Assembly (NCBI RefSeq): GCF_019823105.1
Contig: NZ_CP081958.1
Span: 1-64,000 of the forward strand
From: Halobaculum magnesiiphilum
GTDB taxonomy: Archaea > Halobacteriota > Halobacteria > Halobacteriales > Haloferacaceae
Direction: 5' to 3'
Length of the DNA stretch: 64,000 bases
The notes beneath the pieces were generated by a model, which searched no databases, was not told the origin of the DNA, and saw only the letters and a program-made list of their open reading frames with translations. This document shows positions 1-64,000 of the stretch, in pieces; within the stretch, counting starts at the first letter, position 1; each line of letters begins with the position of its first letter. Both the position numbers and the translations under genes were made by a program.

Positions 1-73
1 GGCATCGAACCGGGTCCCGCGGCCGCGACCGCCCACCGGGGAGATATCACGGCGGTGTCGACGCCGTCCACAA

Positions 74-86
74 TCACTATACGCGG
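74..86 (+). promoter_or_regulatory. TATA box of rfcL
   Basis: An AT-rich element (cactatacg) lies about 25 bp upstream of the ATG at 106. This is the spacing expected for a leaderless haloarchaeal transcript. It supports the ATG at 106 over an upstream in-frame GTG at 55, which would lie upstream of the predicted transcription start. Confidence 0.5.
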
Positions 87-105
87 CTCGCTCCTCCCCC
101 CGGTA

Positions 106-1659
106 ATGACCGACTGGACGGAGCGGTACCGCCCGTCGTCGCTCTCGGAGCTCCGGGGCAACGACAAGGCGGTGAAGGGGGTCCGCGAGTGGGCCGACAC
201 GTGGGACGACCACCGCGAGGCGCTCGTCCTCCACGGCTCGCCCGGGGTCGGGAAGACCTCCGCGGCGCACGCGCTGGCGGCCGACATGGGCTGGGAGACC
301 GTCGAGTTGAACGCCTCCGATCAGCGCACCGCCGACGTGATCGAGCGGTACGCCGGCCGCGCGGCGAACAACGCCACCCTCGGCGGGTCCGCCGGCGGCG
401 ACGACACCGGCGGCCGCCAGCTCGTCATCCTCGACGAGGCCGACAACATCCACGGCAACCACGACCGCGGGGGCAAGAGCGCCGTCACCTCGCTGGTGAA
501 GGACGCCGGCCAACCGGTGATCCTCATCGCCAACGAGTACTACGACATGAGCCGCGGGCTGCGCAACGCGACGCAGGACATCGAGTTCCGCGACGTGGGC
601 AAGCGCTCCATCGTGCCCGTCCTCCGTGACATCTGCCGCAAGGAGGGGATCGAGTTCGACTCGGACGCGCTCGACCGCATCGCCGAGCGCAACAGCGGCG
701 ACCTCCGCGGCGCCGTCAACGACCTCCAGGCCGTCGCGGACGGGACGGACCACCTCACGCTGGAGGACGTGATCACCGGCGATCGCGACCGCTCGATGGG
801 CGTGTTCCCGTTCCTCGACCTCGTCCTGAAGGAGACCGAGTCCGCCCGCGAGGCGCTCCAGTCCAGCTACGACGTGGACGAGACGCCCGACGACCTGACG
901 AAGTGGATCGAGGACAACATGCTGAAGGTTTACGACGCGGCGGAGGCGACCCGCGCGTACGACCACCTCGCCGACGCCGACGTGTGGCTCGGGCGAGTGT
1001 GGGCCAGCCAGAACTACTCCTACTGGCGCTACGCCGGCGACAACCTCTCGGCGGGCGTCGCCGCCGCCCGCGACGGGACGAAGGGCGGGTGGACGCGCTG
1101 GGGCCGCCCGCAGTTCTACCACTCCACCTCGAACACGAGCGACGAGGTCGTCCGCGCCATCGCCGAGCGCGGCGGCTTCTCGATGGACACCGCCCGCCGC
1201 GCCGTGCTCCCGTACCTCCAGGCGATGACGCACCACTGCAAGCCTCGGGAGCTGACGGTCGAGATGGCCGCCGCCTACGAGTTCGAGGCGGAGCACGTCT
1301 CCTTTGTCACCGGCTCCGGGGAGACGACGAACAAGGTGCAGTCCATCGTCGAGGACGCCGAGGACCTGCGCGCCGAGCGCATGGAGGACCACTCCGGGGG
1401 CGCGTTCGCCGGGATCGCACCGAGCACGGAGGCCGAGGAGCGTGAGGACGACGACGCGGAGGGCGCGAACGAGGGCGACGACAGCCAGACGAGTCTCGCG
1501 GACGCCGGCGGATCGGCGGATTCCGGCGAGTCGGCCGAGGCGGCCGCCGGCGACATCGGCGACGACGCGGGCGACGACGCGGACGAGGACACCCGCAATG
1601 TGGACCCGGAGGCCGCCGAGGAGGACGACGGGCAGTCCGGGCTCTCGGACTTCATGTGA
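106..1659 (+). CDS. rfcL: Replication factor C large subunit (clamp loader)
   Basis: 517-residue AAA+ ATPase that, with the small RFC subunits, loads the PCNA sliding clamp during DNA replication. Visible motifs are Walker A GSPGVGKT at residues 44-51, Walker B LVILDEAD at about 106-113, and the RFC box SGDLRGAVNDLQA. The last quarter is a long acidic low-complexity tail typical of halophiles. The protein ends in QSGLSDFM (510-517), which fits a PCNA-interacting PIP box (Q-x-x-L-x-x-F). The start at 106 is chosen because the TATA box sits about 25 bp upstream and MTDWTERYRP matches the family N-terminus. No intein is seen. Confidence 0.95.
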   Translation: MTDWTERYRPSSLSELRGNDKAVKGVREWADTWDDHREALVLHGSPGVGKTSAAHALAADMGWETVELNASDQRTADVIERYAGRAANNATLGGSAGGDDTGGRQLVILDEADNIHGNHDRGGKSAVTSLVKDAGQPVILIANEYYDMSRGLRNATQDIEFRDVGKRSIVPVLRDICRKEGIEFDSDALDRIAERNSGDLRGAVNDLQAVADGTDHLTLEDVITGDRDRSMGVFPFLDLVLKETESAREALQSSYDVDETPDDLTKWIEDNMLKVYDAAEATRAYDHLADADVWLGRVWASQNYSYWRYAGDNLSAGVAAARDGTKGGWTRWGRPQFYHSTSNTSDEVVRAIAERGGFSMDTARRAVLPYLQAMTHHCKPRELTVEMAAAYEFEAEHVSFVTGSGETTNKVQSIVEDAEDLRAERMEDHSGGAFAGIAPSTEAEEREDDDAEGANEGDDSQTSLADAGGSADSGESAEAAAGDIGDDAGDDADEDTRNVDPEAAEEDDGQSGLSDFM

Positions 1660-1740
1660 CCCGCCCGGGGGACTGACGCGTCCGCTCCGCTGCTCGCCGG
1701 GACACACCGACTTTTGACCCCCGTCCACGAATCCCGGCAC

Positions 1741-2796
1741 ATGCAAGCGGCCGTCCTCCGCGAGTACGGCGAACCTCTCGACGTGACCGACGTACTCGAA
1801 CCGGATCTCGAACCCCACGGCGTCGTCGTCGACGTGGAGGCCTGTGGCATCTGTCGCTCCGACTGGCACGCGTGGATGGGCCACGGCGAGTGGGCCGACG
1901 ACCAGGTCCCCCTCGACTACGTGCTCGGTCACGAGCCCGCGGGCACCGTCGTCGCGGTCGGCGACCGCGTCGCCTCCGTCGAGGAGGGCGACCGCGTGGC
2001 CGTCCCGTTCAACCTCGGCTGCGGCGCCTGTCCCGAGTGCGTGAACGGCCACGGGAACACCTGCCTCGACGGCCGTGCGCTGGGGTTCGAGCGCGCGGCG
2101 CCGGGCGCGTTCGCCGAGCGCGTCCACCTCCTGCACGCCGACTACAACGCCATGCGCCTGCCGGAGGGCGTCGCGCCCCGGGACGTGGCGGCGCTCGGCT
2201 GCCGGTTCATGACGGCGTACCACGCGCTGGAGCACCGCGCTCACGTCGGCGCGGGGGAGTGGGTCGCCGTCCACGGCTGCGGCGGCGTCGGGCTCTCGGC
2301 GGTGCAGGTCGCCGACGCGCTCGGCGCACGTGTGATCGCCGTCGACGTTGACGACGACGCCCTCTCGCGAGCGGAGGCCGCCGGCGCCGACGAGACCGTC
2401 CGCGGCGACGCGGTCGACGTGCCGAGCGAGGTCGAGGCGATCACCGGCCGCGGTGCACACGTCTCGATGGACGCGCTCGGGCGGGCGGAGACGTGTCGCA
2501 ACTCCGTCGCCTGCCTCCGCGAGCGCGGCACGCACGTGCAGGTCGGGCTGACGACCGACGCCGAGAAGGGCGAGGTGTCGCTGCCGACGGACGCGATGAC
2601 GCGCTGGGAGGTCGACTTCCTCGGGTCGCGCGGGATGCCGCCGACGCGATACGACGAGCTGCTCGGGCTGCTGGAGGCCGGCGACCTCGATCCCAGCGTG
2701 CTCGTCGGCCGCGAGGTCGGACTGGACGAGGTACCGGAGCGGCTCGCCGCGATGACCGACTACGAGACCGAGGGGGTCGAGGTACTGACGTTCTGA
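1741..2796 (+). CDS. Zinc-dependent alcohol dehydrogenase (MDR family)
   Basis: 351-residue medium-chain dehydrogenase. The catalytic-zinc region ACGICRSDWH lies near residues 36-45. Four structural-zinc cysteines are spaced C-x2-C-x2-C-x7-C (CGACPECVNGHGNTC), and the Rossmann motif HGCGGVGLSAVQVA lies near residue 180. It should oxidise an alcohol or reduce an aldehyde with NAD(P); the substrate cannot be read from the sequence. The ATG at 1741 is preferred to upstream in-frame codons because MQAAVLREYGEPL is the usual family N-terminus. It is convergent with the ABC operon that follows (28 bp between stops). Confidence 0.88.
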   Translation: MQAAVLREYGEPLDVTDVLEPDLEPHGVVVDVEACGICRSDWHAWMGHGEWADDQVPLDYVLGHEPAGTVVAVGDRVASVEEGDRVAVPFNLGCGACPECVNGHGNTCLDGRALGFERAAPGAFAERVHLLHADYNAMRLPEGVAPRDVAALGCRFMTAYHALEHRAHVGAGEWVAVHGCGGVGLSAVQVADALGARVIAVDVDDDALSRAEAAGADETVRGDAVDVPSEVEAITGRGAHVSMDALGRAETCRNSVACLRERGTHVQVGLTTDAEKGEVSLPTDAMTRWEVDFLGSRGMPPTRYDELLGLLEAGDLDPSVLVGREVGLDEVPERLAAMTDYETEGVEVLTF

Positions 2797-2824
2797 AGAA
2801 GGGTGTCGCCGACGGCGACGGCCG

Positions 2825-3553
2825 TTACAGCAACTTCGACAGGAACCGCTGACCGCGCTCGGTCGTCGGCTGCTCGAAGAACTGCTCGGGCGGCGTCCGC
2901 TCGACGACCCGGCCCTCCGACATGAGGGTGATCGTGTCGGCGACCTCGCGGGCGAAGCCCATCTCGTGGGTGACGACCATCATCGTCATCCCCTCGTCGG
3001 CGAGGTCGCGCATGACCTCCAGCACCTCCCCGACCAGCTCGGGGTCGAGGGCGCTGGTGACCTCGTCGAACAGCATCACGTCGGGGTCCATCGCGAGCGC
3101 GCGGGCGATGGCGACCCGCTGTTGCTGGCCGCCGGAAAGCTCGCTCGGGTACGAGCCGGTCTGATCGCCCAGCCCGACGCGTTCGAGCAGCGTGCGTGCC
3201 TCCGCCTCCGCATCCTCGCGCTTCTCGCCCTTTACCTTGATCGGCGCGAGCGCGACGTTCTCCAGCGCCGTCTTGTGCGGGAAGAGGTTGAACGACTGGA
3301 ACACCATGCCGATGCGCTGGCGGAGCTCGTTGATGTCGGCGTCCGGGTCGGTCAGGGGCACGCCGTCGAGGCGAATTTCGCCCGACTGGATCTCTTCCAG
3401 TCGGTTCGTACACCGAAGCAGCGTCGACTTCCCGGAGCCGGAGGGGCCGATGACGACGGCCACCTCCTGTTCGTCGATCTCCAGGTCGATGTCCTTCAGC
3501 ACGTGCGTCTCGCCGAAGTACTTGTTCACCTGTTCGAACTCGAGCAGGGACAT
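2825..3553 (-). CDS. Polar amino acid ABC transporter, ATP-binding protein
   Basis: 242-residue ATPase of the GlnQ/HisP type that powers uptake of a polar amino acid. It has Walker A GPSGSGKST (36-44), the ABC signature LSGGQQQR, Walker B VMLFDEVTSALDP and the H-loop VVTHEM. It is the third gene of a tight operon (binding protein, permease, ATPase). Its ATG shares one base with the permease stop (TGATG), which suggests translational coupling. Confidence 0.93.
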   Translation of the reverse strand: MSLLEFEQVNKYFGETHVLKDIDLEIDEQEVAVVIGPSGSGKSTLLRCTNRLEEIQSGEIRLDGVPLTDPDADINELRQRIGMVFQSFNLFPHKTALENVALAPIKVKGEKREDAEAEARTLLERVGLGDQTGSYPSELSGGQQQRVAIARALAMDPDVMLFDEVTSALDPELVGEVLEVMRDLADEGMTMMVVTHEMGFAREVADTITLMSEGRVVERTPPEQFFEQPTTERGQRFLSKLL

Positions 3554-4389
3554 CAGTCCTCACCTCCGTGGGTCGCGGGGTCGGCACGGTCCTCCAGCGT
3601 CCGGATAACCTTCCCGAGCGGAACCGTGATCATGAGGTACGCGATCGCGACGAGGACGATCGGCGTCCACGCGTCGAACGTCGCGGAGTTGATCTGTCGG
3701 AACGCAGAGAGCAGTTCGGGGATCGCCAGCACCGTTAACAGCGAGGTGTCCTTCACGAGGATCACCTGGTCGTTGCCGATGGCGGCCAGCGAGTTGCGCC
3801 ACGCCTGCGGGAGGATCACCTCGCGCATCGACTGGATGTAACTCATCCCAAGCGAGCGGGCCGCCTCCATCTGGCCGTCCGGGATCGACTCGATGCCCCC
3901 CCGGAGCGCCTCGCCGACGTATGCGGCGTGGTTGAGCGTCAGCCCGATGACCGCCGCGTAGTAGTTGAACCCCTGGATGGGGAACTGGCCCGGCGGCCAC
4001 AACTGGGGGATGCCCAGGTAGATGACGAACAGCTGGAACAACAGCGGCGTCCCTCGGAAGAACTCGATGTAGCTCTTGGCGATCGAACTCGTCACGCGCG
4101 TCTTCGAGACGCGTGCCAACCCGACCATGACGCCCGCGATCACCGACAGTACGCTGGAGACCAGGACGATCCCGATAACGCGCAGGAACGCGAACGTGAA
4201 CTGCGGGTAGATGATGTTGACTAGCAGCGCGTAGTCGACGCGGACGAACAGGATGTACGCGATGAACGCGGTGACGCCGAGCGCGAACACCGTGGTCCCG
4301 ACGATACCCAGGCGACGGAACGTGCGGTCGTTGAGCTGTTCGAGGACGCCGCGGTCCCGCTCGGCCGCGCGCCCGGTGTCTGTCGCCAT
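3553..4389 (-). CDS. Polar amino acid ABC transporter, permease
   Basis: 278-residue membrane subunit of the HisM/GlnP family. It has several hydrophobic segments and the cytoplasmic EAA loop EAARSLGMSYIQSM, which contacts the ATPase. A single permease suggests a homodimeric channel, as is common for amino acid importers with one permease gene. It lies 3 bp after the binding protein gene and overlaps the ATPase start by one base. Confidence 0.93.
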   Translation of the reverse strand: MATDTGRAAERDRGVLEQLNDRTFRRLGIVGTTVFALGVTAFIAYILFVRVDYALLVNIIYPQFTFAFLRVIGIVLVSSVLSVIAGVMVGLARVSKTRVTSSIAKSYIEFFRGTPLLFQLFVIYLGIPQLWPPGQFPIQGFNYYAAVIGLTLNHAAYVGEALRGGIESIPDGQMEAARSLGMSYIQSMREVILPQAWRNSLAAIGNDQVILVKDTSLLTVLAIPELLSAFRQINSATFDAWTPIVLVAIAYLMITVPLGKVIRTLEDRADPATHGGED

Positions 4390-4392
4390 CGG

Positions 4393-5202
4393 TTACCCGG
4401 CGAAGTACTCGCTGTAGATCTCGTCGTACGTCCCGTTGTCCTTGATCGTCGCGAGCGCACCGTTGACCTCCTCGAGGAGTTCGTCGTCGTCCTCGCGGAA
4501 CGCGATCCCGTAGTTTTCGACGGTGAGCGTGAGGTACGGCGGCGCCTCTTGACCGGCCTCGCTGGCCGCGCCCTCGCCCTCGACGAAGCGGACCTGCCCC
4601 TCGCCCTCGCCGTTGACGAACTCCGCACTGACGGTGTTGTCGTTGATCACGGCGTCGACCTGGTTGTTCAGCAGGGCGCTGAACGCGTCGGGGATCTGAT
4701 CGTACTCGTTGATCTCGAGGTCGCCACCGAGTTCCTCCTGGAGAGACTGGGCGGCGGCGGCGCCGGTGGTCCCCTTCTGGACGCCGACGCGGACGCCCGC
4801 CATATCCTCCTGGGAAGTGATGTTGGAGTCCTCGCGCACGACGATGGTCTGGTATGCCGTGAAGTACGGGTCAGAGAAGTCGACCTCCTCATCGCGCTCG
4901 TCGTTGATCGTCATCGCGGACATGATGACGCGGAAGTTCCCGTTGTTCAACGACGGGATGATCGTGTCGAACGACGTCTGGACGAACTCGTGTTCGTAGC
5001 CGAGCTGGTCGGTGAACACCGCCTGCGCGATGTCCACGTCGAAGCCGGTCAGCTCCCCGTCGGTCGTCTCGTACTCGAACGGCCGGTACGGGATGTCCGA
5101 CCCGATGGTGATCGTCTCGCTGTCGCCGCCGCCGAGGCAGCCGGTGAGCGCCAATCCGGCACCCGCGGCGCCGGCGGACTTCAGGTACGTGCGTCTGTCC
5201 AT
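4393..5202 (-). CDS. Amino acid ABC transporter, substrate-binding lipoprotein
   Basis: 269-residue solute-binding protein of the family 3 type (domain IPYRPFEYETTDGELTGFDVDIA). The N-terminus MDRRTYLKSAGAAGAG carries a twin-arginine signal, followed by lipobox TGC with Cys22. This is the usual haloarchaeal route for folded, lipid-anchored binding proteins. It is the first gene of the importer operon. A TATA-like element (taatag on the coding strand) lies around 5228-5234, about 28 bp upstream. The exact amino acid transported is not determinable here. Confidence 0.93.
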   Translation of the reverse strand: MDRRTYLKSAGAAGAGLALTGCLGGGDSETITIGSDIPYRPFEYETTDGELTGFDVDIAQAVFTDQLGYEHEFVQTSFDTIIPSLNNGNFRVIMSAMTINDERDEEVDFSDPYFTAYQTIVVREDSNITSQEDMAGVRVGVQKGTTGAAAAQSLQEELGGDLEINEYDQIPDAFSALLNNQVDAVINDNTVSAEFVNGEGEGQVRFVEGEGAASEAGQEAPPYLTLTVENYGIAFREDDDELLEEVNGALATIKDNGTYDEIYSEYFAG

Positions 5203-5313
5203 AACAGGGGTAGCTACTGCCGCCCGGCTATTAGTCCCCTTCGGTGGGTCGCGACCGCGTAAGAATTTCCGGCGACGCCTCGGCCGACCGCTCGCGGCGT
5301 CGTCGCCGGCGCG

Positions 5314-5367
5314 TCAGTCGTCGCGGTCGCGTCAGTCGTCGCTGCCGCGTCAGTCGTCGGTCGAGCC
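5314..5367 (-). repeat. 18-bp tandem repeat spanning the stop of the heme A synthase gene
   Basis: Three imperfect copies of an 18-bp unit (cgcgtcagtcgtcg plus 4 variable bases) begin at TCA triplets at 5314, 5332 and 5350. The TCA at 5350-5352 is the TGA stop of the minus-strand heme A synthase gene. The two further copies lie just past it, in the same reading phase, so each repeats a D-D-stop ending. The unit is six codons, so phase is kept. Confidence 0.75.
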
Positions 5368-6225
5368 GTACACGGGCTCCGAGACTTCGGGTTCGACGCC
5401 GCGCAGCGCCCACGCCGCACCCGCCGTCAGCGCCACCGCGGTCGCGATCACGAGCCAGTTCACGACGCGGACGCCCGCCGAGTACACGACGAGGTCGCGA
5501 CCGAGCACCATCCCGACGAACAGCAGCGCGCCCGCGGCGCCGGTCGCGACTCGTGGGATCAGCTCGTTCAGTTCGCCGAGCCAGCGCGTCGCCGCCAGCA
5601 GCGACGCGAACGCCGCCAGCGACACGGCGAAGAAGACCGCTTGTTCGACCGGGGAGTACGACGAGACCGGGTCGATCCGCGCGAGCACCCACGCGGCGAG
5701 CAGCCCGACCAGCCCGACGCCGACGGCGAGGCGGCCACGCGAGAGCGCGTCCCGGGAGAACCGCCCGTCGTACGCGAGCAGCGTCGCGTACGACAGCAGC
5801 GCGAAGATCGAGAAGCCGGTCAGGAAGTGCGCCGCGTGCACCGGCGCGGAGTAGCCGCCCGGTAGCGCGCCGTTGAGCGTGACGGTGATCGCGCCGAAGA
5901 TCGCCTGCAGCGGCGTGAGCACCGTCGCGAGGGTGACCGCGAACCGACCGCGGGTCGACACGGCTCCCCGTGCGCGCCACGCCCACACCGCCGTACCGAG
6001 GATCAGGAACCCGGTGATCATCGCCCACAGCCGGTGGAACCACTCGATGAACGACGGGATCGACTGCGGGAGCACGCCCCCGTCACACAGCGGCCACTGT
6101 TGGGCACACGCCAGTCCGGAGCCGGTCGCGGCGGTGTATATCCCGAGCGAGATGAGCGTCAGCGCCATCCCGGTCGTGAACGCCGCGTACCGACGGAAGC
6201 TGAGCCAGTCGGGTCCGCGTGACAT
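5350..6225 (-). CDS. ctaA: Heme A synthase (COX15/CtaA family)
   Basis: 291-residue membrane protein predicted to convert heme O to heme A for terminal oxidases. Visible are about eight hydrophobic segments, a conserved cysteine pair C-x6-C (CAQQWPLC) in the first outer loop, and heme-ligand region EWFHRLWAM and HAAHFLTGF in the first half. The second half lacks the paired histidines of the two-domain bacterial enzymes. A possible TATA (ttttctaag on the coding strand) lies about 30 bp upstream. Its stop codon lies inside a tandem repeat. Confidence 0.85.
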   Translation of the reverse strand: MSRGPDWLSFRRYAAFTTGMALTLISLGIYTAATGSGLACAQQWPLCDGGVLPQSIPSFIEWFHRLWAMITGFLILGTAVWAWRARGAVSTRGRFAVTLATVLTPLQAIFGAITVTLNGALPGGYSAPVHAAHFLTGFSIFALLSYATLLAYDGRFSRDALSRGRLAVGVGLVGLLAAWVLARIDPVSSYSPVEQAVFFAVSLAAFASLLAATRWLGELNELIPRVATGAAGALLFVGMVLGRDLVVYSAGVRVVNWLVIATAVALTAGAAWALRGVEPEVSEPVYGSTDD

Positions 6226-6315
6226 TGGCCGATACTCGGGGTCGCGGCTACTTAGAAAACGCGGTCGCCACGTCGATCCGATCGCGTCCCGACTCCGCTC
6301 GTCGGTTTCCCCGGC

Positions 6316-7404
6316 TCAGATCAAGCTATCGAGGTCGTCGTTCTGGAACAGCTTGTCCGCCTCGTCCTGCTCCTGTTCCTGTCGCTGTGCCTCCTCGCGG
6401 GCCTCCTTCGCCTGCTGCATGAACTCCTCCAGCCGTTCGGAGCGCTCGACGCCGCCCAACAGCACCAGCGACGCGAGCCGTTCGGAGTCGATCGGGAAGT
6501 CGCCGCCGCGGACCTGCATCGAGCCGGTCTCCTCCTCGAGCCACTTGCGGGCGCGCTCGACGCCCTTGCGCGAGATGCGTTCGGGTTTGCCGGCGACGAC
6601 GAGCAACGCGGCGTCGGCCTTCGTCGCGTTCGGTAGGCTCGTTCCGGTGAGCAGCGCGTTTCGGGTGACGCTCGTGACGACGTTGACGTTCGTGTCGGCG
6701 TCGTCGTCGGCCTCGGCGCTGGCGTAGCCGAGCGCCGCGACCCCGCCCGACCGGAGCGTGTTGATCACCTCGCTGGTGTCGACGACGGACTCGCCGACGC
6801 CCTCGACTGCCTCGCCGGAGGCGAACAACAGCCCCACCCGGCGGGCGATGGACCTGTTGATGCTGTCGAACCCCTCCTCCAGGCTCTCGCCCGAGGAGTG
6901 CCACGCGTCGTTGTCGATGAGGATCGTCGCGTCGGCCTCCCGGGCCAGCGTCTTCAGCGACCGACCGGCGTTCACCTTGTACATCGCGCCCTCGCCTCGT
7001 CCGGGGAGGATCCCGAGCCCGTACACGGGAATCTCGTACACGCGGTTCAACTCCTTCGCGAGCACCGGGGCGCCGCCCGAGCCCGTGCCGCCGCCCAACC
7101 CCGCGACGACGACGATCGCCTCCGCCTCGGCGGTGATCCGGCCGTCGAGCGCCGACAGCACCTCGCCGATGTCCGACTGCATCACCTCCGCCCCCAGCTC
7201 GTTGTCGCCGCCCACGCCGTGTCCCTTCACGCGGTCCTGTCCAACGAGGACCGTATCGATCGACAGCGGCTGCAGGTCCGCCTCCGCTGTGTTGACCGCG
7301 AGCGCCCCCCGAACGGACTCGAATCCCATGTCGTGGTCGAACTCGACCAGCGAGGAGGTGACCTTGCCGCCGGCCTGGCCGACGCCGATGAGGACCGTTT
7401 TCAT
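6316..7404 (-). CDS. cetZ: CetZ-type tubulin/FtsZ superfamily GTPase
   Basis: 362-residue tubulin-superfamily cytoskeletal protein. Archaeal CetZ proteins form filaments that affect cell shape and motility. Residues 9-15 (GQAGGKV) and the tubulin signature GGGTGSGG (104-111) are clear. The N-terminal GQAGGK and lack of an FtsZ-type C-terminal peptide favour CetZ over FtsZ. The charged C-terminus ends FQNDDLDSLI. The ATG at 7404 fits the family start, and 35 upstream in-frame codons are discarded. It is divergent from the pilus-like locus, 149 bp away. Which CetZ paralogue this is cannot be settled without alignment. Confidence 0.9.
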   Translation of the reverse strand: MKTVLIGVGQAGGKVTSSLVEFDHDMGFESVRGALAVNTAEADLQPLSIDTVLVGQDRVKGHGVGGDNELGAEVMQSDIGEVLSALDGRITAEAEAIVVVAGLGGGTGSGGAPVLAKELNRVYEIPVYGLGILPGRGEGAMYKVNAGRSLKTLAREADATILIDNDAWHSSGESLEEGFDSINRSIARRVGLLFASGEAVEGVGESVVDTSEVINTLRSGGVAALGYASAEADDDADTNVNVVTSVTRNALLTGTSLPNATKADAALLVVAGKPERISRKGVERARKWLEEETGSMQVRGGDFPIDSERLASLVLLGGVERSERLEEFMQQAKEAREEAQRQEQEQDEADKLFQNDDLDSLI

Positions 7405-7523
7405 ACACACGCAGTTGGCGCAGCCCACCGCTTGAATCTTCCCACGGTTGCGGGTGTCGGGGCGAGCCACGGCGACGTTCCTCGATCGACCCTCCGCAGT
7501 CGTCGACATTCACCGCCCCGAAG

Positions 7524-7532
7524 TTCAAATAC
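7524..7532 (+). promoter_or_regulatory. Leaderless promoter of the pilus-like locus (copy 1)
   Basis: The element ttcaaatac ends 21 bp before the ATG at 7554. It matches the TATA elements at 8701 and 12688 inside the same locus, and all are followed by a GC-rich run just before an ATG. Confidence 0.6.
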
Positions 7533-7553
7533 GAACACGCGGCCATCCCCCGC

Positions 7554-8216
7554 ATGTCGCGCGATATTCCGAGCGGATCCCCGCCGGACGACGAGCATCC
7601 GACGGACGCCGACGGCGGCTCCGTCCCAGGGAGAGCCGCCGTCGACGACCTCAGAACCAGGCTCGCGGCCGTCGAGCGAGCGTGCTCCGGCGACGCGGAC
7701 GTCGGTCCGGCAGACCTCGGGGACGCCGCCGAAGCCACCGCGGAGCTGCAGAATGCGTCGGAGCGGATCGACGAACTGGAGGACCGCGTCGCCGAACTCG
7801 AATCGGCGACCAAGGCCCTCCGTGGCTACGTCGGGTCGATACGCGCGGTGAACGAGCGCGTCGAACGACGAGCCGACCGGGCGCTCGCGGCGTCCCGCGC
7901 GGGGCCGTCTCGGGAACGGCAGGCGACGGACCGATCGGCAGCAAAACGACCGGCAGCCGAGCGACTGCCCGGAGAGTCACCGAATGGGAGCAGACCGGTC
8001 GAAGGCGCACCGGCGAACGACGGGGAGCACCAACCGGACGATACCGGGGGAGGGGATGTGTTCGTCCCAGACGACTGGCGAGATGCGTCCGGCACCGACG
8101 GGGACGGGGTGTCCGGCGCCGACGGGAACTCCACCTACGAGGGATCCGATCGCGAAGACGCTCCCGGCGACGACGACGCGGCGCCGTTAGTCGAGCGACT
8201 GCGCGAGGCGCTGTGA
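7554..8216 (+). CDS. Coiled-coil protein, first gene of the pilus-like locus (DUF7310-like)
   Basis: 220-residue soluble acidic protein. Residues about 25-110 form a likely coiled coil (for example NASERIDELEDRVAELESAT). The rest is disordered and rich in Asp, Gly and Pro. It ends in a short predicted helix, PLVERLREAL. No enzymatic motif is visible. It opens the co-oriented locus and its stop overlaps the GTG of the next gene (GTGA). The ATG sits 21 bp from a TATA box, so the transcript is probably leaderless. From memory it resembles DUF7310, a haloarchaeal coiled-coil family found beside PilB-type ATPases. A regulatory or scaffolding role is a guess. Confidence 0.75.
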   Translation: MSRDIPSGSPPDDEHPTDADGGSVPGRAAVDDLRTRLAAVERACSGDADVGPADLGDAAEATAELQNASERIDELEDRVAELESATKALRGYVGSIRAVNERVERRADRALAASRAGPSRERQATDRSAAKRPAAERLPGESPNGSRPVEGAPANDGEHQPDDTGGGDVFVPDDWRDASGTDGDGVSGADGNSTYEGSDREDAPGDDDAAPLVERLREAL

Positions 8217-8944
8217 TCCGCGTCGTCCTCGCGGTCGTGATGGCGACGGCGCTGTGTGCGGCGTCGCTGCCGGCCGTCGAGACCGCGCGCGTCGAGCGGA
8301 CGACGGCGGCGCTCGATCGCGTCCCGGAGCGGATCGACCGCGCGGCGCTGTCGACGCTCGCGGCGGAGCCGGCGCGACGCTCGGCGACCGGATCGGCGCC
8401 GACCGCGCGACGCGTCGTGTCGTTCTCCGTTCCCGGCGGCTCGCTCGCCGCCGCGCGCGTTCGAGCGCTCGCGCTTTGTTCGGGCGACGAGCTGGGGACG
8501 GCCGTGTTCGTTCACGCCGTCGGCGACGGGGCACCGTCACGAACGGCGCTGTCGGCACCGTACGATCTCCCGGCAGGCGGGATCGCGCTCGACGGGCGTC
8601 AACGCGTGTCCCTCTCGCTGGTTCCCGTCGGATCGGGGACGGACGGGCGCGAGCGCCGCATCCGGGTCCGGCTGCTCCCCTCGCCGACCGCGGACACAGG
8701 TTCAAGTACCGAAACGGGACCACCCCGGCTATGCGATCCTTCGACGGCCTCCGTGACCGCGTCGCCGGCGGGCGGAGCGCCGACGGACGCGAACCGACCG
8801 GCCGCGGAACCGACGAACGAGGCGTCGACTCGGGCGGGTCGTCCGAGGGCGGCTGTCGCTGTCTCGTCGAGTTCGACGGCGGTTCGGGTCCCGCCTCCGA
8901 TTCTGGGGTCGGTTCCGGATCGAGGAGCGCCGGCGGCCCGATGA
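8213..8944 (+). CDS. Small membrane-anchored protein of the pilus-like locus (DUF7311-like)
   Basis: Open frame of 243 codons from a GTG that overlaps the preceding stop. The N-terminus (IRVVLAVVMATALCAASLPA) is a signal anchor or signal peptide. The following region, to about residue 165, looks like a compact extracellular domain. The last ~71 codons run out of phase through the start of the downstream ATPase gene and have the composition of a shadow frame. The natural domain probably ends near RRIRVRLLP, and the stop appears to have been lost or moved. From memory it matches DUF7311. Function unknown; probably part of the secretion or pilus machine. Confidence 0.65.
   Translation: MIRVVLAVVMATALCAASLPAVETARVERTTAALDRVPERIDRAALSTLAAEPARRSATGSAPTARRVVSFSVPGGSLAAARVRALALCSGDELGTAVFVHAVGDGAPSRTALSAPYDLPAGGIALDGRQRVSLSLVPVGSGTDGRERRIRVRLLPSPTADTGSSTETGPPRLCDPSTASVTASPAGGAPTDANRPAAEPTNEASTRAGRPRAAVAVSSSSTAVRVPPPILGSVPDRGAPAAR
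8701..8730 (+). promoter_or_regulatory. Internal leaderless promoter of the ATPase gene (copy 2)
   Basis: ttcaagtacc at 8701-8710 is followed by gaaacgggaccaccccggct and the ATG at 8731. The block acgggaccaccccggc is repeated exactly before the ATG at 12719. It lies inside the 3' part of the preceding open frame. Confidence 0.65.
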
Positions 8945-10827
8945 GCGGTTCGACGGTGCTTCGCGTCGACGCGTCGAGGTGTTCCGGCGGCGACCTCTCG
9001 GTGGATTCGGCGTGCAGGGCGACGGTGATCGACGCGCTCGCCGACCGCGACACCGACCTCGTTCGCGTCCGGAGCGGCGGTCTCGACAGGTTCTACGAGG
9101 GAGATGCCGCGGCGCTGTTGCTCGCCGCCGGCCGGTTCGCGGACGCGGTCGAAGGATACGATCCCGACATCGCGAGTCGCGCTCGCTCGGCTCCCGTCGC
9201 GGTCGCTCGCGAGGCGGTCGGGCGCGCCGGACCGGTCGCGCGACTCGCCGCCGAGACGGGGTTCACGGAGTGGGCCGACGGGGCTATTGGTAGGGACGAC
9301 GCCGGGACGCCGCCGAAATCGCTCCCGGCGAGCGTCGCGCCGGCGGGGGCGCTGGGGCGAACGCGGCCGACGCGCCCGTCCGACGCCGTGTTTCGCGGGA
9401 CGACCGACCTCCCCACGGGCGGAAGCGCGACCGTGTACGACCGCCCGGACGGACTCCCGCACTATCACCTCACGCCGGCGACGCGGGCGTTCTCGACTGA
9501 CGCGCTCGACGTGTTGGCGGCCGCGACGGACGCGCTCGCGACGGGCGAGGTCTCACACGGGCCGCGGTCCCATCGACGCGCCGTCCGACATGCCGCCTCC
9601 GACCGGAGGTCTGGATCCACTGCCGCCGGGGACCCTCCCGACCCGCTCCCGACCGGGGCGCTAACCGAGGCCCTTCGCCGCCATACGCGGGGACTCGGCG
9701 TGCTGGACGAGCTGTTCGCCGACGGCCGCGTGACCGACGCGTTCCTGTCGGCGCCCGCGGCGGACGGGCCGGTCCGGGCGGTCGTCGACGGCGAGGCGAT
9801 GACGACGAACGTCCGGCTGTCGGCCGCCGACATCGACGCGCTCGCGTCCAGGGTCCGTGCGGCCAGCGGCCGGGCGTTCTCCCGCGCGTCGCCGACGGCC
9901 GACGCCGCGCTCGGCGATGTCCGCGTCGCGGCGGTCACCGATCCCGCGAGCGACGGTCGGGGGTTCGCGCTCCGCCGCCGCGACGACGATCCGTGGACGC
10001 TTCCCCGGCTCGTCTCGGTCGGATCGCTTCCGCCGTGGGCCGCTGGATTGCTATCCGTCGCGGTCGAACGTGGGGCCGCGATCCTCGTCGCCGGTCCCCG
10101 AGGAGCTGGAAAGACCTCGCTGCTCGGCGCGCTGTGTCTGGAGGTTCCCGTCGACACCCGGACGGTCCTGATCGAGGACACCCCGGAGCTCCCGGTCGCG
10201 GCGATCCGCGACGCCGGCCGCGACGTGCAACCGCTTTCGGCCGGAACCGACGGCGACGACGCGCTCGCTCCGACTGAAGCCGTCCGGACGGCGCTGCGGT
10301 TCGGCGAGGGCGCGCTGGTCGTCGGCGAGGTTCGCGGGTCGGAGGCGCGGGCGCTGTACGAGGCGATGCGCGTCGGCGCCGCCGCCGACGCGGTTCTCGG
10401 AACGATCCACGGGACCGGCGGTCGGGCGGTCCGCGAGCGCGTCGTCTCCGACCTCGGCGTGCCGGCGTCGTCGTTCGCCACGACGGACCTGGTTGTCACG
10501 CTCGGCCCCGACCGCGCGCTTGCCTCGGTCGAGGAGGTGAAAGGTCCGGCGCCCGGCGATCTCACGACCCTCGTGGAGCGCGACGGCGGGGGAGGCGCCG
10601 GGGACGACTGCGGGAAGGGCGATGGCGGCGAGAACGCTCACACTGCGGCGAGGCCGACGGGGAGGATCGACCGCGGAGAGAGCCGCGTCATCGCCGATCT
10701 CGCTGGTCCGGGTGAGGCGTACGCCGACGTTCGCGAGGCGGTCCGACGCCGGGCGCGGACGATCCGAACGCTCGCGGACGCCGGCAGGACGGACACCGGC
10801 GGGATCGACGCGGCGGACGACCGATGA
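8731..10827 (+). CDS. Type II/IV secretion ATPase, PilB/TadA/VirB11-like
   Basis: 698-residue ATPase predicted to drive assembly of a pilus or pseudopilus at the membrane. Walker A GPRGAGKTS lies near residue 455, an Asp-box-like IEDTPELPV follows, then Walker B LVVGEVRGSEA and the His box GTIHGTGG. The N-terminus carries cysteines (CRCLVEF, then RCSGGDLSVDSACR) that could bind a metal, as in related haloarchaeal ATPases. The start at 8731 is set by a leaderless promoter 21-30 bp upstream. Its stop overlaps the next start (ATGA), coupling it to the PilC-like gene. Confidence 0.88.
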   Translation: MRSFDGLRDRVAGGRSADGREPTGRGTDERGVDSGGSSEGGCRCLVEFDGGSGPASDSGVGSGSRSAGGPMSGSTVLRVDASRCSGGDLSVDSACRATVIDALADRDTDLVRVRSGGLDRFYEGDAAALLLAAGRFADAVEGYDPDIASRARSAPVAVAREAVGRAGPVARLAAETGFTEWADGAIGRDDAGTPPKSLPASVAPAGALGRTRPTRPSDAVFRGTTDLPTGGSATVYDRPDGLPHYHLTPATRAFSTDALDVLAAATDALATGEVSHGPRSHRRAVRHAASDRRSGSTAAGDPPDPLPTGALTEALRRHTRGLGVLDELFADGRVTDAFLSAPAADGPVRAVVDGEAMTTNVRLSAADIDALASRVRAASGRAFSRASPTADAALGDVRVAAVTDPASDGRGFALRRRDDDPWTLPRLVSVGSLPPWAAGLLSVAVERGAAILVAGPRGAGKTSLLGALCLEVPVDTRTVLIEDTPELPVAAIRDAGRDVQPLSAGTDGDDALAPTEAVRTALRFGEGALVVGEVRGSEARALYEAMRVGAAADAVLGTIHGTGGRAVRERVVSDLGVPASSFATTDLVVTLGPDRALASVEEVKGPAPGDLTTLVERDGGGGAGDDCGKGDGGENAHTAARPTGRIDRGESRVIADLAGPGEAYADVREAVRRRARTIRTLADAGRTDTGGIDAADDR

Positions 10828-12674
10828 TATCGTGGACGGCTCTCGGTCGAGGAGTCGCGCGTGCGACCGTGATCGCTTCGCGCCGGTGGCCGGAGCGGTA
10901 CGTCGATCGAGTCGAACCCGACGGGAACCTCGAACGGGCGTGCGCGTTTCTCGGGCTCTCAGTCGACGCCGAACGGATCGCCACCGCGGCCGCGACTGTC
11001 GGCGTCCTCCTCGGGGCGTGTACGTTCGTCGGCGCGTTGGGGTGGTCACTTCTCGACGGCAGCGCGGGGACGGCGCTCGCCGTCCCGGTCGCCGTCGGGT
11101 TCGCGGCGACCGTCGGCTGGGTCGCGTTCTCGGGGATCCGCCGCGCGCCCGTGCTCGCAGCGGCCGTCGCCAGGACACGCGCCGTCGCGGACGCGACGAC
11201 CATCACGAGTGCGCTGTCCCTGTCGCTCCGGCTCACCCCCGTCCCCGAGCGGGCGGTCCGGTTCGCCGCGGACGGCGGGGGCGGCCCACTCCATCGGAGC
11301 CTGGCCGACCACGCCGATCGCGCCGCGGTCGCCGGCGCCGGCGACGGGGGCCTCCGGGAGTTCGCCGCGGAGTGGCGCGAGTGGTTCCCGGCGCTCGACC
11401 GGTCGGTCGCGCTCCTGCTCGCTGCCGCCGACGCCGACACGGGCGGGGACCGGACCCGGCTGCTGGAGCGCGCGGTCGCGGCCGTCGAGGACGACCTGCG
11501 CGATCGGACGGCGTCGTTCGCCGGCGACCTCCGCGCGCCGGTCACCGGCCTGTACGCCTTCGGGGTGCTGCTCCCGCTCGCGCTCGTCAGTACGCTTCCG
11601 GCGGCGGTCGCAGCCGGCGTGACGATCCCGCCGTTGGCGTTCGTCGCGACGTACGACCTGGTGTTGCCCGCGGCGCTCGCGGTCACGGCCGGCCGACTGC
11701 TGCTGCGCAGGCCGGTCGCCTTGCCCGCACCGCGTGTCGACGCGACGCATCCGGACGTTCCCGACCGACGGGGAGTCGCGTTGCTCTCGGGCGCGACGGC
11801 TGCCGCAGTGGGATGGGTCGCGGCTCCGGTCGTCGCCGGCGGGTGGGCGAGTCCGGTGCTCGCCGCCGGCGCGGGCGTCGGGACCGGCCTCTGCGTCCAT
11901 CTTGGCCCGCGCCGGGAGGTGCGGCGGACGATCGAGGAGCGGAACCGCGGGCTGAGCGATGCGCTCGCACTCATAGGCCGCCGTGTAGCCGACGGCGAGG
12001 CCGTCGAACGCGCGCTTCCGGCGGTCGCGGCGTCGCTGTCGGGACCGACCGCGGATGCCCTCGCGGCCGCAAGTCGCCGGATGTCGGCGCTCGGGATCCC
12101 GGTCGGCACAGCCCTCGCCGGTGAGGGCGGTCCGTTCGCTCCGGAGCGCGGGGCCGGCGGCCGAGCGGCCGCCGCGGTGGTCGCGATCGCCGCCGCGGCG
12201 ACGGAGGGTCGGCCCGCCGGCGACGCGCTGGTGGCGCACGCCGACCGGCTCGACGCGCTCGCGGCCGCCGAGCGCGACGCGCGTCGGGAGCTGGCTGCCG
12301 TGACGGGGACGCTCCGCGACACCGCCGCCCTGTTCGGGCCGCTCGTCGGCGGCGCGACGGTCGCACTGGCGGGGCGGCTCGACGGACTCGAGGGGCTCGG
12401 CGGGGCCGGCGGGATCGGGTCGGGTGTCGGCGAGGTCGGGCGGGCAGCCGGCGGCGCGGTCGCCGGGGAGGCTGCCGCGCTCCCGGCGTCGCTCGTCGGA
12501 CCGGTCATCGGCGTGTACGTCCTGGCGCTCGCGGCCACGCTGACCGCGTTCGCGACGGGGCTGGAGCGCGGGCTCGACGTGACGGTCGTCGGCTACCGCG
12601 TCGGGCTCGCGCTCGTCGCCGCCAGCGGCGCGTTCCTCGCCGGGCACGCCGCCGTCGCGATGCTCGTCGCGTGA
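10824..12674 (+). CDS. Type II secretion F / PilC/TadC-like polytopic membrane protein
   Basis: 616-residue integral membrane platform protein. Hydrophobic segments occur near residues 55-105, 245-290, 315-350 and 550-615, separated by two cytoplasmic helical domains, the typical duplicated T2SF layout. It should form the inner platform turned by the PilB-like ATPase, whose stop it overlaps by 4 nt. The region around residues 510-545 is Gly/Ala-rich. High GC produces long shadow frames on the other strand, which I discount. Confidence 0.85.
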   Translation: MISWTALGRGVARATVIASRRWPERYVDRVEPDGNLERACAFLGLSVDAERIATAAATVGVLLGACTFVGALGWSLLDGSAGTALAVPVAVGFAATVGWVAFSGIRRAPVLAAAVARTRAVADATTITSALSLSLRLTPVPERAVRFAADGGGGPLHRSLADHADRAAVAGAGDGGLREFAAEWREWFPALDRSVALLLAAADADTGGDRTRLLERAVAAVEDDLRDRTASFAGDLRAPVTGLYAFGVLLPLALVSTLPAAVAAGVTIPPLAFVATYDLVLPAALAVTAGRLLLRRPVALPAPRVDATHPDVPDRRGVALLSGATAAAVGWVAAPVVAGGWASPVLAAGAGVGTGLCVHLGPRREVRRTIEERNRGLSDALALIGRRVADGEAVERALPAVAASLSGPTADALAAASRRMSALGIPVGTALAGEGGPFAPERGAGGRAAAAVVAIAAAATEGRPAGDALVAHADRLDALAAAERDARRELAAVTGTLRDTAALFGPLVGGATVALAGRLDGLEGLGGAGGIGSGVGEVGRAAGGAVAGEAAALPASLVGPVIGVYVLALAATLTAFATGLERGLDVTVVGYRVGLALVAASGAFLAGHAAVAMLVA

Positions 12675-12687
12675 CCCCGCACGAGGG

Positions 12688-12718
12688 TTCAAATACCGGA
12701 ACGGGACCACCCCGGCAC
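12688..12718 (+). promoter_or_regulatory. Internal leaderless promoter of the third module (copy 3)
   Basis: ttcaaatacc at 12688-12697 is followed by ggaacgggaccaccccggca and the ATG at 12719. Apart from a few changes it is a copy of the promoter at 8701. It begins just past the PilC-like stop. Confidence 0.65.
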
Positions 12719-13213
12719 ATGATCGACGCACCACTCGACGTCTGGTACGCCTGGCTCGGGCTCGCCCTCGCCGGCGCGGTGACGCTGGGGGTCGTGGCCG
12801 GACTCCCGACCGCTCCGCCGCCGGACGCCGTCTCCGTCGCCGCGACCGTCGACACCGTCGCCGCCGCCGACGCGCCCGCGACGGCCCGCTACCGGATCGC
12901 CGCCGACCGCGTCAGGGTGACGACCCGCGGCGTCTCGTTGCGCTCCGACGGCGGCAGCGCGTTCGCCGGCTTCGGGACGGACGCGGTCGTCCCGGTCGAG
13001 CCCGACGGCCCGCTCGCCGGCGTCGCCCTCGGCGACAGCCCGCGCCATGCGTTCGATTCGCCCGGGGAGTTCGCCGTCGCGGTCGCGACGGCGCGTGCCG
13101 AAGGGTCGCCCACGGAGACGGACTCGGGTGGCGATTGGACCGCGGGCCGGACGCTGCACGCCCGGCACGTCTCGTGGGGGGAGACGGATGTCACGCTCGT
13201 CCTCGTCGCGTGA
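12719..13213 (+). CDS. Single-pass membrane protein of the pilus-like locus (DUF7283-like)
   Basis: 164-residue protein. A membrane segment spans residues ~9-28 (WYAWLGLALAGAVTLGVVAG), followed by a predicted beta-rich extracellular domain. An in-frame GTG at 12671 exists, but the TATA box at 12688 would then lie inside the gene, so the ATG at 12719 is preferred. It overlaps the next gene by 26 nt. It resembles DUF7283 from memory and is probably a minor pilin-like or accessory component. Confidence 0.72.
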   Translation: MIDAPLDVWYAWLGLALAGAVTLGVVAGLPTAPPPDAVSVAATVDTVAAADAPATARYRIAADRVRVTTRGVSLRSDGGSAFAGFGTDAVVPVEPDGPLAGVALGDSPRHAFDSPGEFAVAVATARAEGSPTETDSGGDWTAGRTLHARHVSWGETDVTLVLVA

Positions 13214-13598
13214 GCGCGCGTTCGCCGAGCCGACGGTGGCGCTTGCTGCGGTGCTCGCGCTGTCCTTCGGGATCGCCGCCTACACGGTCGTATTGGGCGG
13301 CGTCGGCGATCGACGGCCGACCGCCGAGCCGACGCTGGAACGCGTCCACGACGAGATCACGGTCGGCGGCGTCGCGGACCCGGAGCGGTTCGACCGAGCC
13401 GGCGCCGTGATCGCTCGGACGGACACTCGTGCGAACGCCACCCTGCGCGTCGCCGGGCGACGGTGGCGCGTCGGGCCCGCGGTTCCCGAGCGAGCCACGG
13501 CCGCCGCGAACCGCGCGACCGCGAGCAGACGCGTCGGCGTCGCGCTCGCACCCGGACGCGTTCGACCGGGGCGGCTCCGGGTCACGGTGTGGCGATGA
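13188..13598 (+). CDS. Pilin-like membrane protein (DUF7285-like)
   Basis: 136-residue protein with a short Arg/Ser-rich N-terminus. ERAFAEPTVALAAVLALSFG then begins a ~22-residue hydrophobic helix. This arrangement (basic residue, small residue, Glu near the start of the helix) recalls class III signal peptides of archaeal pilins and TadE-like pseudopilins, though the canonical K/R-G site is not exact. It overlaps the preceding gene by 26 nt and the following gene by 4 nt (ATGA). The role in the machine is inferred from context. Confidence 0.7.
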   Translation: MSRSSSSRERAFAEPTVALAAVLALSFGIAAYTVVLGGVGDRRPTAEPTLERVHDEITVGGVADPERFDRAGAVIARTDTRANATLRVAGRRWRVGPAVPERATAAANRATASRRVGVALAPGRVRPGRLRVTVWR

Positions 13599-14572
13599 CC
13601 GGGTCGCTGCTCGACGTGTGTCTCGCGCTCCTCCTGATCGGCGCCGCGGCCGGAACGCTCGTCGGCGCCGACGCGGAGGCAGCCATCGCCGCCGACATCG
13701 GAGTCGCGTCGTCGCGTGCGAGCGGAACCGCCGAGACGCTCGCGTCGTCGACGGCGGCGGTCGAGTACACGCTCGCTCCCGATCGCGAGGGAACGGGAAC
13801 CGACGGTGCGGCCGCATCGCCGGAGGCAACGCGGGTTGCCCACGCGACGCTGGCCGAGCATCTCGCGCGCGCAGCGGTCCGGTCGACGACGTTCGATGCC
13901 TCGGGGCGGGGTGACGACACGACACCGGCCGACGTGTCGGTGCCGTCGGCGACGGTCACGGACTACCGACGGACGGTCCGTGAGACGGTCGCCGGGGCGA
14001 TCGGTCCACGGACGAGGGTGCGCGCCGTCTGGCGTCCGCTCCCGTGCGACGACCGAGGGGGCGCGGATCGAGACGGGGCGGACCGGGGCGGAGCGGATCG
14101 AGGCAGTACAGGCCGGGAGGAAGCCCATCGGATCGGCGGCGAGGTCACGGTCGGCCCTCGGCCGCCCGCGTCGGCAACTGTCCACGCCGCTCGGTTCGCC
14201 GTTCCGGTCGCCCCGTCGTCGGAACCGACTCCGAGCGACCGGGTCGACGCTGACAAGCCCTCGCGCGCCGCCGTGCGGACGGTCGCTGTGCTGTTCCCGC
14301 CCGACCGCGTCGCCGCGGCCGCCCGCGGCGACTCCGCGGCGGCCGCCGCCGTGACCGAGCGGTACCGTGCGGTTGGCGACGCCTTGGGCGTCGACGCAGT
14401 TGGCGCGCTGAAGCGCGGCGGGCCGCGCGAGGCGAACCGAGCGCTCGCGACGGCCCTCGCCGAGCGATATCCCGCGGAGCGACGCTCGACGGACGACGCC
14501 GTCGACGGGTCCGACTCGTGCGTCGGGGACCCGAACCGCGTGACCGTCGTTGTCAGGACGTGGTCGCCGTGA
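13595..14572 (+). CDS. Membrane-anchored protein of the pilus-like locus (DUF7284-like)
   Basis: 325-residue protein. The N-terminus MTGSLLDVCLALLLIGAAAG is a membrane anchor or pseudopilin helix, and the rest is predicted to be extracellular. A short degenerate Asp-Arg-Gly-rich repeat (GGADRDGADRGGADRG) lies near residues 155-170. No known catalytic motif. It starts within the stop of the preceding gene and its own stop overlaps the GTG of the next, consistent with one translational unit. It resembles DUF7284 from memory. Confidence 0.7.
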   Translation: MTGSLLDVCLALLLIGAAAGTLVGADAEAAIAADIGVASSRASGTAETLASSTAAVEYTLAPDREGTGTDGAAASPEATRVAHATLAEHLARAAVRSTTFDASGRGDDTTPADVSVPSATVTDYRRTVRETVAGAIGPRTRVRAVWRPLPCDDRGGADRDGADRGGADRGSTGREEAHRIGGEVTVGPRPPASATVHAARFAVPVAPSSEPTPSDRVDADKPSRAAVRTVAVLFPPDRVAAAARGDSAAAAAVTERYRAVGDALGVDAVGALKRGGPREANRALATALAERYPAERRSTDDAVDGSDSCVGDPNRVTVVVRTWSP

Positions 14573-17500
14573 GCGCCCGGACCGACTCCGGCCGTTCGGT
14601 CGCCGCGACCCGCCGACTCGGCGTCGGAAGGACCGCCGTGGTGTCGTGCGATGACGGTGCCGGTAGCGGCGGCGACGGCGACAGAGGGATGGTTCCCTTC
14701 GCGCTGATCGCCGTCGTCCTCCTGCTCGGCAGCGTCGTCTACGCGAACACGCTCGCGCTCGGCGGGCCGGTCGTCGTCGACACCGCCGCCGACGACGCGC
14801 TGGATCGGGCGGAGTCGGTCGGCAGGCCGGCCGTCCGCGCAGCGGCGACAGCCGCCGCGCGGGAGGCGGCGCTGCATCCGGTGACGACGCCGGCGAACAC
14901 GACCGTCGGACGCGCGCTTGACCCCGACCGGCCGTTCCGGGACGCGCTCCGGCTGCGGATCGCGCTCGCATCCGCCGAGGCGCTGGCGAACGCGCGGACC
15001 GACGCCGGCGGCGTGACCGCGACCGCGTCGCTGCCGGCGGTCGATTCGCCGAACGACGTCCGGGCCGCCATCGAGCGCGTCTCGGTCGCGCCGCTCGCGA
15101 ACGGAACCGCGATGCGCGTCACCGTCCGGAACGTGACGCTTACGGCGACCCGCGGGGGCGAGGCCGTCGCGACGCGGAAGGTGAACTACAACGTCGCGAT
15201 GGCGCTCCCCGTCCTCGCGATGCACGACCGAACCGTGGCCTACGAGACGCGGCTGAACCGCTCCCCGTTCGAGGGGCCGGGGCTCGGTCGGGCGCTCACG
15301 TGGCGCCTGTGGTCGGTCGCGCAGGCCCGCGGTACCGCGCAGTACCTCGGCGCTCCGATCTCCAATGTGCTCGCGTCCCGGCACGTGGAGCTGTCGACGA
15401 ACGCCGCGTCCCTGCGCGCACAGGGGACAACGTACGGCCGCAGCGACCCGGCGGGACGCGCCGCGATGATCAGGGCGACCGGCCGCGTCGGGGCGCAGGA
15501 TCTCCTCGTGCCGGCGATGGACAGCGGCCCCTCGTGGACCGGTCGCGTCCTCGACGCGGGCGAGACGGCGACGGCGCGGACGGACGGATCGCCGTCGACC
15601 GAACCCGCGGACGACCGCTGGGGCCCGAGCGGCGGCGCCGCCGGCGCAGACGACATCTCGGTCGGGGTGAACGCGACCGCGGATCGGGCGTTCATCGCGT
15701 TCCTCGACGACGACTCCGCAGACGGGTTCGACGCCGCGGTTCGCGGCGCGTACCGCTCCCAAGCGACGCGACGCGTCAGCGTGATCGGTGCCACACGCGC
15801 ACAGCGCCCGCCGCCGTCGTCACCGGGGCCCAATTGGGCGCTCCTGTCGGAACGGGACGACCAGCGGATCGTCGTGGTCGACCGCGAGTCGCGCCGTGAC
15901 GGCTCCGCGAGGTCGGTCGCCGACGAGCGACGGACGGTCGCCGTCCGACACCGGGTGACGCGACGATGGACGCGGAGCGGGTCGATACGGACGACGACGG
16001 CGACGTGGACGGATCGCTATCGCGTTCGGGTCACGCTGTCGGTCGAATACGCGCCGACGACCGGACCGGAGCGACCGACCGCCCCGACCTACGTCCGTGG
16101 CGGCCCGCTCGACGGGCCGAACCTCGCGGACGTGCCGGCGGCCGCGCGGGCGGAGTTGTTGCCGCCGGGGGCGGCGGATCGGGAAGCACGAGCCGCGATC
16201 CGCGCCCGGACGAACGAGGCCGGATTCGGACACGCGACGGCCGATCGAACGATCGTCCACGGCGACCGACCGGCCGGACTCGACGACTGGGTCTACCGGG
16301 ATCTGATCGGCTTGCGTGAGCGGGTTCGGAACGTCTCCGTTCCCGTGTCGCGCTCGGCCGTCGCCGCCGGGGAGGCGAACGCCGCCCGACGGCTGGCGAC
16401 GGCGATCAGGAGCCGACGGGCAACGCTTGTCGACGCGCCGGAGACGTACGACGGCGCCGCCGACCGGGCGCGTGTAGCTGCCAGGGCGGGGTACGTCGAC
16501 GCCGTCCTCGCCGATCTCGACGCGCGGGCCGGCGGCTCGACCGCGCGAAACGAGGAGTATCTCGATCGGATCGGGGAGATCCGTGGCGACGCGGACGACC
16601 GAATCGACGACCTCGCCCGTGTCGCCGCCGCCGCCACAGCGCCGGAGCCGGCGCCCGCCGGACGGTGGCACGCCGGCGAGGTGACGCTCACGCCGCGCGG
16701 GACACCCGGATATCTCCCGGTGACGGCCGTCGACTCCGAGCACGTCGGTTCGCTGGCGCCCGGGGAGTCGGTCCACCCGCTGGCCGCGCGCAACACGAAC
16801 CTGTTCGCCGTGCCGACCGGCGACGCCGCGGACGCCGTCACCGACGCCGCGCTTCCCGAGAAGCGCACCGCGTCGCTTCCGGAGGCAGGACGGGCGCTCG
16901 TCGCCGCGAACCGGACCGCCGCGGCGACGAACACGAGTTCGTCCCCGGACGGCGACCACGACAGCGCGCGAGCAACGCTACAACGACGGGTGACGGACGA
17001 GCTCCGTGCGGTCGACTTGCGCGCCCTTGCGGTACTCGACCGCCGGACTTCACTCTCTCGTGAAGACCGGATCGCCGCGGTTCGCGCGGCGAATCGAAGA
17101 TGGTCGGCGCCGGGGGAACGAACAGCCGCGGTCGTCAACGGCTCGTACGCCACCGCGGTCGCGCGCGCCGCGACCGTCCGCGCCGGCCCCGGCGACGGCG
17201 ACGAGATCGACCGGGATCGGCTGGCGCTCCGGCTGCGTGTCGAGACCGCCGACACCGCGACGAACGCCAGCGTCGACGTTCCCGAGGGGATCCGCGCCGG
17301 TACCGTGGACGAGACGCGGGCGGCGCGGCGCGCGGCGTTGCGCCGGGCGGCCAAGCGGGCCGGCTCGAACGCCACGGAACGGCTCCACAAGCGCTACGGG
17401 AAGGGAAAGCTCGGACCGGTGCTCGCCGGACTCCCGGTCGCGCCGGTCCCCGGCTACTGGTACGCGACGGTGAACGTCTGGGACGTGGAGGTCGCCGGCG

Positions 17501-17826
17501 CGTATCCCCGGTTCGCGGTCACCGCCCCGGTCGGCGGCCCCGACGGCGGCGACGGGCGAGTCCGCTACGTCCGCGACGGCCGGAACGTGACGGTCGACGT
17601 GGACGGCGACGGGAGTGCCGAGCGGCTCGGGCGCAGCGAGCGTGTCACCTTCCGCACGTGGACGGTGGTCGTGGTCGTCGTCCCGGCCGGCCCGTCCGGC
17701 GTCGGCGACGTGGACGGGAACGCCGACGAACGATCCGCCGGCTGGCCGTGTCCGTCGGTGCCGAACGGCAGCGGGACGGCGACAGCGACCGACGTTCCCG
17801 GCTGCCCCCGGTCGGGCGGGGAGTGA
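14569..17826 (+). CDS. Very large pilin-like/adhesin-like protein (DUF7286-like)
   Basis: 1085-residue protein, the largest of the locus. After a ~40-residue charged lead comes DRGMVPFALIAVVLLLGSVV, a single hydrophobic helix preceded by Arg-Gly, reminiscent of a prepilin peptidase site. About 1000 residues of extracellular, Arg/Ala/Asp-rich sequence follow, with many N-x-S/T sites. There is no second membrane anchor. It could be the tip or a surface-exposed subunit of the pilus-like structure. The GTG at 14569, which shares bases with the preceding stop, is preferred to the in-frame start at 14518. It resembles DUF7286 from memory. Confidence 0.72.
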   Translation: MSARTDSGRSVAATRRLGVGRTAVVSCDDGAGSGGDGDRGMVPFALIAVVLLLGSVVYANTLALGGPVVVDTAADDALDRAESVGRPAVRAAATAAAREAALHPVTTPANTTVGRALDPDRPFRDALRLRIALASAEALANARTDAGGVTATASLPAVDSPNDVRAAIERVSVAPLANGTAMRVTVRNVTLTATRGGEAVATRKVNYNVAMALPVLAMHDRTVAYETRLNRSPFEGPGLGRALTWRLWSVAQARGTAQYLGAPISNVLASRHVELSTNAASLRAQGTTYGRSDPAGRAAMIRATGRVGAQDLLVPAMDSGPSWTGRVLDAGETATARTDGSPSTEPADDRWGPSGGAAGADDISVGVNATADRAFIAFLDDDSADGFDAAVRGAYRSQATRRVSVIGATRAQRPPPSSPGPNWALLSERDDQRIVVVDRESRRDGSARSVADERRTVAVRHRVTRRWTRSGSIRTTTATWTDRYRVRVTLSVEYAPTTGPERPTAPTYVRGGPLDGPNLADVPAAARAELLPPGAADREARAAIRARTNEAGFGHATADRTIVHGDRPAGLDDWVYRDLIGLRERVRNVSVPVSRSAVAAGEANAARRLATAIRSRRATLVDAPETYDGAADRARVAARAGYVDAVLADLDARAGGSTARNEEYLDRIGEIRGDADDRIDDLARVAAAATAPEPAPAGRWHAGEVTLTPRGTPGYLPVTAVDSEHVGSLAPGESVHPLAARNTNLFAVPTGDAADAVTDAALPEKRTASLPEAGRALVAANRTAAATNTSSSPDGDHDSARATLQRRVTDELRAVDLRALAVLDRRTSLSREDRIAAVRAANRRWSAPGERTAAVVNGSYATAVARAATVRAGPGDGDEIDRDRLALRLRVETADTATNASVDVPEGIRAGTVDETRAARRAALRRAAKRAGSNATERLHKRYGKGKLGPVLAGLPVAPVPGYWYATVNVWDVEVAGAYPRFAVTAPVGGPDGGDGRVRYVRDGRNVTVDVDGDGSAERLGRSERVTFRTWTVVVVVVPAGPSGVGDVDGNADERSAGWPCPSVPNGSGTATATDVPGCPRSGGE

Positions 17827-17860
17827 CAACGGTTTTGGCGTCGGGGCAGGGAGCAGAGGT

Positions 17861-18295
17861 ATGCTCTACGACGCCCTCGCGGAGCCGGACGGGGCGACAC
17901 CGGGGGACCTGCTCGAGGCGTACGCGACCGAGCTGGCGGCGGCGCTCGACGGCGCCGACCCAGCGGCCGTGGCCGCCGAGACCGGGGTCGACGAGTCGGT
18001 CGTCGCGGCGATGGCCGCGGGCGACGCCGACGCGATCGCGGCGGTTCGGCTTGCCGACGCCGCGGCCGTCCTCGAACGCGAGGAGGGCGTTCCCGCCGAC
18101 GACATCGCCTACGAGGTGCGCGATCACGTGATGATGGAGATGGTGACGGCCATCCTCGACGTGGACACGATCGCCGCCGAGATCGACGCCGACCTCACCG
18201 GTCAGGAGGTCCAGCAGGCGCTGGAGGGTCGCACGCGACTCACGCTCGGCGAGTTGGCCGAGATCCAGGCGCTCATGATCGAGCGCACGCCGTAA
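17861..18295 (+). CDS. Conserved haloarchaeal protein (DUF5791-like)
   Basis: 144-residue acidic, all-helical soluble protein of unknown function. It contains an internal helix-turn-helix-like stretch (VAAETGVDESVVAAMAAGDA), and the end (TRLTLGELAEIQALMIERTP) is conserved in my memory of DUF5791. It lies 34 bp past the pilus-like locus and 18 bp before an SDR gene, so it may be co-transcribed with either. The ATG at 17861 is the only methionine that gives a plausible length. Confidence 0.72.
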   Translation: MLYDALAEPDGATPGDLLEAYATELAAALDGADPAAVAAETGVDESVVAAMAAGDADAIAAVRLADAAAVLEREEGVPADDIAYEVRDHVMMEMVTAILDVDTIAAEIDADLTGQEVQQALEGRTRLTLGELAEIQALMIERTP

Positions 18296-18313
18296 CCTCG
18301 GGAGGCCCGAACC

Positions 18314-19204
18314 ATGCACGTCACGATCATCGGCTGCGGCTACGTGGGCCTCGAACTCGCACGCCAACTCCTCGCCAACGGCCACGATGTCGTCGGCGTT
18401 CGCCGATCGGAGTCGGGATCGGAGGCCGTCGAGGCGACCGGCGCGACGGCCGTCGCCGCCGACGCGACGGACCCCGACTCGCTGTCGGCGCTGCCCGACA
18501 CGGACGCCGTCGTGTTCGCCGCCAGCTCCGGCGGCCGCGGCGCCGACGCCGCCCGCGCGGTGTACGTCGAGGGGATCCGGAACGTGATCCGGGAGTACGG
18601 CGCCCGCGAGTCGCCGCCGGACCGTCTCGTGTACACCTCGAGTACCGGCGTGTACGGCGACCACGGCGGCGACTGGGTCGACGAGGAGACGCCGCTGGAC
18701 CCGACCACCGACAAGACCCGCGTGCTCGCCGAGGCCGAGCGCGTCGCCCGCGAGGAGGCGGCCGCCGTCGGAATCGACGGCACGGCCGCTCGCTTCGCGG
18801 GGCTGTACGGTCCCGACCGCTACCGGCTGGATCGGTACCTCGACGGCCCGGTAACCGCGGGCTACCTGAACATGGTCCACCGCGACGACGCCGCCGGCGC
18901 GGTGCGGTTCCTGCTGGAGGCGGACCTCGCGCGCGATAAGGTCGTCCTCGTCGTCGACGACGAGCCCGCCGACAAGTGGGCGTTCGCCGACTGGCTGGCC
19001 GACGAGTGCGGCGTCGAACAGCCCGAGAAGCGCACGAAGGAGGAACGGATCGCGGCGGGCGACCTCTCGACGGCCGCCGAACGGCGGATCCGCACGAGCA
19101 AACGCTGCTCGAACGACCGGCTCCGGGAACTGGGATACGAGTTCAAGTATCCCACGTATCGAACCGGATACCGGGCGGCGATCGAGGCGTATCGGGGCGA
19201 GTAA
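18314..19204 (+). CDS. NAD(P)-dependent epimerase/dehydratase-like SDR protein
   Basis: 296-residue extended-SDR protein. The N-terminal Rossmann motif IIGCGYVGLELARQLL is followed by DATD, VYTSSTGVYG and a distal KTRVLAE, in the order expected for nucleotide-sugar epimerases. The Tyr-x3-Lys pair is not in its classical spacing, so an atypical reductase of the YeeZ type is also possible. Substrate unknown. It is read with the DUF5791 gene (18 bp gap). Confidence 0.8.
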   Translation: MHVTIIGCGYVGLELARQLLANGHDVVGVRRSESGSEAVEATGATAVAADATDPDSLSALPDTDAVVFAASSGGRGADAARAVYVEGIRNVIREYGARESPPDRLVYTSSTGVYGDHGGDWVDEETPLDPTTDKTRVLAEAERVAREEAAAVGIDGTAARFAGLYGPDRYRLDRYLDGPVTAGYLNMVHRDDAAGAVRFLLEADLARDKVVLVVDDEPADKWAFADWLADECGVEQPEKRTKEERIAAGDLSTAAERRIRTSKRCSNDRLRELGYEFKYPTYRTGYRAAIEAYRGE

Positions 19205-19216
19205 GCGACTGGTACC

Positions 19217-19225
19217 TTCATATGT
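19217..19225 (+). promoter_or_regulatory. TATA box of the DHH phosphoesterase gene
   Basis: ttcatatgt lies about 25 bp upstream of the ATG at 19246. It overlaps an in-frame ATG at 19222 that would otherwise be a candidate start, which argues for the downstream ATG. Confidence 0.5.
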
Positions 19226-19245
19226 GGGGACCGAATAGCGCCGCT

Positions 19246-20412
19246 ATGGCACAGGTGGGTACGCGGGCCATCCAGTCGGGGTGGGACGTGGTCTCCGCCA
19301 ATCCGCGGCTGGTGGTCGCCGTCGCCGGCGGCGCCCTCGCGCTCGTGGCCGCGCTGGCGCTGTACCGGCGGCTCCGGCGGACGCCCGGGGAGCGCTTTCG
19401 GGCGCTGCTTGCCGGCCGCGAGTCGATCAGCGTGCTCCTCCACCCGAACCCTGACGGCGACGCGATGGCCGCCGGCATCGCCGTCGCCGAACTCGCCGAG
19501 AGCGTCGACACCGAGGTGGTCGTCCAGTACACCGGACAGGTTCGCCGCCAGGAGAACCGCGCGTTCCGGACCGTCCTCGACGTGGAGTTGGACCGGATAG
19601 ATCACGTCTCGGATCTCGCCGCCGAGGCCGTCGTCCTCGTCGATCACAACGCCCCGCGGGGGTTCGCGGGCGCCGACGGCGTGCTCCCGTTCGCGGTCGT
19701 CGACCACCACCCCGGCGAGGGCGGCGGCGACGCGTACACGGACGTTCGCACCGATTACGGCGCGACCGCGAGCATCCTCGCGGAGTACTTCCGCGACACC
19801 GGCGCGACGCCGATCCCGCCGGACGCCCACGAGACGGAGGTGACCGGCGCGACGCTGTCGACGCGGACGGCGACGGGCCTGCTGTACGGCATCATCTCGG
19901 ACACGAACCGGCTGACGAGGGGGGCCTCCGCGGCCGACTTCGCCGCGGCGGCCTACCTCCAGCCCGGCGTCGACGAGGACAACCTCGAACGGATCGCCGA
20001 CCCGGCCGTCAGCACGGAGGCGCTGGACGTGAAGGCCCGTGCGATCGCCGGCCGCGAGGTCCGCGGCTCCTTCGCCGTCAGCGACGTGGGGCGGGTCTCC
20101 AATGTCGACGCCATCCCGCAGGCGGCCGACGAACTCGTCGGGCTGGAGGGGGTGACCGCGGTCGTCGTCCTCGGCGAGCGGGACGGAACGATCCACCTCT
20201 CGGGGCGCTCTCGCGACGACCGCGTCCACATGGGTCGTGCGCTGGAGGCCGCCGTGAGCGACGTGGACGACGCCTCCGCGGGCGGGCACGCCCGGATGGG
20301 CGGCGGCCAGCTCGGCCCGCAGGTCACGGCCGACGGGAGCGAGGAGGTCCCCGTGATCGGCCGCGAGGAACTGATCGACCGACTGTTCGACGCGATGGAC
20401 GGCGAGCGGTAG
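19246..20412 (+). CDS. Membrane-anchored DHH/DHHA1 phosphoesterase
   Basis: 388-residue RecJ-like phosphoesterase. An N-terminal membrane helix (LVVAVAGGALALVAALALY) is followed by the DHH domain with motifs HPNPDGDAMAAG and VVDHHPGEG, then TATGLLYGIISDTNRL, and a C-terminal DHHA1 domain ending with a Gly-rich HARMGGGQ. Relatives hydrolyse cyclic dinucleotides, nanoRNA or pAp using Mn2+. The membrane anchor resembles GdpP-like enzymes but without PAS/GGDEF parts. Which of these substrates it uses is open. Confidence 0.85.
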   Translation: MAQVGTRAIQSGWDVVSANPRLVVAVAGGALALVAALALYRRLRRTPGERFRALLAGRESISVLLHPNPDGDAMAAGIAVAELAESVDTEVVVQYTGQVRRQENRAFRTVLDVELDRIDHVSDLAAEAVVLVDHNAPRGFAGADGVLPFAVVDHHPGEGGGDAYTDVRTDYGATASILAEYFRDTGATPIPPDAHETEVTGATLSTRTATGLLYGIISDTNRLTRGASAADFAAAAYLQPGVDEDNLERIADPAVSTEALDVKARAIAGREVRGSFAVSDVGRVSNVDAIPQAADELVGLEGVTAVVVLGERDGTIHLSGRSRDDRVHMGRALEAAVSDVDDASAGGHARMGGGQLGPQVTADGSEEVPVIGREELIDRLFDAMDGER

Positions 20413-20443
20413 CCCTTTTCTCGTTCGCCTCGCATCCACCGAC

Positions 20444-21544
20444 ATGGCAACCTCCGGCGGCACGTGGGCGTACCGCGACCGCTTCGGCGACCGCTTCGGT
20501 CGCACCTTCTTTCGCCGGTTCGGTCCCGGCGTCGTCTCCAGCGTCGGCCTCGGCACGTATCTGGGCGAGCCGACCGACGCGGTCGACGACCGCTACCGCG
20601 AGGCGCTGGGTACGGGACTGGAAACCGGTGTCAACCTCGTCGACACCGCGAGCAACTACCGCTGCGGTCGCTCCGAGCGGGTCGTCGGCGACGCCCTCCA
20701 GGAGTCGTCGGTCGACCGCGACCGCGTCGTCGTCGCGAGCAAGGCCGGGTTCCTCCCCTTCGACGGCGAACGGCCGGACGACCCGAGCGCGTACGTCCGC
20801 GAACGGTTCGTCGACGCCGGCCTCGTCGACCCCGCGGACCTGGCGCGGGGGAGCCACTGCATCGCCCCCGGGTTCCTCGACGAGATGCTGGACCGGTCGC
20901 TCGACGCCCTCGGCGTCGACACGATCGACTGTTACTACGTCCACAACCCCGAGACGCAACTGGCCGTCCGGGACCGCGACGCCGTGTACGACCAGCTCGG
21001 CGCCGCGTTCGAGACGCTGGAGCGCCGCCGCGCCGCCGGCGACATCGGCGGCTACGGCGTCGCGACGTGGGAGGCGCTTCGGGTCCCCCGCGGTCACGAC
21101 GCGTTCCTCGACCTCGCCGAGATACTCGCGCGGGCGGAGGCCGCCGCCGACCGTGTGGGGGTCGACGACCACGGCCTCCGGGCGGTACAGCTCCCGTTCA
21201 ACGTGCGGATGGCCGACGCGTTCACCCGCGAGCGCCACGACGCCGACGCCGAGGGCGGACCGGTGAGCGCGCTGGAGTTCTGCCACCGCGAGGGGCTGTC
21301 GGTGTTCGCCAGTGCCAGCCTCGGACAGGGCGACCTGACGAAGGAGGGATCGATCCCAGAATCCGTCGAAGCGCAGTTAGCCGGGGACTCGCCGGCCCAG
21401 CGGGCGCTGAACTTCGCGCGCTCCGCGCCCGCGGTGACCGCGGCGCTGGTCGGCTGCAGTCGGGTCGAACACGTCCGCGAGAGCGTCGCCGCGGGGACGT
21501 TCGACCCGTTGGGTGCGTCCGCGTTCGACTCGGTGTTCCAGTGA
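20444..21544 (+). CDS. Aldo/keto reductase
   Basis: 366-residue TIM-barrel oxidoreductase. Seen are DTASNYRCGRSERVVGDAL (active-site Asp and Tyr region), Lys in VVVASKAGF and the His of YYVHNPETQ, which together make the AKR tetrad, plus a C-terminal NADP-binding region with VGCSRVEHVRES. It reduces an aldehyde or ketone of unknown identity. It lies 31 bp after the phosphoesterase stop. Confidence 0.88.
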   Translation: MATSGGTWAYRDRFGDRFGRTFFRRFGPGVVSSVGLGTYLGEPTDAVDDRYREALGTGLETGVNLVDTASNYRCGRSERVVGDALQESSVDRDRVVVASKAGFLPFDGERPDDPSAYVRERFVDAGLVDPADLARGSHCIAPGFLDEMLDRSLDALGVDTIDCYYVHNPETQLAVRDRDAVYDQLGAAFETLERRRAAGDIGGYGVATWEALRVPRGHDAFLDLAEILARAEAAADRVGVDDHGLRAVQLPFNVRMADAFTRERHDADAEGGPVSALEFCHREGLSVFASASLGQGDLTKEGSIPESVEAQLAGDSPAQRALNFARSAPAVTAALVGCSRVEHVRESVAAGTFDPLGASAFDSVFQ

Positions 21545-21667
21545 ACGGGCGAGAAACGGGGTCGGGACGAAATCGGAACCCTGGACGGGGTCGTGAACCA
21601 CGGGAAGGCGAAGAACGGATTCGCGGAGGGGCGGGTCGATCGTCGCGTTCGGGGAGGGGGGCCGCGA

Positions 21668-21838
21668 TCAGCGCAGCTCCTTCCACTCGCGGTCGCAGTC
21701 CGGACAGGTTCGAACGGAGTACACTTCCTCCGGCGGGTTCTCCTTCGCGAGCGACGTGCCGCACTCGGCACACAGCAGCCGCTCGTAGTTGTCCTTCTCC
21801 AGCTCACCCTCGCGGAGCCCCTTCCGTGTAGATTTCAC
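21668..21838 (-). CDS. Small zinc-ribbon protein (HVO_0758-like)
   Basis: 56-residue mini-protein. Two CxxC pairs, C23-AE-C26 and C45-PD-C48, form one zinc ribbon, with a basic N-terminus KSTRKGLREGELEKDNYERL and the ending REWKELR. It starts with GTG at 21838; longer in-frame extensions have shadow composition. It matches my memory of the HVO_0758 zinc-finger family of haloarchaea. It could bind nucleic acid or a protein partner; no function is proven from sequence. Confidence 0.82.
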   Translation of the reverse strand: MKSTRKGLREGELEKDNYERLLCAECGTSLAKENPPEEVYSVRTCPDCDREWKELR

Positions 21839-21966
21839 GTGGGTGCGTTGACGCGGGGGCGTGAAAAACACGGCGTTGCACACGACTCCCGCTCGACGCG
21901 TGCGAGTCACACGCACGACGACGGCGAGTCGGAAGGCTTGAGCCCCGAGGCTCGAAGAGTTCGACC

Positions 21967-23142
21967 GTGTCACGGGGACGGCTGTTCGGAACGCTCTGCG
22001 GGGCGGTGTTCCTCGTCAACATGGCGAGGGTCGTGTTCGCGCCGCTGCTGTCGGAGTTCATCGACACCTTCGGGATCGGCGAGGCGACCGCGGGGCTGCT
22101 CGTCACGCTCGTGTGGGTCGGCAGCGCCGCCCCCCGGCTCCCGGTCGGCTGGGTGCTGACCCGCGTCCCCCGTCACTACGTCGTCCTCGCGGCCGGCGTC
22201 GTGCTCACGCTGGCGTCGACGTTCGCGACGCTGGCCCCGGGTATCGACGTGTTGATGATCGCCGCTGTCGGCATGGGGCTCGCCTCGGGCGTGTACTTCA
22301 TCGCGGGCAACACGCTCGTCTCCGAGCTGTTCCCCGAGACCGTGGGACGGGTGATGGGTATCCACGGCACCGCGAGCCAGCTTGCTGCCGTCTCGGCCGC
22401 GCCGTTCGTCACCGTCGCGCTCGGCCTCGGGATCGAGGCGGTCGCGGGGTGGCGGGCGGTATTCGCCGCCCTCGCGGTCGCCGCCGCGCTCCTCACGGCG
22501 CTGGTGTTTCTCACCGCCCGCGGCGCCGAGCTCCCCGAGGCCGGCGCCGAGGACCGCGACCTCCTGGGCGCGGCCCGAACCGAGTGGCGGACAATCCTCA
22601 CGGGGGTGCTCATCCTCGGCGTCGCGGGCTTCGTCTGGCAGGGCGTGTTCAACTTCTACGAGCTGTACATGCTGGACAAGGGGCTCTCGCCGTACGTCGC
22701 CCGCAACGCGCTCACCGTCGTCTTCGGCGCCGGCGTCCCCGCGTTCCTGATCTCCGGCCGGCTCGCCGACCGCCTGCCGCACGTCCCGTACCTGTTGGGC
22801 GTGCTCGCGGCGTTCATCGCCTGTCTGTTCGCGCTGGTGTCCGTCTCCGGGCTCGTTCCCCTGCTCGTCGTCTCGGCGGTCACCGGCTACGTCATCCACT
22901 CGTTGTTTCCGGCGATGGACACCTACCTGCTCGACACGCTGCCGGACACGACCCGCGGCTCCGCGTACGCCGTCTACTCGGCGTCGATGATGATCGTCCA
23001 GGCGGCCGGCTCCTCGGTCGTGGGCACCCTTCGCGGCGCCGGCTTCGCGTACGACGCGGTGTTCGGGGCCGCCGCCGCGGGTCTCGTAGTCCTGCTCCTC
23101 GGGATGATGATCGCACAGCGAGCGTCGTGGCTGCCGGAGTAG
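21967..23142 (+). CDS. MFS transporter
   Basis: 391-residue polytopic protein with about twelve hydrophobic segments and an MFS-type loop (LPVGWVLTRVPRHYVVLAAG) between helices 2 and 3. It starts with GTG at 21967, 128 bp from and divergent to the zinc-ribbon gene. Substrate unknown. The nearest annotation would be a generic sugar/drug major-facilitator permease. Confidence 0.88.
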   Translation: MSRGRLFGTLCGAVFLVNMARVVFAPLLSEFIDTFGIGEATAGLLVTLVWVGSAAPRLPVGWVLTRVPRHYVVLAAGVVLTLASTFATLAPGIDVLMIAAVGMGLASGVYFIAGNTLVSELFPETVGRVMGIHGTASQLAAVSAAPFVTVALGLGIEAVAGWRAVFAALAVAAALLTALVFLTARGAELPEAGAEDRDLLGAARTEWRTILTGVLILGVAGFVWQGVFNFYELYMLDKGLSPYVARNALTVVFGAGVPAFLISGRLADRLPHVPYLLGVLAAFIACLFALVSVSGLVPLLVVSAVTGYVIHSLFPAMDTYLLDTLPDTTRGSAYAVYSASMMIVQAAGSSVVGTLRGAGFAYDAVFGAAAAGLVVLLLGMMIAQRASWLPE

Positions 23143-23237
23143 GGGTCCGAGTCACCCCTGTCCCGGAACCGTCCCGGGCGGGGGATCGATCCGCCGGCGA
23201 CGCCACGACTATCACCGTGGTTCGCCCTCGATCCGAT

Positions 23238-24137
23238 ATGTCACCGACCACTGACGCGACTGACCGCATCGACCCCGCCGCGCGGATCGGCCGCGTGACG
23301 CTCGCCGTCTCCGATCTCGATGCGGTGATCCCGTTCTACCGCGATGTCGTCGGTCTCCGGGTTCGCGAACGGGACGACGGCCGCGCGGTCCTCGGCACCG
23401 ACGCCGTAGGAGGGACCGGGGGCGCCCCCGACGGCGAGGATCTCCTGGTCCTCGACGCGGCCCCCGACGCCGGCCCGCGTCCGCCCGACGCGGCTGGACT
23501 GTTCCACACCGCGTTCCTGTTCCCGTCGCGGGGAGCGCTCGGCGACGCGCTCTCTCGCGTCCGCGACGCGGGCGAACGACTCACCGGCGCCTCGGACCAC
23601 CGCGTCAGCGAGGCGCTGTATCTGCGCGACCCCGAGGGGAACGGCGTCGAACTGTACCGCGACCGCCCGCGCGAGGAGTGGCCCGAGGCGGACGGCGAGG
23701 TGCAGATGGACACGTTACCCCTCGATGTGGACTCGCTGCTGGCCGACCGCGCGGGCGACGCCGACGACGCCGGCGACGCGGCGCCCGCCGACACCGCCGT
23801 CGGCCACGTTCACCTCGAAGTGACCGACCTCGACGCCGCCGAGGCGTTCTACGTCGACGCCGCGGGGTTCGACGTGCGCCAGCGCTGGGAGTCGGCCGCC
23901 CTGTTCGTCGCCGCCGGCGGCTACCATCACCACGTCGGCCTCAACACCTGGAACCGCCGCACTGCGCCCGCGTCGGGTACCGGGCTCGTCGAGTTCGAAG
24001 TGATGGTTCCCGACGGCGACGGGTTGGAGGCGATCCGCGGTCGACTCGTCGACGCCGGTGTCGAGGTGCACGACGGCAGCGACGGGTTCCTCGCGGTCGC
24101 CCCCGACGACGTTCGCGTTCGCTTCGCGTCGGCGTAA
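23238..24137 (+). CDS. Two-domain VOC (glyoxalase/extradiol dioxygenase-like) protein
   Basis: 299-residue protein with two vicinal-oxygen-chelate domains (about 15-140 and 185-299), like bacterial CatE-type catechol-2,3-dioxygenase homologues. In the first domain the usual metal His is replaced (IGRVTLAVSDLD), though the later DPEGNGVELYRD is kept. The second domain has GHVHLEVTDLDAAEAFY and a GYHHHVG segment. A metal site, if any, is more likely in domain 2. Substrate unknown. A hairpin follows directly after the stop. Confidence 0.82.
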   Translation: MSPTTDATDRIDPAARIGRVTLAVSDLDAVIPFYRDVVGLRVRERDDGRAVLGTDAVGGTGGAPDGEDLLVLDAAPDAGPRPPDAAGLFHTAFLFPSRGALGDALSRVRDAGERLTGASDHRVSEALYLRDPEGNGVELYRDRPREEWPEADGEVQMDTLPLDVDSLLADRAGDADDAGDAAPADTAVGHVHLEVTDLDAAEAFYVDAAGFDVRQRWESAALFVAAGGYHHHVGLNTWNRRTAPASGTGLVEFEVMVPDGDGLEAIRGRLVDAGVEVHDGSDGFLAVAPDDVRVRFASA

Positions 24138-24159
24138 CCGTCTCTACTTCTCGAGACGG
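24138..24159 (+). terminator. Hairpin after the VOC gene
   Basis: A perfect 7-bp inverted repeat (ccgtctc ... gagacgg, loop of 8 bases) begins right after the TAA at 24135-24137. Termination is plausible in this convergent gap, although archaeal termination relies mainly on U-tracts. Confidence 0.4.
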
Positions 24160-24334
24160 CTTCCGTACTGGCCCCTCTCGTCCGGACAAGACCATTTGAT
24201 ATCGCGATATTCGATTTACTCCGGTGTTCGCTGCACACTCACGGATCATAGGGTTCGCCCGGGAAACAGCGCGAAGGCCGTCAAACCGTGAGATCTGGAA
24301 AAACAGTGCCGGTGGCGACGGCTGGCGTGCGGGG

Positions 24335-26446
24335 TTACCGGATCGTCGTCCCGAGCGACGAGTCGCCGTGGGTCGTCAGCAGGTCCGCGTCCTCGCCGGC
24401 CGCGAGCACCATGCCGTTCGACTCGACGCCGAACAGCTCCGCCTTCTCCAGGTTCGCGACGATCACGACGCGAGTGCCGGGAAGCGACTCGACGTCGTGA
24501 AGCTGTTTCAGGCCGGCGACGATCTGACGCTCCTCGACGCCGATGTCGACGGTGAGCCGAACCAGCTCGTCGGCGCCCTCGATCCCCTCCGCGTCGACGA
24601 TCTCCCCGACACGGAGGTCGAGGTCCTGGAACTCGTCGAAGCTGATGCGGTCGTCGGCGACGGGTTCGATGTCGCTCATGGCCGACTCGGCGTCACCCTC
24701 GCCCTCGTCGCTTTCGGTTTCGTCCGCGTCGGCGTCGGCTCCCGTCGCGTCGGCCGCCGCCTCGGCGACGCGCGATTCGAGCTTCTCGTTGAGCTCCTCG
24801 ACGCGCTCGTCCTCGATCTTCTCGTAGAGTTCCTCGGGCGCGCCGAAATCGCGCGGGGGCGCCTCCAGCGCGGCGTCCGTGGTCACGTCGTGGACGGAGC
24901 CGTCCTCGTGCAGCTGGTCCCACAGCTCCTCGCTCGTTCCGGGGGCGATCGGCTCGAAGAGGACGGCGACGGCCTTCGCGATCTGGACGCAGTCGCGGAT
25001 GACCTGTGCGGCGGCCTCGTCGTCCTCGCCGAGGAGGTTCCACGGCTCCTCGCGCTGGATGTACTCGTTTCCGAAGCGGGCCAGCTCGACGGTCGCGGTC
25101 CCGACCTGCCGGACGGAGTAGTCGTTGACGCCGGCCTCGAAGTCCGCGATCGCCTCCTCGATTCGGGCTTCGACCTCCGGACTGACCTCGGCCTCGGGGG
25201 TGCCCTCGAAGTTGCGGTGGGCGAACAGCAGCGAGCGGTACAGGAAGTTCCCGACCGTGCCGACGAGCTCGTTGTTGACGCGGTCGCGGAACTTCTCCCA
25301 GGAGAAGTCCACGTCCTGCTGGAACCCGCCGTTCGTGGCGAGGTAGTAACGCAGCAGGTCCGGGTGGAAGCCCTCGTCGAGGTACTCCCTTGCCCACACC
25401 GCCCGGTCGCGGGAGGTCGAGAAGCCCTGCCCGTCGAGCGTCATGAAACCGCTCGCCATCACGGCGCGCGGCTCCGCGAAGTCGGCGACATGCAGCATCG
25501 CGGGCCAGAAGATCGTGTGGTGTTGGATGATGTCGCGGCCGATCACGTGAACGATCTCGCCGTCGTCGCGCCAGGCCTCCTCCCAGTCGTACTCGTCGGC
25601 GCCGACACGCTCGGTGTACTGCTTCGTGGAGGCGATGTACTCGATCGGCGCGTCGACCCAGACGTAGAGGACGAGGTCGTCCTCGCCGGGGTAGTCGAAC
25701 CCCCAGTCGAGGTCGCGCGTGATACACCAGTCCTGGAGCCCGTCCTCGAGCCACTGGCGCGGCTGGTTCCGGGCGTTCGAGGTGCCCTCCAGGCGGTCGA
25801 GGAACCCGTCGAGGTACTCCGAGAGCTCGGAGACGCGGAAGAACTTGTGCGCGCGATCGCGGTACTCCGCGGGGTTGCCCGAGATGGTCGAGACGGGGTC
25901 CTCGATCTCCCCGGGTTCGAGGTGGCGGCCGCAGCCCTCGTCGCACTCGTCGCCGCGGGCGTGCGCGCCGCAGTACGGGCACGTCCCCTCGACGTAGCGG
26001 TCGGGGAGGGGCTGTTCGTCGACGGGGTCCCACGCGACCTTGATCTCCTTCTCGTAGACGTACCCCTCCGACTCCAGTCGGTCCACGATCTCGTAGGTGA
26101 GTTCGCGGTTCGTCTCGTCGTGGGTGTGGCCGTAGTTGTCGAAGTCCACGTCGAACTTCGGGAACGTCTCGCCGTACTGTTCGTGCCACTCCAGGGCGAA
26201 CGCCTCGGGGTCGACGTCCTCCTGGATCGCCTGGACGGCGATCGGGGTGCCGTGCATGTCCGACCCGCAGACGAACGCGGTCTCCTGGCCGAGCGATTCC
26301 AGCGCCCGCGAGTACACGTCGCCGCCGACGTACGTCCGGAGGTGGCCGATGTGGAGGTCGCCGTTGGCGTACGGCAACCCGCACGTCACCACCGCCGGCG
26401 CGTCCGTGGGGAACGCCTCGCGCGTGTGTGTGTCCTTGCTGCTCAT
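24335..26446 (-). CDS. metG: Methionyl-tRNA synthetase
   Basis: 703-residue class I synthetase that charges tRNA-Met. HIGH-box DLHIGHLRTYVGG lies near residue 33. A double zinc knuckle CPYCGAHARGDECDEGCG lies near residue 135. The KMSKS equivalent is the variant GFSTSRDRAVW. The C-terminal ~110 residues (LDLRVGEIVDAEGIEGADEL onward) are a fused Arc1p/EMAPII-type tRNA-binding domain, preceded by an acidic low-complexity linker. The start at 26446 gives MSSKDTHTREAFP, then VVTCGLPYANGD, as expected. Confidence 0.95.
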   Translation of the reverse strand: MSSKDTHTREAFPTDAPAVVTCGLPYANGDLHIGHLRTYVGGDVYSRALESLGQETAFVCGSDMHGTPIAVQAIQEDVDPEAFALEWHEQYGETFPKFDVDFDNYGHTHDETNRELTYEIVDRLESEGYVYEKEIKVAWDPVDEQPLPDRYVEGTCPYCGAHARGDECDEGCGRHLEPGEIEDPVSTISGNPAEYRDRAHKFFRVSELSEYLDGFLDRLEGTSNARNQPRQWLEDGLQDWCITRDLDWGFDYPGEDDLVLYVWVDAPIEYIASTKQYTERVGADEYDWEEAWRDDGEIVHVIGRDIIQHHTIFWPAMLHVADFAEPRAVMASGFMTLDGQGFSTSRDRAVWAREYLDEGFHPDLLRYYLATNGGFQQDVDFSWEKFRDRVNNELVGTVGNFLYRSLLFAHRNFEGTPEAEVSPEVEARIEEAIADFEAGVNDYSVRQVGTATVELARFGNEYIQREEPWNLLGEDDEAAAQVIRDCVQIAKAVAVLFEPIAPGTSEELWDQLHEDGSVHDVTTDAALEAPPRDFGAPEELYEKIEDERVEELNEKLESRVAEAAADATGADADADETESDEGEGDAESAMSDIEPVADDRISFDEFQDLDLRVGEIVDAEGIEGADELVRLTVDIGVEERQIVAGLKQLHDVESLPGTRVVIVANLEKAELFGVESNGMVLAAGEDADLLTTHGDSSLGTTIR

Positions 26447-26746
26447 GGATGTCGTGTCGTGGATGCGGGCCTAAAGCCCGCCGAAACGGGCGAACGATCC
26501 CCGCCCGTGGGCGTCGTCGGTCCCCCGACGGCGCGCCGGGGTTCACGTCGCCGCCGCCGCGACCCGACTACGGGACGCGACGGACGCGAACGCTCCACCC
26601 GGCGCTGGAGAACTCGCGCATGCGCATCGGGGTGGCCGGGGGAGTCATCGTCGACTGAAGGGGACCGATCGTATTTCCCTCTGACGGTCGTGTAGTTCGG
26701 TGTCAACTCCCGCAGCTACTTGAGGATCGATCGGCTCCACCGTGGT
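26447..26746. other. Divergent intergenic region between metG and the YbaK gene
   Basis: About 300 bp holding the promoters of both flanking genes. On the metG strand a ttta-containing box lies about 25 bp upstream of the start within gcgggctttaggcccgc, which is also an inverted repeat. The rest is GC-rich with no convincing gene or tRNA. Confidence 0.5.
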
Positions 26747-27217
26747 ATGCACGCCAGCGCGGCACGGTTTGCCGAGCGCGTCAGCGAGGAGTACGGCTTC
26801 GACCCCGAGATCGAGGAGTTCCCCGAGGGGACGAAAACCGCGGCCGACGCCGCCGACGCCGTCGGCTGCTCGGTCGACCAGATCGTCAAGAGCATCGTCA
26901 TCGTCGCCGACGGCGAGGTGATCGTCGTCCTCACCGCCGGGGACAACCGCGTCGACACCGACGCGCTCGCGACCGAGATCGACGCCGAGTCCGTCCGGAC
27001 CGGGAACCCCGAGGAGGTGAAGGCGGCCACCGGTTGGAGCATCGGCGGGGTCCCCCCGTTCGGACACGAGTCGCCGGTGGCGACCTACCTCGACGAGTCG
27101 CTGCTCGACCACGACCGGATCTGGGCGGCCGCGGGAACCCCGGACGCGGTGTTCGAGCTCGCTCCGGCGGAGTTACGGGAGATCGCGGATCCGGTGACGA
27201 CGAGAGCGTTCGAGTAG
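26747..27217 (+). CDS. YbaK/EbsC-type aminoacyl-tRNA deacylase
   Basis: 156-residue trans-editing domain protein of the YbaK/ProX superfamily that removes wrongly attached amino acids from tRNA. Conserved features are the lysine in SVDQIVKSIVIVADGE and the glycine-rich GWSIGGVPPFGH, with the family length. It is divergent from metG, so both products act on charged tRNAs. ATG at 26747. Confidence 0.88.
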   Translation: MHASAARFAERVSEEYGFDPEIEEFPEGTKTAADAADAVGCSVDQIVKSIVIVADGEVIVVLTAGDNRVDTDALATEIDAESVRTGNPEEVKAATGWSIGGVPPFGHESPVATYLDESLLDHDRIWAAAGTPDAVFELAPAELREIADPVTTRAFE

Positions 27218-27326
27218 CGTAAATCACATTCTGCGATATAGAATTCGAGGCCGCACGACACCCTCGAACTGTAGGGACTCGAACTATCCGAGAAGGGGTC
27301 GTACGGACGGTGGGAGTCCACTGAAA

Positions 27327-27611
27327 ATGAACGAACCGCCGATCAGCGAGACGAACGGCGATGCCGAGGGCGGACGACAGCTATCGCACGTCGTGATCGA
27401 GTCCGTCGCCGAGGCGACCGACACCGACCCGTTCCGACTGCCACCGCTTCACGACGCGGTCGATACCGATGCCCTGAGCCGCCTGTTCGCGACGGACGGG
27501 CACGCCGGGTCGCCGACGGACGGGCACGTCTTGTTCCGGTATCACGGATGCGACGTCACGGTCCACGCGAGCGGGCGGGCGACCGTCGAACCCGACGACG
27601 ACGGCGGCTAA
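27327..27611 (+). CDS. HalOD1 output-domain protein
   Basis: 94-residue single-domain protein. It matches the HalOD1 pattern from memory: VVIESVAEATDTDPFRLPPL near the start, a central HDAVDTDALSRLF, and a C-terminal RYHGCDVTVHASGRATVE. HalOD1 domains occur stand-alone or at the end of haloarchaeal response regulators. It is convergent with the Bat-like regulator (32 bp between stops). Confidence 0.82.
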   Translation: MNEPPISETNGDAEGGRQLSHVVIESVAEATDTDPFRLPPLHDAVDTDALSRLFATDGHAGSPTDGHVLFRYHGCDVTVHASGRATVEPDDDGG

Positions 27612-27643
27612 CCCGCAGGCGCCGCCCCTCGTCGCTTCTCGAT

Positions 27644-28333
27644 TCAGCGCTCCTCGAACAGCGTCGTGATGAGCGCCCGCTCCGCGGCGTGGATGTGCTC
27701 CGAGAACGTCGCCGACGAGATGCCCAGCTCCGCCGCGATCTCCTTCCCGCTGCTCTCGCGGGGCCAATCGTAGTAGCCGGCGTCGAAGGCGGTCCGGAGG
27801 ACCTCGAGTTGTCGTTCGGTGAGACGCGTCTCCAGTCGCCGGTGCAGCGTCGCCTCCGAAAGCAACGGGGTCATCGACGGCTTCGAGCGCTTCGACGCCA
27901 GCGTCGCCTCGGGCGTCTCCTCGAGAAACCGCTCGACGATCCCCGCGGCGTCGGCATCCGACGGGATCTCGGCGACGATGGTGCCCCGGCCCGCCGAGCC
28001 CCGCACCCGTCGCGGGAGCGCGCCGAGTTCGGCCAGCCGACGGGCCGGACAGCCGTCTGACACCATGAACTCGAACAGACTGCCGTCCCGGTAGGACTCG
28101 ACCAGCGAGACCTCCGTGCCCTCGTGTTCGGCCGCGAGCGCCGCGATCTGTTCGGGGTCGCCACCCGTCACGTTGAAGAACTCGGCGTACCGGCCGTCCG
28201 CTCGCGGAACCAGTTCGGCGAGCTCGAGCGTACAGTCGGCGACCGCGGACGCCCGAACGAACGGATACGCCGCTCGCTCGAATCGGAACTCGACTTCGAG
28301 CACGGAGCCGTCGTCATCGTCCGTCTCCGTCAT
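27644..28333 (-). CDS. Bacterio-opsin activator (Bat)-type HTH regulator
   Basis: 229-residue transcription factor. The N-terminal ~150 residues form the BAT-type sensory/effector fold (VEFRFERAAYPFVRASAVAD onward). The C-terminus is the HTH_10 domain, LTERQLEVLRTAFDAGYYDW followed by IAAELGISSATFSEHIHAAE. The family controls gas vesicle, bacterio-opsin and many other haloarchaeal genes. The ATG at 28333 (MTETDDDDGSVLEVEF) is chosen; 120 upstream codons in frame are shadow sequence. Target genes cannot be named. Confidence 0.88.
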   Translation of the reverse strand: MTETDDDDGSVLEVEFRFERAAYPFVRASAVADCTLELAELVPRADGRYAEFFNVTGGDPEQIAALAAEHEGTEVSLVESYRDGSLFEFMVSDGCPARRLAELGALPRRVRGSAGRGTIVAEIPSDADAAGIVERFLEETPEATLASKRSKPSMTPLLSEATLHRRLETRLTERQLEVLRTAFDAGYYDWPRESSGKEIAAELGISSATFSEHIHAAERALITTLFEER

Positions 28334-28577
28334 ATGTTCACAGTTCTCATTCTGGTCGATGAGTCTTTCGGGCGTCCAACCCGAACCGGACGAGCCGCAC
28401 GCCCGCGCTCGGCCGATAGTGAGCCTCTCCGTCGTCGTGCCCGCGTCGGTGAGCGTCACCGCGGCCTCGAATTCGCCGGACTCCTCTGGGGTGTCGACCG
28501 AGGGGTGTTCCTTGTGAGTCCCGGCAGGTCGAATCAGAGTCGAACGGTTCAACCTGACCCCGGTCGTTGCTCCGGGC

Positions 28578-28868
28578 GTGACAGTCCTCGATTCGCTTCC
28601 GCCCCGACCGCTCCGGTCGTCGGAACTCCAGTCGCTTCGCGACGCCGCCAGCGTCACCGAGGCCGCCCCGCTCGGCATAGATGACGACGACATCCGAGCG
28701 CTCGCCGTTCAGGCGGGCGAGACGATCCACGGCTTGGGATACGATCCGGACACCGGCTGGACCGTCGTCGACAGCCGCGAGGCCGGCGATCCGGAGGACC
28801 TCGCGGCCGTGCGCGACTCGCTGAAGACCTGGGAGGCGAGACGCGCGGCCGTCGACGACGAGGAGTGA
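28578..28868 (+). CDS. Hypothetical protein
   Basis: 96-residue acidic soluble protein from a GTG at 28578, with no domain I recognise. It holds a mixed alpha/beta stretch (VQAGETIHGLGYDPDTGWTV) and a helical C-terminus. Its codon composition and strong acidity are like its neighbours, so it is probably real. It lies between the Bat regulator (divergent) and the HxlR gene. A weak TATA-like ttcaac lies about 27 bp upstream. Confidence 0.6.
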   Translation: MTVLDSLPPRPLRSSELQSLRDAASVTEAAPLGIDDDDIRALAVQAGETIHGLGYDPDTGWTVVDSREAGDPEDLAAVRDSLKTWEARRAAVDDEE

Positions 28869-28938
28869 GACGACCGCCGGGTGGCGGTCCCGGTTCGGTC
28901 CGCTGACATCGTGACACGTGCTTGTCTCTCGTTACCCG

Positions 28939-28980
28939 GTTCGGATCCGAACTGCTATACCCCTCGGACGGGTACGAGGG
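28939..28980 (+). promoter_or_regulatory. Palindromic operator and TATA box of the HxlR regulator gene
   Basis: A perfect 14-bp palindrome GTTCGGATCCGAAC (28939-28952) sits directly upstream of the TATA box ctatac (28955-28960). A second inverted repeat, ccctcg-N8-cgaggg (28961-28980), lies between the TATA box and the ATG at 28984. The placement is typical for an autoregulated winged-helix repressor gene. Confidence 0.6.
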
Positions 28981-28983
28981 TAC

Positions 28984-29340
28984 ATGGCAGTCGAAGAGCC
29001 GCAGACGGCGGAGTCCGTGGAGTCGCTCGACGCCGGGCCCTGTCCCGTCGTCGACGCGCTCGAACAGGTCGGGTCGAAGTGGCGTCTCGTGGTGTTGCAC
29101 GACCTGCTGGACGGCGAGAAGCGGTTCAACGAGCTGAAGCGCTCGACCGACGCGAGCGCGCGGACGCTCTCGCGCGTGCTCGACGACCTCCGGGAGATGG
29201 ACTTCGTCGAGAAGCGCATGGAGCCGGACGCCCCCGTCGCGACGTACTACTCGCTGACCGCGAAGGGCGAGTCGCTGTCGGTCGTGTTCAGCGAGGTGGA
29301 GTCGTGGGCGGGCGAGTGGCTCGACACCTGCGCCGAGTAG
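28984..29340 (+). CDS. HxlR-family winged-helix transcriptional regulator
   Basis: 118-residue dimeric wHTH regulator. The family core is clear: CPVVDALEQVGSKWRLVVLH, then RFNELKRSTDASARTLSRVL and a wing with PVATYYSLTAKGESL. A Cys in the N-terminal AGPCPV matches the redox- or electrophile-sensing Cys position of many HxlR proteins. The ATG at 28984 lies 24 bp after a TATA box flanked by palindromes, suggesting autoregulation. Confidence 0.9.
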   Translation: MAVEEPQTAESVESLDAGPCPVVDALEQVGSKWRLVVLHDLLDGEKRFNELKRSTDASARTLSRVLDDLREMDFVEKRMEPDAPVATYYSLTAKGESLSVVFSEVESWAGEWLDTCAE

Positions 29341-29428
29341 CGGGTTCGTCGCTCCCGCGGCCCGGTATCGCCCGCCGGAATCGCCGGGGTTTATTCGCCC
29401 GCCCCACGCGGGCCGATCCGATGACGCG

Positions 29429-30589
29429 ATGAGCGGCGACGACGACCCGCACGCCACCGAGGGCGACGGCGGCGAGGCCGACGGCGTCCCCGGCGTCGGC
29501 CCGTCGTTCGAGACAGACCACGTCGTCGGCGTCGGCGACGCCCGCGCGCTCGCGCTCCCCGACGAGTCGGTCGATCTCGTCGTCACCTCGCCGCCGTACC
29601 CGATGGTCGAGCAGTGGGACGAGATCTTCGCGCGCCTCGATCCCGCGATCGGCGAGTCGCTCACGGCGGCGGAGTCGGGGGGAACCGACGCCGGGGCGGC
29701 AGCCGAGCGCGCGTTCGACGCGATGCACGGGGCGCTCGCGCAGGCCTGGGAGGAACTCGCGCGCGTGCTCGCGCCCGGCGGCGTCGCCTGCGTCAACGTC
29801 GGCGACGCGACCCGCTCGGTCGGCGGCCGGTTCCGCCTGTGGGACAACGCGACCCGGGTCGCCGACGCGCTCTCGGCGGCCGGACTCGACCGGCTCCCGG
29901 GCGTGCTGTGGCGCAAGCCGACGAACGCGCCGACGAAGTTCATGGGCAGCGGCACGCTCCCGCCGAACGCCTACGTCACGCTCGAACACGAGCACGTGCT
30001 CGTGTTCCGGAAGGGGTCGCGCCGCTCGTTCGACGCCGGCGACCCCGCGCGCTACGCGTCGGCGTTCTTCTGGGAGGAGCGCAACCGCTGGTTCTCGGAC
30101 ACCTGGGACGACCTCCGTGGCGCCGAGCAGGCGCTCGGGGGCGACGCCTCCGCGGTCGCCCGCGACCGCTCGGGGGCGTTCCCCGTCGAGCTTCCCTACC
30201 GGCTGATCTGCATGTACTCGACGTACGGCGACCGCGTGCTCGATCCGTTCTGGGGCACGGGTACCACGACGCTGGCGGCGATGGCCGCCGGCCGCGACTC
30301 CGTCGGCGTCGAGCGCGACCCCGGGCTAGTCGCGTCGTTCGACGCCGACGCGCGGTGCGCGCCCGAACTCTCGCGCGAGCGGGGACGCCGCAGGCTCCGC
30401 GATCACCGCGCGTTCGTCGCCGAGCGCGACGACCCGCCGTCGTACGACGCGACCCACTACGGGTTCCCGGTGGTGACGAAGGCCGAACGCGACATCAGGC
30501 TGTACGCCGCGACCGACGTGGCGTCCACGGCCGGCGGCTACCGCGTCGAACACGAGCCGATCGAGGCGATCGGGTCGTCCGCGGAGTGA
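29429..30589 (+). CDS. Orphan DNA methyltransferase (N4-cytosine/N6-adenine type), Zim-like
   Basis: 386-residue amino-methyltransferase. The catalytic motif IV TSPPY is at 53-57, and the AdoMet-binding motif DPFWGTGTTT at about 272-281, an order (catalytic before AdoMet-binding) of the beta class. The body includes WRKPTNAPTKFMGSGTLPP and YVTLEHEHVLVFRKG. It resembles the haloarchaeal Zim family associated with CTAG modification. No restriction endonuclease gene is adjacent, so it is an orphan methylase. ATG at 29429; another ATG 8 bp upstream is out of frame. Confidence 0.82.
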   Translation: MSGDDDPHATEGDGGEADGVPGVGPSFETDHVVGVGDARALALPDESVDLVVTSPPYPMVEQWDEIFARLDPAIGESLTAAESGGTDAGAAAERAFDAMHGALAQAWEELARVLAPGGVACVNVGDATRSVGGRFRLWDNATRVADALSAAGLDRLPGVLWRKPTNAPTKFMGSGTLPPNAYVTLEHEHVLVFRKGSRRSFDAGDPARYASAFFWEERNRWFSDTWDDLRGAEQALGGDASAVARDRSGAFPVELPYRLICMYSTYGDRVLDPFWGTGTTTLAAMAAGRDSVGVERDPGLVASFDADARCAPELSRERGRRRLRDHRAFVAERDDPPSYDATHYGFPVVTKAERDIRLYAATDVASTAGGYRVEHEPIEAIGSSAE

Positions 30590-30613
30590 GTTTCCGGCGA
30601 CGCGAGTCGCCGA

Positions 30614-31267
30614 TCAGAACAGGCCGAGGGTGAGCGACCCCGCGCCGAACAGCCCGAGCGTGACGAGCAGCCGGCCCACGCTACCCACGAACGTCGCGAG
30701 CGCGAACCGCCAGTAGTCGCGTTCGAGGACGGCGAACGCGTAGATTGAGATCGTGTCCGGGAAGAACGGCACCGAGAGCGCGATCGCAAGCCCCGCGTAA
30801 CCGTAGCGGCGCGCCAGCTCGGCGGTCGTGCTCTCGGACCACTCGATCACGTCGAACCGGGAGCGCCGGAGCCACCTGATGATCGGCCCGGACTGCTTGG
30901 CCTCCTGCCCGATGTGGAACGCGAACACGGAGCCGGCGGCCTTCCCCAGCCCGGAGACGAGCATGATGATCGAGAGCTTCACCCACTGCGGGAGCCCGAG
31001 ATCCAGCGGCGCGAGGAGGACGACCTCGCTCACGCCCGGGAGCGCGAACGCGATGAGAAACGAGTACACGAAGATGATCCCCAGCCCGGTCCAGCCGGTT
31101 GCGGTCTCCACGAGCCGCGTGAGCCAGCCGAAGTCGGGCCACCAGGACGGCTCGCTCGCCAGCGGAACCGCGGCGTCGAGCGGGGCGAGTCCGACGGACG
31201 CGGCCGTGGCGAGGGCGTCGGCCGCCGCTGGCGTCGACAGCGCGGCCGAGAGGGGGACCGGAAGCAC
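30614..31267 (-). CDS. VTT/SNARE-associated (DedA/YqaA-like) membrane protein
   Basis: 217-residue protein with about five hydrophobic segments and the VTT-domain signature region (FALPGVSEVVLLAPLDLG, VSGLGKAAGSVFAFHIG, PFFPDTISIYAFAVLER). Relatives include DedA and YqaA proteins, implicated in lipid scrambling and envelope homeostasis. The start is GTG at 31267. It is convergent with the methylase gene. Confidence 0.82.
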   Translation of the reverse strand: MLPVPLSAALSTPAAADALATAASVGLAPLDAAVPLASEPSWWPDFGWLTRLVETATGWTGLGIIFVYSFLIAFALPGVSEVVLLAPLDLGLPQWVKLSIIMLVSGLGKAAGSVFAFHIGQEAKQSGPIIRWLRRSRFDVIEWSESTTAELARRYGYAGLAIALSVPFFPDTISIYAFAVLERDYWRFALATFVGSVGRLLVTLGLFGAGSLTLGLF

Positions 31268-31387
31268 GTTCGGAACGGAGTGATACCGCAGAATAAGTCC
31301 GGTGGTTCCCGGCGAGGATTGGTGTCGCCGCGCCGTCCGTTCGGCGCCGGTTTCTTCGGGAGGCGGAGAGCCGTCCGCCCGCTCGCA

Positions 31388-32545
31388 CTATCGCGGGGCG
31401 TCGAGGTCGTCGAGGTCGTCGAGGAACGCCGAAAGCGACCCGCGGGTGACGTGCGGCATCACGACCACGCGGGCCTCGCCGGCGCCGGTGCGAGAGATGC
31501 GCCAGCCGCGCTCGCGGACCGCCTCGAACGTCGCCCGCGGGAGATCGAACGCGACGAGCGGGAGCTCCGGGTCGACGACATCGAGCTCCCGGCTGCGCAG
31601 CTCCTCAGCGAACCACGCGGCGAGCTCGCTCGCGCGTTCGTACTCGGCGCGGTAGCCGTCGGGCCACAGCTCGTCCATCGCGGCGGCCGCGCTCGCGACG
31701 CCCGCACCCGAGCGGGTGCCCGTGAGGCTCGCCTGCGAGGCCGTCTCCAGGTACGGCGTGTCGACCGCGAGGGCGTCGAGCGCCGTGGGGTCGCGCGCGA
31801 GCAGCCCCCCGGCGGGCACCGCCGCGCGCCCGACCTTGTGGGGGTCGATCGTCAGCGTCTCGACGCCGTCGACGTCGAACCCCCAGTCGTGACCCGAGAA
31901 GGGGAGGTGGAACCCGCCCCATGCGGCGTCGACGTGCAACGGGACGCCGGCGTCGACAGCCAGGTCGGCCATCGCGGGGATCGGGTCGACGCGGCCGTAC
32001 TCGGTCGAGCCCGCGACGGCGACGACGAGCGCCACGTCGTCGTCGACCGCGGCGGCGACGGCGTCCACGTCCGCGCGGCCGGCGTCGTCGGTCGGAACCG
32101 TCCGGAGTTCCACGCCGAGCACCGACGCGGCCTTGTGGAAACTGAAGTGGGCGGACTCGGGGGCGACGACGACCGGGTCGTCAGACTCTGCGCGCTCGCG
32201 GGCCGAGCGCACCGCCTGGATGTTGGACTCGCTGCCGCCGCTGGTGACGTAGCCGTGGGCGGCGATGTCGCCGTGGGAATCGGTGTTCTCGCGGACCCCG
32301 ATATTCCCGCGGGCCTCGGTATCGCCGTCGACGCCGACCGCGTCGGCGAGTCCGGTGATCTCCGCGAGCGAGGCCACTGCCTCGCGCTCCAGTTCGGCGA
32401 TCGTTTCGTATGTCGCGGGGTCGCCGGGGTTCGCGGCGAGGAAGCGTTCGGCCGCGCGTCGGGCCGCAGGGTGCGGCTGCGTACACATCGAGGAGAGCAC
32501 GCGGTCGAACGACTGCGGGCGGCGCTCGGCGACGGACGGCTGCAT
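31388..32545 (-). CDS. mfnA: PLP-dependent L-tyrosine/L-aspartate decarboxylase (MfnA family)
   Basis: 385-residue group II decarboxylase. Asp in [10 protein letters not shown] and the PLP-binding Lys237 in DPHKVGR are visible, as is the [12 protein letters not shown] signature. In archaea this family makes tyramine for methanofuran or beta-alanine from aspartate for coenzyme A. Haloarchaea lack methanofuran synthesis, so aspartate decarboxylation is the more likely role (inference). It ends in a short D-D-L repeat ([10 protein letters not shown]). Start ATG at 32545. Confidence 0.88.
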
Positions 32546-32664
32546 TGCCACGAAGACGGAGGGAGCGGGAGTTAGGGGTTGCGCTTTCGGGCGTCCGGGA
32601 CGTGCGGCGACGCGCGTCAGGCGCGCGCGCGGCGACCGACGCCTCAAACGCGACCGCCCGTCGA

Positions 32665-35007
32665 TCAGCGCACGTCGTCGAGGATCAGCTTCTGCTCGGT
32701 GCGCTTGACCTCGTGTTGCACGTCGCGGACGGCGTCGATGTTCGCGGAGATGCTCGTGACGCCCTGCTCGACGAGGAAGTCGACCATGTCGGGTTTCGAG
32801 CCCGCCTGCCCGCAGATGCTCGTGTCGACGTCGAGCTCGCGGCACGTCTCGATCACGTCGCCGATGAGCGAGAGCACCGCGGGGTGCAGCTCGTCGAAGC
32901 GGTCGGCGACGTTGCCGTTGTTGCGGTCGACCGCGAGCGTGTACTGCGTGAGGTCGTTCGTCCCGAAGGAGGCGAAGTCGATGCCGCAGTCGGCAAGCTC
33001 CTCGATCGCGAGGGCGCTGGCGGGCGTCTCGATCATCACGCCCCAGCGGCGCTTCTCGGTGTCGATGCCGACGGCATCCATGTGCTGCTTGGCCGCCTCC
33101 ACGTCCGCTGCGTCGTTGACGAGGGGAAGCATCAGCTCGACGTTGTCGTAGCCCATCTCGTACAGCCGGGCGAACGCGCGCAGCTCCTGGCGGAACACGT
33201 CCGTCTTGTCGAGCGATCGACGGATGCCTCGCCACCCCATCATCGGGTTGTGCTCGTCGGGCTCGCTCTCGCCGCCCTCCAGCTCGCGGAACTCGTCGGT
33301 CGGCGCGTCGAGCGTCCGCGCGCGGACTGGGCGGGGGTAGAACTCCTCGGCGACCTCGCGGATGCCCTCGACCAGCTCCTCGACGTACGCGTCGGCGCCG
33401 TTGTCGGCGATGTACTTCTCGGGCGTGACGCCAAGCGACAGCACCATGTGCTCGATGCGCAGGAGGCCGACGCCGTCGGCGCCCGTCGCGGCGGCGCGCT
33501 CGGCGGCCTCGGGGATGGAGACGTTCACCTTGACCTCCGTCGCGGTCATCGGCTTGACGGGGGTCTCCGGACGCACGGCCTCCACGGGCTCGTGCTCCTC
33601 CTCGCCGCGCTCCTCGGCGCTGCCCAGCCGGATCGTGCCCTTGTCACCGTCGATGGTGACGACTTGGTCGTCCGAGAGGGCCGTGGTCGCCGAGCCCGTA
33701 CCCACGACCGCGGGGACGCCGAGTTCCCGCGAGACGATGGCGGCGTGGCTGGTCATGCCGCCCTCGTCGGTGACGATGCCGACCGCGCGCTTCATCGCGG
33801 GCACCATGTCCGGCATCGTCATCTCGGTGACGATGAGGTCGCCCTCGCCGACCTGATCGAGGTGGTCGAGCTTCGTGACGATCCGGACCTCCCCGGAGAC
33901 GATCCCGGGCGAGGCGCCGAGCCCGCGCAGGATCACCTCGTCGTCGTCGGCCGTCCCCGTCGCGTTCGCGTTCGATCCCGCGCCGTCCGCGTCGACGCCG
34001 CCGTTCGTCGCGGCCGCCCGCTCCGTGTTCGACGGGGTGGTCCCGGCATCGCCGGTCGAGTCGGAGATCGTCGTGATCGGGCGCGACTGGAGCATGTACA
34101 CCTCGCCCTCGTAGATCGCCCACTCGACGTCCTGGGGGTTCCCGTAGTGGTCCTCGACCCGTCGGCCGAGCTCGACGAGCCGCTCGATCTCGTCGTCGGT
34201 GAGCACGCGCGCCTCGCGTTTCCCCTCGGGCACCTCGCGCTCGACGGTCTCGCCCGTCTCGGCGTCCTTCTCCATCAGGAGCTTCTTGTCGGCGACGGTG
34301 ACCTCGTCGACGGCCGCCGTCTCGCGGTCGACGACGTAGTTGTCGGGGGAGACGGAGCCTGAGACGACGGCCTCGCCGAGCCCCCACGCGGCCTCGATGA
34401 TGATCTCCGGTTCGCCGGTCGAGGGGTGGGAGGTGAACATGACGCCGGACTTCTCGGCGTCGACCATCCGCTGGACGACGACCGCGATGTCGACCTCGCT
34501 GTGCGGGAACCCCTGTCGCTGCCGGTAGTAGATGGCGCGCTGGGAGAACAGCGACGCCCAGCACTCCTTCACGCGTTCCAGGAGCGCCTCCTCGCGAACG
34601 TTGAGGAACGTCTCCTGCTGGCCCGCGAAGGAGGCGTCGGGCAGGTCCTCGGCGGTCGCAGAGGAGCGGACCGCGACGAACGCCTCCTCGCCGTCGCCCA
34701 TCGTCCGGTAGGCCTCGAGGATCTCCTCGCGCACGGACTCTGGGAGTTCCGTCCCGAGAATGAGCTCCCTGGCGGTCTGCTCGGCCGCCCGCAGGGCGGC
34801 GGAGTCCTCGGGGTCGATGTCCATCGCGGCGAACAGCTCCTCGTCGATGCCCGCCTCCTCGATGAACGTGCGGTAGGTGCCCGCGGTCACCACGAACCCC
34901 GGCGGGACCGGCAGGCCGGCGCCGGTCAGCTCCCCCAACGAGGCCCCTTTCCCGCCGACGGTGTCCAGGTCGTCGGCGGAGACGTCGTCCAGCCAAAGTA
35001 CAGCCAT
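32665..35007 (-). CDS. ppsA: Phosphoenolpyruvate synthase
   Basis: 780-residue enzyme converting pyruvate and ATP to PEP in gluconeogenesis. Domains in order: N-terminal ATP-binding domain ([20 protein letters not shown], then [20 protein letters not shown]), a swivelling phosphohistidine domain with [18 protein letters not shown] (catalytic His), and a PEP-utilising TIM barrel ending with [16 protein letters not shown] and [13 protein letters not shown] linker near residues 390-420 is Ala/Asn/Gly-rich. The ATG at 35007 ([20 protein letters not shown]) is the usual start. Confidence 0.95.
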
Positions 35008-35297
35008 TTCGTGTTCGGAGGGACCGAGGACTGAACCAAGAAGGTATCGACCGACGCAACGGAGCGAAAGTCTATACTCGGTTCTGAGTACTTCTCGACG
35101 GATCTCGCGGCGTTTCGCGAACGCCCGGACCTGACGCCGTCTCGGCGGTATTGGCGTTCGCCTCGTCGACGCCGGCATCGGGGACGGTGCCGCCCGAACG
35201 ACCTGCGGGCCCCCGGAACGTCGTGACATCTCCAACGAACGGCGTGACCTCCCGAACGAACCGCGGGGTTTTCGACGGGTCGTTCCCGAGAGGGAGT

Positions 35298-35819
35298 GTG
35301 AGCGAGAGCACGGAGCCCGGAGCAGCCGACGACGGGCCGGCCGAGGAGCCGTACCTCGCGGCGGCGGCCGCCGACCGGTGGGACGTGCTCCGGTACGAGG
35401 AGGGGCCGGAGCCGGTCCACCGCGTCGTCCCCGCCGGCGCCGGCTCCGAGGTCGTCACCACCTACGAGCGCCGGGCGCGCTCCCGTCGTCGCCTCGTCCT
35501 GGCGCTCGTTCCGGTCGCGGCCGCCGGGTTGCCCGCCGCGGGCTGGCTCCTCGGCGGAACGCTCGGGATCGCGCTCGGCGCCCTCCTCGCGGCGGTCACG
35601 GCCGCGATCATCGTGCGCCGTCACGTCGCCGAGGACGACGACGGGATGACCGACGTGCCGGAGGTCGTCGACGCCAGCGCGGACGCCGCGACCGCCCGCG
35701 CGTACGGGCTGGAGAACGAGGCGACGATCTCCGACGCCGAGGCGTACCTCGACGCGAACCCCGACGCGGAACCCGACCGTTCGCCCGAGGATGCGCTGGA
35801 GGCGGCACAGGGACGATAA
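35298..35819 (+). CDS. Hypothetical protein with two membrane helices
   Basis: 173-residue protein, probably from GTG at 35298. The acidic cytoplasmic N-terminus (DRWDVLRYEEGPEPVHRVVP) is followed by two close hydrophobic helices (LVLALVPVAAAGLPAAGWLLGG region and IALGALLAAVTAAIIV). The acidic C-terminus ends ISDAEAYLDANPDAEPDRSP and so on. No known domain. An upstream in-frame ATG at 35151 adds a segment of poor composition, so the GTG is preferred. It is divergent from ppsA. Confidence 0.68.
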   Translation: MSESTEPGAADDGPAEEPYLAAAAADRWDVLRYEEGPEPVHRVVPAGAGSEVVTTYERRARSRRRLVLALVPVAAAGLPAAGWLLGGTLGIALGALLAAVTAAIIVRRHVAEDDDGMTDVPEVVDASADAATARAYGLENEATISDAEAYLDANPDAEPDRSPEDALEAAQGR

Positions 35820-35936
35820 TCTCTCCGAATAGTTGCTACATCTTGCGAATTTCTCAAAAAGTACTGTTTTATCGATAACCGCAAGACAGCAAACGGATTC
35901 GGAATAATACTCGGGAGTTCGGTTGTCTCGTGTAAC

Positions 35937-36926
35937 TCAGACCTCGATGATCTCGTCGTCGTCGCTCTCGGGAACCCGGATCCGTCCCTCGAAGGCGGTG
36001 ACCGCGTCGCCGCCGACGATCGGCGCGCCCCCGTCACCGGCGCCGGCGCGCACACGGACGAGTCCCGGCCGATCGACGTAGTGGCCCTGCTCGAACACCA
36101 TCTCGTCGGGCGTTCCCGCGTCGCCGGCGGCGTCATCGCCGCCCGGGACGTTGCTCGTGTCGCCGCCGCTGAACGCGGCGAAGTGATCGAGGTACGCGCC
36201 GCAGGCGCCGCTTGCGGTGCCAGTCACCGGGTCCTCGTCGATGCCGCTGCCAGGGACGAAACACCGACCGTGGACGGTGGAGTCGGCGCCGAGCGCGTCG
36301 AACGTGAACGCGTAGATGCCGGCGGCATCGTGCTCGTCCGCCAGCGCCGCGACCGCGTCGAAGTCCGGCGACATGTCGCCGAGGTGTTCGAGGAAGTTCA
36401 CCGGGACGATGAGGAACGGCAGGCCCGAGGTGGCGTACGCGACGGGGAGTGCGGCGCCCACGTCGCGGAACGCCTCCGGGGTGACGCCGAGCACGTCGCC
36501 GAGGCGGTCGTAGTCGACCTCGATCTCGTACACCGTCGGCGGGTTCTGCGTCATCCACACGCGGCCGTCGTCGGTCACCTCGATCTCGATGACGCCGACG
36601 TTCGTCTCCAGCGAGTGCGTGCCGGCGTCGATCTCGCCCGTCTCGAACAGCCGGGCGTGGGCCGCGATCGTCGCGTGCCCGCACAGGTCGATCTCCGTCG
36701 TCGGCGTGAAGTAGCGGACGCGTCGGTCGGCCTCGCTCGACGACCGAACGAACGCCGTCTCGCTGGCGCCCAACTCGTTGGCGATCGCTCCCATCTGCTC
36801 GTCGTCGAGCCCGTCCGCGTCTGCGACGACGCCCGCGGCGTTGCCGGCCATCGGCTCGGACGTGAACGCGTCGACGAGCGCGGCCTCGCGGCGCGCGTCG
36901 CCGGACCCACCGTCGGATTCGGTCAT
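35937..36926 (-). CDS. PhzF-family isomerase
   Basis: 329-residue diaminopimelate-epimerase-fold protein related to PhzF phenazine biosynthesis isomerases. The N-terminus EAALVDAFTSEPMAGNAAGVV, the active-site Glu in GASETAFV, and DLCGHATIAAH and EDPVTGTASGACG are all in place. No phenazine genes are nearby, so it is likely a general isomerase of unknown substrate. ATG at 36926. Confidence 0.88.
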   Translation of the reverse strand: MTESDGGSGDARREAALVDAFTSEPMAGNAAGVVADADGLDDEQMGAIANELGASETAFVRSSSEADRRVRYFTPTTEIDLCGHATIAAHARLFETGEIDAGTHSLETNVGVIEIEVTDDGRVWMTQNPPTVYEIEVDYDRLGDVLGVTPEAFRDVGAALPVAYATSGLPFLIVPVNFLEHLGDMSPDFDAVAALADEHDAAGIYAFTFDALGADSTVHGRCFVPGSGIDEDPVTGTASGACGAYLDHFAAFSGGDTSNVPGGDDAAGDAGTPDEMVFEQGHYVDRPGLVRVRAGAGDGGAPIVGGDAVTAFEGRIRVPESDDDEIIEV

Positions 36927-37070
36927 GCACCCGTCTCCGGGCGGCCGCGACAAAACACCCCGTGGTTCCGCGGTCGCCGCGTCCTCTCACGCGACCGTGC
37001 ACCGCTAGACTGCAGGTGACTTGTTCGCCCTCGTCAGTCTCCGATCCGGACCGCAGTCGGGCGGTCTCGA

Positions 37071-37586
37071 TCAGTCCAGGGTTCCCGACGCGCCGCCGAG
37101 ATCCAGATGGACGGCGTCGCCCTCATCGGGGAGAACCGGGCCGGCGGCGAGCACGTCGCTGCCGAGGCGCTCGTACACCTCCGCGGAGGGGAGACACGAG
37201 TCCGCGCCGTACAGCTCGGCGCCGCGCTCGGCGGACGTCGAGTGGACGACCGCGCCGAGGCCGACGTGGGCGATGCCGCCCGCGCACATCGGGCACGGCT
37301 CGGTGCTGGTGTACATGACCAGGTCCCGCCGTTGGGCGGGCGAGAACTCCCGGGCGGCGCGGTGGGCGAGCGTCAGTTCGGGGTGGCGTCGCACGTCGTT
37401 CTCGGTGTTGACGGCGTTGCGCTCGGTCATCGTGATCTCGTCGGTGGTCGCGCGCACGAGCACGGACCCGTACGGGTCGTCGCCGCGCTCGGCGGCGCCG
37501 CGGGCCAACTCGATCGCCTCGCGGACGTGGTCCCCGTGGCTGAGGTCGGCGAAGCGGTCCGGCAGGGCTTCGAACGAGGATGCCAT
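37071..37586 (-). CDS. Nucleoside/guanine deaminase-like zinc deaminase
   Basis: 171-residue CMP/dCMP-deaminase superfamily member. The zinc and catalytic residues are H68-P-E70 and PCPMC at 97-101, with the strand order of guanine deaminase/TadA-like enzymes. HPE instead of the common HAE is a variant but keeps both catalytic residues. Substrate is probably a purine base or nucleoside; a tRNA role is less likely without a basic C-terminus. Start ATG at 37586. Confidence 0.84.
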   Translation of the reverse strand: MASSFEALPDRFADLSHGDHVREAIELARGAAERGDDPYGSVLVRATTDEITMTERNAVNTENDVRRHPELTLAHRAAREFSPAQRRDLVMYTSTEPCPMCAGGIAHVGLGAVVHSTSAERGAELYGADSCLPSAEVYERLGSDVLAAGPVLPDEGDAVHLDLGGASGTLD

Positions 37587-37797
37587 ACCCGTGAATGGCC
37601 GCCGACGGAGGTGTAGCTGTCGGCGACACGTCGGTCGCGCGCGACGTCGAGTGCCCGACAGACGCGAGTAACGGATTTCTCCGATCCGGAGAGCAGTCGG
37701 GCGATTCTCCGACGAAAACGCAGCCGATTCGACCGACGCTGCGGGGACGCGAGTCGCGCCCCGACACGACTAAACGGCGCGTCCGACACGGTCAGGT

Positions 37798-38295
37798 ATG
37801 ACCGAGATCCACGAGGGGCAGCGGGTGGCCGTGTTGGCCGACTCGCAGAACCTCTATCACTCCGCACAGAGCGTGTACTCGCGCAACGTCGACTACTCGA
37901 AGATGTTGGAGAAGGCCGTGATGGGCCGGCAACTCACGCGAGCGATCGCGTACGTCATCCGCGCCGATTCCCCCGACGAGGAGTCGTTCTTCGAGGCGCT
38001 TCGCGACATCGGCTTCGAGACGAAGATCAAGGAGATCAAGACGTTCGGCGACGGCTCGAAGAAGGCCGACTGGGACGTGGGGATCAGCCTCGACGCCGTG
38101 ACGCTCGCGGACCACGTCGACACCGTCGTCCTGTGCACCGGCGACGCCGACTTCTCGCGGCTCTGTTCGCACCTCCGCCACGAGGGCGTCCGCGTCGAGG
38201 TCGTCGCCTTCGAGGAGTCGGCGGCGGCCGACCTGAAGGCTGCGGCCGACTCGTTCATCGACATGAGCGAGCGCGAGGACACGTTCCTGCTATGA
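37798..38295 (+). CDS. NYN-domain (PIN-like) ribonuclease, LabA/DUF88-like
   Basis: 165-residue protein of the NYN/PIN-like nuclease superfamily. The acidic active-site residues are in place: D15 in VLADSQNLYHSA, D91 and D93 in KKADWDVGISLDA, and D116/D118 in LCTGDADFSRL. It should bind Mg2+ and cut RNA. It overlaps the PUA-domain gene by 4 nt (ATGA), so the two are probably translated together. A TATA-like element (ctaaacgg) lies about 27 bp upstream of the ATG. Confidence 0.88.
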   Translation: MTEIHEGQRVAVLADSQNLYHSAQSVYSRNVDYSKMLEKAVMGRQLTRAIAYVIRADSPDEESFFEALRDIGFETKIKEIKTFGDGSKKADWDVGISLDAVTLADHVDTVVLCTGDADFSRLCSHLRHEGVRVEVVAFEESAAADLKAAADSFIDMSEREDTFLL

Positions 38296-38765
38296 GCGGC
38301 GACACGACCCTCGACGACCTCCGGTCGGTCGCCGACTACCAGTTCGGCGCCGACGCGGGGGCCGCGCTGTTTCCGGTCGACGAGGACGTGACGGTCCGGC
38401 GGTCGACGAGCGGTCGCCCGCGACAGGTCACCTGCGACGCCGGGCGGATCGTCTCCTACCGGACGGACGGCCGGTTCACCCTCGGCGTCGAGGGCGGCCG
38501 CCGACTCCGATCCGTACTGCCGCACCCCGATTACAGCGTCGTCGTCGGCGACGAGTCGGCGCCGTTCGTGCGCGACGGGAAGAACGTCTTCGCGAAGTTC
38601 GTGAGCGAGGTCGGCGACGCGGTCCGCCCGCGCGACGAGGTGGTGGTCGTCCACGAGGACGGCACCGTGCTCGGCGTCGGCCGGGCGGAGCTGGCCGCGG
38701 CGGAGATGCACGACTTCTCGACGGGGATGGCGGTGAAAGTCCGGTCGGGCGCCGGCCCGGAGTGA
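38292..38765 (+). CDS. PUA-domain RNA-binding protein
   Basis: 157-residue protein. The C-terminal ~75 residues make a PUA domain (SAPFVRDGKNVFAKFVSEVG ... VHEDGTVLGVGRAELAAAEM), as in tRNA-guanine transglycosylases and other RNA-modifying enzymes. The N-terminal half (YQFGADAGAALFPVDEDVTV) is like the pre-PUA domain of archaeosine enzymes, without a catalytic domain. It is coupled by overlap to the NYN nuclease gene, so a shared RNA target is likely (inference). Confidence 0.85.
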   Translation: MSGDTTLDDLRSVADYQFGADAGAALFPVDEDVTVRRSTSGRPRQVTCDAGRIVSYRTDGRFTLGVEGGRRLRSVLPHPDYSVVVGDESAPFVRDGKNVFAKFVSEVGDAVRPRDEVVVVHEDGTVLGVGRAELAAAEMHDFSTGMAVKVRSGAGPE

Positions 38766-38937
38766 CCTGCGCCCGGAGACGGGTTCCCGCGTTCCCCTCT
38801 CGGGGACGTAGTGGCGACCCAAGCACGCGGGTCTCCCGCGTCCGCGGCTGAGGACAGAGTCGGAATAAATGTGTCGGCGGATCGCCCGACTGCGGACCGA
38901 TTCGGAAACGGTGACCCCGGCACGGCTCGGGCCGCCG

Positions 38938-39798
38938 TCACGCGATCAGGAGCGCCAGCCAGCCGACGAGCGCGCCGCCGTTGACGAACGGGAGCCCGGC
39001 GTGGACGCCGCGGACGCGGTGGACGAACACCTGTAGCGCCGCGAGGCCGACGAGCGACCCGAGAAGCGGCGCGGCCGCGGCGAGCGTCCCCGGAGCGGCG
39101 ACCCCGACGCTCGCGGTCAACATCGCCGGGAACAGCGCGTCGCCGGCGCCGAGCAGCGTCGCCGCGGGCGTCCCGCCGCCGGTGACGGTCGCGTTCGCGT
39201 CGTCGTACCGCTCGTCGGTCGGGACGACGAACATCGACGGCACCCGGAGCTCGGCGCTCGCGTCGGCCATGTCGAGCATGTGGCCCGAGCTGTACACCGC
39301 GTAAGCGTCGTAGCCGGCAGCGAGCACCAGCGCCCCGGCGGCGTACGCCGGATCGAGGCTGGCGCCGAACAGCGCGGCGCCGCCGGCGACGCCGACGACC
39401 GCGACCGCGTTGCGGACGGCGGGACGGGGGAGGCGCCACGCGAGCAGCGTTCCGACCGCCGCCGCGACGGCGCCGGCGACGGGGCCGACGAACGCGGAGA
39501 CGGTGAACCACTGGGCGGCGCCCAGCGACGCGAGCATCACCCCGCGCACGAGCCGGCGGCTGGCGCCGTACCGGACGACCGCCAGCGAGAGGACGGTGCC
39601 GACCGCGAGCCCCAGGACCAGCGGGACGAGCGCGTCGCCGCCGCTCCCGTAACTGACGCCCGACCCGGCCAGCCGCGGCGCCGCCGCGAGCGCGAGCAGT
39701 TGGACCGCGAGAAACAGCGCGCCGACGCCGACGGCGCCGCGGACGCGCGGATCCCGGACGGCGGCAGTCAGTCGCCCGGCGTCCGACCGACCCCTCAC
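38938..39798 (-). CDS. Presenilin-like membrane aspartyl protease homologue (second copy)
   Basis: 286-residue polytopic membrane protein. It keeps the presenilin/signal-peptide-peptidase layout: YD at 163-164 in AAGYDAYAVYSSGHML, GxGD as GAGD at 217-220, and a final HAGLPFVNGG in place of the PAL motif. It starts with GTG, overlapping the stop of the upstream presenilin homologue by 4 nt. Overall it is shorter and more Ala-rich than its neighbour but retains both catalytic aspartates. Confidence 0.78.
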   Translation of the reverse strand: MRGRSDAGRLTAAVRDPRVRGAVGVGALFLAVQLLALAAAPRLAGSGVSYGSGGDALVPLVLGLAVGTVLSLAVVRYGASRRLVRGVMLASLGAAQWFTVSAFVGPVAGAVAAAVGTLLAWRLPRPAVRNAVAVVGVAGGAALFGASLDPAYAAGALVLAAGYDAYAVYSSGHMLDMADASAELRVPSMFVVPTDERYDDANATVTGGGTPAATLLGAGDALFPAMLTASVGVAAPGTLAAAAPLLGSLVGLAALQVFVHRVRGVHAGLPFVNGGALVGWLALLIA

Positions 39799-40718
39799 AG
39801 GTACTGCGCCAGCCCGAGCGCCTGGACCAGCGGGACGCCGGCGACGAGCGAGCCGACCAGGTAGCCGCCGATAGCGCCGCCGTTCAACAGCGGGAGTCCC
39901 GCGTGCGGGCGCCCCTTCAGCACCATCCGCAGGAGGACGCCGAGGCCGACGAACGTCCCGACGATGGCGAGCAGCGTCGGCAGCCCCATCGCGGGAACGA
40001 CCGGGAGCCCGAACGCGGGGGCGGGCGACCAGAAGGCCGCCGAGGCGGCCATCACCGCGGGCATCACCGCGTCGCCGAGGCCGATGAAGAACACGTCGCG
40101 CTCGTCCTCGTCGGTGCCCTCGGTGGCGCCCTCGGTCGACCCCTCCGCGAGCAGGGAGTACGACCACTCAAGCGGGATGACGAGCACGACGGGGATGTTG
40201 AGATCGAGCACGCCCTCCGCGAGGTCGAGCATGTGCTCGGTGCCGTACACCGAGATGGCGTCGTACACCGCGAGCACCGTCAGGAGCACGATCGCCGGCA
40301 GGAGGCCGAAGGAGATGCCGAACAGGCCGGCCGCGCCGGCACCCATGAGCGCGCCGGCGGCGTCGATGACGTACCACTCGGGGTACACCAGCAGCGCGAC
40401 GGCGACGAGCCCGGCGGCGGCGACGGCGGCGAGTCCGGGGAGGAACACCGAGAAGACGTACCACGAGAGCATTCCGGAGGAGGCGACGATGACGAGCCGG
40501 ACCGCCCAGTCGAAGTCGTACTTGAACGCCGCGAGCATCAGCGCCGTGACCACGAGGATCGCCCCGAGGTACAGCGCGGAGTTTGTCGGGTTCTGCGGGT
40601 CCTCGACCGTCTGGTAGCCGGCCGCCTCGAACGTGGGCGCCAGCGAGACGGCGCCGACGTGGACGACGAGGAACAACAGCCCCGCGAGGAGGACGCCGCG
40701 GACTGCGCGAGCCTTCAT
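39795..40718 (-). CDS. Presenilin-family intramembrane aspartyl protease (PSH)
   Basis: 307-residue protein with about nine hydrophobic helices. The catalytic Asp153 lies in VLAVYDAISVYGTEHML and Asp216 in FFIGLGDAVMP. The C-terminal HAGLPLLNGG corresponds to the PAL region. Between the catalytic helices lies an acidic loop (GSTEGATEGTDEDERD). It should cleave transmembrane substrates within the membrane. Start ATG at 40718 (MKARAVRGVLLAGLLF). Confidence 0.88.
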   Translation of the reverse strand: MKARAVRGVLLAGLLFLVVHVGAVSLAPTFEAAGYQTVEDPQNPTNSALYLGAILVVTALMLAAFKYDFDWAVRLVIVASSGMLSWYVFSVFLPGLAAVAAAGLVAVALLVYPEWYVIDAAGALMGAGAAGLFGISFGLLPAIVLLTVLAVYDAISVYGTEHMLDLAEGVLDLNIPVVLVIPLEWSYSLLAEGSTEGATEGTDEDERDVFFIGLGDAVMPAVMAASAAFWSPAPAFGLPVVPAMGLPTLLAIVGTFVGLGVLLRMVLKGRPHAGLPLLNGGAIGGYLVGSLVAGVPLVQALGLAQYL

Positions 40719-40978
40719 TGCCCGCCGGTAGGGGTGGCCCGCGTTTGGTGGTTGTGGTTGCGGGCGAGGGGGGACGCCGGTCCGACCGCCCGTTCGCAAA
40801 CGCGACCGCCTCTGTCCGCTGGGCGCGCTCGGACGCCGGGCGCGCCGCCGTACGGGATTCGATATAGCGTGGACGGATTTACGGGCGAGGAGAGGTCGAA
40901 CCGACGAGAGACGTGTTCGATCGGTCGATTTCGGGCAATACGGGCAGTCTCCCTGGTCATTCCTCTGTCTGACGCGGG

Positions 40979-40985
40979 TTTATAC
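40979..40985 (+). promoter_or_regulatory. TATA box of the smc operon
   Basis: The element gtttatac is centred about 26 bp upstream of the ATG at 41008. This predicts a leaderless transcript for the gene preceding smc. Confidence 0.55.
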
Positions 40986-41007
40986 GGATGGACGGCCGTG
41001 CCCGTGT

Positions 41008-41334
41008 ATGGGAAATCGGGTCGATGATCTCGAGGCGCAAGTCGCCGAGCTACAGGCGGCGGTCGACGGACTGACCGAGGAGTTGGTGGAGGCGAAGGAA
41101 CGCATCTCACAGTTGGAGAATGCGACCGAGGTGGAGGAGGAGTCGACCACGAGTCGGAACCCGAACGCGGAGTTCGTGCCCAACGAGTCGGCGACGAACG
41201 GCGCCGGCGACGACGAGCGCGTGATGGCCGACGACGAGAGCGACGCGCAGAAGGCCGCACGCGGAAGCGACGGCGAGGCGGCCGAGGAGTCTGACTCCTC
41301 GGACGACGACTCCGACGACATCATCGTCGCGTAA
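41008..41334 (+). CDS. Coiled-coil acidic protein upstream of smc (DUF7518-like)
   Basis: 108-residue protein. Residues 3-45 form a heptad-rich coiled coil (NRVDDLEAQVAELQAAVDGL ...), followed by a disordered, extremely acidic tail ending DDDSDDIIVA. It is sometimes called bZIP-like on the basis of the coiled coil only; there is no basic DNA-binding region. Its position upstream of smc is, as I recall, conserved in haloarchaea. It may regulate or bind the SMC complex (inference). Confidence 0.75.
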   Translation: MGNRVDDLEAQVAELQAAVDGLTEELVEAKERISQLENATEVEEESTTSRNPNAEFVPNESATNGAGDDERVMADDESDAQKAARGSDGEAAEESDSSDDDSDDIIVA

Positions 41335-41417
41335 CCGCCCCGGTCGCGTAACCGACCTCGCCGGCGTCGCCGAACCGCGGCGGCGCGGCGGGTACCACAC
41401 CACCGTTCCACTCACGC

Positions 41418-44400
41418 ATGCACATCACGGAACTCGTACTGGACAACTTCAAGAGCTTCGGGCGCCGGACGCGAATCCCCTTCTACGAGGACTTCACGGT
41501 CATCACGGGCCCGAACGGCTCGGGCAAGTCGAACATCATCGACGGGGTGTTGTTCGCGCTTGGGCTCGCGCGTACGCGCGGGATCCGCGCGGAGAAGCTC
41601 ACCGACCTCATCTACAACCCGGGCTTCGAGGACGGCGAGGGCCCCTCGGGCGAACGCGAGGCGAGCGTCGAGGTCGTCCTCGACAACTCCGACGGGAAGC
41701 TCGACCGGTCGCAGGTCGTCAGCGCCGCCGGCAGCGACGACATCGGCGACGCCGAGACGATCACCATCAAGCGCCGGGTGAAGGAGACCGACGACAACTA
41801 CTACTCGTACTACTACCTCAACGGGCGCTCGGTCAACCTCTCGGACATTCAGGACCTGCTCGCGCAGGCCGGCGTCACCCCGGAGGGGTACAACGTCGTC
41901 ATGCAGGGCGACGTGACGGACATCATCAACATGACGCCCCACGAGCGCCGTGGGATCATCGACGAGATCGCCGGCGTCGCCGAGTTCGACGCCAAGAAGG
42001 AGGACGCCTTCGGCGAGCTGGAGACCGTCGAGGAGCGCATCGACGAGGCCGACCTCCGGATCGAGGAGAAAGAAGAGCGGCTCGACCAGCTGGCCGACGA
42101 GCGCGAGACGGCCCTCCAGTATCAGGACCTGCGCGACGAGAAGGAGGAGTACGAGGGGTACCTGAAGGCCGCCGAGCTGGAGGACAAACGCGAGGACCTC
42201 GACGGCACCCGCGAGTCGATGGAGCGGCGCGAGGACGAACTCGAGGAGCTGCGCGCCGAACTCGACGAGCGGCAGGCGCGCGTCGACGACCTCGAGGCCG
42301 ACCTCGACGAGATCAACCGCGAGATCGAGCGGAAGGGCGAGGACGAGCAGATCGCCATCAAGTCAGAGATCGAAGAGATCAAAGGCGAGGTCTCGCGGCT
42401 GGAGGGGAAGATCGAGAACCAGGAGGAGCGCGTCGAGGAGGCGGAGACCGAGCGCCGCGACGCGTTCGTCGCCATCGACAAGAAGAGCGAGGAGATCGAC
42501 GAGCTCGACTCGGAGATCCGCGAGACGAAAGTCGAGAAGGCGAACCTGAAGTCGACGCTCACCTCGAAACAGACCGAGCTGGCCGACGTTCAAGACGAGA
42601 TCGACAGCGTCGACACCGAGTTCGACGAGCTGAAGGCCGAACTGGCCGACAGGAAGGAGACGCTGGAGGAGCTTCGCGCCGAGAAGAACGAGCTCCAGCG
42701 CGAGAAGGACCGACTGCTCGACGACGCGCGCCGACGGTCGAACGAGATCGGCGACGTGGAAGACGAGATCCAGGAGACGCGCGAGGCGATCCCCGACCTG
42801 AAGGAACGCGTCTCGAACCTCCACTCGGAGCTCGACAAGGCCGAGAAGAACAAGGCCAACATCGACGGCGTCATCGAGGACTTACGCGGCGAGAAGGCGG
42901 AGTACCAGGAGGAACTCGACGAGGTCGAGGAGGACATCCGCGAGAAGCAACAGGAGTACTCCCAACTCGAGGCGCGGGCGGGCGACTCCGGCGACACGTC
43001 GTGGCCGCGGGCGGTGACGACGATCACGAACGCCGAGTTCTCGGGCGTCCACGGTCCCGTGGGCGAGCTGGCGTCGGTGCCCGGCGAGTACGCGAAGGCG
43101 TGTGAGACCGCCGCGGGCGGCCGGCTCGCGAACGTGGTCGTCGACGACGACGGCGTCGGCTCCGACTGCATCGACTACCTGAAGCAGCGCAACGCCGGGC
43201 GCGCGACGTTCCTCCCGATCACGAAGATGGACGACCGCGGGCTCCCGTCGCTGCCGAACGACCCCGGCGTCGTCGACTTCGCGCGCAACCTCGTCGACTA
43301 CGACGGCCGGTACGAGCCGATCTTCTCGTACGTGCTCGGGTCGACGCTGGTCGTCGAGGACATGGAGACCGCCCGGCACCTGATGGGCAACTACCGGATG
43401 GTCACCCTCGACGGCGACCTCGTCGAGAAGTCCGGCGCGATGACCGGCGGCTCCGGCGGCGGTTCCCGGTACTCCTTCTCGAAGTCCGGGAAGGGGAAGC
43501 TCGAACGCGTCGCCGAGGAGATCCACGGACTGGAGGACGAGCGCCAGCGGATCAAATCCGAGATCGCCGACATCGACGGCGACCTGGAGGACGCCCGCTC
43601 GCGCGCCTCCGACGCCGCCGAGAAGGTGCGCGACATCGAGTCCGACATCGAGCGCGCAGAGGAGAAGCTCGGATCGAAGGAGGAGCGGATCGACGAGTTG
43701 GAGGACCGACTCGACGAGCTGCGCGAGGAGCGCGAGTCCGTCGACGAGGAGATGACCGAACTCGACGGGGAGATCGACGCGGCCGACGAGGAGATCGAGG
43801 CCGTCGAGGCCGGCATCGAGGAGCTGGAGTCCGAGCTGGCCGACTCGAAGATCCCGGAGCTGTCGGCGAAGGCCGACGACATCCGCGAGGAGATCGACGA
43901 CCTCGAGGAGCGGATGGACGACCTCGACGGCGAGTTGAACCAGCTCCAACTGGAGAAGCAGTACGCCGAGGACGCCGTCGACGACCACCACGACACCGTC
44001 GAGGAGGCGCAGTCGAAGAAGGCCGACGCCGAGGAGCGGATCGACGAGTTCGAGGAGCGGATCGCCGAGAAGGAGTCGACCTTAGAGGAGAAGCGCGACG
44101 CCATCGCCGAGCTCGAGGACGAACTCGCGGACCTCAAGGAGGAGCGCGAGGCCGTCAAGGAGTCGTTCCGCGAGGCGAAGGCCGCCCGCGACGAACAGGA
44201 AACCGAGGTCGAACGCGTCGTCTCGAAGCTGGAGTCGCTGCGCGAGACCGCAGAGCGCCTGGAGTGGGAGATCGACTCCCTGGAGGAGCAGGTCGGCAGC
44301 TACGACCCCGAGGAGATCCCCGACCACGACACTGTCGAGTCGGAGATCGACCGGCTGTCCGCGGAAATGGAGGCGCTGGAGCCGGTCAACATGCTCGCGA

Positions 44401-45005
44401 TCGACGAGTACGACGACGTGCAGTCGGACTTGGATGACCTCCAGGAGCGCCGCGACGTGCTCGTAGAGGAGCGCGAGGCGATCGAGGAGCGCATCGACCG
44501 GTTCGAGTCCCAGAAGAAGGCGACGTTCATGGACGCCTTCGAGGCGATCGACGAGCAGTTCACAGACATCTTCCAGCGGCTCTCCGCGGGGACCGGGGAG
44601 TTGGTGCTGGAGGACCCCGAGGACCCCTTCGAGGGCGGGCTGACGATGAAGGCCCAGCCGGCGGACAAGCCGGTTCAGCGCCTCGACGCGATGTCGGGCG
44701 GGGAGAAGTCGCTGACGGCGCTGGCGTTCATCTTCGCCATCCAGCGGCACAACCCCGCGCCGTTCTACGCGCTCGACGAGGTCGACGCCTTCCTCGATGC
44801 GGTCAACGCCGAGCGCGTCGGCGAGATGGTCCACGACCTCGCGGGCGACGCGCAGTTCGTCGTCGTCAGCCACCGCTCGGCGCTGCTGGAGCGCTCCGAG
44901 CGCGCCATCGGCGTGACGATGCAGTCGGACAACGTCTCGGCCGTCACCGGCATCCAGTTGGGTGACGACGGGGAGCCGGTCCCGGAGGCGAGCGCGGATG
45001 ATTGA
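41418..45005 (+). CDS. smc: Chromosome segregation protein SMC
   Basis: 1195-residue SMC ATPase that forms rings on chromosomal DNA. Walker A GPNGSGKSN lies at 31-39, the first coiled coil at about 170-510, and the hinge at about 525-655 (PVGELASVPGEYAKACETAA). The second coiled coil follows, then the signature MSGGEKSLTALA near 1092 and Walker B FYALDEVDAFLDA. Heptad repeats are very Glu/Arg-rich. It overlaps the scpA start by 8 nt. Confidence 0.95.
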   Translation: MHITELVLDNFKSFGRRTRIPFYEDFTVITGPNGSGKSNIIDGVLFALGLARTRGIRAEKLTDLIYNPGFEDGEGPSGEREASVEVVLDNSDGKLDRSQVVSAAGSDDIGDAETITIKRRVKETDDNYYSYYYLNGRSVNLSDIQDLLAQAGVTPEGYNVVMQGDVTDIINMTPHERRGIIDEIAGVAEFDAKKEDAFGELETVEERIDEADLRIEEKEERLDQLADERETALQYQDLRDEKEEYEGYLKAAELEDKREDLDGTRESMERREDELEELRAELDERQARVDDLEADLDEINREIERKGEDEQIAIKSEIEEIKGEVSRLEGKIENQEERVEEAETERRDAFVAIDKKSEEIDELDSEIRETKVEKANLKSTLTSKQTELADVQDEIDSVDTEFDELKAELADRKETLEELRAEKNELQREKDRLLDDARRRSNEIGDVEDEIQETREAIPDLKERVSNLHSELDKAEKNKANIDGVIEDLRGEKAEYQEELDEVEEDIREKQQEYSQLEARAGDSGDTSWPRAVTTITNAEFSGVHGPVGELASVPGEYAKACETAAGGRLANVVVDDDGVGSDCIDYLKQRNAGRATFLPITKMDDRGLPSLPNDPGVVDFARNLVDYDGRYEPIFSYVLGSTLVVEDMETARHLMGNYRMVTLDGDLVEKSGAMTGGSGGGSRYSFSKSGKGKLERVAEEIHGLEDERQRIKSEIADIDGDLEDARSRASDAAEKVRDIESDIERAEEKLGSKEERIDELEDRLDELREERESVDEEMTELDGEIDAADEEIEAVEAGIEELESELADSKIPELSAKADDIREEIDDLEERMDDLDGELNQLQLEKQYAEDAVDDHHDTVEEAQSKKADAEERIDEFEERIAEKESTLEEKRDAIAELEDELADLKEEREAVKESFREAKAARDEQETEVERVVSKLESLRETAERLEWEIDSLEEQVGSYDPEEIPDHDTVESEIDRLSAEMEALEPVNMLAIDEYDDVQSDLDDLQERRDVLVEEREAIEERIDRFESQKKATFMDAFEAIDEQFTDIFQRLSAGTGELVLEDPEDPFEGGLTMKAQPADKPVQRLDAMSGGEKSLTALAFIFAIQRHNPAPFYALDEVDAFLDAVNAERVGEMVHDLAGDAQFVVVSHRSALLERSERAIGVTMQSDNVSAVTGIQLGDDGEPVPEASADD

Positions 45006-45858
45006 GGCGCCCGGCGACGCGGGGATCGCCTCGCCCGGCGAGACGGACGACGACGAGGTCGAGCCGGTCGAGCTGCTCGTCAACCTCGCCGAGGAGGGCG
45101 AGATCGACCCGTGGGACATCGACGTCGTCGAGGTCACCGACGCGTTCCTCGACCGCCTCGACGAGGCGGACCTCCGGACCGGCGGACGGGCGCTCTTCTA
45201 CGCGAGCGTCCTGCTCCGGATGAAGTCCGATGATATGCTCGCCGCGGACGACGAGGACGAGCCCGAGGACGACCTCGAACCGTGGGAGCGGGCCTTCGAG
45301 GGCGACGGCGCGATGGTCGACGACGCGCCGATCGACGACGGCTTCGACCCCGTGAACGCGCTCGAGGAGGAGATGGACCGGCGGCTGGAGCGCAAGAGCA
45401 CCCGCGGCTCGCCCGAGACGCTGGACGAACTCGTCCGGGAGCTGCGGGAGGCCGAGCGGGGCACCTGGTGGAAGGAGTCGCGCCAGTACGACACCAGCGA
45501 GTCGCCGCGGGGGTTCTCCCGCGGCACGCAGACGCTGGAGTACCACGGCGCCGACGACCTCCGCCGCGAGGGCGAGCCCGGCGAGTCCGACGTGACCGGG
45601 ACGACCCACGAGGAGGACATCGAGTCCGTCATCGACGACGTGCGCGCCGCGTTGCACCCGCAGTACGAGCGCGGGCGCGCGGAGGTGCTGTTCCGGGAGA
45701 TCGCCGACACCGGAAGCACCGCCGTGATGACGTATCTCGCGCTGTTGTTCCTCGCACACCGCGGCGAGATCACGCTGGAGCAGGACGACCTGTTCGGCGA
45801 TCTGTGGGTTCGCGACGCCGGCGTCGCCGCCGCCGGCGACGAGGCGATCGCGGACTGA
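44998..45858 (+). CDS. scpA: Segregation and condensation protein A (kleisin)
   Basis: 286-residue kleisin that closes the SMC ring. The ScpA N-terminal domain VEPVELLVNLAEEGEIDPWD (with IDVVEVTDAFLDRLD and FYASVLLRMKSDDML) contacts the SMC neck. The C-terminal winged-helix part is TAVMTYLALLFLAHRGEITL. The ATG at 44998 sits inside the end of smc, implying translational coupling. No scpB is seen downstream in this window. Confidence 0.9.
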   Translation: MIEAPGDAGIASPGETDDDEVEPVELLVNLAEEGEIDPWDIDVVEVTDAFLDRLDEADLRTGGRALFYASVLLRMKSDDMLAADDEDEPEDDLEPWERAFEGDGAMVDDAPIDDGFDPVNALEEEMDRRLERKSTRGSPETLDELVRELREAERGTWWKESRQYDTSESPRGFSRGTQTLEYHGADDLRREGEPGESDVTGTTHEEDIESVIDDVRAALHPQYERGRAEVLFREIADTGSTAVMTYLALLFLAHRGEITLEQDDLFGDLWVRDAGVAAAGDEAIAD

Positions 45859-46243
45859 CGACGGAGGGCGGACCGTCAACCGCAGCGGGGTCCGTTCGTG
45901 GCCTCGTCGGAACCCCAGCGAATCGGACGGATCTCTGTCGTCCCGCGTTCACGGCCCGATCCGGCCCCGTTCAGTCGGCGTCGAATTTCGTGCATTGTGA
46001 TCGAGCTTCGAGCGTTGTGTCGGCGATGGCGAATTCACTTGCCGTCGGGCGCCGGGTCGTAGGTCGCTTCGAGCGAGGCGACGACTGGACTCCATGCCGA
46101 GCGCTGAACCGCCGTTACGGCTGCATCGGATCACCGTAGACTCACCTTGTCGCAAATGAATACATTCAGTTGATAATAACTGGCTAAACGGGGTTCCGTT
46201 GTAAGTCAGCTATAACATTACGTTCTCGTCGTCTGGCGATCGT
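45859..46243. other. Gene-free stretch after scpA
   Basis: About 385 bp without a gene I can support. The first two thirds are GC-rich remnants with no acidic ORF. The last ~100 bp (from 46145) are AT-richer and include tgataataactgg and the probable TATA box of the acetyltransferase gene (cagctataacatta, 46207-46220). The composition change marks the start of the accessory stretch. Confidence 0.5.
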
Positions 46244-47065
46244 GTGACGCTGACAGATCGGTCAGTCCGTGAGATCCAGCGGTGGTCGACAGTCGGGAGA
46301 CGACTGTACACGAACCGGGTCGCCGAGCGCGTGAGGGACACGTCAGCCTCGCCGTTCCCGTTCGCCGAGTTCCGATCGATCCTGAGTGAGTACGACGACC
46401 CGGTCGTCTTCGTCCACATCGGACTGAGCGACGTGAACGCCGCCTTCGCCGGGTGCCCCTACGAACGACTGTGTTCGGCGTTGACAGCGGAGTTCGAGAG
46501 CGTGTTGGTTCCCGGTTTCACCCCGAGCTTCCGGGAGTCCGGCGTGTATCACAAGGAGTACTCCCGGCCGCAGGTGGGAGCGTTCCCCGTCCTCTTCATG
46601 GACGACGCCGAGTACCGCACGAACGACGCGTTACACTCGATCCAGGTCGCCGGCGAGTATCGGTTCGACGGGTGTACCCACCAGAACACGTTCGGACCCG
46701 ACGGGTGTTACGCACGGCTCGACGAGGACAACGTCCTGATCGCGAACATCGGGACGAACAGACTCGTGTCCACTCAGTTCCACTACATTTCCCTTCGGGA
46801 CGATCCGCCGTATCAGACCACGGACACGCACTCCGGCGTGATCTATTACGACGAGTCAACCCATCAGCGCGTGTCCCAAACGAACGACACGTTCGAGTCC
46901 ATCTACACCTGGAACCGGTGGAAGATCGAGCGCTACCTCGACGAACAGGGAGTCTTGGACGATCGGACCAGAAACGGACTGAAACTTTCGTTCGCGAGGG
47001 CCGGGGACATGCGCGAGGCGCTCGAGCCGAAGCTCGAACGGGACCCCTACTACATGGTTACCTGA
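46244..47065 (+). CDS. AAC(3)-family acetyltransferase-like protein
   Basis: 273-residue protein of the aminoglycoside 3-N-acetyltransferase fold. Recognisable segments are VVFVHIGLSDVNAAF, LVPGFTPSF, the DALHSIQVAGEY segment that replaces the usual HP-x-HS motif, the FGPDGCYARL loop, and QFHYISLRDDPPY, where the usual HxxE Glu is Ser. Such proteins in microbes often modify amino sugars of surface polysaccharides rather than antibiotics. Start GTG at 46244, about 25-30 bp after a TATA box. No neighbour suggests a pathway. Confidence 0.75.
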   Translation: MTLTDRSVREIQRWSTVGRRLYTNRVAERVRDTSASPFPFAEFRSILSEYDDPVVFVHIGLSDVNAAFAGCPYERLCSALTAEFESVLVPGFTPSFRESGVYHKEYSRPQVGAFPVLFMDDAEYRTNDALHSIQVAGEYRFDGCTHQNTFGPDGCYARLDEDNVLIANIGTNRLVSTQFHYISLRDDPPYQTTDTHSGVIYYDESTHQRVSQTNDTFESIYTWNRWKIERYLDEQGVLDDRTRNGLKLSFARAGDMREALEPKLERDPYYMVT

Positions 47066-47227
47066 TGTGGGTGCCCAGCGGTGACCCACCGACCGATTCG
47101 ACGGCGGTAGCTGTCGGATAGGGGGCTAGATCGGGCGAGTCAACGATCCCGCACCGGCGACGTCCGGCGCGTCGGAGGGACCGTTCCGGGCGACGAATTC
47201 GACGGACGCACCACAATCGAGTTAGGC

Positions 47228-47893
47228 GTGAACTCGCGAGATCGATGTGTGAGTTCTCCGATATCGATCACTCGTCGTCGAACGCTGTCCGCGATCGGGG
47301 GCGCATCGGTCGCGAGCGCCGCGGGTTGTCTCGGCGGCGGGTCGACGAGCGACAAGACGGTTCAGTCGCTCCCGCGTCCGACCCGTGGCGACGACGATGC
47401 GGCGGTGACCGTCGCCGTCTTCGAGGACTTCGCCTGTCCCCATTGCCGGACGTTCGCCACGCAGGTGTATCCCGAGATCGAGTCGACCTACATCGAGGAG
47501 GGGATCGTCCGATACGAGCATTACGACTTCCCGATCCCGGTCGACGACCGATGGTCGTGGCGCGCGCCGATCGCCGCCCGCGCGGTCCAAGACTCCGCGG
47601 GGACGGGGGCGTTCTTCGAGTTCGTCGAGACGCTGTTCGCCGACGGATGGTCCGAGGGCCGTCACCAGTATACCGACGACCTGATCGGCGTAATCGCCGG
47701 CGACGTGGGGGCCGACGCCGACACCGTTCGCCGGGCCGCTGCGGACGGGCGGTACCGGCCCGTCGTCGAGGCGGACAGGGAAACCGGAACCGAGCGGGGC
47801 GTCGGCGGGACCCCCGCGGTGTTCGTCGACGGGACACCGATCGAGGAACCGACGTATTCCGCGATCGAGTCGGCGGTCGAGGACGTACGGTAA
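47228..47893 (+). CDS. DsbA-like thioredoxin-fold lipoprotein
   Basis: 221-residue exported protein. A twin-arginine signal (TRRRTLSAIGG, Arg16-18) is followed by lipobox AAGC with Cys34. The thioredoxin-fold redox motif CPHC is at 70-73 in VAVFEDFACPHCRTF, and cis-Pro occurs in GVGGTPAVFVDGTPI. It should act as a membrane-attached thiol oxidoreductase outside the cell. It is followed by a 23-bp tandem repeat array. Confidence 0.88.
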   Translation: MNSRDRCVSSPISITRRRTLSAIGGASVASAAGCLGGGSTSDKTVQSLPRPTRGDDDAAVTVAVFEDFACPHCRTFATQVYPEIESTYIEEGIVRYEHYDFPIPVDDRWSWRAPIAARAVQDSAGTGAFFEFVETLFADGWSEGRHQYTDDLIGVIAGDVGADADTVRRAAADGRYRPVVEADRETGTERGVGGTPAVFVDGTPIEEPTYSAIESAVEDVR

Positions 47894-47911
47894 GCGCAGA
47901 TCTCCGAGAGA

Positions 47912-48003
47912 GGATCCCGCTCCACCGTGACGGAGGATCCAGCTCCACCGTAACGGCGGAGCCCGCTCAACTGAGACGAAGGTCCCGCCCCATCGGTACC
48001 GGC
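47912..48003. repeat. Degenerate 23-bp tandem repeat downstream of the DsbA-like gene
   Basis: Four adjacent 23-bp units start at 47912, 47935, 47958 and 47981, each beginning gga or ggt and carrying a CGCTCCACCG-like core (best in units 1 and 2). A fifth partial unit may start at 48004. The unit length is not a multiple of three and the array is not coding. Confidence 0.65.
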
Positions 48004-48132
48004 GGACCCCACGCACGAGGAAGCACGCGAACGCGTCTCTCGACGAGTCCGCGAGACCGTCCGAACGTATTCGACCCGTAGACGTGCCGGCGAACGCCCC
48101 TTGGGTCGTCCGTCGAATCAGTTGGCGTCCGA

Positions 48133-49602
48133 TCAGCCGAACGTGACGACCGGTCGCGAGACGATCCACAGCGACACCACCGTGTACGCGACCATCACGA
48201 CGAGCAGGGGCGCGTGACCGGCGAGCGTGTGGTCCGGGTAGCGCCGACTCGCGACCTCGTGGGCGGCGATCACCGCGAACAGATGGCCCACGACAACCAA
48301 CACGACCTGGCTCGCCCAGAACGCAGGGAGGGGGAGCCACGCGAGCGGGTCGACCGATCCGACTCCGACGCCGAACGGCTCCAGGACCAGCGGGACGAGT
48401 TGCCCCAGCGACGCCGCGACGTACGGGTAGTTGTGGGCGACCTCGTAGGCGGCCGCGATCGGGACGAGCGTCGGCGCGAACGCTCGCGCCGCGGAGACGG
48501 TCGACTCGGTCGCGACACTGCCGTCCGTCGATGCCGCGGCCGAGCCGTCGTGACTCGTGCCGACTCGTGCGGCGACCCCGACGACTGCGAGGAACGCGCC
48601 GACGAACGCCCCGAACCCGAGGACGAACACCAGGAGGCTGCCCTCTGGCCCGGCGCCGACGTTCGCGCGGAGCACGTCGAGCAACGTCCGGAACTCCGGG
48701 GTGTTGGTGAAGCCGTCGAAGCTGACGACGTACACGGTCGCGACGATCAACAGCACCGTCCATCCGTTCGCCGCCGGGTGCAGCGTCCCTGCCCACGGTG
48801 TCCGCAGCCGGTATCCGGCGTCATCGGTGCCCCCCTCACGACGAACGGGCGCGACGCGCGCGAGAATCCGGTAGAAGGCGCCGACGAAGTCCCCCCGGTC
48901 GAACCACTCGCGGCCGAAACAGACGCCGCCGACGAGCATGACCGCGGCGTACGCCAGCACGAGCCCCGCGGTCCCACGGGGGTCGCGCGGGGCGCTCGTC
49001 AGCGTCGCCAGGACGCCGATCCCGAGGAGGAACCCGACGAGGGCGACCCCGTCGGCAACGCGGTCGGGGACACGGCCGACGACTCGGATCTCTTCGCCTT
49101 CCAGTCTGCAGAGGCCGTCGTAGACGGTCCGCCACGGCGAGAGCGTCGGCCAGACGGTTCCCCCCAGCGTCGCGACCAGCGCGAGGCCACGCAGCCACAG
49201 CGACCAGACGACGATCGTTACGGCGTTCTCGGCGGCGGAGGTCGGCCCGACGAGTCCGTGGGCGAGCGCCCCGGCGAACGCGGCGAGGAACCCGACACGA
49301 AGCGTCGCTCGCAGCGCCGGCGGGGGGGTAGGAAGGCGAACGGCCATCAGCGAGCGTGCGACCGAAGACGCTTGCAGGTCCGGCACGACGCCGTCGGATC
49401 GCTCGGCGAGCGCGAGCACGAGACCGGAGAAGAGCACCGTCGCGGCGGCTCCACCGAACAGCAGCAGCGGGGGGATCGGCGCGTCGTACCGCGTCGCGCC
49501 GACGTTGTGCGCGGAGACGGAACCGCTCGCGATCGCGAGCACCGTCGCTACGACGGCGACAGCGGTGACGAGACGGATCCGATCGGTCCGTCGCGGACGC
49601 AT
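48133..49602 (-). CDS. Polytopic membrane protein, unknown function
   Basis: 489-residue protein with about eleven hydrophobic segments after a signal-like N-terminus (VATVLAIASGSVSA). It shares the pattern DAPIPPLLLFGGAAATVLFS, WPTLSPWRTVYDGLCRL and REWFDRGDFVGAFYRILARV with actinobacterial membrane proteins that databases name fenitrothion hydrolase. That name has little support as a function here. It is divergent from the beta-propeller gene (103 bp). ATG at 49602. Confidence 0.75.
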   Translation of the reverse strand: MRPRRTDRIRLVTAVAVVATVLAIASGSVSAHNVGATRYDAPIPPLLLFGGAAATVLFSGLVLALAERSDGVVPDLQASSVARSLMAVRLPTPPPALRATLRVGFLAAFAGALAHGLVGPTSAAENAVTIVVWSLWLRGLALVATLGGTVWPTLSPWRTVYDGLCRLEGEEIRVVGRVPDRVADGVALVGFLLGIGVLATLTSAPRDPRGTAGLVLAYAAVMLVGGVCFGREWFDRGDFVGAFYRILARVAPVRREGGTDDAGYRLRTPWAGTLHPAANGWTVLLIVATVYVVSFDGFTNTPEFRTLLDVLRANVGAGPEGSLLVFVLGFGAFVGAFLAVVGVAARVGTSHDGSAAASTDGSVATESTVSAARAFAPTLVPIAAAYEVAHNYPYVAASLGQLVPLVLEPFGVGVGSVDPLAWLPLPAFWASQVVLVVVGHLFAVIAAHEVASRRYPDHTLAGHAPLLVVMVAYTVVSLWIVSRPVVTFG

Positions 49603-49705
49603 CGGTGTCGTATCGGAGCGTCCGCCGCAAAACGGGATTGGTTCGGCCGTCGAACGGCGGGCTGCAGTGGGGTGACTTATTCGCCCTCGGCTCCCGCTAG
49701 CGTCT

Positions 49706-50941
49706 ATGCGCGGTCGGACCGTTGTGGCGCTGGCGGCCGTTCTCCTCGTGATAGTCGGCGGCGTCGTCGCGGTGACGCTCGGCGGCACCGCGGGAGACGT
49801 GTCCGAACGGTGGGTCAGCGACACCGGGACGAGCATCGGCGCGAACCACCACGCCGTCGCCGCCGCACGGATCGGCGACGGCGGGCTCGTGTACGCGCCG
49901 GTGAGCGGCAGCAGCGACACCGGCGAGTGTCGCTTGGCGGCGCTGCACGCCTCGAACGGGACGACGACGTGGAACGTGCCCGTACCGGCCGAGCACTGCA
50001 CGATCCACGCCGTCGCCGACCCCGCGGTCGCCGATTTCGACGGCGACGGCGTCCGCGAGGTGCTCGCTTCGTCGACCACCGAGGAGCTGCGGGCGTTCCA
50101 TCCGACGACCGGCGACGAGGAGCTGTCGGTGCCGCTGTCGGAGTACGGCTACACGCGGCCGGCTGTCGTCGACCTCGACGGCGATGGTACCGCCGAGGTG
50201 GTCGTCGTTGACGTCGACGGGAGCGTGTTCTCGTATGCGGCGAACGGGACGCTCCAGTGGCGGCAGAACCTGTCGGGAACGACGTATGCCCCGCCGGTCG
50301 TCGGTGACCTCACCGGTGACGGGACGACCGAGTTCGGCGTCGCGCTCGGAACGAGCACGGTCGCGGTGTTCGACGCCGGCGGCGAGCGTGTCTGGGAGCG
50401 CGAGGCGTTCGGCGAGTCAGTCGGGTGGACCGCGAGTGCGGATCTCGACGCCGACGGTACCGCCGAGTTCGTCGTCGCCACGACCGCCGGCACGGTCGCC
50501 GCGTTCGACGGAGCGACGGGCGAGGTGATCTGGAGGCGCTCCATCGGCCCGTTCGCCGCGGTCCACGCCATCGGCGACGGCGACGGCGACGGTGACCCGG
50601 AAGTGTACGCGACGAACCGCGCCGCCGAGTTGCGCGCGCTCGATGGGGAGACGGGGACGGTCGAGTGGGAGACGACGCTGACGAACGAACCCGTTCAAAT
50701 GACCCCGCCGCCCTCGCTGGGAGATGTCGACGGCGACGGCGATGTCGAGTTGGTCGCCCCCACGAACGACGGGCTCGTGAGCGTCGTCGACCCGGTGGAC
50801 GGGTCCGTCATCGGGACCTACGAGCGCGAGGTTTCGGTCTTCACGCACGCGACGCTCGCGGATACGGACGACGACGGTGCGGCGGAGGTGTACGTCATGT
50901 ACGGTGACGGGAGAGTCGTGGCTCTAGAAGTCAGCGGTTGA
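49706..50941 (+). CDS. Secreted/anchored beta-propeller protein with FG-GAP-like repeats
   Basis: 411-residue protein with an N-terminal membrane anchor (VVALAAVLLVIVGGVVAVTL). At least six blade repeats follow, each with a DxDGDG-type calcium-binding loop (DFDGDGVREV, DLDGDGTAEV, DLTGDGTTEF, DLDADGTAEF, DVDGDGDVEL, DTDDDGAAEV) alternating with PQQ-like ALDGETGTVEWE segments. A seven- or eight-bladed propeller on the outer face is likely. A TATA-like ttattcg about 25 bp upstream suggests a leaderless start. Confidence 0.82.
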   Translation: MRGRTVVALAAVLLVIVGGVVAVTLGGTAGDVSERWVSDTGTSIGANHHAVAAARIGDGGLVYAPVSGSSDTGECRLAALHASNGTTTWNVPVPAEHCTIHAVADPAVADFDGDGVREVLASSTTEELRAFHPTTGDEELSVPLSEYGYTRPAVVDLDGDGTAEVVVVDVDGSVFSYAANGTLQWRQNLSGTTYAPPVVGDLTGDGTTEFGVALGTSTVAVFDAGGERVWEREAFGESVGWTASADLDADGTAEFVVATTAGTVAAFDGATGEVIWRRSIGPFAAVHAIGDGDGDGDPEVYATNRAAELRALDGETGTVEWETTLTNEPVQMTPPPSLGDVDGDGDVELVAPTNDGLVSVVDPVDGSVIGTYEREVSVFTHATLADTDDDGAAEVYVMYGDGRVVALEVSG

Positions 50942-51178
50942 GCCAATCAGCGATCCCGTTCATGTCGTCAGGACGCTGTGCGTTCCGGCTACTGACGGAA
51001 GTCGAATATCTCCCGAACTGAGAACGACCGGACCGGTCATCCGGTCAGGTCGGGTGAATCGCTCGCGTCGCACACGGATACTTTCCCCCAGTAGTCACCT
51101 TTCAGTCGCCCCGCGAGAATCTGCCAGAAGGTAGTAGAGAGGCGGTCCACGGGACAGAGAACGAACTCGTGAACGAGT

Positions 51179-51574
51179 CTACGCTATTCCCTGTCGCTCC
51201 TCTTCGAGTCGTTGGCACCCGACGACCAACGAATCGGGGAGTCTGCTCGCACGTGATTGTAAGGTACTGATGACGCTCGCGACTTCGTCGAACTGTGGCC
51301 CACGAGTAGCGGTGAAGTGGTCTTCCGACCACTCGATAAACCCCGCCTCGGCCAGCATCGGGAGGTGAACGTGGTGTAACTGTAACCGGAGTTCCCTCGG
51401 GTCGGACGGAACGTTCGGCATCATCGCGCTTTCCGGGAGCGGCACCGACTCCTCCGGCGACGCGTCCCCGAGTGCGGCGATGAGTTGCCGACGTGGTTCG
51501 GCCGAGAGTGCCCTGAACACCGTATCCCAGTTTTCACTGACTCGTTCACCGTTACGACGGTGTGACGGGACCAT
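51179..51574 (-). CDS. DUF7344-type winged-helix protein
   Basis: 131-residue protein. The core DTVFRALSAEPRRQLIAALG, then LRLQLHHVHLPMLAEAGFIE and the wing WSEDHFTATRGPQF, is the haloarchaeal DUF7344 wHTH domain, also present at the C-terminus of the protein at 60409. The start ATG at 51574 (MVPSHRRNGERV) is preferred because an AT-rich TATA element (atataaatag on the coding strand, about 51599-51608) lies about 28 bp upstream. A TTG at 51592 is nearer the TATA box. Confidence 0.78.
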   Translation of the reverse strand: MVPSHRRNGERVSENWDTVFRALSAEPRRQLIAALGDASPEESVPLPESAMMPNVPSDPRELRLQLHHVHLPMLAEAGFIEWSEDHFTATRGPQFDEVASVISTLQSRASRLPDSLVVGCQRLEEERQGIA

Positions 51575-51862
51575 CGCGTCATAACATTCCAAATTTTCTA
51601 TTTATATCTATTGATAAGTTGCTTTCAACACAGTGATAAATTAGCCCCCGATCGTAGCTAATGCGCCGTCGATCGACGGCTCTCGAATGCGTTTCCGATG
51701 ATGAATGACCGGCACGATCAACGTACCAGTGGTTCCGTGTGAGATGATATGGAAGGCGCCGGCGAGTCGGTCGGTGCAAAATTCAGGGGCTGTATTCAGC
51801 ATATCATCGTTCATCCCTCTGCTACTCTGAATTGTGACCAGCTACGGTGTACAGAACTGAGC
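51575..51862. other. AT-rich intergenic stretch
   Basis: About 290 bp, clearly lower in GC than the window average at its DUF7344 end (tttatatctattgataag). It holds the DUF7344 promoter. The segment 51780-51860 adjoining the next gene looks like shuffled foreign sequence, but I found no inverted-repeat ends that would prove an insertion element. Confidence 0.4.
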
Positions 51863-53047
51863 TTACGGGAGCGCCGTCCGAAAGTCCTCACAGAGGTCTT
51901 CGGCGTCTTCGAGGCCGATGGATACCCGGACCAACGTCTCAGGGGTCTCTGCTGAATCCTCACTACGACTGAACTCGTCGGGGAGCATTAGTGACGGCAC
52001 TTCGACGAGGCTTTCAGCGCTACCGAGGCTGGCCCCCGGCGTGAATAGATCAAGCCCCTCAACGAACGCCTCAAGTTCAATGCGTGTTCCGTCGAACTCG
52101 AAGGACAGCATCCCGCTGTACCCCGACATCTGCTCACTTGCAAGATCGTGTTGTGGGTGACTCTCAAGCCCTGAATAGTACACACGAGTTACCCGGTCGT
52201 GACTTTCGAGGAATCGGGCGACGTCCATCGCGTTCTTCTCGTGATGCTCCATCCGCGCAGGTAGTGTCTTGATACCCCGCGCAACGAGGTAACAATCAAA
52301 CGGTGAGAGCATATTCCCAAGTCCAACGCGCTGTGCGAACGCTAATTGCTCGAAAACCCCCTTGGCGTCGGTGATAACTGCACCGCCAATCGAGTCGGAA
52401 TGTCCGTTGAGATACTTGGTAGTGCTGTGAACGACAATGTCGGCGCCCAGTTCAAGCGGGGCTTGGTAGTACGGACTCGTAAAGGTACTGTCCACGCCGA
52501 ATACGGCGTCGTAGTCATCGGCGATGTCGGCTATCGCTTGAATGTCGCACAACCGCATCAAGGGGTTCGATGGTGTTTCAACCCAGATCAAGTCAGTATC
52601 CGCATTGACTGCATCAGCGACGATGTCGGGGTCACGAGCGTCAACAAAGTCGATGTCCGCCCCGAGGTGTCCGGCCATGTGTTCCGTGAGTAGTTTTTCA
52701 GTTCCACTATAGATGGAGTCTGAGGAGACGACGTGGCCTCCCGGCGGGACCAGCGACAGCATCGTCGTCGATGTGGCGGCCATTCCGGAAGCGAATGCCA
52801 ACCCGTACTCTCCTCCTTCGAGGCGGGCTAACTGCGCTTCGAGGGCCGCCCGAGTCGGATTGCTCTCGCGAGAGTAGTCGTGTTCGTTGCCGTTCTCTCC
52901 ACTGGCCCACTCGAATGTTGTCGAAAGGTGGATCGGCGGGACGACATCGTTCGTTCCACTTCTGTGAGGATGCGTCTCAGATTCCGCTGACCCGACGGCG
53001 AGGGTCGCAAATCGATTTCTGTCGGAGTGATCGGTTTGTCGTGACAT
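51863..53047 (-). CDS. Cystathionine gamma-synthase/lyase-type PLP enzyme
   Basis: 394-residue trans-sulfuration enzyme. The PLP Lys211 lies in VVHSTTKYLNGHSD, the cofactor-phosphate region is FASGMAATSTTM, and there are tyrosine-containing SRESNPTRAALE and IKTLPARMEHHEKNA segments. Relatives are cystathionine gamma-synthase, cystathionine gamma-lyase, O-acetylhomoserine sulfhydrylase and methionine gamma-lyase; the sequence alone does not choose. Codon use (more A/T in third position) is unlike neighbouring housekeeping genes, consistent with acquisition. Confidence 0.88.
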   Translation of the reverse strand: MSRQTDHSDRNRFATLAVGSAESETHPHRSGTNDVVPPIHLSTTFEWASGENGNEHDYSRESNPTRAALEAQLARLEGGEYGLAFASGMAATSTTMLSLVPPGGHVVSSDSIYSGTEKLLTEHMAGHLGADIDFVDARDPDIVADAVNADTDLIWVETPSNPLMRLCDIQAIADIADDYDAVFGVDSTFTSPYYQAPLELGADIVVHSTTKYLNGHSDSIGGAVITDAKGVFEQLAFAQRVGLGNMLSPFDCYLVARGIKTLPARMEHHEKNAMDVARFLESHDRVTRVYYSGLESHPQHDLASEQMSGYSGMLSFEFDGTRIELEAFVEGLDLFTPGASLGSAESLVEVPSLMLPDEFSRSEDSAETPETLVRVSIGLEDAEDLCEDFRTALP

Positions 53048-53251
53048 CTGTCATTCACCACCAACCCCTCCCGATCCGTTTAGAGCGGTGCTCAGAGATA
53101 TCTTCTCAGTCACAATGGATAGTTATGAAGTTTCCAGCGAAGGTGGCCAGAAACCAAACCTCGCCTCGTGTGGTCCAATAGTCGTTGACCGCTGCCCGCT
53201 GTTTACTCCGACAGGAAGCGTCTTGTTCGCGTAGACGGGTGAATACTCCAG

Positions 53252-53572
53252 ATGTATTTGGTAACGTTTCGTCTCGACCCGGGTGAGTACGATGCGGAGT
53301 TTCACGAGTTGAACGATACGATACAGGCGGCTGCCGAGGACACGAAGGGGTATCTGGGCAAGCAGCCGTGGCAGGCACCGGATAGTGAGGAAGTTCTCGT
53401 CATCTATCACTGGGAGTCGTTAGATGCGATCGAGTCGTTTGGATCGGGTGCAGACCACAAACGTGCGAAACAGCGGTAGACGGAGTGGTATGACGCGTAC
53501 GAAGTGACCATTACGGAAGTTTTCGACACGTACGGGAGCGGGTTCGGCGAAGACGCGAGTCCGCTTAGGTAG
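53252..53572 (+). pseudogene. Antibiotic-monooxygenase (ABM)-like gene interrupted by TAG
   Basis: A 106-codon frame with the ferredoxin-like ABM pattern: MYLVTFRLDPGEYDAEFHEL, GYLGKQPWQAPDSEEVLVIY, HWESLDAIESF. A TAG at 53477-53479 interrupts it after AKQR. The same frame continues as TEWYDAYEVTITEVFDTYG to a second TAG at 53570-53572. The post-stop part completes the family's last helix and strand, so a point mutation (for example CAG to TAG) or readthrough is likely. Confidence 0.72.
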
Positions 53573-53636
53573 GGGTACCAACTTGTTCCGAATAGTGAAG
53601 GGAACTCAGCTATCTCTGCCGAATCGGATGCCGGCC

Positions 53637-54071
53637 TCACGTGTCTCCGGCGCCCGCACCCCCGACCACGAGTGTCGGGGTATTCGTCAGTCTTACTACA
53701 CGTTCTGTCGTGCTTCCGGCGGTGGCAATGCGTGAGAACCCGGTCCGGCCCTGCGTCCCCATGACGATGAGGTCGACCTCGTAGTCGGTGGCGGCGTCGA
53801 CGATTTCCTCGCTGGGCGTCCCACGTCGAACGTGGCGCTCGACGCGTACGCCGCGCTCGTCGCCCAGTGCGGCTACCGTGTCCAGCACCTCCTCGCCGAT
53901 CTCTTCTTGTTTCTCGACCACGAAATCCCAGTGGCCGCTCGGCCCTGTCTGTTCGACGACGAACAGCGCGTGGACCATCGCGCCGAACTGCTCAGCGAGA
54001 TTCATCACGTGTTCGGCTGCTAGGTCGCTGTGGGCGCTCCCGTCGATCGGAACGAGGATACGCTCGTACAT
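53637..54071 (-). CDS. Universal stress protein (UspA family)
   Basis: 144-residue single-domain Usp. The start MYERILVPIDGSAHSDLAAE and the ATP-binding signature GTQGRTGFSR, with GSTTERVVRLTNTPTLVVGG, are clear. The ATG at 54071 is chosen; 76 upstream in-frame codons are not Usp-like. It is divergent from the lipoprotein gene at 54167 (95 bp). Confidence 0.9.
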   Translation of the reverse strand: MYERILVPIDGSAHSDLAAEHVMNLAEQFGAMVHALFVVEQTGPSGHWDFVVEKQEEIGEEVLDTVAALGDERGVRVERHVRRGTPSEEIVDAATDYEVDLIVMGTQGRTGFSRIATAGSTTERVVRLTNTPTLVVGGAGAGDT

Positions 54072-54166
54072 GCGGCCATCAGCGCGCGGCACAAGAATAA
54101 ACGGTGAGGGTCGGTCACTAATCAGTACGCAGAAAGTACTTATCAGCGGACAAATGAGACCGCCCC

Positions 54167-55156
54167 ATGCGCCGGCGAACCCTCCTCGCTGGCATCGGCG
54201 CTCTCTCAACTGGCTGTCTGGGGGCGCGGTCCCCGCAACCGAGCAGTACGCAGTCTCAGACAGGAGCCAGCGAGCCGCCAACGTCGACAGCCAGGCCACC
54301 GTGTGTTAGCGGGACTGAAACGCCGTCCACCGATTCTTCCGACGAATCGGCGACGGACGGTGAGTACAGGCTGTCCGGACTGTCGGAGTCGACAAACACC
54401 GACGGTCCGGCGGTGACGTACGTCCTCGAAGCGTCGGCCTTCTACTCCGGTGATGCCGTCGAGAGGAAAGCAGAACGAACGGGTGAAGAGCAAGTTGTGA
54501 CGGATATCTCCGCGGTTTCTGATGACGAGGTTCGTGATGCGATCGAGACCGCTATCCGGACCGGATCGTGGCGCTCGAACACGCTTCCTGACGGGCTGGC
54601 CGAGACTGTCTCCCGTGTTGACTTCTTTATCGGCGTCTCCGTAGACGACACCTACACCCACATCGGACTCGAACTCTACCGTCTCCATCCTGACCAGCCG
54701 CCCGCTGTCGAGTTCAGCGCCGCGATCGTTGATGACACCGTCTCCGATGAGAGTCCCGGAGCGATCGAACTGAAACTGACAAACCGGAGTTCGACGACGC
54801 AAACGGTGTTTTCGGGGACGGTTCCGCCGTTCGGGATGGTATTTGCTGAGTCCGGTGAGGGGGATGACGAGTTCTTACTCTGGCGGAAGTACGAGGAGGA
54901 GGGGTGCGTCAACTTCACTGAAGACAGCTGGATGAGGTGTGATGTCGGGAAACTCACTGAGTTACAACCCTGCCAGAGTGTCACTCGTCGATACGAAGTC
55001 CTCCCGAGTGTGACGACCCGCCATCCCGAGTACACGGTGCCGCCCGGACCGGGTACGTATCGTATCACCGACTCGCTCACCTACTACGAGGAATCCGGAG
55101 CGCCGGAATCGGAACTCTCCTTCGAGGTTCGGTTTTCCCTCGACGCAGTGAGATAG
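54167..55156 (+). CDS. Secreted lipoprotein of unknown function
   Basis: 329-residue exported protein. It has a short Tat-like start (MRRRTLLAGIGALSTGCLGA, lipobox Cys17), then a Ser/Thr/Pro-rich linker, then a predicted beta-rich domain with CVNFTEDSWMRCDVGKLTEL and YTVPPGPGTYRITDSLTYYE. The C-terminal half resembles immunoglobulin-like intracellular proteinase inhibitor (BsuPI) folds in style, which I cannot confirm. It is AT-richer than the core genes. Confidence 0.72.
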   Translation: MRRRTLLAGIGALSTGCLGARSPQPSSTQSQTGASEPPTSTARPPCVSGTETPSTDSSDESATDGEYRLSGLSESTNTDGPAVTYVLEASAFYSGDAVERKAERTGEEQVVTDISAVSDDEVRDAIETAIRTGSWRSNTLPDGLAETVSRVDFFIGVSVDDTYTHIGLELYRLHPDQPPAVEFSAAIVDDTVSDESPGAIELKLTNRSSTTQTVFSGTVPPFGMVFAESGEGDDEFLLWRKYEEEGCVNFTEDSWMRCDVGKLTELQPCQSVTRRYEVLPSVTTRHPEYTVPPGPGTYRITDSLTYYEESGAPESELSFEVRFSLDAVR

Positions 55157-55255
55157 ACCGCTCGACGACCTGTGCGACTGTAGCCCGAGTTCACTCAGCG
55201 CACTGAGAGATCTTGGTGAGAAGCGGGTCGGATTCTCCTCGACGCGATACTGTTG

Positions 55256-55753
55256 TTACCGTCGTTGAACCGAAATCGAGGAGCTCGAAACGGCATCGGC
55301 AGTCGTCGTCTCGTTTTCTCGTAGCCGGTACCGCAAGGTGATCTCCCAATGTTCCTCGAACTCTGTCGTCGGCTCACCAGTTTGGCCGTGTGGAGGGCTA
55401 TCCGCGTCCGTCGCTGAAACGGAGACCGCGATCTCTTCCATGCCGAGGTCCTGATCGGTAACGACGAAATCGGCATCCGCGTCGGGAGCGTCGTACACGT
55501 GATCAGGGAACGTCGCGTCGTCAAGCATTCCGGCCACCTGAATACGGAACGCGGATTCAATGCAGGCGGGGAGAGTCGGGATCACTCTCGGCTCTCCGTC
55601 GGTCCCGGACAGCGTATAGAGATCCCAGCTGTAGTCTGTGAACTCCTCACGGATCTGCTCGCCGAAGTCGACCGTCCGCTGATATTCCGGCGGCTCCGGA
55701 TCTTCTCCCGGTAACTCGATCTCGATCTCCGGTTCGGATCGGTCATCTGTCAT
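55256..55753 (-). CDS. Hypothetical protein
   Basis: 165-residue acidic soluble protein with no recognised domain and no signal peptide. It has several aromatic-rich strands (FGEQIREEFTDYSWDLYTLS, EEHWEITLRYRLRENETT). The promoter region holds a TATA-like tttgaact about 25 bp upstream and, beyond it, an 8-bp inverted repeat at 55789-55811. It lies in the accessory stretch, convergent with the lipoprotein gene. Confidence 0.62.
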   Translation of the reverse strand: MTDDRSEPEIEIELPGEDPEPPEYQRTVDFGEQIREEFTDYSWDLYTLSGTDGEPRVIPTLPACIESAFRIQVAGMLDDATFPDHVYDAPDADADFVVTDQDLGMEEIAVSVSATDADSPPHGQTGEPTTEFEEHWEITLRYRLRENETTTADAVSSSSISVQRR

Positions 55754-55788
55754 ACTACTGGGGTAGCAGTTCAGAGTTCAAAGAAGGT

Positions 55789-55811
55789 TATCAAATATTG
55801 CCGATTTGATA
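55789..55811. promoter_or_regulatory. Inverted repeat upstream of the 55753 gene
   Basis: TATCAAAT-N7-ATTTGATA, two perfect 8-bp arms, is placed 36-58 bp upstream of the start codon at 55753, just beyond the TATA-like box. It could be an operator or a transcription terminator of the opposite strand; the AT-rich arms and position favour an operator. Confidence 0.45.
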
Positions 55812-55934
55812 TTTGTTTGCTTGGCAACGTTGTATTCGCAGAGGCTTCCTACCTGCCTATTCAGTTACGAGAACCGAAGTGTGGTGTGCTGGAGGTGTTG
55901 TTCTCCCCGAGGTACTCGCCTCGCTCACGCTTCG

Positions 55935-56813
55935 CTACTCGTCCAGGTATTCGTCGACGAACAGCCCGACGCGCTCGCGTGTCTCCTCGGGGACCGCCTC
56001 GGCGGGCGTGTTGATCGTCCCCTCGAGCGACCCGTGGGCCTCGCAGTCCATCTCGTCGGGGAAGGTGCGGACGGCCTCCTCGACGGTCTCCTTGATCGCC
56101 TCCTCGTTGGCGGCGGCGTTCTCCAGCACCTCCTCCAGCGTCACCTCGGCGTCCTGCTTCCACACGTCGTAGTCGGTGACGCCGGCGACCGTCGCGTACG
56201 CCATCTCGGCCTCGCGGGCGAGTTTCGCCTCCGGGATCGCGGTCATCCCCACGAGGTCCCAGCCCTGGTGCTTGTAGAACTCCGACTCGGCCTTCGTGGA
56301 GTACTGCGGCCCCTCGATGCAGACGTAGGTGCCCTCGTCGACGACACCGGAGTCGGAATCGAGGGTGTCGAGCGCGCGCTCGGCCGCCTCCGAGAGGTGG
56401 TCGGCGAGCTTCGGAGAGTACGGCCGCGTGAACGGCTGGTGGACGACGATCCCGTCGCCGAAGAACGAGAGGTCGCGATGCTTCGTCCGGTCGTAGATCT
56501 GGTCGGGGATGACGATCGTCTGCGGGGGAAGCTCCTCCTTCAGCGACCCGACGGCGTTGCTGGCGATGACGTACTCGACGCCGGCCTGCTTCAGCGCGTA
56601 GATGTTCGCCTTGTACGGGAGGTCCGTCGGCGATCGCTGGTGGTCGGGGCCGTGACGGGGGAGGAACACGACCTCGCGGCCGGTGTCCCCGAACTCGCCG
56701 ATCTCCAGGTCCGCGGAGGGTTCGCCGAAGGGGGTCGTAACCGACTCGGTGCGGGTGTTCCGGAGCGGGAGCGCCTCGTAAATGCCGCTGCCGCCGATGA
56801 AGCCGATGGTCAT
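55935..56813 (-). CDS. mtnP: Methylthioadenosine/methylthioinosine phosphorylase
   Basis: 292-residue purine nucleoside phosphorylase-family enzyme of the methionine salvage pathway. It has GGSGIYE near the N-terminus, phosphate-binding PRHGPDHQRSP and ASNAVGSL, the substrate loop DRTKHRDLSFF, and CIEGPQYSTKAE with GMTAIPEAKLAREAEM. Because a deaminase of the MTA/5'-deoxyadenosine type is divergent from it, the natural substrate may be methylthioinosine rather than methylthioadenosine. ATG at 56813. Confidence 0.88.
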   Translation of the reverse strand: MTIGFIGGSGIYEALPLRNTRTESVTTPFGEPSADLEIGEFGDTGREVVFLPRHGPDHQRSPTDLPYKANIYALKQAGVEYVIASNAVGSLKEELPPQTIVIPDQIYDRTKHRDLSFFGDGIVVHQPFTRPYSPKLADHLSEAAERALDTLDSDSGVVDEGTYVCIEGPQYSTKAESEFYKHQGWDLVGMTAIPEAKLAREAEMAYATVAGVTDYDVWKQDAEVTLEEVLENAAANEEAIKETVEEAVRTFPDEMDCEAHGSLEGTINTPAEAVPEETRERVGLFVDEYLDE

Positions 56814-56980
56814 TCGTGATTCACGGTTCCGGCGGTTCCGGCTAAAGGGATGTGGATCCGATCGGGACCGGGGGATCCGACCCGAACCGGGGGATCGGAC
56901 CGGAGTCGACCGCCCGGGGGGACCGCCCCGACCACGGATCCACACGTCTTTGTACGACGACGCGGGAGAACAGTCGGATC

Positions 56981-58282
56981 ATGCTACTCGCGGGAACCGT
57001 CGTCGCCGACCCCGAAACCGTCGTGGAGGACGGCGCGGTCGTCGTCGAGGACGACACGATCGTCGCCGTCGGCGACGACGCCGACCTCCGGGATCGCTAC
57101 CCCGGGCACGAGCGACGCGAGTTCGGGATCGTCGCGCCCGGCACCGTCGGCGCGCACGTCCACTCCGTGCAGTCGCTCGGACGGGGGATCGCCGACGACG
57201 CCGCCCTCCTCGACTGGCTGGAGGACCACGTGCTCCCGATGGAGGCCGGCCTCGGAGCCGACGGAATGCGACTCGCCGCCGAGTTGGGCTATCTGGAGTG
57301 CATCGAATCGGGCGTCACCACGGTGATCGACCACCTCTCGGTCCACCACGCCGAGGAGGCGCTGGAGGCGGCGATCGAGTCGGGAATCCGCGCTCGCGCC
57401 GGGAAGGTGCTGATGGACACGAACGCGCCGGACGGGCTGCGCCAGGACACCGAGCGGGCGCTCGCCGAGTCCGAGGGACTCATCTGGACGTACCACGGCG
57501 CCGACGACGGCCGGATCCGCTACGCCGTAACGCCGCGCTTCGCCGTCACCTGCACCGACGAGTGTCTGCGCGGGTGTCGCGAGTTGGCCGACGCGTACGA
57601 CGGCGTTCGCATTCACACCCACGCCTCCGAGAACACCGACGAGATCGCCGTCGTCGAGGAGCGAACCGGCGAGCGCAACGTCGAGTACCTGCACGAGGTC
57701 GGCCTCACGGGCGAGGACGTGATCCTCGCACACTGCGTCCACACCGACGACCGCGAGCGCGAGATCATCGCCGAGACGGGCACGCACGTGACCCACTGTC
57801 CGTCCTCGAACATGAAGCTCGCCTCCGGGATCGCGCCCGTCGAGGACTACCTCGCGCGCGGCGTGAACGTCGCCCTGGGCAACGACGGTCCTCCCTGTAA
57901 CAACACGCTCGACCCGTTCACAGAGGTGAAGCAGGCGAGCCTGCTCGCGAAGGTCGACGCGCTCGACCCCACCTCGGTCGACGCCCCGACTGCCCTCCGG
58001 ATGGCGACGCTGAACGGCGCGCGGGCCGCGGGCTTCGAGCGCGTCGGCGCGCTCCGGGAGGGGTGGCGCGCGGACGTGCTCGGCATCGACACCGACCTGA
58101 CGCGGGCGACGCCGATCCACGACCCCGTGGGCCACCTCGTGTTCGCGGCCCACGGCGACGACGTGACGTTCACGATGGTCGACGGCGCGGTCCTGTACGA
58201 CGAGGCCGACGGCGGGCACGTGCGCCTCGACGCCGAGCGGATCCGCCGCGAGGCGAACGCCTTCGACGTGCCCGGAATCTAG
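56981..58282 (+). CDS. 5'-deoxyadenosine/MTA/SAH deaminase (amidohydrolase)
   Basis: 433-residue metal-dependent amidohydrolase. Motifs are HVH in VGAHVHSVQSLGRG, HTHASENTDE, AHCVHTDDREREII and GNDGPPCNNTLDP (catalytic Asp), the order found in MtaD/DadD deaminases. It would deaminate methylthioadenosine or 5'-deoxyadenosine to the inosine form. It is divergent from mtnP with 167 bp between, implying a shared control region. ATG at 56981. Confidence 0.85.
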   Translation: MLLAGTVVADPETVVEDGAVVVEDDTIVAVGDDADLRDRYPGHERREFGIVAPGTVGAHVHSVQSLGRGIADDAALLDWLEDHVLPMEAGLGADGMRLAAELGYLECIESGVTTVIDHLSVHHAEEALEAAIESGIRARAGKVLMDTNAPDGLRQDTERALAESEGLIWTYHGADDGRIRYAVTPRFAVTCTDECLRGCRELADAYDGVRIHTHASENTDEIAVVEERTGERNVEYLHEVGLTGEDVILAHCVHTDDREREIIAETGTHVTHCPSSNMKLASGIAPVEDYLARGVNVALGNDGPPCNNTLDPFTEVKQASLLAKVDALDPTSVDAPTALRMATLNGARAAGFERVGALREGWRADVLGIDTDLTRATPIHDPVGHLVFAAHGDDVTFTMVDGAVLYDEADGGHVRLDAERIRREANAFDVPGI

Positions 58283-58294
58283 GTGTGAGACGAT

Positions 58295-58774
58295 TCACGG
58301 GTCCGTCGTTCGTGCCGCTTCCGCCGCCTCCACGTACCCGCGAGTGAATCCGGGCATGTCGGCCTCATCGCCGTCGTCGCCGGCGACCCGGTCGAGCGTG
58401 TACCAGTCGACGGCGGCGACCTCGTCGGGCGCGGCCGGGTAGGGGTCGCCCGCCTCGTGCTCGGCGAGGCAGACGACGTTCAGACACGGCTCGCCGGTGT
58501 CCAGCGCGAACACGCCGCTCGTGACGACCACGACCTCGCCGACCTCGACGGCGACTTCCTCGCGGAGCTCCCGCCGGAGGGTCGACTCGATGGCGCCGGC
58601 GCCCCCGAGGTCCGCCGGGTCGTCGGGGCTCGTCTCCATCGTCCCGCCGGGGAGGCCCATCGTCCCCGCGGCGTGGTCCTCGTCGGCGCCGCGCTCGATC
58701 AGCAGGTACTCCGGGTCGCCGTCGCGGAGGCGGTACACCGCGGCGTCGACGTTGACGACGTAGCTGTCGGTCAT
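58295..58774 (-). CDS. NUDIX hydrolase
   Basis: 159-residue NUDIX protein. The Nudix box is readable as GGTMETSPDD ... AIESTLRRELREEVAVEVGE, with an insertion of ~10 residues (DPADLGGAGA) inside the box, so catalytic spacing is longer than the standard 23 residues. MGLPGG precedes it. It hydrolyses a nucleoside diphosphate linked to an unknown group. Start ATG at 58774; it is divergent from the MATE gene. Confidence 0.82.
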   Translation of the reverse strand: MTDSYVVNVDAAVYRLRDGDPEYLLIERGADEDHAAGTMGLPGGTMETSPDDPADLGGAGAIESTLRRELREEVAVEVGEVVVVTSGVFALDTGEPCLNVVCLAEHEAGDPYPAAPDEVAAVDWYTLDRVAGDDGDEADMPGFTRGYVEAAEAARTTDP

Positions 58775-58821
58775 GCGATCGCTCCCGACGGACCCGTGAA
58801 AGGCGTTCGGTCCCCGTGTTT

Positions 58822-58873
58822 CGTGGTACCACGCGTGAGAAGCGTTCAAGACCCACCTTCGCTTCGTAGGTGG
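58822..58873 (+). promoter_or_regulatory. Palindrome and hairpin before the MATE gene
   Basis: A perfect 12-bp palindrome CGTGGTACCACG (58822-58833) is followed by a TATA-like ttcaag near 58845 and a hairpin ccacct-N9-aggtgg (58853-58873) that ends one base before the ATG at 58875. The second would fold at the 5' end of the transcript and could control translation. The first is positioned like an operator shared with the divergent NUDIX gene. Confidence 0.5.
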
Positions 58874-58874
58874 T

Positions 58875-60314
58875 ATGACCGATTCCCCCTCGGCAGCGCA
58901 GGTGTCGGATCTCGTCGAGGGGGATCTGCTCCGGCCGATGTTGCGCGTCGCGTGGCCCCTGGTGCTCATCCAGCTGCTGCAGGTGATGTACAACGTCGCG
59001 GACACGTTCTGGCTGGGGCGGCTCTCGGCCGACGCGGTCGGCGCGCTCTCGTTGGCGTTCCCGATCGTCTTCCTGTTCATCAGCATCGGCGGCGGCTTCA
59101 CCGCCGCGGGGGCGATCCTCGTCGCCCAGCACACCGGCGCGAGCTCCGCGGGCAGCGGAAGCGACCGCGAGGCCGGCAAGGTGGCGGGCACGGTCCTCGG
59201 GTTCGTGATGCTGGTTGCGCTGGTACTGGGCGCGCTGGGCTACCTCGCGGTCGGGCCCGCGCTGTCGCTCATCCCGGCCGACGAGGCGACGGCGAGGGAC
59301 ATCGTGCCGCTGGCGGCCCTCTACATGCGGGTGTTCTTCCTCGCGACGCCGTTCCTGTTCGGCTTCTTCGTGTTCGTGTCGCTGATGCGCGGCTACGGCG
59401 ACACGCGCGCGCCGCTGCGGGTGATGGTCGTCTCTGTCGCGGTAAACGTCGCGCTCGACCCGTTCCTGATCTTCGGGTGGGGGCCGTTCCCCGCGCTGGG
59501 GATCGAGGGCGCCGCGTGGGCGACGCTGTTCTCGCGGGCGGTCGCGACCGTCGTCGGCTGGTACGTGCTGTTCGCCACGCCCGCCGGTCCGACGGTCCGT
59601 CCGGGCGACCTCGTGCCCGACCTCGGGATCGTGAAGAAGGTCGTCCGCCTCGGCGTCCCCTCTGCGCTGGAGCAGTCGGGCGTCTCGCTCGCGTTCGTCG
59701 TGTTGACGGCGCTGGTGGCGACGTTCCCGCCCGCCGTCGTCGCGGCGTACGGCCTCGGCAACCGCCTCATCTCGCTGGTGTTCCTCCCCGCGATGGGGCT
59801 GGCGCAGGCGGTCAACACCGTGGTAGGCCAGAACCTCGGGGCCGAAAAGCCCGATCGCGCGTGGCGCGCCGTCCGGGCTGCCCTGGGCGTCGTCACCGCG
59901 GTGATGCTCCCGGTCGCGCTCGCGACGGCGGCGTTCCCCGAACCCATCGTGCAGGTGTTCCTGCCGCCGGGATCGCCCGACGCCGCCGAGACGATCGCGT
60001 ACGCCTCGACGTACCTCCGGGTCGCCACGGTGATGTTCGTGTTCCTCGGGGTCTTCGAGATCAGCCGCGGGGCGTTCCGGGGCGCCGGGCGGACCGGCAC
60101 CGCGCTCGCGCTGTCGCTGGTGGCGGTGTGGCTCGTGCGCGTCCCCGTCACCTACGCGGCGGTGTTCGTGTACGACTTCGGCACCGCCGGCATCTGGTGG
60201 GCGGTCGTCGCCGGCGACGTGGTCGGCGCGATCGCCGGCCTGGCGTGGCTCCTGCACGGGACGTGGATGCGGTCGGTGGTGGAGCCGCCGTCGGGCGTCC
60301 CCGCGGACGATTGA
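58875..60314 (+). CDS. MATE-family efflux transporter
   Basis: 479-residue polytopic protein with twelve hydrophobic segments. NVADTFWLGRLSADAVGALS in the first half and the repeat-symmetric ANTVVGQNLGAEKPDRAWRA-type segment (VNTVVGQNLGAE) in the second are characteristic of MATE/DinF exporters. It should export cationic compounds using Na+ or H+. ATG at 58875, with palindromic elements just upstream. Confidence 0.9.
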   Translation: MTDSPSAAQVSDLVEGDLLRPMLRVAWPLVLIQLLQVMYNVADTFWLGRLSADAVGALSLAFPIVFLFISIGGGFTAAGAILVAQHTGASSAGSGSDREAGKVAGTVLGFVMLVALVLGALGYLAVGPALSLIPADEATARDIVPLAALYMRVFFLATPFLFGFFVFVSLMRGYGDTRAPLRVMVVSVAVNVALDPFLIFGWGPFPALGIEGAAWATLFSRAVATVVGWYVLFATPAGPTVRPGDLVPDLGIVKKVVRLGVPSALEQSGVSLAFVVLTALVATFPPAVVAAYGLGNRLISLVFLPAMGLAQAVNTVVGQNLGAEKPDRAWRAVRAALGVVTAVMLPVALATAAFPEPIVQVFLPPGSPDAAETIAYASTYLRVATVMFVFLGVFEISRGAFRGAGRTGTALALSLVAVWLVRVPVTYAAVFVYDFGTAGIWWAVVAGDVVGAIAGLAWLLHGTWMRSVVEPPSGVPADD

Positions 60315-60408
60315 GTCGTCACGGGTCCGTGTTATTCACGAATGTTCCCTAGTTTTCTTCCATGTCACTAGCGGAACTCCCTTATTCTTCAACAAGAGAG
60401 GTTCGGCA

Positions 60409-61446
60409 ATGAGTGATGGACCCGGAACGTCCGATCCGCCGCCTGACGGCGATCGGCCGGTGCTCCTCCTGGCGCCCGCCCATCGACCCCCCGACGACGA
60501 GGCGTGCATCGACCTGCTCGCTGGCGAGGACCCGTCCGCGGCGAACGTCGTGAGCGTCACCCTGGAGGCGACGCCGGACGACCGACTGTCGGTCTGGCGG
60601 CGGGAGGTCGGGGACGAGCTCCCGAACCGGGCGACGGTCGTCGACGCAGGCAGCGGCGCCGACCCCCAATCCCAGGCGGTCGCATCCGACGAGTTCCCGC
60701 GGATGGACGTCGACGTGCTCCCGGAACACGCGGATCTCATGGACCTCTGTCTGTCGATCGCGTCCACGCTGGGGGAGTGGAGGAGCTCCGAGGGGCGGAC
60801 AGTCCTGTGTTTCCACTCGCTGTCGACGGCGCTCCGGCGGTTCGAGCCGGAGCGCGTGATCGGGTTCGTGAACGGACTCAACGCCCTTTGTGAGCGAATG
60901 GGCGTTCGCGCGCACCACCACCTCGACCCCGACGGACACGACGAGGAGACGATCGCGACGCTGCGCCCGCTGTACGGAACGATCGTCGAGCACGTCCCCG
61001 ACGGCGGATGGATCGTCTCCGCGGACGACCGGTCGGACACCGAGCCGTCGTTTCGCGAGACGAGCGCCCCGCCGGGCGGGGCGGCGCGGACCGACCCGGA
61101 GCGCCCCGAGACGGTCCCGATGCCGTACTCGTTCGACTCGGTCGTCGACCTGGTCTCCGAGCCACGTCGCCGCACTCTGCTGTACGTCCTGCGGTCGTGT
61201 CGGTGCGACGAGATCCACTTCGACCGGCTAATCGACCTGGTCGACGAGCGGGAACGTTCGATCCCGAGGCGCCGGTCGGACCGGTCGCGCGGGGACCTCG
61301 AGATCTCGCTCGGACACGTTCACCTTCCGAAGCTCGACGACATCGGCGTCGTCGACTACGACGACGCCGCCGGCGTCGTCAGGTACCACCGGAACCGGGG
61401 GCTGGAATCGTGCGTCCGATACGTCGAGACGCTCGAACTCGGCTGA
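60409..61446 (+). CDS. DUF7504-DUF7344 regulator
   Basis: 345-residue protein. Residues ~15-215 form a domain with RPVLLLAPAHRPPDDEACID and GRTVLCFHSLSTALRR, a RecA-like or KaiC-like degenerate fold seen in haloarchaeal DUF7504. Residues ~240-345 form a DUF7344 winged helix: VVDLVSEPRRRTLLYVL, then ISLGHVHLPKLDDIGVVDYD. It is the same wHTH as the protein at 51179. The Walker A lysine is absent, so ATPase activity is unlikely. The TATA-like cttattct lies about 26 bp upstream. Confidence 0.78.
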   Translation: MSDGPGTSDPPPDGDRPVLLLAPAHRPPDDEACIDLLAGEDPSAANVVSVTLEATPDDRLSVWRREVGDELPNRATVVDAGSGADPQSQAVASDEFPRMDVDVLPEHADLMDLCLSIASTLGEWRSSEGRTVLCFHSLSTALRRFEPERVIGFVNGLNALCERMGVRAHHHLDPDGHDEETIATLRPLYGTIVEHVPDGGWIVSADDRSDTEPSFRETSAPPGGAARTDPERPETVPMPYSFDSVVDLVSEPRRRTLLYVLRSCRCDEIHFDRLIDLVDERERSIPRRRSDRSRGDLEISLGHVHLPKLDDIGVVDYDDAAGVVRYHRNRGLESCVRYVETLELG

Positions 61447-61456
61447 GTCCTCCCGA

Positions 61457-61540
61457 TCAGATCGGCGCTCCGGGGTATCAGATCAGCGCCGCGCCGTATC
61501 AGATCAGCCCTCCGGGTTCTCAGATCAGCGCTCCGCCCTC
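61457..61540 (-). repeat. 21-bp tandem repeat spanning the stop of the AEC transporter gene
   Basis: Four 21-bp units start with TCAGATC at 61457, 61478, 61499 and 61520. On the minus strand each unit carries a copy of the ending Gly-x-x-Ile-stop. The TCA at 61520 is the real TGA of the AEC gene and the other three TGA codons lie in the same phase beyond it. The units vary mainly in the middle bases. Confidence 0.8.
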
Positions 61541-62476
61541 CAGCAGCGCGATCAGCCCCGTCAGTATCGGGATCGACGCCAGCGTCGTCACGAGGATCAC
61601 GGTGCTCACGTACTCGGGGACGGAGACGCCGCCGATCTCGAGGTCGTCGGCGAAGGCGCCAACGAGGATGAGCGGCGTCACCGCCGCCGGCATCGCCGAC
61701 TCCAGGACGAACACGCGCGCGACGGTGGCGTCCTGGAAGCCGACGGCGACCGCGATGGCGACCGCGACCGCGGGCGCGACGACCATCTTCAGGATCGAGG
61801 GGGCGGCCGCCTGCGAGAGCGCGGCGCCGTAGTCCGTGCGCGCGAGCTGGATGCCCAAGATCAGCAGCATCACCGGAATCGACGAGTCGCCGACGAGCTG
61901 GAGCGTCCCCATCGCGGTGCCGTCCGCGGGCGGGACGACGCCGAGCGAGCGGGCGCCGAGCGCGACGGGGACGGCCCACACCAGCGGGATCGTGAGCACG
62001 CGGCGGATCCCCCGGATCCCGCCCCCGCCGCCGGCCCGGGAGGCGACGTACACGCCGATGGTGTAGATGAGCACCGACTGGACCGCGAGATACAGCACCG
62101 CCGCCGGCCGGCCGCCCGCGGGGAACGCGAAGTCCGACAGCGGGATGCCGTAGTTACCCGAGTTGGGGAACGTCGCCGCGAGCACCAGCGCCGAGAGGCG
62201 GGGCTCCGACTCGCCGAGCAGCCGTCCGACCCCCTCGGCGACGACGAGCATCCCGAGGACGTACGCCGTGACCGCGATCGTCATCCGGGCGATCGTGGCG
62301 CCGGAGAAGGCGGCGGTCGCGAGGCTGTGGAGCACGAGTGCCGGCGCGAGCACGTACACGACGACCGTGTTCAGCGGGTCGGCGTCGATGTCGCTCGCGC
62401 GCCCCAGCGCGAACCCGAAGGCCGCGACCGTGATGATCGGCAGGACCGCGCCCGCGAAGATGTCGAGAAGCGCCAC
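61520..62476 (-). CDS. AEC-family transporter
   Basis: 318-residue membrane protein of the auxin-efflux-carrier fold (ten helices, two bundles). ATFPNSGNYGIPLSDFAFPA and MPAAVTPLILVGAFADDLEI are the paired unwound-helix regions. Substrate unknown. The GTG at 62476 (VALLDIFAGAVLPIIT) is preferred to a TTG 27 bp upstream. Its last codons and stop are tandemly repeated past the gene end. Confidence 0.85.
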   Translation of the reverse strand: MALLDIFAGAVLPIITVAAFGFALGRASDIDADPLNTVVVYVLAPALVLHSLATAAFSGATIARMTIAVTAYVLGMLVVAEGVGRLLGESEPRLSALVLAATFPNSGNYGIPLSDFAFPAGGRPAAVLYLAVQSVLIYTIGVYVASRAGGGGGIRGIRRVLTIPLVWAVPVALGARSLGVVPPADGTAMGTLQLVGDSSIPVMLLILGIQLARTDYGAALSQAAAPSILKMVVAPAVAVAIAVAVGFQDATVARVFVLESAMPAAVTPLILVGAFADDLEIGGVSVPEYVSTVILVTTLASIPILTGLIALLEGGALI

Positions 62477-62624
62477 GTGGGCCGTTCCTGCCGGCGACGC
62501 CAAGAGCGGATCGACTTCGGCAGGCGCGACGGCCGCCGCGTCCCCGGGGACCGTTCCGGTGGTCCGGACCGGGTGTCCCGAACCACCGCCTCACGGGGCG
62601 GGGACTCGCGGTTCCAGCACGTCG

Positions 62625-64000
62625 TCACGGTTCCCGCACGTCGACGCCCGCGAACTCGAAGCGAGCGCCGCCCGCCCCGCTCTCGTCGACCCGGACCCGC
62701 CAGCCGTGTGCGTCCGCGATCTGCTCGACGATGTTCAGGCCGAACCCCGTTCCCCCGTCGGCCGTCGAGTAGCCGGCCTCGAAGACGGTGTCGCGCTCGG
62801 CGGGCGGGATCCCCGGGCCATCGTCGGCGACGGAGAAGCCGCCGTCGGCCCGACCGACCGACACCGTGACCTCCTCCCCGGCGTGCTCGACGGCGTTCCG
62901 GATCAGGTTCTCGAGGAGCTGGCGGAGCTGGTCCCGATCCGCCTCGACGACAGCGCCCGACTCGACAGCGAGCGTCGCGTCGCCGGTCGACACCGTCCCC
63001 CAGCAGGCGCCGACCAGCTCACCCAGGCGGATCGGTTCGACGGTCATCGCGTCCTCGCCCTCCCTGGCGAGCGTGAGCAGGTCGTCGGTGAGCGCGTCCA
63101 TGCGGTCGAGCGCGTTCTCGACGGCCGCGACGTGCTCGCTGTCGGTCTCCTCGGCGACCAGCGAGAGATTCCCCCGCGCGACAGCAAGCGGGCCTCGGAG
63201 GTCGTGACTGACGACGCTCGTGAACCGGTCCAGCCGCTCGTTGCGGTCGACCAGCTCCCGCTCGCGGGCCGTCCGCTCGCCGATGTCGCGGTCGATGGCG
63301 ACGAACCTGTCCTCGCCGTCGAGGTCGAGCCTGATGAGGTGGATCTCGATGGGGAGCGTCGTGCCGTCACTGCGCTTCAGCTCGCCCTCGAACCGTCGCG
63401 GCGTGTTCGTGGGCAGGTCGGCCCAGAAGGAGCGCGCGTGTTCCGGGTCGACCGTCGGGTCGAGATCCCACACTCGCATCCCGACGAGCTCCTCCTCGTC
63501 GTACCCCACTTCCTCACAGAACCGGCGGTTCACGTCGCGGACGACCCCCTCGGCGTCATGTATCACGATCATGTCCGGGGAGTTCTCGAACAGGGCCTCC
63601 AGCCGTGCGGTGCTCGCATGGAGGCGTTGCTCGCGCCGCTTCCGCTCGGTTACGTCGTTCTGGAACCCGACGAAGTTGGTGATCTCCCCGGTATCGTCGC
63701 GGATCGGAAAGACGTTGAGGAGGTTCCAGAACAGCTCCCCGTCGGCGTCGTAGTTGCGTATCTCCGTCGAGACCGGCTCGCCTGCGTCGATCGCCGCCCG
63801 GATCTCGGCGACCGTCTCGGGGTCGGTCTCCGGCCCCTGCAGGAACCGACAGTTCCGGCCGAGGACCGCCGACTCGTCGTACCCCGTCATCTCCTCGAAC
63901 CAGTCGTTCACGTAGACGACGGGGTTGTCCTCCCGCGTCGGGTCCGTGATGACGACGCCCAGCTCGGCGGCGTCGAGCGCGTCGGTCTTGAGCGCCAACT
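62625..64000 (-). CDS. LOV-PAS sensor histidine kinase (N-terminus beyond the window)
   Basis: At least 458 residues; the frame has no start inside the window and runs off the edge. In order: a PAS domain with the LOV signature GRNCRFLQG (flavin-binding Cys) near residue 47 of the visible part, a second PAS domain (ENSPDMIVIHDAEGVVRDVN), a HisKA domain with SHDLRGPLAVARG (phospho-acceptor His), and a HATPase domain with NLIRNAVEHA and DDGPGIPPAE. It is likely a blue-light or redox sensor kinase; the response regulator is not visible. Confidence 0.88.
   Translation of the reverse strand, partial: LALKTDALDAAELGVVITDPTREDNPVVYVNDWFEEMTGYDESAVLGRNCRFLQGPETDPETVAEIRAAIDAGEPVSTEIRNYDADGELFWNLLNVFPIRDDTGEITNFVGFQNDVTERKRREQRLHASTARLEALFENSPDMIVIHDAEGVVRDVNRRFCEEVGYDEEELVGMRVWDLDPTVDPEHARSFWADLPTNTPRRFEGELKRSDGTTLPIEIHLIRLDLDGEDRFVAIDRDIGERTARERELVDRNERLDRFTSVVSHDLRGPLAVARGNLSLVAEETDSEHVAAVENALDRMDALTDDLLTLAREGEDAMTVEPIRLGELVGACWGTVSTGDATLAVESGAVVEADRDQLRQLLENLIRNAVEHAGEEVTVSVGRADGGFSVADDGPGIPPAERDTVFEAGYSTADGGTGFGLNIVEQIADAHGWRVRVDESGAGGARFEFAGVDVREP

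Follow-up and report, generated by a model that had tools for sequence, protein, structure and literature searches.

Type IV pili of subclade 4F, as set out in the main text of PMC4858521, occur in Halobacteria and Methanomicrobia and are accompanied by a coiled-coil protein, an S-layer-like protein and an FtsZ-family neighbor. The same text gives PilA-family proteins (arCOG02981/arCOG10216) as the likely major pilins of this subclade and describes the predicted major pilins of archaea as often duplicated PilA-family proteins. The pilB2/C2 regulon adjoins cetZ2 in Haloferacales and Halobacteriales, where predicted pilins were counted within it, and its authors proposed a relatively recent, mobile-element-like acquisition (PMC9856176). 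Adhesion has been shown experimentally for the PilB1-C1 and PilB3-C3 systems of Haloferax volcanii (PMC6491452). We found no experiments on PilB2-C2 in the literature; searches under the DUF family names used below returned nothing, and a search for cetZ2 with pilB2 returned only PMC9856176.

The window analyzed here is a 64,000-nucleotide stretch of the Halobaculum magnesiiphilum genome (contig NZ_CP081958.1, positions 1 to 64,000). Its pilus locus is not new, with features of a haloarchaeal subclade-4F type IV pilus (Makarova 2016) and of the pilB2-C2 regulon beside cetZ2. A preliminary description, made from the sequence alone, had called the set uncharacterized and of no assigned function, which is accurate for experiments but not for recognition, as the system was already a predicted type IV pilus. 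In common with subclade 4F as presented in the main text of PMC4858521, the locus has a VirB11-type ATPase, a TadC-like platform, a coiled-coil protein, an FtsZ-family gene nearby, a large surface protein and predicted pilins; PilA-family major pilins are named there, whereas none was recognized within the locus here. Placement of the locus ATPase in 4F rests on its neighbors, its taxonomic range and a score gap (380-904 versus ≤174 bits), not on a tree. Beyond that main text lie the prepilin site on DUF7286, the homology of DUF7311 to prepilins and the unlinked methanogen cassette as a partner of the ATPase.

The H. volcanii pilB2-C2 regulon (PMC9856176) shares the cetZ, arCOG04674-like and epimerase neighbors, and DUF7286, DUF7283, DUF7285 and DUF7284 were all matched in the H. 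volcanii control genome. PilB1-C1 and PilB3-C3 (PMC6491452) are likewise ATPase-platform pairs that assemble pilins, but PilB3 belongs to another ATPase clade and the pilin sets differ. In the present analysis, co-occurrence in two archaeal groups links unnamed protein families to a single motor, also in genomes in which the genes are not neighbors, and thereby defines a gene set for deletion and imaging.

Composition of the locus

The computed gene set comprises eight ORFs on one strand, identified from the reading frames and Pfam (Table 1). All eight co-oriented, overlapping or near-abutting genes listed in the preliminary description are in place, and the lengths that it gave for DUF7283, DUF7285, DUF7284 and DUF7286 (164, 136, 325 and 1085 residues) agree with the ORFs. 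Most junctions are stop-start overlaps of about 4 nucleotides; the overlaps of DUF7311 with the ATPase and of DUF7283 with DUF7285 are longer, and a 44-nucleotide gap lies 5′ of DUF7283. Each frame has a Pfam family of its own except the platform, which fell below the cut-off, and NCBIfam profiles gave no match to the four proteins DUF7283, DUF7285, DUF7284 and DUF7286. The CetZ start is probably an internal ATG near 7401, within the listed ORF. G+C content is 75.2% in the locus and 68.7% in the remainder of the window. In many orthologs of DUF7310, an acidic and probably disordered stretch leads into a C-terminal L-x-x-R-L-R-like motif, perhaps a docking peptide.

Table 1. Features of the locus and its surroundings, by position in the window (arCOG numbers of neighbors are by synteny only)
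Feature	Positions	Strand	Evidence and remarks
CetZ tubulin-like GTPase, divergent neighbor	6316..7509	-	Pfam CetZ_C 1.3e-67; adjoins locus in many fetched Halobacteria loci
Promoter-like element TTCAAATAC-N4-ACGCGGCCA	7524..7545	+	Ends 8 nt before DUF7310 ATG
DUF7310 cytoplasmic coiled-coil protein, acidic linker, arCOG07564-like	7554..8216	+	Pfam 1.1e-25
DUF7311 single-pass pilin-like protein without prepilin leader; GTG start	8213..8947	+	Pfam 6.2e-27; hhalign 95.8%
Promoter-like element	8701..8722	+	Precedes ATPase ATG (8731)
PilB2-type VirB11/T2SSE assembly ATPase; ATG start inside DUF7311 frame	8731..10827	+	T2SSE 6.9e-14
PilC2/TadC-like membrane platform, 616 aa	10824..12674	+	Pfam T2SSF 0.014, under cut-off; orthologs match
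Promoter-like element	12688..12709	+	Precedes DUF7283 ATG (12719); TATA-like box in most listed upstream regions
DUF7283 single-pass protein without prepilin site, 164 aa	12719..13213	+	Pfam 5e-44
DUF7285 prepilin-like protein, 136 aa; predicted cut between R-A and F-A-E-P in the window	13188..13598	+	Pfam 6e-29
DUF7284 pilin-like protein, 325 aa; leaderless in the window's family (MTGSLLDV)	13595..14572	+	Pfam 1.5e-53
DUF7286 giant prepilin-like protein, 1085 aa, GTG start; proposed tip subunit	14569..17826	+	Pfam E=0, 1120 bits
Downstream neighbor, arCOG04674-like, outside the machine	17912..18295	+	Position kept in many fetched Halobacteria loci
NAD-dependent epimerase-like neighbor, arCOG03095-like	18314..19204	+	Position kept in many fetched Halobacteria loci

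The nearest solved relatives of the locus ATPase include CpaF and FlaI. A CpaF/TadA-like ATPase among these relatives is a likeness to the bacterial Tad pilus, but the 'Tad' label of the preliminary description suits the locus poorly, as the ATPase scored 125.7 bits against the TadA equivalog model, far below the cut-off of 373.15, and a single platform gene stands where the Tad pilus has TadB and TadC. Orthologs of the platform matched T2SSF in 11 of 24 cases (best E-value 4.7e-7), and the methanogen ortholog, at 340-362 bits, adjoins the ATPase there.

Co-occurrence with the ATPase

Across 145 genomes of the class, DUF7286, DUF7283, DUF7285 and DUF7284 were present in 111, 107, 107 and 106, respectively, nearly always in the same genomes and at neighboring coordinates. 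Gene order was largely constant in 60 fetched 20-kb stretches, and its retention in most of these loci argues that the arrangement is not due to chance. The breaks are informative: DUF7283 is shifted downstream in L049, L073 and L083, the ATPase block is inverted in L051 and L076, and DUF7285-7284-7286 adjoins CetZ with no ATPase alongside in L069 and L072. Orthologs of the ATPase in Halobacteria scored 694-904 bits versus ≤174 for paralogs (38 chosen genomes). In 10 of 11 genomes with a separated or rearranged cassette, the ortholog was present but lay at a distance from the pilin genes or beyond the fetched stretch; the exception, genome G045, keeps DUF7285-7284-7286 without an ATPase of the locus type. 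No full-length ortholog was found in the 23 genomes lacking a full cassette, with G044 having an N-terminal fragment only.

The association extends beyond the class. Of the 247 phylum genomes, 59 had both DUF7284 and the locus ATPase type and 183 had neither, with DUF7284 alone in 1 and the ATPase alone in 4; outside Halobacteria, the corresponding counts were 27, 173, 1 and 3. Fisher tests gave 6e-51 for the phylum and 3e-29 outside Halobacteria (phi 0.95), p-values that are inflated by shared ancestry.

In 12 methanogen-type loci (L097-L108), relatives of DUF7285 and DUF7284 come after two single-pass proteins, here called mA and mB. The order mA-mB-DUF7285-DUF7284, with DUF7286 directly next in L101 and L108 and on the opposite strand in some other loci, is found apart from the ATPase and platform, which lie together elsewhere in the genome in the four genomes examined. 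Methanogen and haloarchaeal DUF7285 aligned with an hhalign probability of 96.4%, and DUF7284 with 98.0%. The mA family, which has a prepilin-like leader, aligned with DUF7311 at 95.8% over 127 columns, while the link between mB and DUF7283 was weak (8-31%). Since the examined methanogen ATPase and DUF genes are unlinked, hitchhiking within a single operon cannot account for the co-occurrence. Occurrence in the same genomes, in the same locus and together even when unlinked supports assignment of the DUF proteins, ATPase and platform to one machine, and the single-machine idea of the preliminary description thus withstood the comparison with the ATPase across the 247 genomes, including methanogens with unlinked loci. 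As a separate observation, one methanogen cassette is directly preceded by a second group of single-pass prepilin-like proteins, encoded on the other strand (L101:1-8048).

Remnants were found in several genomes. Only a C-terminal piece of DUF7286 is left between CetZ and the downstream neighbors in G012 (L090), and C-terminal pieces are also kept in G067 and G125. Together with the ATPase fragment of G044 and the methanogen system, these remnants favor an old system that would have been lost several times over a recent gain, unlike the acquisition proposed for the pilB2-C2 regulon (PMC9856176).

Pilin-like proteins and the proposed tip

Prepilin sites were computed for three families, in the case of DUF7284 outside the window's own family. 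DUF7286 carries R at position -2 and G or A at position -1 ahead of its hydrophobic helix in 60 of 60 orthologs, and in all 60 no acidic residue occurs at mature positions 1-20; cleavage is expected between DRG and MVPFALIAVVLLL, which would place the mature start at 14689. Most orthologs of DUF7285 have R-[GA]-Q-x-E-P, and in 43 of 49 the third mature residue is acidic. For DUF7284, R-[GA] precedes [VI]-S-T-V-x-D in 37 of 55 sequences counted, and the remaining 18, with a leaderless start, appear to be the window's family. No prepilin site was seen in any DUF7283 N-terminus read, with starts such as M-F-D-A-P-x-D, and a cleavage site was likewise absent from the DUF7311 N-termini read. Judged by its alignment with mA, DUF7311 is a leaderless relative of the methanogen prepilin-like family and part of the same single-pass set, which therefore has five members rather than four. 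Of the four pilins proposed in the preliminary description, DUF7286 and DUF7285 have a prepilin site, whereas DUF7283 and the window-family DUF7284 have none, although relatives of the latter do; its 'signal-anchored' protein is indeed single-pass but turns out to be DUF7311, the fifth member of the pilin-like set.

A tentative extension is that part of the complex no longer needs the prepilin peptidase. DUF7311, and perhaps DUF7283, would then descend from cleaved prepilins and start without a leader in Halobacteria, and removal of Met from DUF7284 could give the mature N-terminus directly; the Met-Thr start of the window's family lies close to the position at which relatives are cut. It also becomes possible to test whether a pilin-like subunit can function when no leader is cleaved off.

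GspK, the tip pseudopilin of the type II system, is the largest subunit and lacks an acidic residue near its N-terminus. Since DUF7286 likewise exceeds the other subunits in size and is free of acidic residues in this region, we read it as the tip subunit, probably a binding head, by analogy; the earlier placement of the 1085-residue protein in the pilin set, as tip, is borne out as far as a prepilin-like subunit with an invariant R-[GA] that fits a tip. The locus also resembles the type II pseudopilus in having several smaller minor subunits, and differs from it in that no fold match was detected for DUF7286 and that the archaeal envelope has no secretin. In the AlphaFold2 model of DUF7286 (pLDDT 84.3, pTM 0.54), an N-terminal helix (4-23) is followed by a long helix (32-62) and a large mixed head; the model of DUF7284 (pLDDT 80.9, pTM 0.77) has an N-terminal helix (3-34) and an alpha/beta head. 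Foldseek searches with both models gave no match to solved structures at E 0.001, and VIA-align gave no Z of 8 or more. Whole-chain searches of this kind can miss domains, and the missing match to these models would indicate neither a new fold nor the absence of a pilin fold. A calcium-binding assignment for DUF7286 was dropped, as C-terminal EF-hand-like D-x-D-x-D-G loops occurred in only about half of the orthologs with the patterns tried.

Published annotation of such loci includes a surface protein (PMC4858521, PMC9856176), and the size and large extracellular region of DUF7286 would suit that role. We nonetheless consider it improbable that DUF7286 is such a protein: the R-[GA] abutting the hydrophobic helix is the pattern of a prepilin, not of a secretory signal peptide, and DUF7286 is kept jointly with DUF7284 even where the ATPase lies elsewhere.

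Overall, the locus probably encodes one type IV pilus machine of the PilB2/PilC2 kind, in which the five single-pass proteins form a priming and tip complex with DUF7286 at the tip and the major pilin is encoded elsewhere. We infer an order of assembly in which the ATPase and platform would extrude pilin-like subunits from the membrane; DUF7311, DUF7283, DUF7285, DUF7284 and DUF7286 would form a small complex for priming and capping the filament and would not be its bulk; and DUF7286 at the tip would be the likely binding head, with a role in adhesion. The major pilin would probably be a PilA-family protein encoded elsewhere. The presence of Pilin_N genes and one A24 peptidase gene elsewhere in the genome speaks for this model. 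Evidence against this model includes the missing pilin fold match, the lack of a cleavage site on DUF7283 and DUF7311, the weak link of DUF7283 to mB, the lack of a major pilin in the locus, and G045. The gene set also allows tests of how the 1085-residue protein is brought to the cell surface and of its proposed place as a filament cap.

A short pseudopilus, built from the five locus proteins only and serving as a piston for secretion or sensing rather than growing into a long surface filament, would account for the lack of a PilA-type gene or any subunit resembling a bulk major pilin in the locus, for the normally single copy of all five proteins, and for the GspK-like lack of acidic residues in the largest subunit. 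This is nevertheless rather unlikely, given that archaea lack the outer membrane through which a secretin-style exit would lead, that the genes for the pilins of haloarchaeal PilB3-C3 lie elsewhere (PMC6491452 and the main text of PMC4858521), and that the window's genome has four Pilin_N genes, all outside the locus. A filament made wholly of locus proteins, with DUF7285 or DUF7284 as its major pilin, is also quite unlikely. DUF7285 is small and has both a prepilin site and, in most orthologs, an acidic residue near the N-terminus, but both proteins mostly occur as one copy per genome and are clustered with the ATPase gene, in contrast to the often duplicated PilA-family pilins predicted for archaea (main text of PMC4858521). 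One Pilin_N gene lies at C1:2964878-2965087, about 150 bases from the contig end, and the window starts at the contig's first base; if the contig is circular, this gene would precede the locus by about 7.7 kb and would be a candidate major pilin.

Promoter-like elements

A near-identical element, TTCAARTAC-N4/5-CGNGRCCA, precedes three genes of the locus; the pattern tested has just one further exact match in the genome, making four in all. A private regulon defined by TTYAARTA-N5-VCGNGRCCA (DUF7310, ATPase and DUF7283) was rejected, since other genomes carry copies upstream of a helicase-like gene and also at positions that lack a clear ORF; the element is therefore at most a shared promoter type. 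Rfam gave no match to the element-associated stretches in the five loci tested. In related genomes (L145, L153-L157 and L159-L162) the element precedes stretches without a clear ORF, several of which are alike (CGTGACCTGA, GGGAGCG), and these look-alike stretches may represent a small RNA family.
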